Assembly: GCF_037126465.1 (NCBI RefSeq)
Contig: NW_026999353.1
Location: 62,001 to 126,000 of the forward strand
Reading direction: 5' to 3'
From: Ornithodoros turicata
Taxonomy: Eukaryota > Arthropoda > Arachnida > Ixodida > Argasidae
DNA: 64,000 nucleotides
The notes beneath the pieces were generated by a model. It made no database searches. It was not told the DNA's origin and was given only the letters and a program-made list of their open reading frames with translations. This document shows, in pieces, positions 1-64,000 of this stretch; position 1 is the stretch's first letter, and each line of letters begins with the position of its first letter. The translations under genes and the position numbers were made by a program.

Positions 1-3000
1 CGAATCGTTTACTGTATCTCCGCCGGCTATCAGGATTCTGTTGACACTGCAGTTAATGATTTGTTCTGCTGCTCGCCTGTAAAATTTGAGTATGTCGAAC
101 TCTGAATTCGTGTCGTGTCACCAAATGAGTTCCCGGTGTTGGTTGCAACTATGGTGGACACCTGCTATATTATGAACATTGTCGCGAACATCCCCATTCT
201 CCTGAAGGACTGCCTTGGTTGTGAAATCGTAGAGTTGAAAAATGACGATCGACGAAAAAGCCTGATTCCGATACCGTGTGGATGTGTTGTGTTTGTGTGT
301 GTTCTAGCCTCAGAACCGTAGAATCGTGAAATCGGAACCTGCCTGTGGTTTTCCTTGTGAGCCTACGTTCTGATAAACGCAGGGAACAGGTACTGGACGG
401 ACACTCGAAATGCATTTCTGCAAATAAGCTGCATATGAATGTGAAGAAAGTGTTTGTTTGTTTTCAAGAAAAAAGCTATTTTCTCTCGGATGAATAACTT
501 GAGTCAGCAGAGGTGCCCTAATTTTTTGTAACCAGCATACGGTAATCTCAAAGTGTAACGAAATCAGATTCTAATTTCAGGAATATCCACATTGATTCGT
601 GCACCTTCCTAGACAACGATTTGCCATGCAAAAGCTGCAAAAGATGTATCTAGACATAATACTTCAAGCTCTTTGTTTTCACCGGTCTTTGAATACCCTG
701 GAACCGAAGAATGACATTTTCAAGGTCTTAAAAACCATGAAATTTTCTCACAGAAATGTTTTCATCTTTTTTAGTCGCGTGGATATACAGTGCAAATTCT
801 GGTTATCAAATGTCGGAACTGAAGAAATATTGTGCTGAAATATGAAATCGCTGTAAAACTTGCATCCTGCAGGACATTACATTAAATGTTCTGCTTGCAG
901 TTCTGCAGCGTTGTTTCTTCCTGATGTTCAAGTGAAAAGGCAAAAAGAACGCTCCGAGACTTACTCTCACACAACCATTGTTTCGGAGCCATGTCCTCGC
1001 ACTAAATGGTCACGAGCATACTTTTGAAAACTATAGCGGCACATAGGGAAACCGACGTTGCATTTGAACCGACCTTCTATTTCCAAGAATTAAATGAGAC
1101 GTAATTAGTACATCCACTTCGGATGTAGAACATGTTGTCATCCCTTATAACTGCAAAAATATGATTTCTCTAAGAATAAAAAAAAACAGTCCATGGACAC
1201 GCTATGTGCACCGCACCTACTAGAAATTAACCAGTGGTTGCTGAAAATATACTGGTATTTGTGTCTTATGTGATGTATGGCCCACATTTTCTTTTTGACC
1301 AGCTATGCCAGTGTGAGTGCTCCTACGCCAGACTAGCTAATTCCTCCTCTTTGTCCTCCATGCGGTCACATTTGTATATGTTGCACTACAAGGAAGCTAG
1401 CTGGTACCACAGTCCCAAACAGGTGAATCAACATGAACACAATCACATAGCAGAGTGAATAACAACCACCATTATTGACTTGATTTGCTTGGTCGATGGC
1501 AACTGAAGGTGGCATATTTCTTTCCTCGGATTTTTTTTTTGGTTTGTTCCAGCTAAAAACAGAAGCCATACACTGAGCAGAAGGGCATAATAAAACCCTC
1601 CATAAGCATCATTTTGCCTCTTTGGCTTTGGCAAGCATGGCTTTGCCTCCACAAGCATGACTTTGACATAGTTGCTATGTGCCGTGATAAAGGGTACTAC
1701 AACTGTGTTCGCAGTACCATTTAAAACGTTGGCACCTATAGAGCTAGATTGCAGCCCCCTATTGCGTGCAGATATTCTGATGCCTGCAGAGCTGTAAGCT
1801 GTTCCTCCTGGTGAAAGAAAGCTTGAAAACTGCATAGGTTGTGGCTCACTGCCAAAGAGATACCGTTGGAGAAGAAATTACTGGACACAAAGCACAGTGA
1901 GGCATGCTCCACCCAGGCCACAAGGAGGTACTATTAGTTTGAGCCACCTTCTGTTAATGCAGCAAAAACACCTATTTCCACTGAAAGAAAGACTGTGGGC
2001 TTTTTTTTCTGTTGTGGTTGAAGGGCACACGAGATCATAATAAATTGTTTCCAAAAGCTGTTACGTCGCATTCTGACATGATCTGAGCCAAAATGGTCAG
2101 CTGATGCTATAAGATCTACAGAAAACACATGCCAGCAGATTCTGAACATGCTATAGGAGAGGGTATGCCCCTGAAATGATTAGATTTGTTCACTTTCCAG
2201 ATGACTTCAGGTATGTGAAAACAATCATAAATGTTGACAAAGCTGTTATGAATCAGCGACTGCAACTAATCTGTAGAACTGGGCAGAACAGTTGAATGCA
2301 AAATTTGTTCAAAGTGTGCTATAGCGTCATACAAATGGGATATGAATGAGCTGACGAAACATTTTTCTTGCGTAAGAACAAATACACTATAGGTTCTCAA
2401 AATGGAAAAGCAGAGCGTCGATTTTCGCCGGAGATAGCCACATAGGCATCTCCTTTATTTATTTTTTTTTCCTAGGCTCAACTGACGAACAAGCTGCAGC
2501 ACATTATGGTGACAATTTTTTTAACTTTTTTTAAAGAAAAATAAACCTGTAGATTTTCAATATGTTGCAGGAGAGGACTAGTTATACAAATAAGGGAAGA
2601 TTTCTTTTGGACGACCTATATGTGAATATACTGTCTGAAAAAAAAGTAATTTTTTGCACGTGCTTGATGTTCTCAAACACATGGTTAAACAATGAATATA
2701 GATCAGCTTGATATTTTTATGTGAAGCTAATCAGAAGCAATCAGTTACAAACATAAATAATCTGGGGCTCCTTCAAGAATGCTAATTTGTCAGAAATTTA
2801 TTGCAAACTTGACCCCATATGTGCTCCGTTCTTGAGTTCTCACCACGTCACCAGATTTATTCTCGTTCTACATACGCTTTGGGATGGCAGACCCGTGCTT
2901 CCCCTCTAACCCAAGGCAAAGAAAGCGCACAAATGATGCATATGTAGATGTCAGAAGGAAGCTCGTAAGGGACAACTTCATATTTCGGCACAGTTTAATG

Positions 3001-3680
3001 TGCCCCCATTGTTCAAGAAAACAAAATGATGATTTACATTCGATATATACATCGTCTAAAAAATGCACACAATTTTTTTCAGTGATATCTGAGAGAGTCA
3101 AGCTTCATCTCTGGCTGGTTTTGGCTGGAATAGCCCAGGTTGACAGTTACACAAGGTGATCTTTGTCAGCATTCAAAATATAAAGGAAAAAAGGCAATTT
3201 AAAATGCCTCACTCAATTTACTACTTTTCATAGCTTACACCTTGACAGGTGTTTTTTTTTATCCTAAAATGGTTTCAGTGCCGAAATCAACGAGAATGAC
3301 CGTCATCACATTAACAAGTTTCAACTGTATACCAAGTAATAACAAACATGTGCTTATTTTTCTGCAATCAAGATGTGAATTACATCGTTGAGTTGCAGGC
3401 CTCAGTGAAAAATCACTGATTGTGATGTCACTGCTGAGTGAGTACGGCACTGCTAGTGACGCAACATCTGATTCCAGTGTCTTTCACCCCACCCCACGTT
3501 ATTTCATGAGCAATTAGCATCAGGATCAATGAGCTTGCATGATGCACTTATGAAGTGTAATTTCATGTGTGCCGATAAATATACTGCAGTGCTAATTTAC
3601 AATGTAGTTTGTGGCTGTGGAGCACACTCATATTCAGTATGCCACGTGGACTAGAGGAGCGTTTTCTGCCATAAACATTG
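1..3680. other. No recognisable gene
   Basis: AT-rich DNA with only short open frames. The longest is about 130 codons on the minus strand (1443-1835); it has no motif I recognise, and its composition resembles the surrounding non-coding DNA. A 91-codon plus frame at 2884-3159 contains a CPHC pair but no complete zinc-binding set. Intronic or intergenic DNA is the simplest reading. Confidence 0.5.
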
Positions 3681-3689
3681 GATGAGCGA

Positions 3690-4414
3690 AGACCCCAAAA
3701 AATGTAAGCACTGTTTACGTGCATTTGACAACCTGCATTTTTATTACTGAGAGGCTTTCTTCGTAGCTAGAGGGAAAGGGTGCTGGCAATGTGGCACATG
3801 TTCATAAGATGTAGAACCAGAGACACAGAAATTGACAGCATGTCATGACCTCAATCATGTCATTGTGTCCGTGTTTCTGTTTCCTGTTTTGCATTTCTTA
3901 ATCTTTTTGCGTAATTGCTGGATTTTAGCCCAACAGCAGGGGTCAGCAATTAGAGAACATCCAGAACATGCAAGGCATACATTTCCTCATTCTCAGCATT
4001 CCTCATTCAAGTAACGTTGAAGAAGTAACCATGCGAAGAAACAATACAACAGTGAAGCTGGCTTCAGTACACTACAACATGTCACATGTAACAATATACA
4101 GTATGCCTCAGTGTTTCCCAAACCATGTGTCAGGACCCCATTGAGGCCGCGATAGCCCAAACGGGGCCCAAGAGAGAGCAGATGAAGTGAGCGCAATATG
4201 CCACAAAACCAAGGAAACTATCTCTCTACGACTGTATTATATTGAAGTTGTTTTGCAAAAGTGCAAGTTCAGTTCAGCGCACAATCAGTCGGGGAAACAA
4301 GCTAACTCGGGGCAATGCTTTCAATCAAGTGTGTCGCAGTATTCCTAACTGTAACATGACGAGAACCTGGACCCACATCAGACGCTACTTGCACGCACTA
4401 GTATAACATTCATA
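3690..4414. repeat. Left arm of long inverted repeat (outer part)
   Basis: The reverse complement of this stretch matches 8630-9450 over its whole length with moderate divergence. Matching landmarks include the segment around 4080-4120 against 8940-8980 and the segment around 4260-4320 against 8740-8775. The arm stops at about 4414, exactly where the 3' tail of the minus-strand LINE begins, and resumes at about 7086. Before LINE insertion, this stretch and 7086-7460 formed one continuous arm. Confidence 0.8.
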
Positions 4415-7085
4415 TTTATTTATTTATTGATTTCGAGAATCCCAAGGGTCCGGAGGACATTACATGGGGGGGGGGGGGGGGAACTGGAGCAAAAGATGCA
4501 TTTACAGCAACTTGATAGAAACAAACAAGCAAGCAAAAAAGAACGACACAATTACCAGTAAGTAAACAAGAAAATAAAGAAACGACGACAGTACAAACTT
4601 ATATGAAAACAAGTATTAAAGCGTGAAGGAGGCAGTTCGTTCACATAAGATAATCACATAAGATAATTAAGAAATATGATAAGGGGGAGGTGAAAAATTT
4701 CATAGCAAATAACACACAAGCGTGGTGGTCTTGTGGGTAAAGTGAACGGGAGAGGGTGTTACAAAATATTGTATGCTCTATAATAGTTGTGAGAGGTGAT
4801 GGGAGGTTGTTCCATTCGATGGCAGTTGAACAAAAGAATGATCTGGACAATGAAAGCGTGTGACCTTATTAGTGTGGTCGATGCGAGGAAAAATAACACT
4901 CGGGCGGGTGATGGGCGATTGGTGCGGTGGCAAAGATGGCAAAATTGGTAGATGAAAAAGAACCTATGGAAGAGGGCTAACCTGGCAAGACGGCGACGAT
5001 GTTCGAGTCAGTCGAGATTAAGATTTGCTGTTAATGCGGTTACAGAGGTACAGAGGTATTAGTAGTCGTTGGAAATGAAGCAGCCCGATTCTGGATGACT
5101 TCTATGGCGTCGCAGAGATACTTTTGGGGAGGGTCCCAAATAGGTGATGCATATTCCAGTTTGCTTCGTACAACAGCCGTGAAGGTTAGGAGGTTACGAT
5201 GGAGGGCACCAACCTGAGGTTGCGTCTAACAAAGCCTTGGGAGCGAGAAGCGTTAGTTATTATGTGGTTGATGTGCTCGTTCCAAGTCAGGTTGGAGGAA
5301 AGGTGGATTCCAAGATATTTCTAAGAATCTGCTCGGGTTAATGTGATATCACTTAGAGTGTAGGGGAAGGGAGGAAGACAGGAAAACGACAAAATGCGAC
5401 ACTTTGTAATGTTCAGAGGCATTTGCCACTCATTGCACCAACACCGTATTAGCGAAAGGTCGCTTTGTAAGGTTAGTTGGTCAGAAGGAGAGATGATTTG
5501 CCTGTACACTACACAGTCGTCAGCAAAGAGACGAATCGTGGAAGGTATGCCTGAACGAAGGTCATTTATATAGATAAGGAAAAGGAGAGGGCCGAGGACT
5601 GAACCCTGAGGGGCACCAGAAAGCACAGGTACATTTGGGGATAGGTGGCTGTTGCAAGTAACAAAGAATGTACGATTAGTCAGAAATTGAGCTATCCAAC
5701 GGACGACATACGGGTCGAGGTTAAACAGATAGAGTTTGTATAGAAGCTTAGAGTGCGGCACCATATCGAAGGCCTTGCGAAAGTCTAAGAAAGCGGCGAC
5801 AGTCTGATGATTATTGTCCGCGTGGAGAAAGATGTCGTGAACAAAACTGGCTACTTGAGTTTGACACCAAAAGAGCTTTCGAAACCCGTGCTGCAAGGGA
5901 TAGAAGAAGCATTGTTCTTCAAGGTACTTAACTACGTTGGAGAAGATTATGTGTTCGAGAATTTTACATACTATAGAAGTGAGTGAAATGGGGCGGTAGT
6001 TATTAACGATGTGGCAGCTGCCTGATTTGTGAATAGGGAGACTCTTCGCCGTCTTCCAGTCCTGCAGTAAAGCAGAATCTTAGAGTGACTGAGTAAATAT
6101 GCAACATAGAATCTTGCTGGAAATAGATCTCGTGCTGTATAGGACCTTCGGGTTAATAGAGCCCGGTCCAGCACTTGACGACAGCTTAAGTAACTCAATG
6201 ATTTTACAAACGCCATGAGTGCTGATATGAATCGGGACCATAGGTGAGGAGGCGATTACTGATAATGGAGTTTGGGTGTACCCGTTATCGGTGTTGAAAA
6301 CGGATGAGAACAAGGAAGCGAAAGCGTTGGCGCAGTCGTTGTCGGCGGGTGCCAGTTACACTGATAAGATGGGATTTTGGCGGAGATAAAATTTTCCAAA
6401 ATTGTTTTGGCTTATTCGCCAAAAGAGGCGGGAGGTCGATGGCAAAGAACTTATGTTTCACTTCCTTGATCGAGGGCCTGTATTGCCGTTCACAGTAGTG
6501 AAATTTAGCCCATAATACGTCGTCGCCAAGACGCTTTGCCTTCCTGAATAAAAGCTTTTTCTTGGTTAGCAAGATTTTAAGACCTTTAGTGAACCAAGGA
6601 TTGTGATCATAAGATTTCACTCCATCTTTGGAACATAGTACTCGGAAAGGTAGTTTATGTTGTCACGAAAGAGGGACCAGTTATCCTGAATGGAGTGAGG
6701 CGAGGTGCCATGAAAGGAATTTTCATACAGAGCTTCAAGACCCTCGTTGATAGCTTGGAAGTTAGCTCGAGCGTAGTCGTATATTGTTTTATCGTTGAAT
6801 TTACGAACATTTGGACGACTTGAAGAGATATCGAAGAAAAATGTCTTGTGGTCACTGAGACCATCAGTGACATGCAAAGAAGTGATGTACTCAGGATGGG
6901 AGGTTAAAACAAGGTCAAGGGTTGACTGTGTGGCATGGGTTATTCGGGTAGGATGTGGAGCGACCTGCGATAGGTTAAATGTAAGGCATAAATCCACAAA
7001 CAGTGTCTCTCGTGAACTCCGGGAAAGATTGCAGTGGAGCAAGTCCCAATTTATTGACCGTATATGTATCAGCGTATATTGAAGG
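4415..7085 (-). mobile_element. CR1/L2-like LINE, 5'-truncated
   Basis: A minus-strand non-LTR retrotransposon. It contains, in order, the end of an endonuclease domain, a reverse transcriptase and a C-terminal region with the WNNLP-type motif common in CR1/L2 ORF2 proteins, then a 3' UTR with a G-rich stretch (plus strand 4467-4481) and a short (AATA)n-like tail at 4412-4430. The 5' end is truncated within the endonuclease. The matching arm at 8600-8640 reads straight across the insertion point and serves as an internal empty site. Clade assignment rests on RT motifs only. Confidence 0.85.
4641..7042 (-). pseudogene. LINE ORF2 (endonuclease C-terminus, reverse transcriptase), frameshifted
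   Basis: Read on the minus strand. 7042-6617 encodes the end of an apurinic-type endonuclease, with TLDLVLTS and LSDHKTF matching the late conserved blocks. 6620-6285 (another frame) holds the NPWFTKGLK linker. 6313-6080 holds an S-AGPG segment typical of the region before the RT. About 6060-5321 holds the RT core: NYRPISL, LDFRKAFD, SGAPQGSVLGPLLF and FADDC. 4850-4641 carries FFCSTAIEWNNLP. At least three frame changes separate these pieces, so the ORF is dead as it stands. The RT runs about 50 codons upstream of the first obvious start at 5896, because WKTAKSLPIHKSG is readable at about 6058. Confidence 0.85.
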
Positions 7086-7460
7086 TATATATTACTGTAT
7101 ATGTATCAGGGCAGTGTTGAAGCTTCCTGAGCGCGCACAGACGGTGATCTCAGTTTTCTCGCGACGTAACAGAGGAGAAAGACACCGGCTGGTCACACAC
7201 ACAGCCATCCTGAAGGCTATGCCCATCTTTGTTGATGCATCCACGAATCCACAGGAAGACTGCCGAAGCTCTCCCACTCGTATTAAGTACCTGTAGCTTG
7301 AACTACAACCAGTTTTGGTGCACACTCCACAAAACGAGAACAGCTGATTGCTGATTTCATGGGCGCGGCCATGCGAGCCGAGAAGGACAGTTCAACAGAG
7401 GAGCAATCTTAGGTAAGTTCGAAAGTGGCGCCAGTCGTCGGTGCAACAATTTCCAGAGTG
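7086..7460. repeat. Left arm of long inverted repeat (inner part)
   Basis: The reverse complement matches 8330-8640. The segment 7200-7290 against 8490-8580 and the segment 7340-7410 against 8370-8440 are the clearest. The outermost bases, 7086-7110, match 8607-8640 across the LINE insertion point. This identifies it as the continuation of the arm at 3690-4414. Confidence 0.8.
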
Positions 7461-8329
7461 AACCGAGCTGCTCATATCGATCAGCTCAGATAACGCTTTT
7501 TCATTCTTCTTCTTTTTAGTATTATGTATTATTATTTTTGATTCACTTCCAATTCTAATTCCAATTCCAGCTCAACCGCTCAGCGCGCTGACACCAGTGC
7601 AACGTAGAGTCTATAAATCTCTCGCTTCCTCGCTTCCCTAAGGAGAAGAGTACTTGAAGTATATTCGTGTTTTGTGATTCATTTTTCCCTCTCTATGATG
7701 AAGCTGTTTTTCTTTCTTTCGAGAAACAGAAAGAGCAGAATTGCTCGCAATCGGTATAGATATGAAATGAATCCTTCATCTGTATGCTTCAAATTATTAT
7801 CCACAGATGTGACATTTGTTTGTAGTACACCGTTTCAGGTTTTCCACTATGAGATACCTCGCTCGCGTTAACTCGGAAGTCGGCAAGGGGGAGCGAGCCC
7901 CAACCTAACCTGATGGAGAGCACTGCAGGATATGGAGTTAGAGATTGAGAAGTACGGCATATACAAAGAGGTCCTCGGAGGGAAAATTCAGGGGTGGGGG
8001 AACTGTCCTCATTGCACCCACATTCCGATTTATACCGAAACTAAACAGGAGCAGCTTTCCAAGCTAGGGCTCCGGAACGAACCGATAACAGTAAAAAACG
8101 ATAAAGAAAAAAAAACAGAAAGAAAGAAAAGAGAGGAAGGAAGCACAAAAAGGTATATTCGCTTGAACCGTAACGGGACAAAAAACATTGCAAACACGTT
8201 TTTCTTTTGTCGGCCATCGGCATTTAACAGCCTTTCTGAACCCTGATGTGGATTACAGGCCCAAATAATGACAAATGAGCACGCAAGCATCCTCGCTGCT
8301 CACTTTTTGGTGTTTTTCGTCGTTTGAAG
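7461..8329. other. Spacer of the long inverted repeat
   Basis: The 0.87-kb centre between the arms. It has a short plus-strand frame (7932-8246) rich in Lys and Glu codons that comes from an A-rich tract and is not convincing. No transposase-like sequence is visible, so if this is a foldback element it is non-autonomous. Confidence 0.5.
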
Positions 8330-9812
8330 TGCGAAATTGTTGCGCCTACCACTAGCGCCACATTCGCGTTCAAATTGCTCCTCTGTTGAACTGTCCTTGC
8401 CGGCTCGCATGGCCGCGCCCTTGAAATCGGCAATCAGCTGTTCCCTCTGGAGTGTACACCAAACTGTTTACAGTTCAAGGTACAGATACTTAATCCGAGT
8501 GGGAAAGCCTCGGCGGTCTTCCTGTGGATTCGTGGGTGCATCAACGAAGATGGGCATAGTTTTCGGGATGGCTGTGTGTGAGACAGCTGATATCTTTCCT
8601 CATCGCATGTGTGCGCCGTGACACATATACAATAATATAAATGTTATACTACTGTGCGCAAGTGACGTATGCTGTAGGTTAGGGGGTCTCGTCACGATAC
8701 AGTGAGAAATAATGCGACGAACCAGACGGAAAGCACGTTAGCTCGGTTCCCGAGTGTTTGTGCGCTGAACTGACTTTTTTAAAAACAATTTCAATATAGT
8801 GCAGTTGTAGCGAGATAGTTTCCTTAGTTTTGTCGCATATTGCGTTCACTTCATCTGCTTTCTCGTTTCGCCAAGTGGTGTAGCCCCCGCTTTGACTATT
8901 GCGGCCTCCCTAAGGTTTATGTGTCAGTTTTGGAAACACTGATATTGCTACATGTGACACATTGTAGTGTACTGCAGCCAGCTTCACTGTTTGACTGATG
9001 ATTTGCACGGTTACTTCTTTAATATTATTTGAATAACTTTTATCTGATTATGTACCATTAAATAGGATAGGAATCCATTATGGTTTAGAATTATTTTTTC
9101 CTTTGCGATGTACCCACACTAATCTTGGTGACAAGTTGTCTCTCATTAAATTCCTTTTGTGTTTATTTCATACTGCTTACAGCATAATGTGAGAATGAGA
9201 AAATGTATGCTTCACATGTTCTCAGCATCCTCTACAGCAACTGCTCTTCGCTTAAAATCCAGAAACTGCACACGAAAAAAAAAATGTAGAACAGAGGACA
9301 CAGCAAAAAGGACATGACAAAAAGATTGGGACTGTGTCATGCTGTAAATTTTTTGTGTGTGTCTCTCTCTGGTTCTGTATTTTTGTGAACATGTGCTATG
9401 TTGCCGGCACCCTTGCCCTTGTCACAAAAGCAGCCTCAGACATAAAAATGCTGACAAAAAAGTAGAGTACTTACCACAACAACTTAAAATAACAAGAGAG
9501 AACAAACATGGGGACACAGGAAGCTTCTAGAGTCTTGGCACATACGCGGTGACCCCTCAGTTTGTAACAAAAACCGTGGCCCCTCCCCGAACAATACTCC
9601 CATCTTATAGCGACCGGTTGTGCAATCTCTCATTCAGTTTGACAGTGATGACATCCGTCTCATGACGAATGAAACGTCTGAGTAAACCTTGTTATTTTGT
9701 TAAGTCGCAGTTCTCTACTTTTTTGTCTAGTTGTGTCGTCTCCCGGCTTTTTGAGTATTTTTGCATAAAGATGCAGCTTGTGAGAGGCACATCAACACTG
9801 CTTACATTGCTA
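8330..9812. repeat. Right arm of long inverted repeat
   Basis: Inverted match to 7460-7086 and then 4414-3690. The match runs to about 9450, is broken by about 300 bp of foreign sequence, and resumes at about 9766-9812, where it pairs with 3690-3750. The arms are diverged by substitutions and small indels, so they are old or maintained without conversion. Because this arm lacks the LINE, it dates the LINE after the inverted duplication. Confidence 0.75.
9455..9750. mobile_element. Small insertion with inverted ends, possible PLE scrap
   Basis: About 300 bp that interrupts the right arm. Its ends form an imperfect inverted repeat of about 38 bp (9457-9497 against 9690-9736). Near the right end, at about 9661-9690, TGACGA is followed closely by GAAACGTC, reminiscent of the hammerhead-like ends of PLEs elsewhere in the window, although stem II is missing. 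No coding sequence. Confidence 0.45.
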
Positions 9813-12640
9813 ACCTGTCTATCACAAGACATGTGAAAGGATTGCCAAATTATAATTCAATAATACAAAAGTGATTGCGAAATACATAATTTCAATAGAA
9901 GGGAGAGTAAACATTGGAATAGCAGGTAACGGTAAAGCACTGAAGTGTTGGCATTCTTCTGATGTGTATGATTTACTGCTCTATTTAACCCATGACATAT
10001 ATGTTGTCAAACATTAACTTCTTGCATTCAACATCAAGATGCTATACCTATTCCATCTAAGCGACTCGTCTTGACACGGACACGTGACACACCATTTTGG
10101 CACAAAGATTTGATATCTCAGCTGGTTGGACATATCAAGCAAATACTGTGCCAAAATTGTGTTACCTACATGACATGCTGCATCTGCTGAGATATGTTAC
10201 GGGAGAAATACTCCTGAAGCGATTAAAGGAAGTGCATACGAGTACATATGCTTTGCAAAGTTGTTCCAAAGTTCCAAGTAGTTGTTACAAACAATGTTCG
10301 TGTTGAATTGGCAAAGCATTAGTCATCTCATAAAAGAAACTAGTGAGAAATGCGAAGCCACAAACACTGTTGCATGGCCATGTTCACAATGGGCAATGAC
10401 TCTTTTCACTTTGCGTACCGCGGACTGACTATGCTCAATGAGTGGTTTGCAGTGTCTATGATTGATGTAGGCCATGACAACTACCAATGAACTTTGCAGA
10501 GTGTGCAATGATATCTTTTGTGAACAAGACAAACCTCAATATATTCCCATGTAATTTTGATCCTACAATTAATTGAGTTGAGGGTTTCAGGTATTTAGCT
10601 GTGCACCTCTCTTCTGATATTTAGTGGAAATCACACAGTAGTTATGCATCCTCTAAGCCTCTTAAAAAATTTTCTTTTTGAAGTGGACACGAAAACTACC
10701 TTTCGCAGACAGTACGCTGCTGGCATACAAAACCCTTGTACAAAGTGCCTTAGAAACGGTACAAATGACATCATACCGTTCATCATAAAAACAAATGACA
10801 TCGCACTGTTCAACAGAGCCACCAATTTGGTACAGCTGAGCTACGCTCTAAGCTAGGGGGGTCGAGTTCGCATAAAAAAGGCACGGTCTTGAGGGGATTA
10901 CGGTGGTCTCTGAGAAAGCACGCAACTTTCGGTACTACCTTTCTTTCAAGAGGAGGCAGCGAAGAAGTGCCCATTCGTGGAACCCAGACCTCCCCTTCCG
11001 ATTTGTTTCCGTATCAGTCTGTCTACCAATGTCATGATGACATTTATATTCTGTTGAGTGTCTTACGTGCTGTCCGGGACATGTATGTAGGTAGGTATGC
11101 CAATAATTTTTTTTTATTAACCTTTTTTGTACTTTGAATCTCTCGAAAAACCATTGCACAGCACCAGAACACAAAGGCTACATAATGACCCAGTTTCACA
11201 AACCTTTACAGCATCTGAACTAAGATGGACGGTCATTAAACTATCTGCTTCACTAAAGGTTTGTGAATTACTGAAGTATTCACCACATCACCGATGAAAA
11301 AAAAAAGAAGTGTCTGTTAAGTTCAAGAATTGGCAACCCTTGATATTGGTTCAGTTAACCAGAGTTGGTGAAGCCGGGCCTATGGAAGTCACCGAAAGAT
11401 TCATCACATCACAAACCAAAGTTTGTAAAAAGAATTGAGTGCTAGCATGAAGTTTTGGAAATTGTGAGTAGCATTTGAACTACTACCTATATAGGCTGCA
11501 GCATAATTACAAGTAATTCAGAAAAAGTAGTACAAAATTTGAGGGTGCTCTACTCTATCTTCCTCTGCATGGTATTGGAAACTGTGATGATTCCAAGTGC
11601 TCATCCTCTTGGCCCAGATTCTGCAGCAGATTTATCAGCCATTTGTGTTCCTATTTGTGGTACTGTGGCAAACTAGCCACTCCACCCACATACCAGCATT
11701 GCTAAGTTACACATAACATGTAGTTGAAGTGTACACGAAGAGGGGAGTCAAGTCCTGTAGATCACATAAACAACATACAGAAACCGACACTGAAGATTTT
11801 TGTTTAAGTTTAATTTGTACAAGCTTTCGCGTGGAGGTTCACGCTTCCTCAGGTAGGACCTGAGGAAGCGTGGATGTAGTTATATGTAGTTATAACAGTG
11901 CAACAACATGTAGTTATAACAGTGCTTTAAACCACCTCGCAGAAGTTGCAGATGTTGTTCATTAACTTTATTTTGAGATGGACAGGGAGTTTCATTGCCT
12001 GGGGCGATACTCTACCCCATAACTGCTTGTGGTGTGAGGAAGGAAATAATGTCCCATGGAGTCCACAATTGCCAAAAGAGCTTTGAAAGCAGGCATTCGT
12101 GGGCTCGATTTAGCCACAAGCCAAGCAATTTTATCTGAAAATGGCAGTTCAGAAAGCTTGGTAGTGTGGGCAGTGACACAGAATATACTCTGGGTCTTCT
12201 ACAGCACTGCAGTGACAGTATCTGAGACAGTCAACTTGCCTCAGATGGTAATGACACTGAGCTGTAAATGCCCCATTGAGTCACAGTCCATGAGTCACAG
12301 TGCACCATCTTGGCGAGAAGTGTTTTGTGGCTTCCAAAAACCAAGCTCTGGGTCAACATTGCTCAGTATAGACGGGAGGAAAATTTCAGTTGTCCATTGA
12401 CAGGAAGACTATTTATACAATCCATTAATGTGTTGGTGAACGAGATCTGCTGTCTACATGACCAGTAACAGTCCTTTGCTATCTTTCACTGATTTAATTA
12501 AACACCTCCCTCATGTGACGGTATTCCCGGCACAGTTTTACCTTGCTGAACCACTTTTCGCGGCTCTTATTAAACATAACATTAGCGGTTCTTCGTAGGC
12601 TGAGGCCGAGGAACGCGAAAAACGTTTACATGATGTTCAC
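9813..12640. other. No recognisable gene
   Basis: 2.8 kb of AT-rich DNA without convincing coding sequence. Plus-strand frames at 10097-10306 and 12056-12400 and a minus frame at 10935-11174 have no recognised motif. A short hairpin at 11840-11872 is listed separately. Confidence 0.5.
11825..11872 (-). repeat. Perfect 15-bp hairpin over a hammerhead-like PLE motif
   Basis: 11840-11854 and 11858-11872 are perfect inverted copies with a 3-base loop. Read on the minus strand, the left copy also belongs to a CTGAGGA, stem-loop (GCGTG/CACGC), GAAA arrangement at 11825-11854. That is the core layout of hammerhead-type PLE ends, but no stem III or stem I is evident. I read it as a PLE relic copied onto its own complement. 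Confidence 0.5.
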
Positions 12641-12642
12641 GT

Positions 12643-12688
12643 TTACCGTCGTGACAAATGGTCGATCGACCATTTGTCACGACGGTAA
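12643..12688. repeat. Perfect 46-bp palindrome
   Basis: Two 23-bp halves (12643-12665 and 12666-12688) are exact reverse complements with no loop; the centre is GGTCGATCGACC. It lies outside any recognised element. Perfection over 46 bp points to a recent template-switch event. Confidence 0.95.
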
Positions 12689-12739
12689 TCAAGTAAGCAC
12701 ACTCTCTCTCTCTCTTAAGCACTGATTTTCTCACGTAAA

Positions 12740-13310
12740 ACCATGCTTAACGATGGACTGCATAGGCCCATTGTGCTTTATTTTGACAGCTTGAATTCCA
12801 AAGGATTAGAATTTGAAGGGTGGATTTCTTAGCCTGGATTTCAAAAGTTTTATTATTAAGAGTGGGTAACAGGGTACACCTGGGGTGCGCTCGGACTCGG
12901 ACTGTGTACGGCGCTGCCCCGTCATCCTTGTGAACTTGATGTTCGCATGCCGCGTCGCCTTGAGGACTCTCCTGAAGATCGAAGTGCGGGCTCTGGGTCG
13001 CGAGGAATTTCGTCGTCGGTGGACGAACCACCACAACGTCTTCCTGCTCGCGCGGGATGAAGTCGTGGTCAAGTTCTGAACAGGCAGTGGCTTAATGACA
13101 GCTGCGACGATGTAAATGTGTGCACAGCAGAGGTGTAGAGCAGAGGATCGTATGAAGGCCTGTCTTCATAGGATCATCTTTTGGACAATGTGTAATGTGT
13201 GATACCATGTTCATATTCTTGTAACCTGAAGAAGTGCAGTCTTGTGCACGAGAATCTCGTCATCATGTGTAAATAAACAAGTTCCTTCTACCGTTTAATA
13301 TCACTCTTTG
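12740..13310 (+). other. GC-richer island with open frame; PLE/LTR-like 3' end
   Basis: 12870-13079 is locally GC-rich and open in two plus-strand frames, including a basic 64-codon frame ending at 13079. I recognise no domain. It is followed by 13225-13261, where CTGAAGA, a 5-bp stem-loop and GAGA (in place of GAAA) recall the hammerhead-like ends of PLEs, then by AATAAA at about 13272. The stretch could be the 3' part of an unrecognised retroelement or a terminal exon. Assignment is uncertain. Confidence 0.3.
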
Positions 13311-14849
13311 AGTTACTCAAAACCGGCAACTTGACATCGCCTATTTTTCTGCTTTCGTATCTACTATTCCGCTGGTAAGCTTCTATGTAGCGAACAATGA
13401 CTTTCATATTTCGTGGGACTTCTCCTGTCGTTATGCACTAAGTCACGCAGCAATCAGAACGTTAGTTTTCTCTGACCTTTATTTTCGTGGGAATTATTAG
13501 AAGTCGGACTGTTCATTACACCCTTCTACGTGGAAAATCCCGTACATCATTCATGGTTCCTGACGTCCAAGTAAATTATCTATTAAGCGGGAAAGAAAAA
13601 AAAAAGATATTTTTACAAGTGGCAGACGCATGGCAAAATGTAATTGCAAATGCCAGAACGGAGTAAATCTTCCTTTTGGTTCTATCGTTGTACAGAGTCG
13701 TAGCGCAATGTCGAAAACAGAAAACAACAACACAAGTCCACTCCAATTGCCGGGTTACATGCTTGACGCTTGGCTGTCAAAGACGTGGGTCCGTAACGGA
13801 TACATCAGGCTGGATGCAAGTAATAGTTCGAGAGAATGCTCGAATGACTGCAGGACTTGACAAGTCGAGAAGCTTAAAGGTATCTTTGAGTAGACGAGGA
13901 ACCTGCAAGTAAACAGAAACTTGTATGAATTCCGTTTAAGCGCCGTAATGCACAACTAAATGGGACGCTCAATTTTCCGCCTCTTTGAGCGCGTTGTTGA
14001 GGCAGGGACAATGTGTACCCCACAGAGAAGAGGGTCATTCTAGTTCCCGCAGTGTAAAGGTAATATAATGATATATGTGCGTTGCTGAAACAGGGGAAAG
14101 TATTAAATTGATCCAAAGGCATACAAGCGAGCGGTTGTCTCCATTTGCAATGCCATTTACGTTGGGAATAAAAAAAAATATATAAAGTAAAACCCATTTA
14201 GTAAGTAAGTAAGTCCCATTTAGTTATGGAGGATGCCTATTGGATGAGTTACAGAATTTTTACCTAAACGCTATAAGAACAACACAGATATCGTTTCTGC
14301 ATTTGAGTTATACGCCCATGCTGTCATCCTTTCGAAGAGAGTATGTAACAACACGATGAATAGTTGCTAAAATCCAGCAATCAACTATCTGCAAGTCCTG
14401 AGCAAGTTTCTGCTGGTCCGCCGAGAGCAAGCGTGTCGTATTGCCAGATTAAGAACAGTGGTGAAATTTTCCAATCTGAGCTTTGGAGTGACCTCCAAGC
14501 CAAAGTCGCTGCAAGTAGCAACCCAGACTACTCCGCCAAAACAGGCAGATTCAACTGGAGCTATCCGTGACGTATCACTTGTCGCTATCACTTCCCATCC
14601 CCTGTGTCTCCTGCGCTTAAACGGCCTCTTCACAGTGCATCTCCCCCGTGACTGATGTTTAGTCTGAATGGAGAATGGAGAAGTGAAAGCAAGGACGATG
14701 ACTGGGAAGTCGCTGTCGCTTGTAAACGTTCCCTGAATGACATGTCATTCAGGTAGATAGTCATTCACATGTGTGCAGGTAGCGGGACGAGAAATATTAC
14801 TTTGTTTAGTTTAGTTGCCCATGCAGAATCCCTAAACATATTTGTTTTA
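13311..14849. other. No recognisable gene
   Basis: Several 60-110 codon frames on both strands, none with a known motif. Only short homopolymer and A-rich tracts are visible. Confidence 0.5.
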
Positions 14850-14962
14850 AAGATGAAAGATGGAAGTCATTGAAGAGGTTTGCCAGATGTAGGACTCTAA
14901 GCCACATCTTCCAGGGCTCTGCCAATTGAGCTAAGCTAACACATCTCCATAGCGACTTCCAA
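14850..14962 (-). mobile_element. tRNA-derived SINE fragment
   Basis: On the minus strand, a pol III A-box-like element (TTAGCTCAATTGGCAGAGC at 14934-14916) is followed by a B-box-like element (TAGAGTCCTAC at about 14900-14890) and then a short body ending in TTCCATCTTTCAT. The same body recurs at 15190, 21940 and 45160. The B box departs from the consensus, so this is probably a dead copy. Confidence 0.7.
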
Positions 14963-15084
14963 GGGCGCGTCATCTGAAGGGACAAATCAATCACACTCTC
15001 TCACTGATCCCCCTTTCACTCTTACATTTTTCTCACTCATACACACTGTCATTCGACGGGATCCACGCAAGCGGCAACTGTTGA

Positions 15085-15298
15085 ACATCAGAGAAGTGAT
15101 GTTCTGAGGCCGGAACACATAGAAAGGACAAGCACATACAAAGCCTCAAGTGCCTGAGAAATAAACGATGAGTTAGAGTCCTACAGCTGGCGAACTTTTC
15201 CAGTGACTTCCACCTTCACCGTTAATTTCTTAGGCACTTGAGGCTTCGTGTTCGTCCTTCCTATGTGTTCATGCCTCAGAATATCAGTTCTCTCACGC
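15085..15298. repeat. Inverted SINE-tail pair
   Basis: 15085-15165 is the imperfect reverse complement of 15223-15298. Between and overlapping them, at about 15170-15240, lies a plus-strand copy of the SINE B-box and body seen at 14850 and 21885. The arrangement looks like two SINE 3' portions in opposite orientation sharing one short central segment. Confidence 0.65.
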
Positions 15299-15299
15299 T

Positions 15300-18200
15300 T
15301 TTGTTTTTCGGACCGCTCCCCAGACAGAACACTTTCTCCTGTGGACGTCCAAAACAGATCCCAAGATCCATCTCCGGAAATCTATATCCGTCGGATATCC
15401 CTGGGAGCCTCATACATGGACGTCCCAGGATCTGTATCCACCGGATGTCCGGTCGCGGCTGTTTCAAGAATTGTCCGAGTTAGATCCCTGTCGGGATGTT
15501 ACACGGATCATTTATTGCGGGAGAGAGAGAAACGGGTGGCAATGTAGCACTGCGAAGTTTGGCTTTCGATGTACCAGCTGTATGTCTCTAACCAAAACTA
15601 GTAGGAAACACAGACGTTGTCTTGATAGCGAGTTAATACACCGAGCAATTTCTCATTTCGTTGTTGTATGCGTGCGTAATCGAATTAAGCTTAGACAACT
15701 CACCCATCATTCTTATTCACAGGCGAGAAGGTATCTGGAATATGGGGATGCTCGTGAGACAAGCATGGTATCTGTTCCCTCTTTGGAAGGAAATGGCACT
15801 GCCTTTCGAAGTGAGCTTCTGGGACTGGGTGGTCCTGTCGGAGATTTTGTGTATATTTTTTTCTGATTAAAACGCTGCGTTCGTTCTCCGTCATAGCATG
15901 TACGAGAAACTAAGAGGAGCAACAGAAATTAAAAGGTGCGGAAACGGGGATTAAAAAAAATGGCAGGCAGAAAAATGCTGATTATTACCAAAACTGAGGA
16001 TAAATGTCTATCTCCTCTACGGATGTTTGCATATCCACACAACGTGTGCATGTATATAAGTAGGTCCGTGCAATGTCCAGACATCTCCATGTAACATCCT
16101 GTGAGGACAAACGACGGATATATCTGGGAAGTCCGAACCGTGGCCACTCGGAGATGTGGGGGACGTCCGTCGGAAAAATGTCTGTCTCCCAGGGAGATCC
16201 GAATTTCCGTGAACGGATATCCATAGGAACACCCCGGGAGGTTTTGTTCTGTTTGATCCTAGGACATGATGGACATTTTTTTTTTTCTCAAATAACGGGA
16301 TGCTCCAGAGTAAAACTCTCTGCCTCCAAAAAGGATGACTGCCTATGACACATGGAGCATTTATCGTGGAAAGGATGAATCATGGACTCTGTTGCACTGC
16401 TTTTGACTTGTGTTACCTGAACCCGTAACAAGGTCGTCGGGGCAGTACCGCTTCCGGTGCTGTTCCGGGAGCATCTTTTCTTAGATCTTACCTGAATGTC
16501 TCAACCCTGTTTTTCTTTTTCTTCGCATAATGAAAAGAAGCATTGACAGGTCACCCTTCTTTTTGTGTCTCAGGCGTGCAGGACCTTCGAATTTATGGAA
16601 GGACGCGTAATAAGCAATTATCAATTATAAGCAGTAAGCAATTAGTAAGCAAAACCAATCAGGTTTGACGCTCCTGGGAATGTTATCTGTGTCCATGCAT
16701 GACGCTCCTCGGATGTCCCTGGGATGACAGTGTGCTCTTGAGAGCCAATTAGTGCTATGACTCCGATTACTCTCCGACGATGGTCGCTATTACGGTGGTG
16801 GATCCTAATTACAACATTTGCATCTCGTTGGCATCTACAGGTCTTTACTCCCAGCAAACCAAAGTTCGTACTTGTGAACCCCGAACTACGCATTGACCGA
16901 TGTGTTCGTTCGCGGAACGGACGCATTGCATTGAGTGTTTCATGAACCCTCGTCAGTAAAATGACGCACGTCAGTACAACACAGAAAAACATAACCAGCA
17001 ACGGGGTAGACTACCGCACATGGCGACGAAACTTCCCTTCCCAAGTTGTTGCGAACCATTGTGCTGCACGAGAGCATGTAAAGAATAAAGCTTTTTCTTT
17101 TCAGCACTTATCGTGGAGCAGCTCCCCACGTGTTTTGTGCCTCGACCTCTAATGCATCATGAACATATTTCTCAGAACATTTAATGCAGATTCAGTTGAT
17201 ATGGAAGTTGCGTCATTTGCCAGGATGCAAACACATTCGTGACAGTGCTGTCCTAGTTCTTTTTCCTTTCCATGTGGTAGCGAAGACAAACGACTACGAT
17301 ATTTGCGTGCTGGGTCGTTAACAGTGATGGCTTCCTTACCTAAGACCACGTTAGCATTTATTTCGAACGCTAATATCACACATCGAACATCTCATATTAA
17401 AAGCGCTACAATGACAGTGAACAAAATACAGAGATAGCAAAGTTGCATCCTCTGTCTGTGCTATACAGTAAAACCCGCACACAACAATCATCTGTCCAAC
17501 AATATACCCCGTAGAACGATCGTTCTTACTTTCCCATTAAAATATACATAATCCCTATGGAGGATGGACCCGCGTATAGCGATCAAGTTCGCCGTTTTGA
17601 GTACTCGTACAGGGATAGCTGACGCCCTCACACTAGGTGGCCAACTCTGGCAGTGCCCAAGAACACAATGACCTCCTGTGTACGTCCGAGGAAAGTCATC
17701 AGCGGACAGGGATAACATCCCCAGGACTTCCCTACCAGGTCCTCAATTTGTTAGAAATGTGACAAAGTGAGACTCCCCGTCATATCCTCAGGACCTCCGA
17801 TGGGAGCTACCAAATGACGCAGCTAGTACAATTCTGGGAGCAAGCAGATACCTTAGTGAATTATTTATTTCGGGAAGTGAGGGCACATTTGCAGCATCCA
17901 GTCAGTTTGTGTGTGTTTTTTATATATTTTCGACCTCGGTCACCAGCTACCATTTGAGGTTTCTCATCTGTATTTGTTCAGCGTATTTCTCATCACAAAC
18001 AATGAGTGTCACAATTTAAAAAGGAAAAAAAAAAGAGATATATAAAAGGCTCGTAGGCCACTAAGACCACCGAAATCACTTAGAAAGGCATATGGTGCAG
18101 CAGCATTTCCTTTCCAAGACAGAACAGATACAACTTATTGCTTGTCTTGCGAACTTCAGCAGATTCGGAAGTCCTTTTCGCATCTCAGTCAAAACAAAGG

Positions 18201-18990
18201 GTGAGGTATCTAAGTCTAACTTGATTTTGCACATAACCAACAATGAACTGAGAAATTCCTTGGAGTATTAAATCGCTATCAAGGTAGTGTCCGTGTTTCT
18301 TACTGCTTTGGTTGGAGGCATGCATCGTAAGTGAAGCTTGAGCAGTGAAACGCTATTATTTTTTGTCTCTTCGGAAATAAAATGCTCCGTGCAACCTCCT
18401 GCCAGGGACCCTTTGCGGACACTCACGCAACAAGACCGCTGTGAAGGGTCTAGCAAACTGTATTGTACTGCACGTCAAACGCAGCACATGGACGGATTCC
18501 TTTAAAATCCGAAGCTCAGTATTTGTACCCCTATATCGGTCTCTGTTTTATATTTTTGTTTGTATTTTTTTAAATTTATGCATGAGCACTCCTTCTTTGA
18601 TATTTTATTGGGTAATGAGAAATAAATCGGGAACTTGATAACTGCTAGCAGGTATTAAAATGCATAACGCAGGATTAAAGTTATTTACTTCTCCTGTGCT
18701 CGTCCTCCGGTTGATGACCGCAGGATGTACGCGAATGACAGTCACTGGAAGCTCCTATGATGACAGCCTGTGGACCTCCTCCGTTCATACCATCACGGAC
18801 GAGGACGTGATGACACTTTGAGGACATCCTGAGGACCGCGTGTGTGGACACTGCCGGAACGGCACGTCACGAGCATGCACGATGTACCCTCCCACGTTTT
18901 CTGTGCGGATATTCCCTCAGGGGAGACGGAGACGGTCAGGCGTACTGGTGACATTCTAAGAATAAGGAAGGATGGTGCTATTATATAGAG
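15300..18990. other. Region of degenerate GGAC/GTCC-rich repeats, no gene
   Basis: Scattered patches (15340-15480, 16070-16250, 16670-16740, 17690-17810, 18710-18930) are enriched in short palindromic pieces such as GGATATCC, GGACGTCC, CCCAGGGA and GGACATCC. They create minor open frames on both strands but no domain. They look like eroded members of one repeat family. The DNA between them has no recognised feature. Confidence 0.45.
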
Positions 18991-21840
18991 ACTGATTTGT
19001 TCCCCAAGAGCGATTGTCAGATAGAGAACCACATGCAGAATGTATTCCTTCGAGTTACGCATTGATGATGAATATGAGAATAGTTTCTTTATTGTGGTCA
19101 ATCGTGCTAAATAATTGAAAATTAAAAATACGACTGACAATAATTATTAGAATGCGAAGTAGTTAATCTACTAGAGACCAAGCGCAGCCGGTCTTCACAA
19201 AGAGGAACGTTGTCAATGTCCACATGGGATATATTGTGTACCCAGTACTCTTGCTCTTGTTGAATTCACAGATCCGGATCGACGTTCCACACGTTACCAC
19301 CATTGACTTCTTCTTCTGTGCAACGAAAGCCGCTGCAATCTCATCGCCGCATACTTTGTTTTGTAGTACTCTCGGTACGCACGCCTTACTGTACTCGATG
19401 GAACTGGAAAGGATTACATTCAAAGGCATACAAAAAGCCGTTGAATTGAAGTGCGACTGCAGCCCCTGATTTCTTTCCGGACGAGAAGAAGCGCATGGAG
19501 CTTTTCACGAGACAGGATACAATTAACAGGTGTAAAGTCAATGACTGAAGTGCCGGGACCCTCGTATCAAACCAGGCTAGAATACATGGTAGCATATATG
19601 CCAGAGACTATGGAGATAACGACAACACTATGTCCGTTTCTATCAGTCTTGAGGCTCTACTGCCAACGGACATTTCGTTAGTGCCACATATCAACCACAT
19701 TGGCATGGCTGCTCGTGTGTTCCAGTGGCTCAAGTGAAGGGTCGTAGAAGTTCATATTCTTTCTATGTCTTTGCCAGTAACTCATCTCCCCGAACACAAG
19801 GCGGGTGGCGTCTAATGCAAGGTACTCCATATATCCCAAGCTGATTCGCGTATCCTACCAATGACAGGGGTGGGGGCCGAATACAGGTAAGCAGCACATC
19901 ATCTTGGCAAACCTTGGCCCTTGTATTGCTTTATGGTACGCATAACGTAGGTACCAGAAAAACATCACTCTTAATGTTAACCATCAATAACTTATGAAGC
20001 CTTACCCTTCTTCGCACACGGTTTTAACTTTTGCCGCCCTTCAATGGGTTAAGAAATTCACTGAACGCTGTACGCTGGGTGGTCCGCCAAACATGATAAA
20101 AATTCAGGCCTCCACGAACGTTCGCCACATATTGACACACTTTCATTTAATTTCAATTGATTGACTGGTTGATCGAGATTTAATTTCAGAAACTCCGAAA
20201 TCGCGTAAATCAATTTTAGATTTTTTACTTTGCTGAAATGGGTTCCTCATGGTCAGGTGGTTAGTCAGTATAGCCCCTGATAAGCCACATAACGCTACGG
20301 CAATTGCTGAAATTAGTTCGAAATTGCGGAAGTCAGCCCTTGGCTCTACACCTAGATCGAGCGCAGCCAATTAATTTCCTCCCGTGGCCGTGAAAACGTC
20401 GTGGTGGCCTCGCTTTTAGTGGGATAGCTACGGCCTAACACGACCAATTACCTGGCCTGTTTGCTATGCGGGTTGGGACTCCGACCATCTCCCCGTCGTA
20501 TGGCCTGTCAATGTAACTTCCTTTTGTCCAACTTCGACGCTCGAACTGCAGCGGATACAAAAAAGGCGGAACCGAGGACTTATTTTTGGAAACTTTTGGC
20601 GAATTTATTTCAGTGGTCGCGGTAGGGTTACTGTCTTATTGGGTAGTATATTGGGTAAAGTGGGCATGGGGAACCCATTTCCGCAAAGAAAACGTTAGGT
20701 TCACTTCGGAAAATTCGGAGTTCGATATAAAAAAAAAAAAATTTCTACTAATTAAACTGAAATAAGAGTGGCAACGATATCTGACAAGTGTTAGTGTTGT
20801 TGAAAAAAAAAGCTCCTTGACCGCACGTCCCCCTGTTACTTAGGTTATTTAGTACCAATTTCCATCACAGCTGGTGTACCACCCTCTGCTGCTAAAGATG
20901 AAAACGCTAGGCTGAGGGAAGTATGTTGCCAGTAGAGGTAGAATATAAGGTACATTGGCAGGGCATTTGAAAACTGGCTGGCTCGATATCTGTACCCAGT
21001 ATTGGCCTGTTATCGACTATATCGGTTTCCAATATCAGTCCAATACCCGTCCAATATCGGTATGGTGCTTGCAAGTTTGGTTTGCGTTCCTTATCATGAC
21101 TGTGGAGCGGTCATTCGCTCATGAGGAAAAGCACTTACCAGCACTGTTGTTCCTTCATCTCGGGGCTCACATCTGCATGTCCTGGCTTTTCATCAGGCTT
21201 TGGTGTTGCAAGACTGGGTTCCTGCCTGTATTTTGCGTCGCAGTCAGTGTCTGCGGCGGACACTGTTTCCCTGTTGCACTTGGATGCAATTGGAACATCG
21301 CCTGAAAGGAAAATTGATCGCGAGCTTTGCACGAAAGAAAGTAGATATCGGTATCAGTATTGCGCCGTAGTCTCGGCTATTTTTCATTATGCTTAATTAA
21401 TCAGACGAATAATTGGAGGATATGCGGATGGGAAAAATTCCAAAATCCTATTGGGAGCACTTGGCATAAGTTTTTTTCTCTTTTTTTTAGTAAGGTACGC
21501 GTCATGCATCTTTCTTCTGGCCTCAAGGGAAAGCCAGCGAAGCTAACAAAAATACCGCACCCTCGCCTTATCGTTACTCTGGACGCATTGCTTACACTAC
21601 AAGAAAACGCGCCAGCTAATTTTTAGCGGCATTTTAATGCAACCTACGGATTGCAACGCCGCACAATTTCTCCGCATACACAATAATTCAGTACTGTTCC
21701 CAGCCTAACGCGCATTTCACCTCACTTCAAAACCGACTTTGGACATTTGATTAAAAGATCACTACTTTTAGCTGTCGCACAGGTAATCTCTCTTTTTTTT
21801 CTCTCTCTCTGCTTAAATACAAGTTCGTTCGCCACACAAG
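18991..21840. other. No recognisable gene
   Basis: Short frames only. 20995-21065 has a few copies of a CCAATATC/CAGTATTGG-type word. Nothing else can be supported. Confidence 0.45.
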
Positions 21841-21879
21841 ATCTGCCGTGAGACAATTGATGTTCGGTACTGAGTTCGG

Positions 21880-21962
21880 TACGGGACTGGTAATCCAAAA
21901 GATGTGGGTTCGAGTCCTACAGCTGGCTAACTGTTTCACTGACTTCCATCTTTCATCAGGAT
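21880..21962 (+). mobile_element. tRNA-derived SINE fragment
   Basis: It carries a canonical pol III B box (GGTTCGAGTCC, 21907-21917) and the shared body ending TTCCATCTTTCATC. The A-box half is degraded. It belongs to the same family as the copies at 14850 and 15170. Confidence 0.7.
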
Positions 21963-22372
21963 CTACCGTGTTAGTTTTTGCGTTCTGCCTTAACAGCCCA
22001 TCCTTTTTCTCCCGTGAAGTAGATGATGATGATGTGAAATGGCAGCAGTCATGTTAACACAGATTCTAAAATGTGTATACCTTCGTCACCAATGTCACGA
22101 AGACACCATGGAGGACGAAGCATGCGTCGATCAGTCTCACTACTGTTGTATACTCACAGTTCAAGTCCGGTGTTTTACATTCCGCTATTTGCTTGTTCCA
22201 CAGTCCTGTAACATGTAGAAGAACGAGATAATCTCATCCTTTTTCTCTGAGTCCTAAGGGTATGCAATGGTCGCCGTAAATCAACATTCTGGAAAAGATG
22301 GTACACAAAACAATGAATTATTTCTAACCGTACGGCCATGACGCTATAGATGGTGTGTATAAGCTATAAACG

Positions 22373-22525
22373 GGCAAAGTGCAAAAGACGCTGCAAAGCG
22401 TTACAAAACGGACAGTTGGAGACAAACAGGAACAAGCGCCCTCGGACTGTCCAAGCGCCTCCAACTGTTTGCAACACTTTGCCAACTGCCAACACTTTGC
22501 AGCGCGTTTTGCACTTTGCCATGGA
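22373..22525. repeat. Imperfect inverted repeat
   Basis: 22373-22420 and 22462-22525 are inverted copies built around a GCAAAGTGCAAAA word. The right arm contains an extra roughly 15-bp partial duplication containing ACTTTGCC. The spacer is about 40 bp. It could be a small foldback MITE; no target duplication is evident. Confidence 0.7.
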
Positions 22526-22929
22526 ATACCAACTAGCCCAACGGCCTGCGTTATTTGAAATACACAGCACGCGCACGACAGACCTGCAACGTGTATGACC
22601 ACTGAGCGTAAATGCAAAGATTGTCAAAGCGTGTCACATCCCTATGCTGTGTCGACAAGAGTCAACAAGCATGAAACGGCTGTCCACAACTGGGACTTTG
22701 GCACGCTTTGTATTGTACTCGCTGGCTTTGCATGCTGCTACCACAGTGGAACATGATGTCTCGCGGTGACACTATGTTCGTGCCGACCTTAATGCGTGTC
22801 AATTCCTGCTGTACCGATTTTTGCTGTACCGAATTTTTTTGTGAAGAGACAATCGAAACATTGTAGAGTTTCCGCGCTTACACCTCGACCTAGTTTCTAC
22901 ACGCAAACATGCTCGTGCGCGCCGGCGGG

Positions 22930-24110
22930 TCGTTGGATCAATTTTCTTAGTCATCAAACGCGCCTATGATACCATCTCTTGGTGTATCTAGTGCACGCTT
23001 CAGCTGTGTTCAAGATTTCCTTTGGGACCCAACAATCTCTGTCCGTACTCCCTCTGCCAGAGCCCTAAACATCCTGTCCAGCAAGGTGTACCCCAGGGAA
23101 GCATTCTGAGTTATCCGCTGTTTAATGCGCTAATGGCGGGCTTCAAAAACGATAATTCCTCGCAAAGTAGCATTCCCTGTGTATGCCGATGAGGTCGCCC
23201 TTTGCACAGCAGGCAAGTTTACGACCAGCCCTTCAGCGTCATTAGCTGTCCATCTGTACCTCACGAGACTTGCGTTGGACCTTTCGCTCGAAAAGTGCGT
23301 CGAGCTCCCTTTCACTCACAAGGCTATGAGAAAATTTCCCTTTTTGGGTTGCAAAGAAGCTCGAGCCTGTAGGTTTCCAACGCTTCCTTCGTGTGGTCCT
23401 GGATTGAGACCTGCTCTTGGCTCGCCGCATTAAGCACATTGAAAAAAAAAAGTGCAGCGACGGCTTCCTATAATTCAACACTTTCTCACTTAAGATGGGG
23501 CTGTGATCAGCCTGCTCTCCGCATGCCTCGCCGAACCTCTCGTCAAGATACCGCATCGGTTCACCGAATGCGCCTGGATTTCGCTTTTACAGCGCAGTGG
23601 AGTTGACGCTTTCGACCAGTTGACGCTCCTCTGGTGAGCTGTATTAGATCTAGAGCACAGTCTTCACCACTGCCTACACCACCAACCTTACGACCCGTAC
23701 TCTCGGAATCCCATAATGAGCTGGACTCTCCCCCGCCATCTCCTTCACAAAACTGTTTGGTCCCAGACCACATCAGGTCCACATACGTTCTGCTCTCAAA
23801 GCTCTCAAGGCCTTTCTGGATACCATAGGACTTGGGTCCTTATTGCGAAGGTCTCATTATTTCATCACCATGTGCAATGAGGAAGAGCATCCTCCCTGGC
23901 AATGGAACTCCCCAATCCCCGTCTTAAAAAGAAATTTGTTTTTTCTACTTGCAAGGGAGCTTAGTGCAGGAGATGCACCAGTACAAATATCTCGGGGTCA
24001 CCATCCCTCTAATTTTAGATGCAATTTTCATGTGCGCTTAATAGGCATTACACTCAAGGGAAAAACTCTTCTATCTTAGAAGAACAGTGCACTATGCTAC
24101 TCCTTAGCTG
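22930..24110 (+). pseudogene. Second LINE reverse-transcriptase relic
   Basis: Plus-strand pieces of an RT are readable across several frames: CysProVal then QQGVPQGSIL at 23079-23108, PVYADEVAL at about 23176-23202 (a YADD-type active site with Asp to Glu at the second position), and YKYLGVTI at 23982-24005, typical of the RT thumb. Stops and frame changes are frequent, and the order between 23350 and 23800 appears rearranged, with thumb-like text appearing twice. It belongs to a LINE lineage different from the one at 4.4-7.1 kb. There is no intact ORF. Confidence 0.7.
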
Positions 24111-27100
24111 AGTCTACCGGTATAGAGATCACTCGCGTTACCAATCGTCACCGAAAGGAAACTTGGGACCCCTCTACCGCGACCCTTTTCCAAGTATCTT
24201 TCGAATTGACGTCACAATATGGGTGTGCTATATGTGCATGTTCTAATTAATCTACCTTCCCTACTTCTTCCATGGTCCCTTCAGGAACCAGCAGTATTCT
24301 AAAATAAATGATTTATTTATTGTATTTTCGTGCCGTCCTCTCTCGTGTTCCAGAATTTTCCTTCTATACGGTGCTTATAGGTAGACTGTAAGCAGCAACG
24401 CTACCGCTTCCGTTGCTTAGTTACAATTAGCATATATCTCTCTAGTTGTGTATGACGCGATCCAAACAAAGCGCGAGAGTTATCCTTCGTCTGAGTGTCA
24501 CATTTCACACGGGCTTGGCAGTGAGCAAGTTACTTCTAAAAGAGCATGGAAGGACTCGAGGATAAATAACAAGCGAGAGCGAGAAATTACTATGGATAGG
24601 ACGGATATAGAATTTGCCGGGGCCGAATTCACGAGTCTTCCGAATGCCGAATCTTTGGAACCTTTTTTTTTTTTTTAAATTGATATTAAAAAGCCAGGGG
24701 GAAGATATCTGCAGAAAAGTCTGTTGAAGTAGAATGTAATACCCAGTCAACACACTATTGTAAATCCGACATAGATCATAGATGGACATAGAAAAAAACG
24801 TTGGATATCAACAAAATGAATGTTGGACCGACGATGAAAGCGAACGTGAAATCATGATGCCAAATGTCCGCTCGAAAACACGTTAATTTAACAAGTGCCG
24901 ATCAACGTAAATTTAACGTATATGAAATTATGTTTATATGTGAATACAACTTACTAGATTGTACGACATGAGAGCATAAAATAAACAGCGCTTTACAACG
25001 TTTCTCCAACGCTCTCATGACGATAAAAATTACACGCTCAATGTAATTTTGCATCAATTTTAGTATACCCCCTTAACACTTTAAATGTCCCTGTAGTCTG
25101 GTATAGAAATAATTTCGCAGGAAGGTGGGGAATAGAATCACTTTATTACCCAGCGCACATATGACAACGGTGTTGACTTGAATGTGCTATAGCACTTGTG
25201 TTCATCCTCTGTATTATTGGCTTGTGGTTGTGCTGGGTCCCCTGCTTATCTGTACACGTAGGCACTTGGGCGTTGCATCTGTAAAAAGTCGTGAAGTGAC
25301 AACTGACCAGCTGCTCATACCTGTGTCAAGACCACTTAGTGGTTATTTATGTTTGCAAACCACACAGCGTCCGTTTATACAGATCACGATTACAATATCG
25401 CCGCCTTATGTACACAAGGATCATCGATGTTACTCACCTGCATAATTAGCTCGTGTCCTTCCTGCTAGCGACGCCACTGTAGCCTCTGGTCCCTTGTCGC
25501 CTTATGAACGGCTATCGATTTCATTGTTCCTTCGTAGTTTACTATCTCTGGAAGTCACCGGCCAAGTAGAAGTTCCGCCGTCGAAGCACACTAAGAAAAA
25601 CGACACAGACATGATACAGGCATGTCAACGTTAGATAGTTTTACTATTTACGTAGCATTCTTGCCTGTAGCGCATTAGACGGCAAATGGTTCCAAGGTTG
25701 CTCAAAGACACACTTTCCGAGTCCTAAAAGAACACGTAAGATGAAAAGTAGAGTGAATCGAACACAAATTAAAAGTAGCACACGCACACTAATGTGCCTA
25801 CAAGCATAGCCACGATCGTTTTAATTTTCATTTCAACTTGGTGGACTCAATCGACTGGAAGAACAATAGAGTCTCAAACAAACGCTGATAAACAAAGACA
25901 CCACGGTGGTTTAACTGTATAGACTGTGGCGGCATGTGGGGCATCCGTTACCTACGAGGGATAATCCCTTAAAGCATCACGAACTTTAACCAGTGCTGGA
26001 GCTGTTCGCGCTGGAAATTACAGCACTCCTCCAAGACATCGAGACGCCGTCATGTTCCTCCTCAACCCCATCCTCCAGCGGCGTCTGGAACAGTTTGAAA
26101 TTAACCGCTGCAACGGCGCAACAACCCGCGCAACGGGCTAGGGCATCACGTGATTCTCTCTTCTTCGCCTGACGAAAAAATACGCCTTCTGCGCAGATTT
26201 CGCCTGTGACCGGCTGGTCTGGCGCCAGGATTGCGGTGGTATGGTGGTGTGAAGGGTCTCAGACGGAAGGGTAGAGTTAAGAGGATGGGGTGAAGGCGGA
26301 TGCTGAGAAAAGGGGGCTCAAACGGAAAAACTTTTATTTTTTCTTGAAATCAAGGGAATTTGATTATAGGTAGGGTTTTCAAGATGCTCTGAATTTTGTA
26401 AAATAACAGTGCATGGATTACTGGGAGAGCAGTTACTGGTTTCCCGTCGGCTATAGGTTTCTCATGTATTGAACTACTACCATATTAATATTTTCTTTGT
26501 AGAATCTCATGCAATGTTAACAGTAGCAGAATCACGCAAAAGCACCCTTCCTAAAGCGCTGTTGAACGGCTTGCGCACCTGACCCACATTGTTTGAGCCA
26601 GGTGGGAGTAAGTCGCCATCTTCCCATGCATTTCTCCCTATTCAGCGCGTCAAACGACGGCGGCAGCCATCAGACGTCCCACAGTTATTAGCACAGAAAT
26701 ATCTCTCCCCATACTTGGCGCAAAGCATAAAGTGTCTGGGCACACTGTGCCCAAAGTTGGATGATTGTTTGGATCCAAGTGGATTACAGACACAATCCAA
26801 GCCATCCAACTGACAACTTGTCCAAGCCAAGCCTAAATGCTCCTAATGTCAACAAGAAGCACTGCGAAGGCGAAGATGATGCGAAATCGTCGGTTCGTGT
26901 ATTGAGGGAACGTATTTTTCGAAGTTCTTGATCTACAATATGCTGCGCAGTTTTGTGAAATTGGTGATTTGTGGCTTCGGGGCTTCAAGCCTTGTTTACG
27001 TCGTAGCGTTTGTTGGAGTAGTACATGAAAGAACTGACGTTTCATAGTAGTGTGTCTATGTTGGTGCTGTGGTCATTTGCGTACCATTTATCACTTCTAC

Positions 27101-29930
27101 CATGAACGATGACCTGCGTTCGTTTTTGTGAATTCGTTTCAAGTTTAGCGAAGTGAGGTACGCAGCATATGGATCAGCGTGCTAGCTGCATCATCCAATT
27201 GAACTGTTAACAGATGCATCAAATTGTTTGCATCGAATGAACTGCGCATGTTGACGGTACTCGGCACAGAGCTCTGTAGGTTGATGTACGATATCACAGT
27301 CTGCCGTGGTTCAGGCAGAATAGCTATTCGAATGCACGAAGTAGAGGGGAACGTGTAAGTGAATGAGAGAGCAACACACAACTTTGTTGCAACAAAGAAA
27401 ACCTGTTTATTAATGAGAGTCACGATTTCATTAGAGAACAGTACAGTAAAATTAAGCTGTTTCACGGGGTAGTCAACAGACATGTAGCTGCTGCCAAGGA
27501 GCAGGTAAAAACGTAGTTGTGGATGGGATGCTGTTCTACAGCGCTACGTCTGAGCAAACTATACTTGCGTCTGTTGTTTTTTAAAAGTATGCTCCCTAGA
27601 AAAAGGAAGAAAAATGTGGAGGTACAGTCTTTCAGTTTCCCATCTGTAAATCAGGATGACATCACGTGCTGCTGATGCATTTGGGTGTTATAAGCTTCGT
27701 AATTTTTCTCTTTTCTCTGTGCCACTGAAAGGAAGTCAAATATACAGTTGTCACCATTAATGGTGGCAAATGCTGAATGTTGTGATATCAAACATGCCTT
27801 GCATAGTTTATTTTTGCACTAAAATAATTTTACACCATACACATTCATATTGCCACTAATTAGCAGATATGATACACGACTGGAGTTCAGACAGAGATCA
27901 TGTTCAACCAAAATTGGGGCTCAACTGATTCGGGGTAATAATCAGTAGGAGATGAGTTTAACTTGAAAAAGTCAGACCGTAAATATAATGGTGTAAGTAC
28001 ACTGGCTGTTCCACACAGGTACACCTCTATATTAAAAGAATGGATGGTGATCATGAGTGGTCTACTTTATTGTATCGAATAGAATTAACACACAATTTAT
28101 GAATGGTCAATATCCCTGCAAAATATTACAATTAATTGAGATTCATAAAGCGAGGCTTATAATTTTGCAATAAATAGGGAAATGGGTTTTGTTTGAGAGG
28201 GCACTGTTAACAAAATAAAGGAATTTGTGAACTTCATCAATCAAGAGATGATTCTATTTTGTTTCAGTGAAAATACAATTGCATTGATTTTTTCTGCAAC
28301 AAGCTTTTACTGTATTACACAGAAGCATTCACCACGCCACGCTGCACTGTCAGTGTCGGTACTCCCCATATAAAAGAGATGATTGACTGAGCAGCCACGA
28401 TGTAGAATATGTTGCAGCACATAGCTGCTTGATGTAGACAGTCGTAGTGCCCGCGCACTTTGCTGAAGATTCTTCCTTGGTTTTGGTATAATTGCACAAA
28501 GATTTAAGCCATAGTTTTGTGGTTAGTACATGAATTAGAGTCATGTAACACGTGCTAGATGAATATGCCTCACACAAACTATCTGGCCACCCTTTTTTGG
28601 CTTTTCTGGCTTTTAAAATTACATTTATGCAGCAATCGTGTACTTTTAATTAGTACTTTACTTTTTAAAGGATTTGAAAAGCCTTGCTCAAGCAAAAAGT
28701 ACGCTGCAAGCAGACTTTCAACTGAATGGCCCAAGTGGAGCCGTTCCTGTGTCATGGCTTCGTGGCAAATGCTTGAAGAGGTTTGCATCTGAGACATGCT
28801 TTGCTGTTGGTATACTCTTGCATGACCTGCACACAAGCAGGATAAAATTGAGAAAATTCACAAAGGAGTACAGAGGCACACTGACGCTAAAAGGAATGAA
28901 ACAGTGTAAGCTCCATCACCTGAACATGTATACTTTGTTGACCTGGAGCCGGAATGCTAGTGCATGCACCAGGCTTCAGTACAGTTCGACTGTGTCTACC
29001 ATAAAAGAAGCATTGCTGAAAATGAGTGGAGCACATGAGGTCGTGATTGCAGTCAGTGTAAGATTTCACATTCACTTCCTCAAGTCGCTGAACCCATATC
29101 GAATATCGTTCCGTATGTTGTCGTGGGAGCCTGTGAGGGCGACAAATTTTCACTAACAATGTTACATAAACAACAGAAGTAGTGCCCTCTTTATCTTCAT
29201 GTAGCACACGCATAATACACCTTCAAATGTGTCGAAAAAAGCTATAGGATCTTCAGCTACAGGTGCATGCATCCCCAGAGCCTTCCCGAGTGGAGCTGTT
29301 AATGGGATGCTGCAGCATCTGCTTGTCGTATTCCCAGAGTGAAAATACCTGAGTGCTTGTATTACCTTGAAGAAAATACAAGGTGCTCCTATATGTGTGT
29401 GTACTTGTATCTGAAATGCAGTTATTTTCTTAGTAACTTGCACTGCTTCTTTTGGTACCTTTTCTCAGATGGTTGAGCAAAGACATGGCAGATGGGATCA
29501 AACAAATATAAGTAGCTGGGATAAGGTGGGTGCTAAGCGGCATGCTACCTTGCGGCATGTGCCCTCTTGTGAATGCTGTGTTAGTAAAACATTTCTGATG
29601 TTGAAATTAAAAGGTTTGGGTGAATGTTACAGATATAAAGCTATGTTTGTACATACTGGCACTCTGAGGTACAAGGCTGCACGGCCAGGGAAAGACAAAC
29701 TTAATTTACTCAAAAACATAGTGGAAGAATTTCACACACATGAAAGTGGGAAAAGCAGGCTACTTACTTTAGGGAAGATGCTCCTGGTCCGCCCTCTCTG
29801 CACTGCTTGCAGTTCTCTTGTATGCATTTATTGGGCACCAACAATAACAACTTTATTTTAAGATTATGAATGGGGAGTTACATCGCCAGAGGCCAATGGG
29901 CAGTTTCATGTTTATGTTCTGACTTCCGAA
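24111..29930. other. No recognisable gene; a few unassigned open frames
   Basis: 5.8 kb without identified features. The longest frames are plus-strand 28674-29156 (160 codons) and 29469-29861 (130 codons). Neither has a motif I know, and both are in AT-rich DNA where such lengths can occur by chance. Poly-T at 24662-24677 and a short inverted pair near 24968 and 25010 are present. If a host gene lies here, its exons are too short or diverged for me to call. Confidence 0.4.
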
Positions 29931-30133
29931 ACAGAGCGTCGAAGCTCTCGGATTTCGGCTCCATTTAAGGGCATCGGTAACCACGATATCTTTGAAATCG
30001 CCAATAAACGTACTAATTAAAGCAGTTAATTAAGCGCTAATACAGAGCGTCGAAGCTCTCGGATTTCGACTCCATTTAAAGGCATCGGTAACCACGATAT
30101 CTTTGAAATGGCCAATAAACGTACTAATTAAAG
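29931..30133. repeat. Two-copy tandem duplication, period 111 bp
   Basis: 29931-30021 and 30042-30133 are direct copies differing at only a few positions, offset by 111 bp. The unit starts ACAGAGCGTCGAAGCTCTCG and contains a small hairpin (GAGC/GCTC). Confidence 0.9.
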
Positions 30134-31337
30134 ACACGTCCACGCCTTTTTCGGCTTGACAGGTTTGACAACCACGGAACAGAAACCGAAATCTAAGTAG
30201 GCTCGAGTTAGAAAGCTCAGAGGTGGAGGCTAGTCTAAAAGAATACATCGGAACAATAAAACACGCAACATATGACCCCACTCTAGATTTAATCGTTTTT
30301 TTATCACGTTTCACACGTCTTGGTTTGGTACACGCAGTGACAAAACGACAAACATGAACCAAAACCATTGTTCAGATTTTCTCCGCCAAAACTAGCGGGC
30401 TCCGCCAGTTTTGGCCTGGCAACACGGGGACGCCTAATGGCGGCTTCCTTAGTTTGACGGCAGTTTTGGATGAGCTCCGGTGACCTGGTTTGAGCCTGCT
30501 AAAGGTATCAGGCAAATTTTTCGCAAAAACAAAGTTGTATATTCGACGTCTGTCCTTCTGTGACTCTTCATTACAGTTTTGGACGCTGTTTTTAGGTACG
30601 ACAATCTACTGTTAATTTGCGTGCAACCATTCCACGTTATATTCACGTAAAACGTTTCACATGCTGAATTGACTACGTAAAATCAGCGCGGAACCAATGT
30701 TCGCAATTTGCGTTCTGCATTGTTCAGCCATATTCAACGTTAATTCTGCATTCTACCAACAATGTGTGTTGACTGCGACGTTTGCTTAATGAGAAACAAA
30801 CTAAATCATAGTTCACTTTCAGGAGAAAACATGCCCATATACTACTAAAAAGTAATATATTTAATGCGTTCCTCATCTGACTACAGGAAATACATAAACT
30901 TACACATACATAAAATAAGACAAAGAAACAATCAAAACGAAAAACAAAAAAATCGTGGTAGTTTTAAACTGGTAAGTTAAGCGTCGCTGGCTCAATCGCT
31001 CAGTCGAGAGCAAAGTAAATACAGAAACAAACAAGAAAACACCCGCCAGCCAATCAGGCTTTCGGCGGTCTCCACAGGTGCAAATTTTATATAGAAAGCA
31101 GCCAACAAACGTGGGCGGTGGATTCCAAATATTCTATTCGGAGTTTTGGGCACTCTGATGCGGGTTCCCCAATCTCGAATTCCTGACTAGGATTTGAAGA
31201 TTCGCGGTTTCGGTTGTTCCATCCCAAGAAATAACGATTAAAGCCGTGGATCATTTCCGGTACAGGATTGTTTTATTTATACTAATTTATGTTTAAAAAA
31301 AGATATCGGATAAGGCTGCCAAGCCTAGCCTGTGATG
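30134..31337. other. No recognisable gene
   Basis: Short frames without recognised motifs. A minus frame at 30030-30368 overlaps the tandem duplication and is not convincing. Confidence 0.45.
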
Positions 31338-31345
31338 CTGTCAGC

Positions 31346-31598
31346 CAGTGGCGTATCTAGAGCTACCTGCGCCCATGGCAACATGGTTAACATGATGTCC
31401 TTGGGGATGCGTTTTCGTGTGGTCCGCACTAGGTTTCACACTACAACCTCTCTAATGGCGGTTGCTTTAGACCATTTACGAATGTGCCAGGTTGAGTGCC
31501 CGACCTGGCACATTCACACCCGACCACATAATGGCGCCCCTGTCCAACTGGCGCCCATGGCACCTGTCCACACCTGCCACACCCTAGATACGCCAATG
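31346..31598. mobile_element. hAT-type MITE, 253 bp
   Basis: The element starts CAGTGGCGTATCTAG and ends CTAGATACGCCAATG, an imperfect terminal inverted repeat of about 15 bp whose CAGTGGCG start is typical of hAT transposons. It is flanked by a perfect 8-bp target-site duplication, CTGTCAGC at 31338-31345 and 31599-31606, the size expected for hAT. It has no coding capacity, so it depends on a transposase elsewhere. The perfect duplication suggests a fairly recent insertion. Confidence 0.85.
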
Positions 31599-31899
31599 CT
31601 GTCAGCGATTATACATAATATAAAACAACGAATGTGCGGTGCATATCCCGGGTGAATTATATCAACAGGGCTAGTTCACCAGATATGACGCTCGATTACC
31701 TTGACAAAAACGAAACTACTGGGTAGCTTCATTTATAATCCAATGATGCCCGCCGGTCACATTTTTTATTTCTTTTGGAAAAAAAAACGTTGTCCCACCC
31801 ACAGAGAGATGCAAAAAGTGCCTGACCGCAGATGTCTGCGATATTTTCTTCTCCGTCCACTCTGATATGCTCCTGTTCACAGTCTGCTCAATTTCGGTG

Positions 31900-32185
31900 G
31901 GACCGGCCTCGGTGGCTCAGTTGGTAGCGTGTTCGTCTTCTGATCCCGAGATCGCGGGTTCGAACCCGGCCGAGGACGCCAGCAACTTGGTGGCAGGGCA
32001 CAAGTTGCTTAGACACGCCGTCTTCCGCAAGGGACGCTAAATACGGGGTGCCGTGTGATGAGCTTTCATCGCACGTTAAAGAACCCTCAGGTAAAAAGCA
32101 ATCCACAGACCGACAACTGTGGCGTCGCTCATGATCTTAGTTGTCTCGCGACGTAAACACCCAATTATTATTATTATTATTATTT
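31900..32185 (+). mobile_element. tRNA-headed SINE with (ATT)n tail
   Basis: The head folds as a tRNA-like unit with A box TGGCTCAGTTGG at 31913-31924 and B box GGTTCGAACCC at 31957-31967, both good pol III promoter matches. A roughly 200-bp unrelated body follows, and the tail is (ATT)n at 32165-32184. ATTTCG just before the head (31891) and again after the tail (32182) may be a short target duplication. It resembles tRNA-derived SINEs described in ticks, such as the Ruka family; I cannot confirm the family. The 72-codon minus frame inside it is a by-product. Confidence 0.88.
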
Positions 32186-32189
32186 CGCT

Positions 32190-35050
32190 GTGGTCACTGA
32201 AGTCAGCACCGTCAGGGCTTGAAGCCGGGGGATCTTGTTCACTTGAAGGCCCTGCCTCTCACTCATCTAACATTTCTAAAAGGAGTTCACCTTGAAGAAA
32301 TAAGGGACCGGACATGTCCTATCATTCCCAGCAAGACGAGGCGACCAGTCCTTGGGCAATCTGTCGTCATCGTGGCAGATCACCTTAGTGTTTGAAATTC
32401 TGCCTTTGTTCACAACTGCAAGAAACCAGCAAATAACAAATCAAAATTACGAGAGAATAGACCTCTCGCACTTCGCTTCGGCAAAGCCGAAGTATTTACA
32501 AATACCATGTTCCCATGTCCGATTTCCTTCAAGCACATAACCTTGAAGGGATTAAGCGAGTGGGAAAGCCTAAGCAACGAGGTTTTGCTTGTCTGCGGAC
32601 ATCACAGTGATCTGTGCATATTACTGTAGTCGGCCTTCGGCATGACGGCACCCTCACCGAAAGCAAAAAATAAATATAAAAAAAGACAGGGGGTGGGGTA
32701 GAAGTGCGCTCTTTGTACGCGTGTCTGACCCCTGCGAGCGCTGCCCCATAGGGGTGCGGAAAGAAAATTGCGCGCCCTGTGGGACCAAAATAAGCAAAAA
32801 GTTTATTCCATATCCTGAAAGAAATATGTCTCAGCTATGTCAGAACAAAATATCGGAAAATTTGAAGATGTCCTTTTTGTGTAACAACTGTCGCGAAAAT
32901 GAGAATTTTCCCCTACACTTCCGTGTTTACAGCATTGTTACGGGGTAATGGCAGAAGATAAAGCAATGTATTTAACATCAAACGAAAGAGCAAAGAAAAA
33001 AAAGATCTTTCAGCGCACGCAAAGAACATCACAGTTGGAGATCCACGGCCTCGGCCATGACCTTCCAAACGTGCGGTAAAAAGGCTCTCTGTTGCGTTTT
33101 TGGGATTTTTTTTTTCGTATACGTTTCTCGTTACCATATAAATTTAATAACCAATGGTGGAACGCGCACCATCCACTCTGTCAGCAAAAAAAAAAAAAAA
33201 ACTTTCGTTCAAATGGGACATCTCGTTTAAGAGATACAAGGCCACAAAGTTGGAAAAAATTGAAGCCGCGAAATCGCGCCGGTTGCTTGGAAGCGCCGTG
33301 GACGGAGAACAAAATATCGCAGAGACCTGCGGTCAGGCACCTTGTGCAGCTCTTTGTGGGTGGGATAACATATATTCTGTTCGAGAGAAATGAAAAATAT
33401 GACCGGCGGACATCATTCAATTAGAAATGAAGCCACCCTCCTGCAACATCACCAAACGCCGCTCCACGTTGTATGACTCCACGAGCCCAAACTGCGGAAG
33501 CTTTGATATAAAACAGATGGCTGGAACACACTGTGGCAGGCAGTCGGCTCATTCGCAAGGTGACCCACTTTCTCGGAAAACGATATTTACAACCACGCGG
33601 GAACGAGCCAGCATTGACATAAAACAGATGGCCTCACTGAACATGTTGGGGGAACGCACCGGGAGGGGTATATTACGTGAGTGTGTTCTGGCTATCTAGT
33701 TTCTGTGCGGATGGCACGGTATAACGGCATAACGGTAAGTTGTAGACATTCTTCTATTCTTTGTAGACTTGGGGCTAGGTTTGTAAGAATGGAAGATGCG
33801 CGATATTTTGATACGTCTGTAACGGCGCATGGGTGTCGCAATCACCCGCGGACCATGCATTCAAACTTGTGTTGTGTATGCGTAGCTACGGCGTGTGAGA
33901 TGTGCGCGGGCAGGCTAAAACCGTGAGACCTGCCAACGCGGCGGAAATCGATCTTTCCCTGCCCTGCTGTACAGCGTCGCGTGACGGGTTCGTGAACCTA
34001 TGTGCATGATGTTTGTAACTGTGATGCTCTTAAGGGAAGCTCATTTTTCCGAGATGAACTTGTTCATAATACGACGTTGTGTGATCACCCTGAACTGATA
34101 TTTCTAATGGTGCTTCCAGTTGTGCCCTGTTTCCAACGAACGCGTGCGAAGTGTATTGGCGTGAAATATAAGCTGCCTACGTTTTCCCCAGAATGTTCTG
34201 GGAGAGCTCTCTAGGCAATGTGTATTGTGTTTCTCCATAGTTAGCTTGGGTTGAGTATTCTTTTTGAGATCGAGTACGTGCGAAGCTTCACTTCATTGCA
34301 TGAACCACTTTGTTTAATAAGCGTTTGCGCGTCAGTGCGATAAATAATCTTCAGCTAGAGCGCAGAGCACCACCATGCTTTGTCATTGTGCTTGATTTAG
34401 ATAATTTCGTAGGTTCAGGTGCAACGTACGCTGTCTAAAACAAAAACGAGCCCAAGATTCACAGCTCTATAGGGTTTATTGATAATTCAAATTGTTTTTC
34501 TCTCAAGCCAGCTTCTCTGCACAGCATCAACTATCGATGTTTTCTCGATCACGTGGATCTTCCTGCTCAGCCTTTTTTTTTTGTTTCGAACACGTGCGAG
34601 CTTCAATACACGATGAGTTTTTTGCCCTCTGTTTAATGCACATTGAATGTTTTTTTTTTTTTCTTGCACTATCTGTGGCAAAATTCGTTCTTAAGAATGA
34701 ACGCGCTTCACTCCATAGCATCATTTGTGAATTTTCTTTGTCATTCTGCTTGATAACCATTGAAGTCAATTTTTATGTTGAAGCGCAAATCACGTACTGT
34801 ACGAAAAACGACCCTAAGCTTGTTCACAGGGGTGGGCTTCACCTTACGCACGCATGCAACCAGGTGAAACCAAGTTTACTCGTGTGAGTGGATAGAGCGT
34901 GTTCTGAGATATGTGCACCTTACCCTGGCCAGTTATTTCTTTTTTTTTATTTCCCTCTAGCAACTGTGGCTATGAGCAGTGTAAACAGCAGGAGGCGGTG
35001 ACATGTTGATGTAAGCTGTATTATCCCTGCTTTGTAATGATCAGCAATGA
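32190..35050. other. No recognisable gene
   Basis: 2.9 kb with small frames only. Poly-A at 33186-33201 and a short direct repeat (ATAAAACAGATGGC at about 33508 and 33619) are visible. A 131-codon plus frame at 34492-34887 is rich in Phe and Ser from T-rich DNA and is not convincing. Confidence 0.45.
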
Positions 35051-35055
35051 ATGAG

Positions 35056-35345
35056 ACTTCTAGCTCTTTGGCTGCACGTATGACATATGTATGTAAGTCA
35101 AACTCCTGCTAATTTTTTCCCTGTAAAAAAAAAGCCGGAGCTAGCACACGGAGTTGGGAATCTTTCCTAGTATACTTCACCGGCTTTGCACTGGGCTTTC
35201 AGTGGTGACTTAGCTCACCCTGACGGGAGGAATCACGTGTTACGTGACCTTCTGACTCCATCCGCTCAAACGTTGCCTGCCTGCCTACTGCTGATGAGGC
35301 CCACCTTATCTTACACAGCAGCCAAAGAGCTCCGGCTATTGTTTC
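35056..35345 (+). mobile_element. PLE/retrozyme scrap with truncated hammerhead
   Basis: 35217-35280 is an inverted copy of 35515-35578, about 80 percent alike by eye. In plus orientation it runs into CTGATGAGGCC at 35292-35302, the first half of a hammerhead core, but no GAAA follows. A 14-bp perfect inverted pair (35057-35070 and 35321-35334) brackets the scrap, and the word GGCTGCACG at 35065 is also present in both retrozyme families at 40.77 and 63.15 kb. Confidence 0.6.
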
Positions 35346-35410
35346 TCTAGTATATAGCGGATGGCAGCTTCTACTATCCGCTAGCTGCTACTATTCTCTA
35401 GTAGCAGCGT

Positions 35411-35572
35411 ATATATATATATATATATATGTTTATAAGTCCCAAACGTCGCCACACCAGCATTGGACAGCTGTTTCGGCCTTATTGGGCCTTCATCAGC
35501 AATGCGTAGGTGGGCGACGTTTGAGCGAGTGGCGTCGGAAGGTCACGTGGAACGTGATGTCCTCCCGTCAGG

Positions 35573-35603
<31 letters not shown>
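35411..35603 (-). mobile_element. PLE terminal fragment between (TA)n tracts
   Basis: A 145-bp minus-strand fragment (35431-35575) sits between (TA)n tracts at 35411-35431 and 35576-35603. It holds the hammerhead at 35445-35521. The second (TA)n directly abuts the 3' end of the intact PLE. Insertion into TA-rich microsatellites is known for endonuclease-bearing PLEs. Confidence 0.7.
35445..35521 (-). ncRNA. Type I hammerhead ribozyme, near-canonical
   Basis: On the minus strand, in order: a stem I strand ending GCATTG, the core CTGATGA, one extra A, stem II GGCC-CAATAA-GGCC, GAAA, a minimal self-complementary stem III CAGCTG, the cleavage triplet GTC, and the return strand of stem I starting CAATGC. 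Stem I closes with ACGTCGCC against GGCGACGT. Such minimal stem III motifs are typical of PLE and retrozyme hammerheads, which usually work as dimers. The single A between the core and stem II is the one departure. Confidence 0.85.
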
Positions 35604-35606
<3 letters not shown>

Positions 35607-35721
35607 TTAGATGCTTAGGAGGGCGGTTGACCACGAGAATGAAATAAGCAGGAAAAATCAGAAGACGACAAAGAGCTTACAGGAAAACACAAAGGGGAGT
35701 TTATTAACACATATAGGGATA

Positions 35722-35760
35722 GGGGTCGACGTTTCGGCAGTCAGCGCTGCCTTCGACGGG
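35722..35760 (-). other. Degenerate hammerhead-like fold in PLE 3' UTR
   Basis: On the minus strand CCGTCGA, one A, stem II GGCAG-CGCTGA-CTGCC, GAAA, and then a C that overlaps a self-complementary GTCGAC. The layout equals that of the hammerhead at 35.5 kb, but the CUGANGA core is altered at two positions. The identical fold lies at 39580-39618 in the upstream copy, i.e. just upstream of ORF1 in the pseudo-LTR. It may be structurally conserved even if it does not cleave. Confidence 0.6.
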
Positions 35761-35963
35761 ACTGGGGTTTGGTGACAAGAACAAGCTTTATATATGGGAG
35801 AGGGTTATGTACAAGGGAAAGAGAGCAGCGCATGCGCTTTTGTCATGACTAACATAGGTTGGTGACTAAGTGAGAGGGGAATGACCGGGTCTGTGCAGCA
35901 GGACCTTGAGGAAATACCCGTGAGCCTGAAAAAGAGACAAAAGAGTGTATGTATTGTGCTGGA

Positions 35964-38723
35964 TTAGGAATGCAGGTTGCGAATAGTAGAAAGGATTCCT
36001 GGATCTTCGTTTATCTGACACTGGAATTTATGAATGAGATAAGACTCGCGCTGTTCCCTGAGCCGCTGGGAAAGAAAGCCTGACTGCAGGATGAAAATAG
36101 ATATATTGGTGATTGAGTGTCCTGGTTTACTGAAATGGCGCGACACTGGCAGATTAGGTTTCTTCGCGACGTCAGATTTGTGGTTATTGAATCGCGTTCT
36201 AAATGAAGTAGCTGTCTGTCCGATATATTGGGCGTTGCATTCATTACATTGAAGAAGATAGACAACATTGGAAGAATTACAGTTAAAGTCGCCATTAATG
36301 TTGACCCGATAATTAGAATTGGTACTATCTGCAGAGTTAGCGGCTTGCATTGATTTACAAATTTGGCATCTAGTTGCATTACAAGGGTGGCAACCAATGT
36401 TATTTTCTGGAAGTTTGTTAATTTTGGCATTTACTAGTCTGTCTTGGATGTTCCGCGCCCGGCGATAACTTACGCGCGGTGGCTGTGAGAATATTTCCTT
36501 CATCCGATCAGATTGTGAAAGAATTGTGTAGTGGCGGTTGAGTATCCGGCTAATGTTAGGAACGCTGCCATTGAATGTGACAGTGAGATTTACTGCAGAA
36601 TTTCCATTGGCTCGAGGAGATCTTTGGAGCAATTGTTGGCGATCTGTGGATCTTGCTCTGGCTATAGCGTCTTTAACAAGTTTGTCCGGGTATTCACGAT
36701 CAATGAAGGTTTGTTCTAGTCGTTGGAGATGGTTGTCTAGTTCGGCATCGTTAGTGCATATTCTGCGGTAGCGCAATGCCTGACTATAAGGTATGGCTAA
36801 CTTAGTATGCCTTGGATGGCAACTGCGGAACGATAAGTATTGCTGAGCATCTGTAGGCTTCCGGTATAAGTTGGTTGAGATGCCGCCGTTTTGTAACTTG
36901 ACTTCGACATCCAAGAAGCTAACAGTGGAGGCGGAGTAGTGGGAGGTAAATTGAATGTTAGGGTGAATTTGGTTGAACCGGTTGATGAACGTGAGAAGGT
37001 CACTTTCAGAATGAGGCCATATGATAAAAATATCATCTAAAAATCTCTTGTACACAAGTGGTTTCAACACGGAACATTCGAGAAATGTTTCCTCCAGGGA
37101 TGCCATGAAGATATTTGCATAGTTGGGGGCCATTCTCGTGCCCATAGCTGTCCCGTTAACTTGCAGATAGTGCTTGTTATCAAATTCGAAGTTATTGGAG
37201 GTCAAAATCAGTGTTAGCAGTTCGGTGAGGACAGTAGGATCATACGGCTGGTCAGGTTGATTTTTGTATGCTGAAACGGCCGCTGCTATACCATCTGCGT
37301 GGGGAATATTAGTGTAAAGGGACGTGACGTCTAACGTTGCCAAGAGACAGCTTGAGGGAACGGTTACTTGCGATACAGTTTGAAGGAAATGGTTGGTATC
37401 TTTGACGTAGGAAGGTAATTTAGGGGGGATAGATTTGAGAACGTGATCGACGAAGGACGATATATTTTCTGTAGCGGTACCGTTACTGGACACAATTGGT
37501 CTTCCGGGATTGCCTGGTTTATGTATCTTAGGGAGCATGTAAAATCGGCCTGGTTTAGGGTCTTTAGGAAGTAAGTATTCGTAGAGCGCATCGCCAATTT
37601 TCTTAGTGGTCTTTAACCGTTTTAGTGTTTTACATATATCTGCGGCAATTTCATTAGTGGGGTCGGATTCGAGAGGTTTGTAAAAGTCTGCACAATTAAG
37701 TTGACGGAGTCCTTCCGCCACGTAAGCTTGCTTATCCATTACGACTATGGCACCTCCTTTATCAGCCTGTTTGATGATGATACCTTCGTTGCTTTCTAGC
37801 GCGGACAAGCTTTGCTGTTCTGCTTTCGTAAGATTGTGCCGGAATTTCCGATTGTTTGAGCTTGCATAAGTACTGAGAATATCTTTCTGAACAGCTTTGA
37901 TATACATATCAAGACTTTTATCTCGGTTCGGGTTGGGAGTAAAATCGGATTTTATACGGAAAGGATTTAGGTTTGATTGCGGTTTGTCGTAGAAGTATTC
38001 CGTAAGGCGTAGTCGCCGCGCAAAGTTGTCAAGATCCAGATGTAGCTGATATTCATCGATTTTACTGTTATTGGGACAAAACGATAATCCCTTCTCCAGT
38101 AGAGAGATTTCCGCGGGTGTAAGGTCACGGGAAGAAAGGTTAACTACGCTACATTTGGTTAGTGTGGGGATGTCGGGAGCAAACCGGCTGTTGCTGTCTA
38201 ACGGGGTATCTGGACGTAGTTGTGAAGTATTGCTACGGGCTTCGGAATTAGGGGGTGCCGAATCTGTGGAAGTATTATGAGTTGGAGGGCAATCGATTTT
38301 GTCTCTAAATAATTTCTTTTGCTTTTGGAGCTTCAGGTGGATGTTTTTCTTTTGGAGGAATTTGTCTAACTCTGATCTATGAGAATGTGACAACGGGGTA
38401 GTGCTGTTAATGGCATCGGCGTCTTCGGATAGAGACTGGATAGTATCTTGGCAGTGAGAAATTAGAATTTTAGTTAGGTCTAAAGATGCTTTGTTAAGAA
38501 TGGACAGCCATTGCACATTGTGTTCATGGTTCAAGGGGAAGGTTGATGTTTTGTGGATTTCTAGCCCACGCGGAATCCTGTCGTTTTCATGATAAGTAGC
38601 CAAAGTATCACGATGGGAGGTGTAGCGTGCAACTTTATCCGCGATTTTTCTGAGTTTAAAGAACGCCTCAGTGCTACTGCTGACAATTTGTGGAGAGTGA
38701 ATTGGTACTGACTCACCGGCTAG
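35964..38723 (-). CDS. PLE reverse transcriptase with C-terminal GIY-YIG endonuclease
   Basis: An open frame of 919 codons counted from the codon after the ORF1 stop. It has no ATG near its start (the first plausible non-ATG start, TTG, is at 38603), so it is probably expressed by readthrough or reinitiation. RT landmarks: ADKGGAIVVMD near residues 320-330, MLPKIHKPG at about 396-404, LDVTSLYTN at 464-472 with the first catalytic Asp, GTAMGTRMAPNYANIFM at 524-540, and FLDDIFI at 561-567 with the catalytic Asp pair. A linker has a Cys quartet (778, 781, 786, 789). The GIY-YIG nuclease follows with VYLL, QYIGQT, an Arg near 844 and a Glu at about 893. This is the full domain set of an endonuclease-positive PLE, with no stops or frameshifts, so it may be active. 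It acts in target-primed reverse transcription at TA-rich sites. Confidence 0.95.
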   Translation of the reverse strand, partial: LAGESVPIHSPQIVSSSTEAFFKLRKIADKVARYTSHRDTLATYHENDRIPRGLEIHKTSTFPLNHEHNVQWLSILNKASLDLTKILISHCQDTIQSLSEDADAINSTTPLSHSHRSELDKFLQKKNIHLKLQKQKKLFRDKIDCPPTHNTSTDSAPPNSEARSNTSQLRPDTPLDSNSRFAPDIPTLTKCSVVNLSSRDLTPAEISLLEKGLSFCPNNSKIDEYQLHLDLDNFARRLRLTEYFYDKPQSNLNPFRIKSDFTPNPNRDKSLDMYIKAVQKDILSTYASSNNRKFRHNLTKAEQQSLSALESNEGIIIKQADKGGAIVVMDKQAYVAEGLRQLNCADFYKPLESDPTNEIAADICKTLKRLKTTKKIGDALYEYLLPKDPKPGRFYMLPKIHKPGNPGRPIVSSNGTATENISSFVDHVLKSIPPKLPSYVKDTNHFLQTVSQVTVPSSCLLATLDVTSLYTNIPHADGIAAAVSAYKNQPDQPYDPTVLTELLTLILTSNNFEFDNKHYLQVNGTAMGTRMAPNYANIFMASLEETFLECSVLKPLVYKRFLDDIFIIWPHSESDLLTFINRFNQIHPNIQFTSHYSASTVSFLDVEVKLQNGGISTNLYRKPTDAQQYLSFRSCHPRHTKLAIPYSQALRYRRICTNDAELDNHLQRLEQTFIDREYPDKLVKDAIARARSTDRQQLLQRSPRANGNSAVNLTVTFNGSVPNISRILNRHYTILSQSDRMKEIFSQPPRVSYRRARNIQDRLVNAKINKLPENNIGCHPCNATRCQICKSMQAANSADSTNSNYRVNINGDFNCNSSNVVYLLQCNECNAQYIGQTATSFRTRFNNHKSDVAKKPNLPVSRHFSKPGHSITNISIFILQSGFLSQRLREQRESYLIHKFQCQINEDPGILSTIRNLHS

Positions 38724-38726
38724 TCA
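38721..38726 (-). promoter_or_regulatory. Candidate readthrough stop, UGA-CUAG
   Basis: The ORF1 stop is TGA (38726-38724) followed by CTA and then G. The downstream frame continues open into the RT without a shift: 39452 and 38603 differ by a multiple of three, and the codons between carry no other stop. UGA followed by CUA or CUAG is an established leaky-stop context in animal genes and RNA viruses. Readthrough here would give an SGNH-RT-EN polyprotein of about 1162 residues. Confidence 0.6.
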
Positions 38727-39452
38727 ATCCTGCTGCTTGGCTCGTGACGATTTCTCGGCACGTGTGCTTCTTTGTGTCCATGCTGCAGCCTCCTGGAGTG
38801 TCGGCCATACGGGGTCCGGCGTTCCAGTGCTTGCTGTACGTGTGGGTAGGCGACGGAGCAGCCGGGGTACCAGGGACCGCAGTCGGTGGGCGATCTGGGT
38901 GACTCCTTCGAAACTGGGGTGGAGGCCGTCAGCTGCAAGGACTCTGGTTGGGGGCTGTCGGTGGAAACCATGGTCCAGGAAATACAGGTCACGGGCACCT
39001 CGGCACAGGGTCATCAGTCGTTGGTTGAACGCAAATGCCCGGGGATTGCACTGGAATTCGCGTCGCCTGTCAAGATAAGGACGACGGCGGTTGTAGGATC
39101 TGGGTAAGATGAGGGTACATACCACAAGTTCGATGTTTCCCCGAGAGCGAATGTGGTCGATGAGTTGCACATAGCGACGGATGGCCATGTCGGGATCGGT
39201 GTCCGGCATGTCATTCGTCCCACAGTGCAACACCACGACACGAACACTTGCGGGCAGCTGGTCCACCTCTTCTTTGAAGTCTGCGATTCGGCCTCCGCTC
39301 TTGGACACGAACATTGTCGGGGCAGTACGGGATCTGGGGTCGAAGTGGAAACGGAGATATTTAGTTTGTGAGTCACCAAGTACAGCTATAACAGGAGCAT
39401 AAAAAGGGTACTTCCTGATGGGCATCTTCGGTCCTCCTCTGTCGGTGGTCAT
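38724..39452 (-). CDS. PLE ORF1: SGNH/GDSL hydrolase
   Basis: 242 codons, starting at the first ATG after an in-frame TAA five codons upstream and only 10 bp inside the tandem-unit junction. SGNH blocks are visible: block I VLGDSQT with Ser28, block II Gly at 53-54, block III HCGTND with Asn80, and block V DGLHPS with Asp175 and His178. All four catalytic-set residues are present, so an active esterase or acetylhydrolase fold is likely; the substrate is unknown. The last 30 residues are basic and low-complexity. The stop is TGA followed by CTAG, in frame with the RT ORF. SGNH modules occur in ORF1 of some CR1-type LINEs and in PLE-derived giant elements of bdelloid rotifers. Here the two flanking copies of the PLE show the domain is inside the unit, not a neighbour. 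Confidence 0.9.
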   Translation of the reverse strand: MTTDRGGPKMPIRKYPFYAPVIAVLGDSQTKYLRFHFDPRSRTAPTMFVSKSGGRIADFKEEVDQLPASVRVVVLHCGTNDMPDTDPDMAIRRYVQLIDHIRSRGNIELVVCTLILPRSYNRRRPYLDRRREFQCNPRAFAFNQRLMTLCRGARDLYFLDHGFHRQPPTRVLAADGLHPSFEGVTQIAHRLRSLVPRLLRRLPTRTASTGTPDPVWPTLQEAAAWTQRSTRAEKSSRAKQQD

Positions 39453-39461
39453 CGTAGAAAT

Positions 39462-40460
39462 AGATTAGAAGCTTAGGAGGGCGGTTGACCACGAGAATGA
39501 AATAAGCAGGAAAAATCAGAAGACGACAAAGAGCTTACAGGAAAACACAAAGGGGAGTTTATTAACACATATAGGGATAGGGGTCGACGTTTCGGCAGTC
39601 AGCGCTGCCTTCGACGGGACTGGGGTTTGGTGACAAGAACAAGCTTTATATATGGGAGAGGGTTATGTACAAGGGAAAGAGAGCAGCGCATGCGCTTTTG
39701 TCATGACTAACATAGGTTGGTGACTAAGTGAGAGGGGAATGACCGGGTCTGTGCAGCAGGACCTTGAGGAAATACCCGTGAGCCTGAAAAAGAGACAAAA
39801 GAGTGTATGTATTGTGCTGGATTAGGAATGCAGGTTGCGAATAGTAGAAAGGATTCCTCGATCTTCGTTTATCTGACACTGGAATTTATGAATGAGATAA
39901 GACTCGCGCTGTTCCCTGAGCCGCTGGGAAAGAAAGCCTGACTGCAGGATGAAAATAGATATATTGGTGATTGAGTGTCCTGGTTTACTGAAATGGCGCG
40001 ACACTGGCAGATTAGGTTTCTTCGCGACGTCAGATTTGTGGTTATTGAATCGCGTTCTAAATGAAGTAGCTGTCTGTCCGATATATTGGGCGTTGCATTC
40101 ATTACATTGAAGAAGATAGACAACATTGGAAGAATTACAGTTAAAGTCGCCATTAATGTTGACCCGATAATTAGAATTGGTACTATCTGCAGAGTTAGCG
40201 GCTTGCATTGATTTACAAATTTGGCATCTAGTTGCATTACAAGGGTGGCAACCAATGTTATTTTCTGGAAGTTTGTTAATTTTGGCATTTACTAGTCTGT
40301 CTTGGATGTTCCGCGCCCGGCGATAACTTACGCGCGGTGGCTGTGAGAATATTTCCTTCATCCGATCAGATTGTGAAAGAATTGTGTAGTGGCGGTTGAG
40401 TATCCGGCTAATGTTAGGAACGCTGCCATTGAATGTGACAGTGAGATTTACTGCAGAATT
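39462..40460 (-). pseudogene. Upstream partial PLE copy (endonuclease end, pseudo-LTR)
   Basis: Minus-strand frame 40595-39822 encodes the last roughly 210 residues of the RT-EN protein, identical by eye to the full copy apart from one Pro to Arg change near the C-terminus. It is joined upstream to a (TA)n-derived Ile-Tyr run from the microsatellite. Truncated by its position in the tandem, it probably serves as promoter and leader for the full unit. Near 40459-40470 a 12-bp piece ending CTGCAGAAT is duplicated at the junction with the (TA)n tract. Confidence 0.9.
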
Positions 40461-40467
40461 TACTGCA

Positions 40468-40504
<37 letters not shown>

Positions 40505-40509
40505 TGGAA

Positions 40510-40581
40510 CGATGCGACAGCACCAGAGGACACGTGTTTCGCCGTGTTTGCGTCTCGTCAGCTCTGGGTAGCTGCGCATCG
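40510..40581 (-). ncRNA. Type I hammerhead ribozyme, copy A
   Basis: Minus strand: stem I strand ending CCAGAG, core CTGACGA, stem II GACG-CAAACA-CGGC (one mismatch, an A where copy B has C), GAAA, self-complementary stem III CACGTG, cleavage triplet GTC, and stem I return starting CTCTGG and closing with CGCATCG. The core is fully canonical (CUGANGA and GAAA). Confidence 0.9.
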
Positions 40582-40715
40582 TTCAGAATTGGCAAACCAG
40601 GGGTCGCTCAGCGAGCAATATACACCAGGGAGGGTGACTGAGCACTCCTCAATGCCACAGTGCAAGCCAGTGAATTATAATGAGGGGGAAAAGCCATTAA
40701 ATAAACAAGTAAATG

Positions 40716-40933
40716 ATGCTAGACGTGTTTTTAATTCAAAATTACAGATTAAGATGGCTTCTATGGCTGCACGCAGAGAAACAGATACTCATGGAACGAT
40801 GCGACAGCACCAGAGGACACGTGTTTCGCCGTGTTTGCGGCTCGTCAGCTCTGGGTAGCTGCGCATCGTTCGGAGTTGGCAAACCAGGGGTCACTCAGCG
40901 AACGTAATTTTGAATTAAAAACACGTCTAGCAT
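40716..40933. repeat. 30-bp perfect inverted repeat at retrozyme end
   Basis: 40716-40745, inside the monomer body, is an exact reverse complement of 40904-40933, which lies where the second retrozyme copy breaks off and the Gypsy sequence begins. It looks like a snap-back or template switch during reverse transcription or repair at integration. Confidence 0.95.
40797..40868 (-). ncRNA. Type I hammerhead ribozyme, copy B, canonical
   Basis: As copy A, but stem II is perfect (GCCG-CAAACA-CGGC). Core CTGACGA and GAAA, stem III CACGTG, cleavage triplet GTC. Stem I pairs CCAGAG with CTCTGG and CGATGCG with CGCATCG. By sequence this is the best-preserved hammerhead in the window and is expected to cleave, probably as a dimer because stem III is only three pairs if folded singly. 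Confidence 0.93.
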
Positions 40934-40934
40934 G

Positions 40935-42058
40935 ACGTTTCCACCGGTACGCCGCGCCCCTTCGTACCGGCCACACTTCAGCGCAGGGTCTTCGACACTC
41001 TTCACTCCCTTGCCCATGGTGGCGTCCGTGCCACCCACCACCTCATCTCATCATGATACGACTGGCCTGGCATGAGGAATCATATCCGCAAATGGACCCA
41101 GTCTTGCGTCCCATGCCAGCGTGCGAAAGTGTAGCGTCACACGACCTCCCCCCTTGCCGCCTTCCTGCCCCCGGATCACAGGTTTCACAACATTCACGTG
41201 GACATCGTCGGCCCGCTTCCTTCATAACACGGTTACTGCTACCTACTCACCTGCATAGACAGGTACACTCGGTGGCCCGATGCCGCTCCTATGGTGGACG
41301 CCACCGCCGAAACTGTATGCTTCACCTTACTGCACACCTGGGTCGCACGTTTCGGGACCCCAGCCGAACTCATAACTGACCGAGGAGCACAATTTGAATC
41401 CTCCCTATTTCGCTGCATGCTCAAAATGTTGGGAACAACCAGGTATCGCACAACCGTCTATCATCCCGCCGCCAACGGGCTCGTCGAGAGATTCCATCGT
41501 CATCTGAAATCTGCCATCATGGCATATGAGCATCGCACCCACTGGCATAATCACCACCCCTTGATACTCTTCGGTATTCGCTGTGCCGCCAATGCGGACT
41601 CACACTGCTCCCCCGCGGACATGGTCTACGGATCGAGCCTCCGAATTCCGGGGCAGCTGCTTCTTGCCCCTCGAGACCACTTGGACTCGCCCCTGGACTT
41701 CCTCGCCCGACTCCAGTCCACTCTCTCCCAACCTCGGCCTCTCCCGGTCCGAAAATCCGTCGGACGACCATTCTATATACCCCGAGAACTCGCCTTCGTC
41801 ACCCACGTTTTCGTACGTTCGCCCCCCCGTACACCGATCCTTGGAAGCCCCCTACACCGGCCCCTGCCGCGTCATCGCCCGCGGTTCCGTATCCTAGTCA
41901 ACGGTAAAGAGCAACCAGTCGACATCGATAGGCTCAAGCCCGCCTACCTCCAAGACGATCCACCGCCAGACGCAACTACTACCGCTTCCAGCTACAACCG
42001 AGATGAAATCAATTGCAATATAGCATATGCTGGAGGGCACTCCCTAGGGGGGCATTAG
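40935..42058 (+). pseudogene. Ty3/Gypsy integrase fragment
   Basis: An integrase zinc-binding HHCC region is readable at about 41000-41120 (His pair in HSLAHGGVRATHH, then CVPC). The catalytic core has VDIVGPLP (Asp at 41201), LITDRGAQF (Asp at 41378) and NGLVERFHR (Glu at 41486), the D-D-E triad of retroviral-type integrases. The main open frame is 41291-42058. Stops near 41120 and 41225 and a frame shift between about 41830 and 41885 (APYTGP is in another frame) show decay. Gag, protease, RT and LTRs are absent. The last codons, from about 41998, are actually the terminal repeat of the next element. Confidence 0.9.
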
Positions 42059-42783
42059 CAGACTCCTAAGGCAGTGTCTTAATTAACTTTCAATGATTAA
42101 CTTTTTATTATAAAAGCTACGAAGTTGCTCCAATGAGAACATCTGATCTCTTCGGTCACCAGATACCAAAGCCGTTTTCAGAACAAAAATCCGTTCGATA
42201 GATCGTCCGCAAAAAATTTGTGAAGGAACGCCATTTTTTCTTTATTTTATTCATTGCGCATCTCTAGAGACGCGTCTTTCCTTCGCCCCCAATACGAGAG
42301 GATGAAAGAGCACGCTATCGCCTCTTACGTCCTGGAAAAAGATTAAAAGAAAACAGAAAATGCAGCCCAAGATAAGGGCAGTCGCGATAGAGTCACCCGA
42401 TAGATTTGTGTTTTTGTTTTGTTTCCGCAAGTTAAAGCTAATCTTCGACGCATGAGGCGGCACTGTGCTCTTTCACTCTCTCACACTGGGGGTAAAGGAA
42501 AGCCGCTTCTTTGAAGATCCGCAATAAACCAAATAAAGAAAAAAAAACGCGCTCCTTCACGATTTTTTTGCGGACGATCTACCGAACGGATTTTTGTTCT
42601 GAAAACGGTTTTGGTATCTGGTGACCGAAGGGATCAGATGTTCTCATTGGAGCAACTTCGTAGCTTTTATAATTAAAAAGTTAATTATTGAAAGTTAATT
42701 AAGACATTGCCTTAGGAGTCTGTTAATGCCCCCCTAGGGAGTGCCCTTCAGCATATGCTATATTGCAATTGATTTCATCTCGG
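41998..42783. mobile_element. Long-TIR (foldback) MITE, 786 bp
   Basis: Terminal inverted repeats of about 240 bp (41998-42240 and 42545-42783) start CCGAGATGAAATCAATTGC and are about 95 percent alike by eye. The roughly 300-bp centre has a smaller inner inverted pair (about 42297-42312 against 42462-42480) and no coding capacity. It truncates the Gypsy integrase. No clear target duplication is visible at the ends, so the superfamily is unassigned. Confidence 0.88.
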
Positions 42784-43960
42784 AAAAGTGATTGATATAT
42801 TTTTCAAAAATCTGTTCACACTTAGCGTGGACATCCTGTATGATATCAAACACACGAGCCCTGTCAAAAAAAAAACACACAAAAACTGACATGTTTGTGT
42901 TGCAAACGAACTGGTCTTACAATACAGCGCCTGTTTGTGACACAAACGTCGTGGGAGAGTGTCAGTTTCGCTTTAACGGTGCTATGTGCCAGCGATTATT
43001 TCTATTCCGATTATTGCTAGGGTGGGCACCCTCTGTATAGCTGAGTGTGATTAGTATATTATAGTATATGTCACTTATGGACTACTGCCCAATACTGTCG
43101 CTGATTCGCCTAATTCTTATATGTATTCATGTATACGTCATAGACATTAGTACTCCTAACAGTTTGCAGTTACTATCTGTTGCTATTTCGTAACTCGAGA
43201 AAATACAGTCATTGTTTCAGGGCACGACCTTTTCGGCAAGAGAAAGGAAGTCTAAAAAGGTAGTAAATAAAGAAAAAATACGAAAAATAGTTTTTATGTT
43301 CATGCACAACACGCCGAGTTTTGCACTTAATTCCGTGTGAACCGTTATTTGAACCGATAACCGGTACTTTTACCGGTTTAGTTCCGGTTCAGCTCCAAGA
43401 TGGCGTCGGCCCTTTCGGTTCGGTTCCGTTCCGGTTTTGGTTCAAGTTCGGATTCGGTTCGACTCTCTGTGACAGTGAACGGTCTCCGTTCGAAATATCA
43501 GTGGCTGTCGTCTTCAGACCCTTCCCTTCGTATTGTCTGCTTGTTTGGCTCATCTTGGCTAACTACCCCTTGCAAGGTAAATATAAATGGTAGCGAAGGC
43601 GGGAAAAATACGAAATATGTGTTAGCAACCCTGCTCCCTTCGTGATACACATGTGAGCATAGTTGTTGAGGGGCAAACTACGAAGGCAACCAAAAATAAT
43701 TTAATCGTAGACGCGAATAGTACGTGTACTAATGCAATATGCATGTTTTTAATATAGCAATTCGCGCGGTCTGCCAGTAATACGTAAGATTATAGACAGC
43801 GCCGAGTACACTTCCGGTTCCTGTCCCTCTCCATGTTGTTAGCTGTGAGTTTGTCGTACGTTGACTGCGCACTTTGTGACTGTTCAAAGCCGTTTTCTTC
43901 GCCATCGTCGTCTTTTGAATTTCAAACCACAAAGTCCAACACGGGACATTCTTCGGAGGA
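42784..43960. other. No gene recognised; GGTTC-rich patch
   Basis: 43340-43470 is dense in AACCGG/CCGGTT and GGTTC words, giving a low-complexity, partly self-complementary patch. The rest has only short frames. Part of 43800-43960 may be the 5' leader of the exon at 43961. Confidence 0.4.
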
Positions 43961-44217
43961 ATGCAGGACAGTAGCCAGCTATTGCTTTATTTGAGTGTCA
44001 AGAATGTGGACAGTACTTTGGAGCTGTCGGTTCCTCTTCCTACCTTTGCGACGTTTGTGGGTGCGTGTGAGGAAGCCTTCAAAGCCAACGTCAAGACATT
44101 CCTCACGTCCTAAGCGGTCAGGTCCAAGCTGCGTGAAGTGTTGGACACACTGGTGCCAAACACATTGAGTTTGTGTTCTCCATCGGTGTATGATGATCTA
44201 TTTAACTTTTTTCTGAG
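43961..44217 (+). pseudogene. Candidate first coding exon with one in-frame stop
   Basis: From ATG at 43961 a protein-like frame runs 50 codons (LYLSVKNVDSTLELSVPLP, then FVGACEEAFKANVKTFLTS) to TAA at 44111. The same frame then continues for 35 more codons (AVRSKLREVLDTLVPNTLSL, VYDDLFNFFL). The continuation looks like natural protein, so the stop is probably a point mutation, for example of AAA. A possible donor, GAG-GTGACT, is at 44217/44218 (phase 2). It lies 1.5 kb upstream of the first zinc-finger exon on the same strand, but the phases do not match directly (the finger exons need phase 1), so any link would need another exon. Function unknown. Confidence 0.45.
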
Positions 44218-44221
44218 GTGA

Positions 44222-45680
44222 CTGTTCTGGTTTGCACGACAAAGGAATTAGGAAATACGAAGTAGTACGTTATCTCAGAAGGCACTCCAGCAGGCAGCCA
44301 GACAGTTCGTTATCTCTGCACGTTGCAGTTATGTAACCAGAAGTTGTTTTTCATGCAAAAGGATATGCATGATTCTGTTGTCTATCCAATGCTTTCAGTT
44401 GTAACCTAGATCACACATGATCTCTCGTAATTCTTTCATTCCCGTGTAGCGCACGATTTGTCAAAGTTCACTTTTGCACATAGCTCTTGTGCTATTTGTA
44501 AATGGACAGCCATGCAGAGTTCAGTGGTCTGTGCCTATTATGTTTAGTGTATGTACACCTGTGTACATAGATCCTTGGCACGTAATTTTATATTTTGAAT
44601 CCTGCGCTGAGTTCAGTAATTGTCTGTACAACCGCCAGTATGTAGGGGCACTTATGTGCAGGGCTAAGCACCTTGTGCAGCTTGGAAATCTACACCACAT
44701 GGCAAAATGTGCACAAAATAGCAGAAGCACAGAACACTGTCAATGCTTTGACATGCCTTTAATACAAAAATGCTGTTGTAATCAAAGTAGAAGTAGTCAT
44801 CAGCAGGGTGTGTACACACTGAACAACGTCGTCATTGCTGTAGGCTGATATTACAATGCATAGCATTCGTTACAATGCCAAAAACTGTGGGCAGAATTAG
44901 CACCACACAGCATGCAAATATCATATAATGTGATCTTCACGTGCCAAATATGTTCACTTCCACCCTCTTTGTACGAGAGATATGTGGAAAGTTTCCGATG
45001 TGCATGGGGACAGCTATAGCAGCATGCATTGGACATTAAGGTGCTGGGCCCCACCTGTGTTTGCAGGAATTTGTACATTATCCGTTCGTGCTTATTCAGT
45101 ACATGGACTGTCATACTGGTTATTTTGCACATTATTCTGTCATGGGTATTTATTATGAAAGATGGAAGTCACTGAAAAGCCAGTGCGTTCCAGCCTCAGA
45201 ACATCAATTGTGTCATGTTGGTATTTATACTGTTTACAACGGCATGGCGAATTTACCTGTGAAAAAAGAAAGCAAGCCTCCACCTGGTCTCCTGTGTCCT
45301 TTGTTGCACTCATGTCGCTAGTGTTGATTCTTCTCTGTTTACATATTGTTTAAGAGTTTTTGCTCTTGGATTAGCTTTCAACAGCGATTGTGATATTCCG
45401 AGGCTCGACATCGCGATGGAAGGAACGCGCAGCGCCCGCGCTATACGTAATGGTGATGTACCAGGTGATGTCATTATGACGGAATTTGTAGTTTGGATGG
45501 ATGGCGCTGACGGTCTTTATCATGACCGCCCTTGAAGACGTGGTGGCCAATGCAAGCTTGGCTACCATTTATATTTACCTTGCCCCTTGTCTACAGGAAC
45601 TTGTCTGATGTCTGTTGCACCTTCTTCTTTTCCTTGCTGTGCCCGTACCTACTACTAACTGGAAATCGTTTCTCCGTCTT
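44222..45680. other. Likely intron or intergenic; SINE scrap at 45150-45178
   Basis: No convincing coding sequence. 45150-45178 carries, on the minus strand, the TTCAGTGACTTCCATCTTTC body of the SINE family seen at 14850 and 21885. Confidence 0.5.
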
Positions 45681-45682
45681 AC

Positions 45683-46105
45683 AGGCATCAAAGGCTCCCA
45701 TTGCGAACACGCATTCGGTCCAGAGGAGTCTCCAGGGAAGCGACAGAGGAAAGAGACTCACCGCTGTCGCTTCAGAAGTTACTCGAGCTATCACATGCCC
45801 AACGTTAAAAAGCACGAGAAAATTCACACCGGGAAGAGGCACTACATGTGTCAACTGTGCTTCAGTGGATTTTCGGAACAGAGCAACTTGTACGCGCATT
45901 CAACAAGAGTTCATCAATCTCAGAGGAGTCGCACCTACTCGGAGTGAAAAACCTGCGTGTTGGTGTTGACCTTGCATGGCGAACTGCTACTGGGAACGGG
46001 ACAGAGAGAAGAGACGCACCTACTCAGTCTGCGGGAGAGCACTCGTACGGGAGGATCAGACACAGTACCATTCGGATGAGGTATACCGCCGTTGGGGTTG
46101 AAGTC
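45683..46105 (+). pseudogene. C2H2 zinc-finger terminal exon, copy A (decayed)
   Basis: It follows a splice acceptor (CCGTCTTACAG) in the same phase as copies B and C. The frame encodes HRCRFRSYSS...HEKIHTG, a finger whose second Cys is Arg, then one intact finger YMCQLCFSGFSEQSNLYAHS. The following VH-linker is intact, but the next finger is broken: the text RSRTYSE stops at 45947, and the similar RRRTYSVCGRALVRED appears about 80 bp on in another frame at about 46010-46060. This suggests a small internal duplication or insertion. It is a member of the local duplicated family and no longer able to make the full finger array. Confidence 0.75.
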
Positions 46106-46112
46106 TGTGGTT

Positions 46113-46528
46113 CAGGGTGACCACCAACCTGGAAGACCTGGGAAACAGGGAATTGCCCGGGAATTTTGACGCGACCGGAAAAGTCGGGGGTATTGTCAGA
46201 GAAATTTGGCCAAAAACTGGCTAAAGTCGGGGAAAACCGCGGGCAAGTGCCGAGATGATGTGCGACGGATCATGAGCGTCGACCGGTGCTTGAGAGGCGA
46301 TACCGCGGCAGTGTTATCGCGAGTAGCAGTTCCCCAGTATACGATGATGGCAGAAAAGTGGGAAAGCCTCGCTAATACTTAATATAGATGGACTGAGGGA
46401 TCTGTATCAGAACATAGGAGCATGTACCAAGTTCCCTTTTAGTTTTCGTCAGGGAATTCGCTCGAAATAGTCAAGGAAAACCTGGAACAGTCAGGGAATT
46501 TGAAGTCTGTAGTTTGGTAGACACCCTG
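46113..46528. mobile_element. hAT-like MITE, 416 bp
   Basis: It starts CAGGGTGACCACCAAC and ends GTTTGGTAGACACCCTG, inverted ends with a CAG...CTG boundary typical of hAT. Flanking octamers GTCTGTGG (46103-46110, two bases before the end) and GTGCGTGG (46529-46536) are similar but not identical, so the target duplication is uncertain. The interior has repeated GGGAA words. Non-coding. It sits just downstream of the decayed zinc-finger copy A. Confidence 0.7.
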
Positions 46529-46822
46529 GTGCGTGGGTTTGTTTCCTTGACTCGAGGTGCTTAGGAGTAAGCGCTGGACGTGCTCAAGAGTTGACTCCCG
46601 ATTACCCTCTTCTCGATGCGGGACACTGGAATCGATCGCGTGTTACAGTTCTCGTATGTCACGACTCCCATGCGTAGGTCGCACGAGGTGAATAAATGAG
46701 TACAAGGTGTGGCGAGCTGTTGAGGCTGTCGTCTGCATCAATATATAATTTGTTGTTGTCCTGAGGGAAAGCTTTTTCACTATTTCTCAGGCGTTCAGTC
46801 TGTTATCTGTATGAATATGTAC

Positions 46823-46955
46823 CTTGCATTGTTAACCTTGGAGAAACTTTTGTGTTTAAATTTGGGAGGCATCAAAGTGTCTTCTTGCACTGGTATCCCT
46901 GGAGCAACTTTTTTTCATTGCATATTTGAGGCATGAAGCATCAACATGTTCTCTT
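46823..46955. repeat. Two-copy degenerate tandem repeat, about 63 bp
   Basis: 46823-46885 and 46886-46955 share a pattern of TTGCA, CCTGGAG-AACTTTT, TTTGAGGCAT and CATC at the same spacing. It is probably part of the repeated 3' flank of zinc-finger copy A. Confidence 0.6.
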
Positions 46956-47324
46956 GGGGTGTTGCTCCAGTTGACAAGGCTGTGATTTTCTTTTTCTTGC
47001 GGGTTTTTAAAAGAAAGTCTGCTTCATGTATCTTCCATTTAACATTGTGTTTGCATCTTAAGTGTACCTGGCAAAGGTTCACGAGACAGAGCTATTCCAC
47101 GAGTGAGGAAGGCAGCAGTGCTCGTTTGGCAACTGTTCCGATGATAACCAAAAGGAATGTTCAATTACATGATGGCTCTCTTCATACAGGAACCATATGT
47201 CCATAATCAGTTAAAAGCATCACCAAAAGCATCACCATCAGGAGAAGGAAGATAAGTGCTCTACAAGCAGATGCGGACCCAATGACGAATATGTTCTACA
47301 AGTATGTGCGAGACTTCGCTGAAA

Positions 47325-47705
47325 AGGACACTCATATTGAAAGGATTGCTCACAAATGATTTAACGCACAAACATCCATATTCCTGCACATATAGTGTGG
47401 GTGACGTCACCAGGTCAGACTCGCTCATGAGTGTGCGCATGTCTTTTTCGTGGCAAGGATGTATCTTAAATGTTAATTATGTTAATAATGCCTGGTTTGC
47501 TTATCAAGATTACTTTTAGATTACTTTTTGATTACTGAGATTTACTTTTTTATTCATTGCACACATTGAAGAGGTTGCTTCTCGCAAACGCTTTGACACA
47601 CAAACGTCCATATTCCTGCATATTGGATGTGAACAACCTTACGTGGTCAACGTTGCTGGTGATTATGCACATGCCTGTTCATGGCAAGGATGTATTGTTA
47701 AATAT
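47325..47705. repeat. Diverged direct duplication, about 240-bp offset
   Basis: 47325-47480 and 47565-47705 share CACAAACRTCCATATTCCTG and GGCAAGGATGTAT blocks in the same order. No coding potential recognised. Confidence 0.75.
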
Positions 47706-48351
47706 GAAAGGCGTGCTTTGATTTACATAGCAAGTGTACTAAGTAGAAAATCAGCATGCACGTGTTTGATATGCAGTTTGTCACCTTTCTTTTTCGTCAT
47801 TTTAACATCACCTTCATACATCACAAGAAATATATATATATTTTTTTTTTCTTGTTTCTCTTTGCCTCAAGATTTGATATGCTACCCTTATCTTCAAGGG
47901 CACTTTTTTTGTCTTTGTATAATGTTCGGCGTGAAATACACGTGCCTCCATTTTTATAGTGTGTAACATTATGTGACACCCTTTGTTTTTTTGTTTTTTA
48001 TTTTTTTTGTCCTTTTGCTCTCGTACTGGTACCGTTTTTATCAAGAACATGAACTTTTTTTTTACTCATTGGGTACAAAAGCATCATACCTGTCCCTTTT
48101 AGCCCTGCAAATCTGTACAATGTTGAGATGTGAATGATGTTGTTACCGATGTATTTCTCAAAGTTGCTTTCTGAAAAACGTGTGCATGCATTGGATGCAT
48201 AAGAGTATGTAAGGCAGATATTTCCAATCTCTGACTTACTATTTAGATTACCCTTAGCGTCATAGTTGTGATAGTTCTCTGTTTGTGAACTTTATCGTTG
48301 GCCTTTGGTTGCTGCTTTCACTGTTCGTTTGATGTGTGTTGATGTCGTGGT

Positions 48352-48836
48352 TAGAGATCCAAAATTTCCGAAAATTTTTGTCCCCGAAAAATTGGAAAAA
48401 CGGATGGAAACACGCTTACTGCTGAGTCGAAGCATTGCCGGCCAAGCCGCTGTATACAATGAGCTAGAAACTTTAATAGTGTTCACCCTCTAGGCATAAA
48501 TTCAGAGCAGAGCATCCCATGAGACTGCTGTTTACTCAGTGATAGGTAAATGGAACAACCCGTCCTCTCCGACGAGAACTCCGACATTGTGTGCGCGATG
48601 GCGATCGCTTGGAGAAGCCAGACGGAGCTCTAAGTTGGTGGTTGCTGACGGATTACAGGCAAATACGGCACTGTTGCCGGGTTGGAACGCATCGAAGGCA
48701 CAAAAATTTAAATTTTTGAATTTTGTCTTTTGGAAATTCTGCGCAGTTTTTCCGGAGACGAGAAAAAAAACTTTTTCCGAAAAGTTCCGTTTTTCTTTGT
48801 GTTTTTTTTTTCTTTAGGGGGGGGGGGGCATCTCTA
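48352..48836. mobile_element. hAT-like MITE, about 485 bp
   Basis: It starts TAGAGATCC and ends GGCATCTCTA, short inverted termini of the TAGAGATG type seen in some hAT families. Flanking octamers GTCGTGGT (48344-48351) and GCCATGGT (48837-48844) agree at 6 of 8 positions and may be a decayed target duplication. The ends are rich in AAATTTCCGAAAA words. The centre has no recognised sequence. A G-run lies at 48817-48828. Confidence 0.6.
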
Positions 48837-49179
48837 GCCATGGTGGAATGAATTCTTATTCCTCCTACTCGGCTGCTTCAAGAACCACACATACTATGGA
48901 AATGCAGCATAAGATGTCAACTTGCAAAACGAGTGCACTGTTATCGCTTCCAGATAGGCTAGTGATAGGCTACTGCATAGTGAAGGCTGGACAGTAGGGA
49001 TGTAGAAAAGCTCTTTTACCCCGATCATGTACCGCAAGTTTTCCAGCACCGCCTCCAACCCCTTTGCACGACCAACGGTCTCCTACACTCACCACACATA
49101 AGAAAAAAGCATGTGCTAGAGAGTCCACAAAAAAGCATTGAAGCCCATCAATTGACCATCCCCTTCCTCCATTTTTGAG

Positions 49180-49450
49180 ACGGAATTCTGCACAAAATCC
49201 CCGACCACGCAGTGCTTCAAATGGCCTTAGATGGTGTATACGGCGTGTGGTCCAAAACTTGGATCTTTGCCTGCCTTCGTCCGTGTCTTTTGGTGTCACC
49301 TTTGAGGGCTGTTTAAAACAAAAAAAAACAATTAGTTTTGAAAGCCCAACGGTTAGAAAAATAAGCTTCCAAAAGAATAATGCTGGAGTGGAACGTACGG
49401 AACGGACCAACCTATTTAAAGCTACGGTGACCTTATTTGGTGATGAAGGT
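49180..49450. repeat. Duplicated block upstream of zinc-finger copy B
   Basis: Direct copy of 53457-53735, about 85-90 percent alike by eye, offset 4.28 kb. It marks the segmental duplication that produced the zinc-finger cluster. It lies about 0.3-0.55 kb upstream of the copy B exon; no finger exon follows the second block at the same distance. Confidence 0.88.
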
Positions 49451-49736
49451 TGGGCACCAGCGCGGGCAGTGCATATGCTAAATCGTGTCATGTGGGTGTC
49501 AGATGTTTTTCAGCTGGCTCACGTGATGCGACTTAGCGGACCCTGGTTTATTTACTTCTTTCTTCTTTTACGTGTCTGTGTGTGCGTTGCAGGTAAGGAA
49601 CAGGAATGCAGAGCGAACATTGCGCAATTATGTAACCACATCACTGTCGCCCCTGCCTCGTTGCCCCGCTGTTGTATTTTTCGGCATAAATGACATTGCT
49701 CGGCATACTTAGTCGTGTCTGTCCTTCCTCCTGCAG

Positions 49737-50131
49737 GTTTGAACCGCCGCGCCCGCAGGCCTCCTGCGCCTGCCGCCCAGAAGCCTCCAGGGAGGCACAG
49801 GTGCAGCTTCTGCGTTTACTCCAGTCCCTACAAGGCTCGCACTAGGGTCCACGAGAGAACACACACCGGGGAGAAGCCCTACGTGTGCCCAGTGTGCTCG
49901 AAAGGATTTTCGCAAAAGGTCTCCCTGGACAAACATCTGGTAGCGATCCACAAGGGCCAGAGGAACTTCGCGTGCTCTGTCTGTGGGAGCGCCTTTTCCT
50001 CCAAGGACACCCTGGACAGACATTCCAAAGAGGTGCACGAGGACCAGAGGAACTTCACATGCTCCATCTGCGGGTGGCCGTTCCACCGGAAGGACCAACT
50101 ACGACGTCACCAGAGGGCGCACCTTAAATGA
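49737..50131 (+). CDS. C2H2 zinc-finger terminal exon, copy B
   Basis: It begins after the acceptor TTCCTCCTGCAG at 49736. The first two bases complete a codon (phase 1), then come a Pro/Arg-rich linker and four C2H2 fingers: HRCSFC...RVHERTH, YVCPVC...DKHLVAIH, FACSVC...DRHSKEVH, FTCSIC...RRHQRAH, with a TGEKPY-type linker between the first and second. The stop follows seven residues after the start of the last helix end (HLK). GC content is well above the flanks. It is probably the last exon of a nuclear DNA-binding protein; upstream exons are not identified. The third finger has no counterpart in copy C, so one copy gained or lost a finger. Confidence 0.85.
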
Positions 50132-50530
50132 GGTGGAGCGCATTAAGTCCGTGCGGGGGCACTGAGGCCCCTCCTTTGCATCGAGATGTCTTCTGCTGCT
50201 GACGTCATTGGAAGAACTTTTCTGATTAAGCTTCCTGTTCCTAGTACACCTTTCGTATGGGCATCTGTTGCATGGTTATTGGAGAGTACCCGTGTCACCT
50301 TTTCTGATTAGAATAGATGAACAGTGGTTCACGGAACACGTCAGCACGATATTCCATATATATTTTGTGTAACCGTTTTTACATTACTGCTTGTCACGTG
50401 CGCTCACTCGATCTCATCCCCGCTTTGTGCGCGCAATTTTGTGTCAGCATCTCAAGTTTACCTCCGGGTACTTCCGGGTACGTCCGGGTACACTAAGCCT
50501 CTAGTGAACCGGTCAGTAAAATACTGAATT
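50132..50530 (+). other. 3' flank of zinc-finger copy B
   Basis: Aligns with 52692-53055 downstream of copy C (shared GATGTCWTCTG, TGATGTCATTGGAA, TTCACGGAACA and CAGTAAAATACTGA words), so the duplication included the 3' UTR. Near 50460-50492 it has three tandem CCGGGTAC units where copy C has a hairpin instead. Confidence 0.75.
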
Positions 50531-52389
50531 AAAAATACTGCATTCAAATTGAATGCCATTTGCATCTAAATTATGGAGAAAATAGCTGGACCTGCACGCA
50601 TAGCATGAGAGGAAGCAGAAACTAACGAATGCGAGTACCACATAAACTAAATTTAGACATATACCAAAAATTAAAACACAAAAATACAGAGAAATACACA
50701 AAAAAGGAGCAAGAAAACACACATGCAACTGCATAGTTACAATAGCATACATTGTAGCAAAAATAAGTGGGGAGTGGTACAACTGCTATCCACTATATGA
50801 AATGCTGCTTGAGTGCGCAAGGGTATGTGATCTCGAGGTTGATAATAACGCGTATAATCTTGAATCCTGGACATTCGAGACACATTTTTCGTTTAGTATA
50901 CCTGCCCTTTTAATGCGTCGAAGTTATTGTGGCATTTCTACGGGGAAGGTGCTACAGTTAGTCTTTCTTCCCTCCCCAAGAAAGGCACCTGCCAAAAAAG
51001 GCCCCAAGAGCCGAGCAATTGCAATACACTCAGCTTGAAATTGAATTCAAATAATGGGTTTCACGGGAAACGGACGTACGCAAGATACAACGCATTCATC
51101 TTCGTTTTCCAGTTTGATGATTTTCTTTAAATTCGTTTGGGGACGAATCGGGTGCTATTTACGCACGAGATTTCGGGGAGAAATCGGGCGCTATGATCTC
51201 TGTTTGATATGTCGTCGGGGAATCTTCGAGTGAAATGAAGTGCACAGGAAGGCAAGTCACTGCTGTGACACTGGGAGAAGAAACAATAATCTTCACAGTT
51301 CTGCTCGGAATTGGGGCAGTGAATGACTGCGGTATTCAAACGCTTGTGCGAGCTCCACAAAAGCTTGCCCTTTCTCTCCTGCAGGAGGGGATCATAAAAG
51401 GAGGACAAATAGGTTGCCTCAAATAGCTGTCTTGGCTGATATTATGATGTGCTTTTCTGACAGTTTACCGAGAATGATGAGTTTAAGGACCGCAAGGATT
51501 TCGGGGTAGATATTGGGTTCCACTTCAATTCTTGAAAATTTCGTCAGGAGCGAACTATCGTGAAACATCGGGTTTAACCCGAAAACCACGAACTCTGTAG
51601 ACATATTCGCAAGTGTGAACGTAACGATTTCTGCATTTCTGCTGCATTTGTTCGTCTGGGGTTTCTCTTGGGAAGCTACCCTTTGTCTGATGCTACGGCT
51701 ACTTGTCTGGCGTTTGCTGTAGCTCGGTACCTGCTTCTTCTGTCCCCTGGAAGAGGAACGGGATTCTGGAGCAGATATTGCGCAATATGTAGCCATATAG
51801 TTCGCCACTGTTGCCCCAACCAACGCCATCTAGACTCAGAAGACCTGGTTAATGCCTCCTCTTCCTCACTCGCTACGTGGACACATATAGTCGGAATTCG
51901 TCTGCTACCGCAATTCGTCACACTGCGAATTCAAGAATCTGCAAATGAAACAACCAACTTTGAAACTCACTCAAACAGCCAGCTTCCGAAAATTTGAACC
52001 TGTCGACAAGTGCAACACGCTTTCCAGAAAGGGAGCCTCGAGAAAAATATGGACCGTTTTGGACTTTATTTTGTCTTCCTGTTTAGTACGCGGGGACGTT
52101 GCTTAATAGCCTAGGACAGTGGCTGCCCATGCGGCTGACGGGGCTCGTTTCTATGGCTACGACCGCTGAAAGCACGTTCGTGATTGGCTGCGGCCGTTGA
52201 AAACACGGTCCTCATTGGCTGACGCTTAGTTGTTACGTCATGTCGACGAGTAGGCAGGCTCGCACTGTCTCGGTGGCGTTGCTCCTGCCTTGTCTCCCTA
52301 CTTGTATTCGTCTTTACTGTGCAATACATTCGTTGACATAATATATGAGTGTTGGCCGCCATACTTCATCACATTCGTTCCTACTGTCG
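50531..52389. other. Between zinc-finger copies B and C; no exon recognised
   Basis: Contains AT-rich DNA and stretches rich in TTCGGGGAGAAATCGGG and TTTAACCCGAAAA words (51115-51230, 51480-51600), which recur at 54180-54600. These look like pieces of one unnamed dispersed repeat. A 136-codon minus frame at 51419-51829 has no recognised motif. Confidence 0.5.
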
Positions 52390-52390
52390 C

Positions 52391-52691
52391 AGGTGTGAAC
52401 CGCTCTGACCGCAGCCCCGTACTTGGCGAAGCTCCAAAGAGGCACCGGTGCAGCTTCTGTCCCTACTCCAGTGATTACACGGCTAATCTGAAAATGCACA
52501 AGAGAATTCACACTGGAGAGAGACCTTATGTTTGCCAAGTGTGCTTCAGGGGATTTTCGCAGAAGGCCTCCCTGGACAGACATTCGGAAGCAGTCCACGA
52601 CTGCCAGAGGAACTACCCGTGCTCCGTCTGTCGGTGTGCATTTAAACGGAATCATCATCTACAGCGTCACCTGAGAGTGCACTTTAAATAA
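52391..52691 (+). CDS. C2H2 zinc-finger terminal exon, copy C
   Basis: Acceptor CTACTGTCGCAG ends at 52390; the exon begins in phase 1 like copies A and B, with GVNRSDRSP matching the start of copy B. Three C2H2 fingers: HRCSFC...KMHKRIH, YVCQVC...DRHSEAVH, YPCSVC...QRHLRVH, with a TGERPY linker. The stop is three residues after the last His. Length and order match the sister exons. It could still be functional. Its upstream exons are not visible in the 2.2 kb before it. Confidence 0.85.
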
Positions 52692-52989
52692 GGGTGGAAC
52701 ACTTGCGGATTACGTCTGTGTGAACGTACTGAGGCTCTCATTTGTGTCAAGATGTGTTCTGGTGTTGATGTCATTGGAATAACGTTTTTTTTATTAAGCA
52801 GCTGTTTCCTAAAATTCCTCTCATGTAATCATTGAAGAGTGCCCATGTTGCCTGTCTGATTATATTTGACAGTGATTCACGGAACATGGCTGCACGACGT
52901 TCAATGCTTTGTGTCATCTTCTCAAAACGGTACAGTCTGTCACGTGTGCTCCCTGGAACTCATCCCTGCTTTGTGCAATATTGTGTCAA

Positions 52990-53035
52990 CATCTGAAGTG
53001 TACTGCAGACTTCGGTCTGCAGTACACTTCAGATG
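52990..53035. repeat. 21-bp perfect hairpin with UUCG loop
   Basis: 52990-53010 and 53015-53035 are exact reverse complements separated by TTCG, closed by C-G. cUUCGg is an exceptionally stable RNA tetraloop. It lies about 300 bp after the copy C stop, in the probable 3' UTR. The paralogous flank of copy B has the left-arm-like text but no inverted partner, so the right arm was added after duplication. Confidence 0.9.
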
Positions 53036-53456
53036 TGAACGAGGCAGTAAAATACTGATTTTAAAATATTGCATTCGGGTCGAATGTCATTTGCATCTAA
53101 AGACACTTGAGATGAAGCAGACTGTGCATGAGAACTGCCATAGACTCTCCACTGTCCATTCTGTGGATGTGCATGCAGTGTCCAAGGGTTAAATATGTAA
53201 CTTGAACAGTGCTGTTATCCATGTATTTGCCAAGGTTGCTTCAGACGTTAATCAGAAAAAAGCTTAGAAGCATCAAATGTAACATTATCGGAAGCTGCAC
53301 AATCCAGACAGTCATTCTAAAGAACATACTTGATGCAAGAATATGTTGCAAAATATGCAGTAATTACTTTATTCCATGAAGATGATTCAGGAGTATCATT
53401 GGCAGGTGCAGTTTCAGTGAATCTTGTGATTTTTTTTAACATTGTTCCTCCATTTT

Positions 53457-53735
53457 TAAGAATAAATTCTGCACAAAATCTCCGGCCACACAGTGCTTCA
53501 AATGGCCTTAGGTGGTGTATACGGCGTGTGGTCCAAGACTTGGATCTTTTCCTGCCTTCGTCCGTGTCTTTTGGCGTCGCCTTTGACGGTTGTTTGAAAA
53601 AAAAAAATCAGTTTTGAAAGCCCAACAGTTAAAAAATAAGCGCTCAGAAGAATAATGCTGGACTTTGTGAGTGGAATCGCTGGACTACAACGTACGAATC
53701 TTTAAAGCTAAGGTGACTCTACTTGATGATGAAGA
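53457..53735. repeat. Second copy of duplicated zinc-finger flank block
   Basis: Direct match to 49180-49450. Downstream of it, where a further zinc-finger exon might be expected (about 54.0 kb), I find no finger motif, so this unit is incomplete or has lost its exon. Confidence 0.85.
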
Positions 53736-56479
53736 TTGGGCTGGGGGAGTTTCATCACCAGGGGGAGCAGTGCGGCTGTTAAATCGTTGTTCTTAAGTTC
53801 CAACTATGACACGTGCATTTATAGCTACTATCAAGTTGATACAAGAGGTTCCCAGTACCCAATTCGTGCTCCTGAATTGATATGGTGCTATTGGAACGAA
53901 CCACACGAGAGGAGAGAGAGAGAGAGAAGGCGTTTGCCTAGGAATCTGAGGTCTAGTAATAACTCATTACGTAATATTAATCGACGAACTCTTTAAAGGC
54001 GAGGATTTCGGTCGAAAGCGAGATCACGGAATGTAACACAATCCTCGTTGAAGGTCATTCTATTTAAATAACCTTGAAACGATTGTGTGAGTTTAAATAT
54101 CCATCGTCGAATTTTGCTACAATACGCAAATAAGCCGAGACTGACAACCGCAGGTGTAGTACCGCGTAGTGTTCTTAGCTTTCGGGTTCTAATATTTTTG
54201 AAATTCTGGGGAGGGGGTAAAAATTGGGTGATTTTTTAGAAAGGAGATTCGGGGAAGAATCGAGCGTGCTCTGTCACGTGTCGGGAGTTTCTGGGTGAAA
54301 CTAAAATCGCGTGAGTCAAGCTGCCAATATAATTGCAGGGATGAACCACGCCATTGCAACAGGAGAGCAAAAGAAGCACCCGGTAATTCTTATGAGGTGA
54401 CTGGCAGGAACATATTCAGGTGTTTTCTTGGGAAACAAGGTTGATAATGTGATTCATCCCCTTCGTGGCTCACTGAGAAGGTATACGAGGTTGAGAGACC
54501 TCGCGGAATTCGGAGAGAAATCGGTTTATGCCCGAATCTCAGAAAAAAAAAAAGTTCGGGGTGCAAATATTGTGAAAGATCAGGTTTAACCCGAAAATGA
54601 AGAACCCTACACGATACCGGTTGGTCAGAGTATGTCGCGAAACGCGCGGTTCGAATTCGCGCAGGTTCGAAGAAAAAAATCTAACATTTTTGAAAACGGT
54701 TTCGAAGAGATCGACAACTTTGCGCATGCGCGACTTCCGAATACGAATTTTAGATGCCTTGAGAAATGTCGTTGTAAAAAAGTGTTATGCCCGGTACATA
54801 TACCCTCAGGAATGCAAGAAAAAAGCTCAAGCTTTTCAAAGGTCTTCGTCTCCGGCATCATACACTACATGCACATACAGTCGAACGTCGTCGCGAACGG
54901 CGTCGTCGCCCGTCGTCACTTTGTCGTCTCCCAGTGGTCTTCGCATAAATATCTTGTTCGGTAATACGATATTACCTTTCTATGTCAAAGACCAGCATTT
55001 GCAGCACAACGAGGGGGCGAACACGTGTACACTCTAAACCCAGTGACGGACATGTGCCATCTGATCAACTGGCACATTTGTTTAAAAAATGTGCCAGATG
55101 ACTTCAAGAGGACCGCGGTGCCTGCGAAAGCTGTAGGTACTCCGTGCCCCCTGAAGCAGCTGGTACGACATCCCTGCTGACACCAGGAGCCACAGTGTTC
55201 CGGCCGTTTGAAGGGTTACCCGTACCCCCTAATACAGGAGTCACATAGTGCCTCTCGAGTTGGAGCCCAGTATGATGGGCTCCACAATTGGCAAAAAAAG
55301 AAAGAGAAAAGGAATGAAAATGCACCAAGAACATCAAACATGTAACACTAAATTTTATTGGTATGCACGTACCTGTAAATTGTCATCCAGTACATCATCG
55401 TTTGCCGAATTGGAAAGCATACACGGTTTACTTAACTCCGACGTTCACATATATGGAGCACATATTGCACGGACACTAATAATCCGATAATCCGCAAGTC
55501 CTCGCACGCCCACACAGTCCTCGAAACTTCGAACAGGCAGTCTGCGCAAAGGTGAGTCAAGTTCATCCTGACGAACAGGACAGATCCTCACCCGAAATGC
55601 CAAGTTTATTTAAATGATAGTGCAAGTCTATGAACACAAGCGAAGAGTACCAAGTTACATAAACTGCTGCGACTAAAATGTCGATCTCTTCATCGAAGAT
55701 TGGGTAGTTTTTGTTTTTATTTTATGCACATTTTGAAAACCATTCAACATGCTCCTAAGCATACAAAGGTTGGTTTTACACACAGGCATTTCAGAAAAAT
55801 TTTCAAACTATATAAATGACAGAGCAGTCTTCAAAAAACGGGTTATATGGTACGAGTTTTCCTAGCCATTTCAAAGGCGTGTTGCAAGCATTCAAGAACA
55901 AAACCATCAATGTGTACAAACTACAGTGAGAAAAAACTTCTCAGGGGAAAGCGTTTATTATTTTCCAGAGTACCTTAAGGAAACCCTCATGCCAAAACGT
56001 TTTCTAGGCATTTAACAAGAGGTTCACAAACATACAAACATAAATAGCGTACTAAAGTTGCTTCAGGAAAAGTTTTCCATCGATTCCCTTCAAGCATTTT
56101 AATGGAATCTCGCAAAAAAAGTGAAATGCTTCATCTTTCTTAAGCAGTTCAAAAGCTCACAGCATTAAAAAAAGAGCACAGGGTACAGGTGTTGTGGCCA
56201 GTGTAAGAGACCATATTGACATATCAGATGCTTTGGTGCAGTCCCTCTGACTGACACTTTGGAGGTAGGTAAAGCTAACAATTGAATTTTTTTTTCTGGG
56301 TGGGAACCTCTGGGACCGACCATTTTTAGTGCCAGATAAGGCTCATTTGTTTCTGCTCATAATTACACAAGGATTCTAACTGTCAAAGTATGTATCAGAC
56401 GGCTTCAGGTCAACTACACTCAATCCAAGAATGCATGCGTCTTATGGTATCGAGGCATTAAAAAAAAACTGCATTGACA
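53736..56479. other. No recognisable gene
   Basis: 54597-55037 is open for 146 codons on the plus strand, but two other frames are open too and the sequence is rich in CG/TCG words, so coding is not supported. 54180-54600 repeats words seen at 51.1-51.6 kb. 55080-55250 has a readable Pro-rich frame without a known domain. 53911-53926 is a (GA)n run. Confidence 0.45.
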
Positions 56480-56509
56480 GTTATGAAGGGAGTTGCCTCA
56501 GGACAGAAG

Positions 56510-56547
56510 CCGCCGATATTTCGAACAGAGACTGTTCTTCTTCTGGG
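56510..56547 (-). other. Hammerhead-like relic at PLE 3' end
   Basis: Minus strand: CAGAAGA, one A, a 6-bp stem GAACAG-TCT-CTGTTC, GAAA. This is the same order and the same extra A as the hammerhead at 35.5 kb, with one change in the CUGANGA core (U to A) and no convincing stem III. Probably inactive. Confidence 0.55.
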
Positions 56548-56976
56548 CACCGTCCTCATCATTGACATGGTATTTAAAGGGTTAGGTGTGACGTGTTTAA
56601 AGGTTCATGCGAATTGTGGGTCAACAGCCCGGAGGGAAGAAAGGGTCCATACGGGCTTCTACGGCCGGAGTGAATGGCTGCTGTGTTAGAGTGTGGAGGG
56701 GTTTATGTGAACGTAGTGATCTAGGCTACAGACCGGTTGCAGAAAAATGGAAGGTTCACGAACACGTGGACGAAACGGGACAACAGGCAAGAATTGGCAA
56801 GCATAGCGAAAGATAAGGAGGTTAGTGGTTACGTGGGGAAAATTCCAGAACGAGCAAAGGTTTTTTTTAAATATATTATTGTAACACAAAGTTGTGGCAC
56901 GCGATAAAGAGAGCAGAAAGCAGTGGCCATGCAGAACATAACAGATGATAATGGAGGTAGAAGGGAAAAGCATATT

Positions 56977-58365
56977 TTATTTGTGAAGTGTTTCTAGGGT
57001 GCCTTGTGATTTGTTGATACCGGACGGGTGAAGAGCGTTGAACTTGTATATGAGATAAGACTCCCTATCACGTCTGTCACATGTGGATCTAAACCCAGTT
57101 TCTAGAATATATAGTTTAATGTTGTCAAAATTGTGACCAGGAACGTTAAAGTGTTCGGCGACTGCTTTGGGGAGTTTGTTGGACGTGTCGGTTCTGTGTC
57201 CGGTAAGGCGGTTGTTCATTTGTTGGCCGGTTTCACCAATGTATTGCATAGAGCAGTCGCCGCATTCAATGCAGTATATGACATTGGAGCTTGTGCATGT
57301 GAATGTGTGGTTAACTGGGTGGGTGTAATTGCTAGCAGTGCTTTTGATGGAGTTAGCGTGTTGAACGTGCTTGCATGTTTTGCAGCGCGGGAGGTTGCCG
57401 TGTCGTGTTCCCGTGTACGGCGTGCTCGTTTTGCTGATTTTGGCATTGACCAAGGAGTCTGCCAGGTTTCTTGCGCGTCGGTATGTCACCTGTATGGGAT
57501 TTGTGAATATGTTGCTAAGTCGGTCACTGCTTTGGAGGAGGGGCTCGTGCTTCTGTAGAATAGCTTTGATGTTTGGAAGTGCGTTGGAATATCTTTTGAT
57601 GAAGCTTATTTGGAACGCGTCGCGATTTTTTCGGTTTTCCAGAACCTCGTTTCGATCGAGTGTGAGTGCCTTGCGACGGAATTCGGTTAGGAGGGAGTCT
57701 GGATAGTCCCTTTGCGCAAGTGTACTGCAGAGTTCGTCAATCTTCTCAGCGTAATCTGTGTCGTTTGTGCGACACAGATTACGCTGACACAGACAGACAC
57801 ACCAAATTATGCGTACACAGACTACACATACTACATACACACATACTCACACTACATACTACACAGACACAACAAATTATGCGTAGTCTTACACTCTGCC
57901 CATTAGGAATTCCAACCTTACAGTGACGCGGGTGGTGACTCTTGAAGTGAAGGTATTGTTGTTTGTCAGTTCGCTTTTTGTACAGGGTTGTGATCAGGTT
58001 GCCGTTGTCTAGTGATATCGTGGTGTCGAGGAACTTAATTAAGTGAGTTGACTGTTGTGATGTGAACTTTATGTTGCTATGCGCGGTGTTCAGTAGATCT
58101 ACGAACTTTTGCAGTTCATGTTCCCCGTGTTCCCATATTATCAGTATATCATCGATGCATCGAAGGCACACCGTGGGTTTTAATGAGAGGGCGCTGAGAA
58201 CTTTGTTTTCTAAGAACCCCATGAAGATATTTGCGTATGTGGGCGCAACAGGTGTGCCCATACTTGTACCGTGTACTTGTAGGTAGTATTCGCCATTGAA
58301 CTCGAAGTAGTTAATTTTCTCCGGTACGTCACAGGTTGCCTCTAGCAGGGCAGAAAGACTCCGGT
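56977..58365 (-). pseudogene. PLE RT-endonuclease fragment, disrupted
   Basis: 58365-57890: LLEATCDVPEKINYFEFNGE, then GTSMGTPVAPTYANIFMGF, IDDILIIW (catalytic Asp pair), IKFLDTTI and LYKKRTDKQQYL, the RT palm and thumb. 57770-56977 (another frame): DTDYAEKIDELCSTL, YRRARNLADSLVNAKI, a CKTCK motif, then NVIYCIECGDCSMQYIGETG, the GIY-YIG motif, and RESYLIYKFN with the catalytic Glu. The pieces are separated by about 120 bp of TGTG-rich repeat that shifts the frame. The first part of the RT is missing. It is not functional. Confidence 0.9.
57747..57890. repeat. Hairpin and low-complexity insertion inside PLE ORF
   Basis: 57747-57763 and 57770-57786 are a 17-bp perfect inverted pair with a 6-base loop. 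Next to it, at 57787-57890, is an ACAC/ATAC-rich stretch containing two copies of CAAATTATGCGTA about 75 bp apart. The left arm lies in PLE coding sequence; the right side and the repeats interrupt the frame. Confidence 0.8.
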
Positions 58366-58375
58366 TAGTTCTTTC

Positions 58376-60022
58376 AACCAGCCTCCAATTCTATGTTCTA
58401 GGCGAGCCAAGCAGGTAAACACAATAGGGGAGGCTGGGCGGAGGAACAAGCATGAAATTAGCAAGGTCAAACGTGTTCATTACACAAATAAATGTCCTTG
58501 TTTTTCCTTCTGTGGTAACAGTTGTTTCTTGTCAATTGGATAGTTTTGCATAAGCTGTGGATTGTATACAATAAAAGTTAGAATTCTTATCAAAGTAATA
58601 ACCCAAACAGCAGACTGTACTGAAGGTCGAGTGCCATAGGGGTGGACGGGTGGGTGGAAGGCCTTGAACAAAGCCGTGAAACTAAAGAACGTTGATAAGA
58701 CACACACAATCCACCCCATTGCATTCGACTTTCAGTACATTGTGCTGCCTGGGAAGCCCCTCCACATCATTTCCATACTAAATAACTTTGCAAACACGTC
58801 AAAAAAAAAAAAAAAGAAAAATGACATGGGAACAATTTCTTGACAAACTCCAACACTCTTTAGGTTACACAGCTCGGAGATTTCTGTGCAACAGCTGGTA
58901 CAGTGAAATCATGGGAAGCCATCTTGCTTCTTTTAACTTGCTTTCTCGTCTTCAGCAATAACTTTTAGAGGGCCTTGAAGAGCTCGGATAGGCGATGTGT
59001 GTGCAGGTAACACTGGAAGGGTGACTGTTTAACCAACACTGTTTGGATCAAGCCAAGCGTTTGGCTGAATGCACAGGTATAGTCGAGGTCCTTTATGTAG
59101 TAGATACATAAAACAAGCACAAGAACTTTCTCAAGGCTGCAACTATCACTTAAGCTGACGAACTCCTTCCTTGTCACTCTCTGTTTCCTTGTCCAAAAGA
59201 AAACCTTGGGTCCGGGGACATGTCCCTCTGGAGGGCCCCCCTGTTAAATAAATCAGGGGGGAAATTGTCATTGTTCAGCCAAACCGTTAGCATCATCATC
59301 TCAGTGTGATATCGTAAGGCTACCTGTTGCATGCAAACTAGTAGCACAACAGATGTTGAGAGATTACAACTATGTTCCATGCATGTTAATGGAGTTAACT
59401 ATTTAAGTGCAATTCGAGCTTTAAGCAGGGCAAAGTAAGCCAGGTGCTTGCTTTGACTATCCCACCAGCCTAGCTGGAATAACGGCGGAACAACACTCAC
59501 AGTGCTCACTAAGACCCAAGAACATGCGAGTCAAGCAGCTAAACCACGTATGATGATTCTTGCAACCACAGTGTAATTAAGTCACACTTAGTGTTACTTA
59601 TCAATTGTGACTGAGCTACCCACTCAAGAGCGTAAATATTGATTAAATGACAAATATTAATACCTCCCAAAAAGGGCAACGTATATGTACTCTGTTATAT
59701 GTACTCTGTTGACAATAAAGAACAACTACAGGTGACATATGCTCACAGAGATGTTCAATGCAACTTACAACACTTAGAGCATAACTTCACAATAATGCAG
59801 AAGGAATTTGCGAGTAATTACAGTACAATAAGCTACACGAAAAAGTAACTTAAAAGTAACACAGTTTTGATAGTACTTAGTTACTGTGGTCTACTGCATC
59901 AAACGCAATTATCTGTGTAACTGTGGATACTTGTAATTAATCACGGCACAGCTCTGCAGTATGCTCATCTTTATTTTTGGAAAAGACTCCGCCTCTGACT
60001 CAAATGGAAAATGTGTACTCAC
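58376..60022. other. No gene recognised; downstream of split gene
   Basis: The minus-strand gene at 60.0-61.9 kb must continue or end here, because its last recognised exon ends with a splice donor at 60022. I cannot place the next exon with confidence. An A-run lies at 58801-58815. Confidence 0.4.
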
Positions 60023-61863
60023 AAGTGTGATGAATGCTGCCTTTGACTTCTTTGAGCGTAGGAAACTGTGAATATCTGCAAACGTTGCTTCACCATGGAG
60101 ATTTGTGTACACCAGTCGCACGTGCTCTAGCCTCTTCAGCATTTCGTCTGCTGGTATCCCAAATCTCAGTTCTGCCTCAAAGAGAAGCTGCAAAAAGGGG
60201 TTCAAAGGGTAAGACTGGAGTTAAGGGGCAACCTTCAACAGTTTGCACCAAGTTGCAGGACTTACGACTTCCTCATTAATGAAGTAAACTGGGAGTCTCT
60301 CAGGATGTTCAAATTGCCTAACATTGAAGGTTAGCTTGAGGAGCAATCTCATTCGAGGCACATCAAGATGTACAATCCCTTCAAGTTGTCCTAAAGCCTG
60401 CAAGATGAAGCCGTTACATGGCGATGTGACGGCTTTGTACCTGCTGTAATTTGTCGATGGAGGTCCTCGTGCCTGCTATTTGAAAACTGTTACGGGTGGT
60501 TCCAGACCGTTACGCCTGTGTACCGGCTCGTTCTAAGATGACGTTTTGAGCCGGCACATGTCCCTCACAGGATGTAGAGTGTACCTGTAAGTTGTGCTGG
60601 TCGAAGAACAAAAAAGGAAGTGCCATCGACTGAGAGGGAATTTTTGAGGTAAAGACAGAATTTGATACACCACTGCCAGAAAAACTTGTATAAAGTAAAA
60701 CCTTGTTATACTGGAAAATGTGTTCACTGTCTTGGTTGTCTGGTTCCTTCTCCCCCTCTTCTTCTGCTGACTGCTGAATTTCTGTCAACAGTTCATTTCG
60801 TGGAGAACTGCATGAAACTGGCAAGTTTTCTGTTGCAGAAACCATTGGAGAAAACACATGGCATAAAAATACGAAATTAGGTACAATGTAATTAACACAA
60901 GCTATACAGCAGCAGGCCATAACACAACCTCAACTGCAACACCTGCAAAGCAGCACAACAGATTTTCGCTGCAGTCTATAAATGTTGTCCCCTAGATAGA
61001 ACTTACTGGCATCCGTGCTGAAGTTTTCTTACACATCACCAAGCACAATAAAAACAAGTGGGTATAGAGAAATGAACTTACACAGAAATCAATTTTCAAC
61101 ATGTAAAGAAAGCGCATATACCCAACACCTGCAATGTTGAATTCGACGACGTTCCCCGTTGAGCATGGCGACGGATTGAGCCGACGAGGTTGGCCAGAAG
61201 AAAACGGCCTTGAGTTGGTGACAGGGGCCGAAGTATGCCCCGTAAAGCTGATGACTTCCCACTCCTAGCAGGGGTGCCCCCAGCAGGCCTCTCTAATACA
61301 TTGGGAGATTCGTAGAAAGCAGAATGTTGACGGCTGGACTTGCCAGAAGCTGCATTACGGACGAGTGCTCAGCTTTGTAATTAAACGCCGAAATAACTGT
61401 TTGAAGCATATATGATTGTGCAGTTATTCCTGCGATTATATGAAGTGCCATAGGAGCCATAAGCAACATGCAATGATGCTTACTGCAACACTTACGTGTC
61501 TTCCTGTCACTCTCATTCTCCACTGACTCACAGTGTGAAGTGTATTGGCTTTTGTCCAGACGCCGTAAGGCTTGCGTGTAACTGTCTGTATACTGTAAGA
61601 AATAATGCAGAGCAGTTAGCTAACGCAGTAGCAGCAGCAAAAATTTCTGCCGACAACTCCCCACACTTCCTTATGCGCCTTGCTGGGCAGATAAGCCATC
61701 CACTTTGTGGTGGTTTCCCACCTTTAACTGCAGCTGAAACCTTGTACTTCGTCCAGGTTTTTGGCGGCCACATGCATAGGGTACCATTTCCCGCCAGCCA
61801 TGAGGATGGCACGACAGCTACAGGTTTCTCGTGTGGAAACTCCACAACCGCAAACTTTGCCAT
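60023..61863 (-). CDS. Split host gene, VVEF/WPP-type N-terminus, function unknown
   Basis: Exon 1 starts at ATG 61863 with FAVVEFPHEKPVAVVPSSWL, then CMWPP, AAVKGGKPP and W, the N-terminal pattern of a large arthropod family often annotated with DUF4806. Later exons: 61592-61496 (YTDSYTQALRRLDKSQYTS..., matching the next part of that family, donor GTAAGT), 60829-60585 (acidic, Ser-rich, with EEEGEKEPD), 60397-60266 (ALGQLEGIVHLDVPRM...) and 60187-60023 (LLFEAELRFGIPADEM..., donor GTGAGT). Exon lengths 97, 245, 132 and 165 keep one frame through phases 1, 0 and 0 with consensus splice sites. The exon 1 donor is unresolved: the obvious GT sites after RRIRK do not give the frame of exon 2, so there may be an indel or an unseen site. 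The 3' end lies beyond 60022. Function unknown. Confidence 0.65.
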
Positions 61864-63060
61864 GCTGACCCTGAATAATAGAGAGTGTTAGGTACCCCAT
61901 ACTCTTATGTCTAAGAGCCTAGCCAAGTGAATGCATCCGTAACAAAAGCAAAATTGGTGACAAAGCTATTAAAAAGACGTAGCAAAAAATATTCAGAGGT
62001 CCTTCTTTTGAATCTCGAATAATAACCTTTTAACTGAAGCCAACATCGTACACATGTACACACACTGCGGCGACACAGACACATTGCCTCATCATGAAGC
62101 AACGTAACAACATGACCTCTAACCTAAATTTCAAGCAACGACACAGTCTCTCGCCATGAGGCGATGCAACAACATGTCTTGATGTAACCAGCCAAGCACC
62201 ACGTTTCTCACCACGTGGAAACATAACATGACCTTGTCTAACGTAGCTGTCAAGTACCGACAGTATCTCACCCTGAGGCCACGTAAGAACGTGACCTGCT
62301 TCACCTAAATATACAGTCACTGCTTTGGATAGGTGGATTCCATTCAATAACGGTTCCTCTAGCTGCAACCAAAGTAACAGAAACGATGCTGCGGATGCAG
62401 AATAAAAAAAAAAGATTCTCATAACGCTCTTACGAAACGTAAATGACCCAATAAATGCGTGCACAGCCAGATTGCCTACGATCAAAATCGTCGCCCCATT
62501 CATTTCGTGCACGAGAAACCCGCTGAAACTAGAATACGATGTGAAACATTCACAGGAATTACACTAATTCCATAGGAAAGCTATATTGCAGTCCGCGTGT
62601 GTGAGTGACCAGGGCGATCACCAAGACAAGCTTGTAAATGTTCAAAATAACAAAATGAAGACACGGCGTTTCACGTGCGTCATGCACCTCTCGGCGTTCA
62701 GTATCTTGTTTCTCGCTAGGTGCCTAGGATATCTTATTTCCCATTGGGTGCCTAGGTGAGCATTAAGAAGGAACAATTGAAACTCCCCGTGCAGACAGCA
62801 AAATTTAAAGATTTGTGTATGATGCATTTTACTTAAGCGCGGCACACCATGCGGTTTCAGAATACAGTGGAACACGAACGATTAGTGCCGAAGCTGTTCT
62901 GCGCGTATGCTCACAGTACACTGTACCTCCGAAACACTTACCGAAGCTCTGAGTCCTCCTCCTCTTTGTTGTAGGTGGTGAAATGAGTCACTCAAAGCGC
63001 GTCTATCAGTCAAACATGGGCGCCAACCAACACGTCCCAGAAAATGAGCCAGTCAGCCGT
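61864..63060. other. Upstream of split gene; minisatellite, otherwise no gene
   Basis: It would hold the promoter of the minus-strand gene, but no clear TATA or initiator can be assigned. The tandem repeat at 62093-62325 is listed separately. Minus frames at 62030-62512 are driven by that repeat. Confidence 0.4.
62093..62325. repeat. Degenerate four-copy minisatellite, period about 60 bp
   Basis: Copies begin near 62093, 62154, 62212 and 62272. Shared words: TGAGGCNACG, AACATGACCT, CAAGYACC and TCTCACC. Copies differ at many positions, so this is an old array. It lies 0.2-0.5 kb upstream of the split gene's start codon. Confidence 0.75.
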
Positions 63061-63185
63061 AACATGCACAGTATATGTGAGCAACACCTCTGGAGGCCGC
63101 AGTGCAAAGCCAGTAAGTACAGATACAAATATAAAAATGAGCAAATGCTCCATGGCTGCACGTGAGGCATATGTTTACTGTTCAA

Positions 63186-63263
63186 GCGTGCCACAATCCC
63201 AGCTGTGGACGGCCGTTTCGAGCTTCTTGGCTCTCATCGGCACAGCGTAGAGATGTGACACGC
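63186..63263 (-). ncRNA. Hammerhead-type ribozyme, array copy 1
   Basis: Minus strand: stem I GCGTGTCACAT...CGCTGTG, core CCGATGA (U4 of CUGANGA replaced by C), stem II GAGC-CAAGAA-GCTC, GAAA, self-complementary stem III CGGCCG, cleavage triplet GTC, stem I return CACAGC...GGGATTGTGGCACGC. Every helix is intact; the only core change is at the second position. Confidence 0.75.
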
Positions 63264-63424
63264 TCTTGGGTCGGCACAGACACTGTGTCTCTGCAAGACA
63301 TCAATGTTTCAGGGTGTTAGCAACACCTCTGGAGGCCGCAGTGCAAAGCCAGTAAGTACAGATACAAATATAAAAATGAGCAAATGCTCCATGGCTGCAC
63401 GTGAGGCATATGTTTACTGTTCAA

Positions 63425-63502
63425 GCGTGCCACAATCCCAGCTGTAGACGGCCGTTTCGAGCTTCTTGGCTCTCATCGGCACAGCGTAGGGATGTGACAC
63501 GC
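63425..63502 (-). ncRNA. Hammerhead-type ribozyme, array copy 2
   Basis: As copy 1, with the same C at core position 2. The first base after the cleavage triplet is T instead of C, which still allows a wobble pair with G in stem I. Confidence 0.75.
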
Positions 63503-63662
63503 TCTTGGGTCGGCACAGACAATGTGTCTCTGCAAGACATCAATGTTTCAGGGTGTTAGCAACACCTCTGGAGGCCGCAATGAAAGCCAGTACGTACAGA
63601 TAGAAATATAAAAATGAGCAAATGCTCAATGGCTGCACGTGAGGCATATGTTTACTGTTCAA

Positions 63663-63740
63663 GCGTGCCACAATCCCAGCTGTGGACGGCCGTTTCGAGC
63701 TTCTTGGCTCTCATCGGCACAGCGTAGGGATGTGACACGC
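63663..63740 (-). ncRNA. Hammerhead-type ribozyme, array copy 3
   Basis: Same fold and same core substitution as copy 1; stem II, stem III and the GAAA strand are unchanged. Confidence 0.75.
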
Positions 63741-63901
63741 TCTTGGGTCGGCACAGACACTGTGTCTCTGCAAGACATCAATGTTTCAGGGTGTTAGCAA
63801 CACCTCTGGAGGCCGCAGTGCAAAGCCAGTAAGTACAGATACAAATATAAAAATGAGCAAATGCTCCATGGCTGCACGTGAGGCATATGTTTACTGTTCA
63901 A

Positions 63902-63979
63902 GCGTGCCACAATCCCAGCTGTGGACGGCCGTTTCGAGCTTCTTGGCTCGCATCGGCACAGCGTAGGGTTGTGACACGC
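63902..63979 (-). ncRNA. Hammerhead-type ribozyme, array copy 4 (more degenerate)
   Basis: Core reads CCGATGC: besides the shared substitution at position 2, the last core A (A9) is C. Helices are preserved. It is likely inactive or much weaker. Confidence 0.65.
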
Positions 63980-64000
63980 TCTTGGGTCGGCACAGACACT

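Follow-up and report, generated by a model that had tools for sequence, protein, structure and literature searches.

UGA-CUR and an adjacent splice donor between the SGNH and reverse transcriptase frames of a tick Penelope-like element suggest retrovirus-like control by readthrough and splicing

How is a reverse transcriptase (RT) made when its frame follows that of another protein and a single stop codon stands between the two? The question is raised by an element in a 64,000-nucleotide stretch of DNA (the window) from the soft tick Ornithodoros turicata, all of whose features discussed here lie on the minus strand. The element is a young Penelope-like element (PLE) bearing an SGNH ORF. Its 5′ pseudo-LTR (pLTR, 39460..40461) is a 1002-bp direct repeat, 99.8% identical in self-BLAST (2 mismatches) to the 3′ pLTR at 35602..36603. 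The repeat includes the C-terminal coding sequence of the endonuclease (EN) and the 3′ UTR, and the 3′ terminus of the element, CTAATCTAT, is followed by (AT)n. The first ORF encodes an SGNH (GDSL) hydrolase of 242 codons from its first ATG to TGA (38724..39452; PF13472, Lipase_GDSL_2, 4e-10). Its open frame comprises 246 codons counted from 39464, with the first ATG at 39452, and the closest solved chain is 4c1b_A, an 'ORF1-encoded protein' (E=4e-06). The second ORF (35964..38723) consists of 919 codons (38723-35967) and a TAA, and contains an RT domain (RVT_1, 6e-09; residues 400-584, 36972..37526) and a GIY-YIG endonuclease core (1.3e-04; residues 820-858, 36150..36266).

As noted in the preliminary description, the two ORFs share one frame, in which 242 codons and 919 codons are separated by a single TGA-CTAG. 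The SGNH end reads AAG CAG CAG GAT TGA CTA GCC GGT GAG, with the UGA, the proposed readthrough codon, at 38724..38726 and its CUAG context at 38720..38723. The same description saw no ATG in the 40 codons past the stop. This holds, and the ATG-free stretch extends over 272 codons, the first in-frame ATG of the RT ORF being codon 273 after the stop (37907-37905).

The RT domain is followed by the GIY-YIG endonuclease, and its best matches are other PLE RTs (best 120 examined of 2215 proteins with E ≤ 0.001). The 1002-bp repeat is accompanied by partial copies, some of them paired head to head and others lined up in a tandem array in G000, and an (AT)-rich run is present wherever the 3′ end is seen in its flank, as in the AT-rich targets of PLEs. 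The SGNH/GDSL ORF upstream of the RT carries the catalytic motifs, with GDS, GTND and DGLH visible in its sequence. Hammerhead ribozyme motifs are reported for PLEs, though absent from some. An Rfam scan found none inside the 1002-bp repeats; its hits fall outside them, one above cutoff (40523-40567, 38.1 bits) and one that stays below the cutoff of 52 (35442-35517, 27.1 bits).

The TGA is invariant in 37/37 distinct same-family copies spanning the stop (37 rows, one of them a duplicate), which alone says little because these copies are 97-100% identical. We extended the comparison to further copies from 11 families (A-K). Here, 60 loci were found and 55 kept, since the stop region could not be recognised in L036, L062, L070 and L091, and the placement of L044 was false. 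Copies were assigned to named family representatives, with a poor fit for L087 (0.61) and L066 (0.59). TGA is present in 52 of these 55 copies, so that the 92 copies together have 89 TGA, one TGG, one TCA and one TAA. A nonsense mutation of this copy, which sense codons in other copies would have indicated, is thus refuted, and the alternative of frameshifts between the ORFs finds no support in the 11 family representatives, all of which keep one frame. Within family K, the frame is intact in L058 and shifted in L081. One same-family copy has TGG at the site and an otherwise open frame of 1164 codons, so that a plain SGNH-RT fusion is tolerated, at least at the DNA level.

The preliminary description would count a conserved UGA-CUAG without frameshift as support for programmed readthrough. 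The UGA and the frame are indeed conserved, but CUAG is not, and the conserved core is UGA-CUR. In-frame TGA-CTR is found in all 11 representatives, with CUA in nine and CUG in two (CUAG in A and J, CUAA in seven, CUGA in two). Families A-J have 59-76% DNA identity over the region from −12 to +330 relative to the stop and 0.50-0.93 silent differences per site in the RT N-terminus, meaning that these ten families are mutually saturated at silent sites; family K is 87% identical to G. The Asp codon just ahead of the UGA has drifted freely (GAT in 5, GAC in 6 of 11), and no representative has UAA in place of UGA.

A linker of 20 in-frame codons without stop or ATG (38664..38723), whose peptide sequence includes LAGESVPIHSPQ, connects the UGA to the conserved FFxLRK motif at the RT start. 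In families A-J the linker has 18-21 codons, differs in length by whole codons only and contains no in-frame stop, and no in-frame ATG precedes the conserved RT start in any of the 11 representatives. In five family pairs, the linker has a pN/pS of 0.62 in the coding frame and of 0.76 and 1.09 in the two alternative frames; for the RT N-terminus the corresponding values are 0.33, 1.38 and 1.95. On these values, the frame after the stop is under selection between families, the linker signal being modest. Inside the family no such signal is evident for the linker: codons 247-267 have nine non-silent and three silent differences, a ratio to expectation of 1.26 (0.84 for variants seen at least 2 times). 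The codon-273 ATG of the window family sits behind sequence that is selected between families. ATT codons occur in the window linker; the scan for non-AUG start codons covered CTG, GTG, TTG and ACG. Two candidate routes to the RT were considered and rejected: reinitiation at an ATG, on the ATG scan around the stop in the family representatives, and a mini-intron within the linker, which would be too short and would leave the UGA in place.

With an in-frame UGA, a conserved context and a coding extension under selection, the element would fall into the class of UGA-CUA(G) readthrough genes. Readthrough is the most economical route to the RT, since UGA, frame and missing ATG are conserved between families and the frame is under selection. 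The RNA 3′ of the stop showed no stable fold (z +0.48) and no convincing sign of a conserved one; the alifold consensus, folded without pseudoknots, is a weak 5-bp hairpin (−1.4) that 12/200 shuffles equalled; on these values, an RNA structure as readthrough stimulator was rejected.

The copies and families support readthrough as the expression strategy put forward in the preliminary description, but that proposal needs an addition: a conserved 5′ splice site lies in the stop region as well and takes RT-EN out of part of the RNA. In the window element this is GGTGAG at 38712..38717, the top-scoring GT of the element, with the intron starting at 38716. The GT of the donor GGT(G/A)AG begins 7 nt (window family) or 10 nt past the UGA. 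In the representatives GGT is found in 11/11 and GAG or AAG in 11/11, fixed at silent positions, whereas all four Gly codons occur in another invariant Gly column; GGTRAG is lost in 7 of the 55 further copies. This site is a real nucleotide-level constraint only a few bases off, and it could be that UGA-CUR is a mere end of SGNH, conserved on behalf of the 5′ splice site, with RT-EN translated through an IRES, by reinitiation or from a non-AUG codon such as the CTG found directly after the UGA in families C and I. The UGA and CUR, however, lie 4-10 nt upstream of the donor consensus, beyond the reach of the donor. The first 22 codons after the stop lack CTG, GTG, TTG and ACG in 7/11 families, there is no ATG in any frame between −12 and +66 in 8/11, and a separate start for RT-EN would have no need of a frame in common with SGNH. 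We regard such a separate start as unlikely.

The matching acceptor of the window element, a pyrimidine tract and CAG (35926..35948; rank 1 of 201 AGs scanned), lies just past the RT-EN stop, 41 nt from the first base of that stop. The resulting GT-AG intron of 2791 nt (35926..38716) excises the linker and the whole of RT-EN and leaves SGNH with its UGA. When −900..+3000 was scanned in five families, the acceptor ranked first in 5/5 and the donor in 4/5, being second in G. In a wider scan, one site outside this range outscored the donor (family B) and one the acceptor (family H), and the G donor came third. An element that is spliced here might also be spliced otherwise, and RT-EN could derive from an RNA in which an upstream AUG-bearing exon (5′ UTR/SGNH start) is spliced onto a linker acceptor, skipping the UGA. 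Weak linker AGs exist (scores of 3.2, 3.6 and 2.4 in family A and 6.4 in H), but their scores come nowhere near the 12-18 of the real acceptor, their positions vary by family, and no linker AG of family E exceeds 0. The shared frame, the open linker and UGA-CUR in 11/11 families would be left unexplained, and no copy joining an AUG exon to the linker was noticed on untargeted reading of the 92 copies. Even considering that PLEs are known to retain introns (available part of PMC3846280), we find this route quite improbable.

For the window family, the predicted intron can be compared with genomic copies that lack it. Allowing up to one mismatch, the genome contains the joined exon sequence seven times, against 0 for a reversed-pattern control. 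The copies sit in four places, two of which (L097/L098) represent a single insertion that was duplicated together with its flanks, and the exact junction is present in three independent insertions (G000 C168, C44 and C2), indicating that a spliced, SGNH-only RNA has existed. All seven come from one assembly, and with the duplicated pair in mind one might ask whether they are chance deletions or assembly artefacts. This is very improbable: all cuts fall exactly at GT and AG, on boundaries predicted beforehand from the intact element, and at the three unrelated places the element ends, like other insertions, in the common 3′ terminus and (AT)n. The weakest alternative, in which an ancestral fused SGNH-RT ORF, of the kind that the TGG copy with its whole frame open might recall, acquired a nonsense mutation and the stop is decay, is refuted by the conservation of TGA at the same codon across all 11 families, and no fused relative of 640-2030 aa was found among 2864 candidate long relatives scored for SGNH plus linker.

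Together, these observations lead us to a gag/gag-pol-like model that we consider quite probable. The full-length RNA would start in the 5′ pLTR and be either spliced or left unspliced. In the spliced form, the donor that begins 7 or 10 nt behind the SGNH stop would be joined to the acceptor past the RT-EN stop, giving SGNH alone. On unspliced RNA, most ribosomes would terminate at UGA-CUR after SGNH, and a minority would decode the UGA as sense and continue in the same frame into an SGNH-linker-RT-EN protein. The apparent purpose would be plenty of SGNH and little fused protein. The sequence comparisons strongly suggest readthrough as the source of the fusion protein; the product ratio, the use of splicing outside the window's family and a requirement for both products we infer. 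Since the donor lies 7-10 nt behind the same stop, splicing would decide whether that stop can be read through.

The arrangement is reminiscent of several LTR elements. Drosophila copia and barley BARE1, which have a single polyprotein ORF, remove pol by splicing and so obtain an RNA that encodes just the first protein, and the spliced RNA stands in for readthrough. The tick PLE shares such a first-ORF RNA that has lost pol, as judged from genomic copies at three insertions, but differs in having readthrough and splice signals side by side. In gammaretroviral MLV, gag and pol lie in one frame with a single UAG between them; this polyprotein frame of first ORF and RT, interrupted by one stop, is common to MLV, Candida Tca2 and the tick element. 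MLV and Tca2 are LTR elements reliant on, or tested for, a 3′ pseudoknot, whereas folding without pseudoknots found no structure in the tick PLE. For Tca2 (gag-UGA-pol), the available part of PMC2194720 reports that the flanking sequence alone failed to direct readthrough in yeast. UGA-CUA by itself gave 1.5% readthrough in a mammalian reporter, and CUAG a higher value (Loughran 2014, PMC4132726, in its accessible part). The genes and alphaviruses of that source share with the tick element UGA-CUA(G), long conservation and an in-frame extension; in the tick, the 919 codons of a retrotransposon's RT-EN enzyme make up the extension, and the context is mostly CUAA, with CUG in two families.

Among PLEs, the Neptune-like SGNH/esterase elements of fish and molluscs have the PLE RT, GIY-YIG EN, pLTRs and SGNH/esterase ORF in common with the tick element, and the portions of PMC5408684 and PMC3905857 at hand make no mention of a shared frame, an inter-ORF UGA or RT-EN splicing. 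Penelope/Poseidon elements, according to the excerpts of PMC3846280 and PMC11167929, share pLTRs, head-to-head partial copies, AT-rich targets, EN after RT and intron retention. In contrast to the tick PLE, canonical elements of this type have one main ORF with its own AUG, as exemplified by MSYEFYFKKLRK in a mussel PLE (L100); in P0041, P0042, P0046 and P0047, M stands immediately ahead of the same RT-start motif. Among the 39 best RT matches (7 tick-named, 1 turtle gene model), M precedes the motif in four (P0004, P0007, P0016 and P0017), and the arrangement is therefore not universal among relatives. In IMG/VR, one pattern search had no match and another matched 34 stretches, none of them a relative. 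Prokaryote contigs gave four relatives, of which three were read and none had SGNH; one is the mussel contaminant L100.

The finding has a practical side. Automatic annotation puts the RT start of such elements at the wrong ATG, and the O. turicata gene model P0001 starts at the first ATG, behind the conserved RT start. UGA-CUR and a splice donor form a short, defined cassette, conserved across 11 families within a single genome, on which readthrough, splicing and the competition between the two are open to direct reporter tests. We think it likely, with some reserve, that this tick PLE lineage evolved a retrovirus-like two-level control, combining a UGA-CUR readthrough fusion with a splice site that excises RT-EN, in which SGNH takes the place of Gag. 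PLEs are a class of retroelements apart from LTR and LINE elements; if this reading is true, two-level control would have arisen there too.

The Penelope-like element (PLE) spans positions 40461 to 35602 on the minus strand of the window and carries an SGNH ORF, followed by RT and GIY-YIG (together the RT-EN ORF). Its pseudo-LTRs (pLTRs) are 1002-bp direct repeats with 99.8% identity. The host is a soft tick of the family Argasidae; its assembly comprises 1.07 Gb in 379 contigs, with the window at 62001–126000 of contig C71. The SGNH ORF ends in GAT TGA at 38724, and a 919-codon RT ORF continues in the same frame, confirming the preliminary description of one frame shared across a single TGA. 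The absence of ATG claimed for the 40 codons after the stop also holds and was even understated, since no ATG appears in frame until codon 273.

Several features lie in or near the element. A Hammerhead_1 match (40523–40567, minus strand, 38.1 bits, above the cutoff) is located in one flank and an HH9 hammerhead match (35442–35517, minus strand, 27.1 bits, below the cutoff) in the opposite one, both outside the pLTRs. The former sits inside a 117-bp sequence present twice (40498–40614 and 40785–40901, 96%). A segment of 24 residues that separates NIELV from CNPRAF in P0122 and P0124 is missing from two other NCBI-derived proteins, P0121 and P0125; the gap looks like a 72-nt in-frame intron called within SGNH (around 39120–39050, minus strand), which may reflect either real splicing or an annotation artefact. 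A remnant integrase ORF (rve, 1.4e-11) at 41228–42058 on the plus strand is presumably part of a Gypsy-type LTR element. A large imperfect inverted repeat (83%) occupies 41998–42783, and similar self-inverted sequence is found near the elements of families E and H. A 90-bp stretch of the RT ORF (37103–37192) matches 58219–58308 at 72%, possibly a second PLE remnant.

Stop-spanning copies of the same family were taken from 54 genome matches. TGA is kept in all 37 distinct copies and is followed by CTAG in 36, the remaining one having CTGG. Two copies have an indel that shifts the frame in the 60 nt beyond the stop (a 4-nt deletion in L020 and a 1-nt insertion in L026). Since these copies are 97–100% identical, this invariance alone is weak evidence. 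The SGNH protein gave 153 genome matches; the stop region was taken from 60 among the matches listed, and the 55 placeable copies sort into 11 families, A (that of the window) to K, with one representative each. TGA is present in 52 of the 55, and with the frame retained in the representatives the alignment of independent copies supports readthrough, as had been anticipated. The exceptions are L051 (TCA), L053 (TAA) and L032, a same-family copy (contig C4, 62166458–62167183, minus strand) with TGG and an open SGNH–RT–EN frame of 1164 codons, of which no second case was found among the matches listed for the SGNH protein.

Families A–J share 59–76% identity over the stop region (K and G, 87%), and their 0.50–0.93 silent differences per silent site in the RT N-terminus indicate saturation. 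GAY-TGA-CTR is present in the representatives of all 11 families, nine of which have CTA and two CTG. The Asp codon directly before the stop has drifted (five GAT, six GAC), with TGA unchanged. Of the UGA-CUAG context in the preliminary description, UGA stands in 11/11 representatives, but CUAG occurs in only two (CUAA in seven, CUGA in two), leaving CUR as the common core.

The linker between UGA and the conserved FFxLRK start of the RT protein measures 18–21 codons in A–J, differs by whole codons and contains no in-frame stop. No in-frame ATG precedes the conserved RT start in any of the 11 representatives, and the near-cognate codons considered (CTG, GTG, TTG, ACG) are absent from the first 22 codons in seven of them. 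Across five family pairs, pN/pS is 0.62 in frame versus 0.76 and 1.09 in the other frames for the linker, and 0.33 versus 1.38 and 1.95 for the RT N-terminus. Unlike tick families A–K, a mussel PLE (L100) has a methionine only a few residues N-terminal to the FFxLRK motif, as do proteins P0041, P0042, P0046 and P0047; such a methionine is also found in 4 of the 39 best RT matches, so some relatives are built differently. L100 and three further loci with animal-type PLE RT genes (L101–L103) are in contigs filed as bacterial, under mussel (Bathymodiolus) symbiont, Enterovibrio, Epulopiscium and Saccharibacteria genomes, probably as eukaryotic contamination.

CUR is followed by a (ACC) GCC-GGT-GAG-like stretch, with GGT in 11/11 representatives and GAG in ten (AAG in one). 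By contrast, GGG (3), GGA (4), GGT (2) and GGC (1) all occur at a second invariant glycine position, which argues that GGT(G/A)AG is constrained at the nucleotide level. Among the 55 further copies, 47 retain it, seven have lost it and one, L087, is spliced. Judged by its sequence, the motif fits a 5' splice site. It is the top-scoring donor of the window element, and over the range −900 to +3000 in five full-length families, A, B, E, G and H, it ranks 1, 1, 1, 2 and 1 in that order, while the top-ranked acceptor lies near the RT-EN end in all five. This acceptor and the first base of the stop codon that ends RT-EN are 41 (A), 42 (B), 52 (G) and 59 nt (H) apart; the frame of the E copy is broken there. 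In a wider scan, sites outside this range outscore the donor of B and the acceptor of H, and the donor of G is third.

L087 lacks 2791 nt, corresponding to window positions 38716–35926, with GATTGACTAGCCG joined precisely, donor to acceptor, to GCTCACGGG. Together with a second arm, likewise spliced, it makes up a head-to-head insertion (L096). A genome search with the junction pattern of family A, allowing three mismatches, returned seven matches with at most one mismatch, and the reversed pattern none in the same genome. These comprise two arms on contig C168, two places with two arms each on C44, which represent a duplication of a single insertion together with its flanks (99.3%), and a single junction on C2 with ~16 nt of exon 1. 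Counting the duplicated insertion once gives three independent insertions. The spliced copies have the same ends as unspliced ones, and therefore spliced RNA was retrotransposed. In many insertions, 5'-truncated copies that end in (AT)n form inverted pairs, head to head (for example L019, L030, L010 and L096), and a tandem array is located on C2 at 17937200–17955300.

The spliced copies, the ORF layout and the conservation form the observed parts of our model. Splicing is unable to make RT, because RT-EN is itself the intron and the donor follows the UGA; RT would have to come from unspliced RNA, in frame and without AUG, past UGA-CUR. The exon junction would lie 7–10 nt after the SGNH stop. 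Exon-junction-triggered RNA decay usually follows a 50-nt rule, and this junction is too close to the stop, so that the spliced RNA should be stable and would serve as the SGNH message. An SGNH–RT–EN fusion protein, the product ratios and function are what we infer. PMC4132726 reports 1.5% readthrough for UGA-CUA alone in a mammalian reporter, and a weaker effect of the motif with UAA or UAG as stop. The readthrough interpretation is supported, from sequence comparison, by UGA-CUR, the frame and the missing ATG across families, and is enlarged by the intron that removes pol.

SGNH ORFs are already known in PLEs (PMC5408684 and PMC3905857), and so are intron retention, copies arranged head to head and AT-rich target sites (PMC3846280 and PMC11167929); 'read-through' as used in PMC3846280 concerns transcripts. 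Titles and abstract openings among the matches listed contain no description of readthrough in PLEs, with the subscription literature, including the main PLE descriptions (10.1093/molbev/msab225), outside the search. The element in the window would be a PLE that uses readthrough in addition to a pol-removing intron, a combination that is likely new for a PLE.
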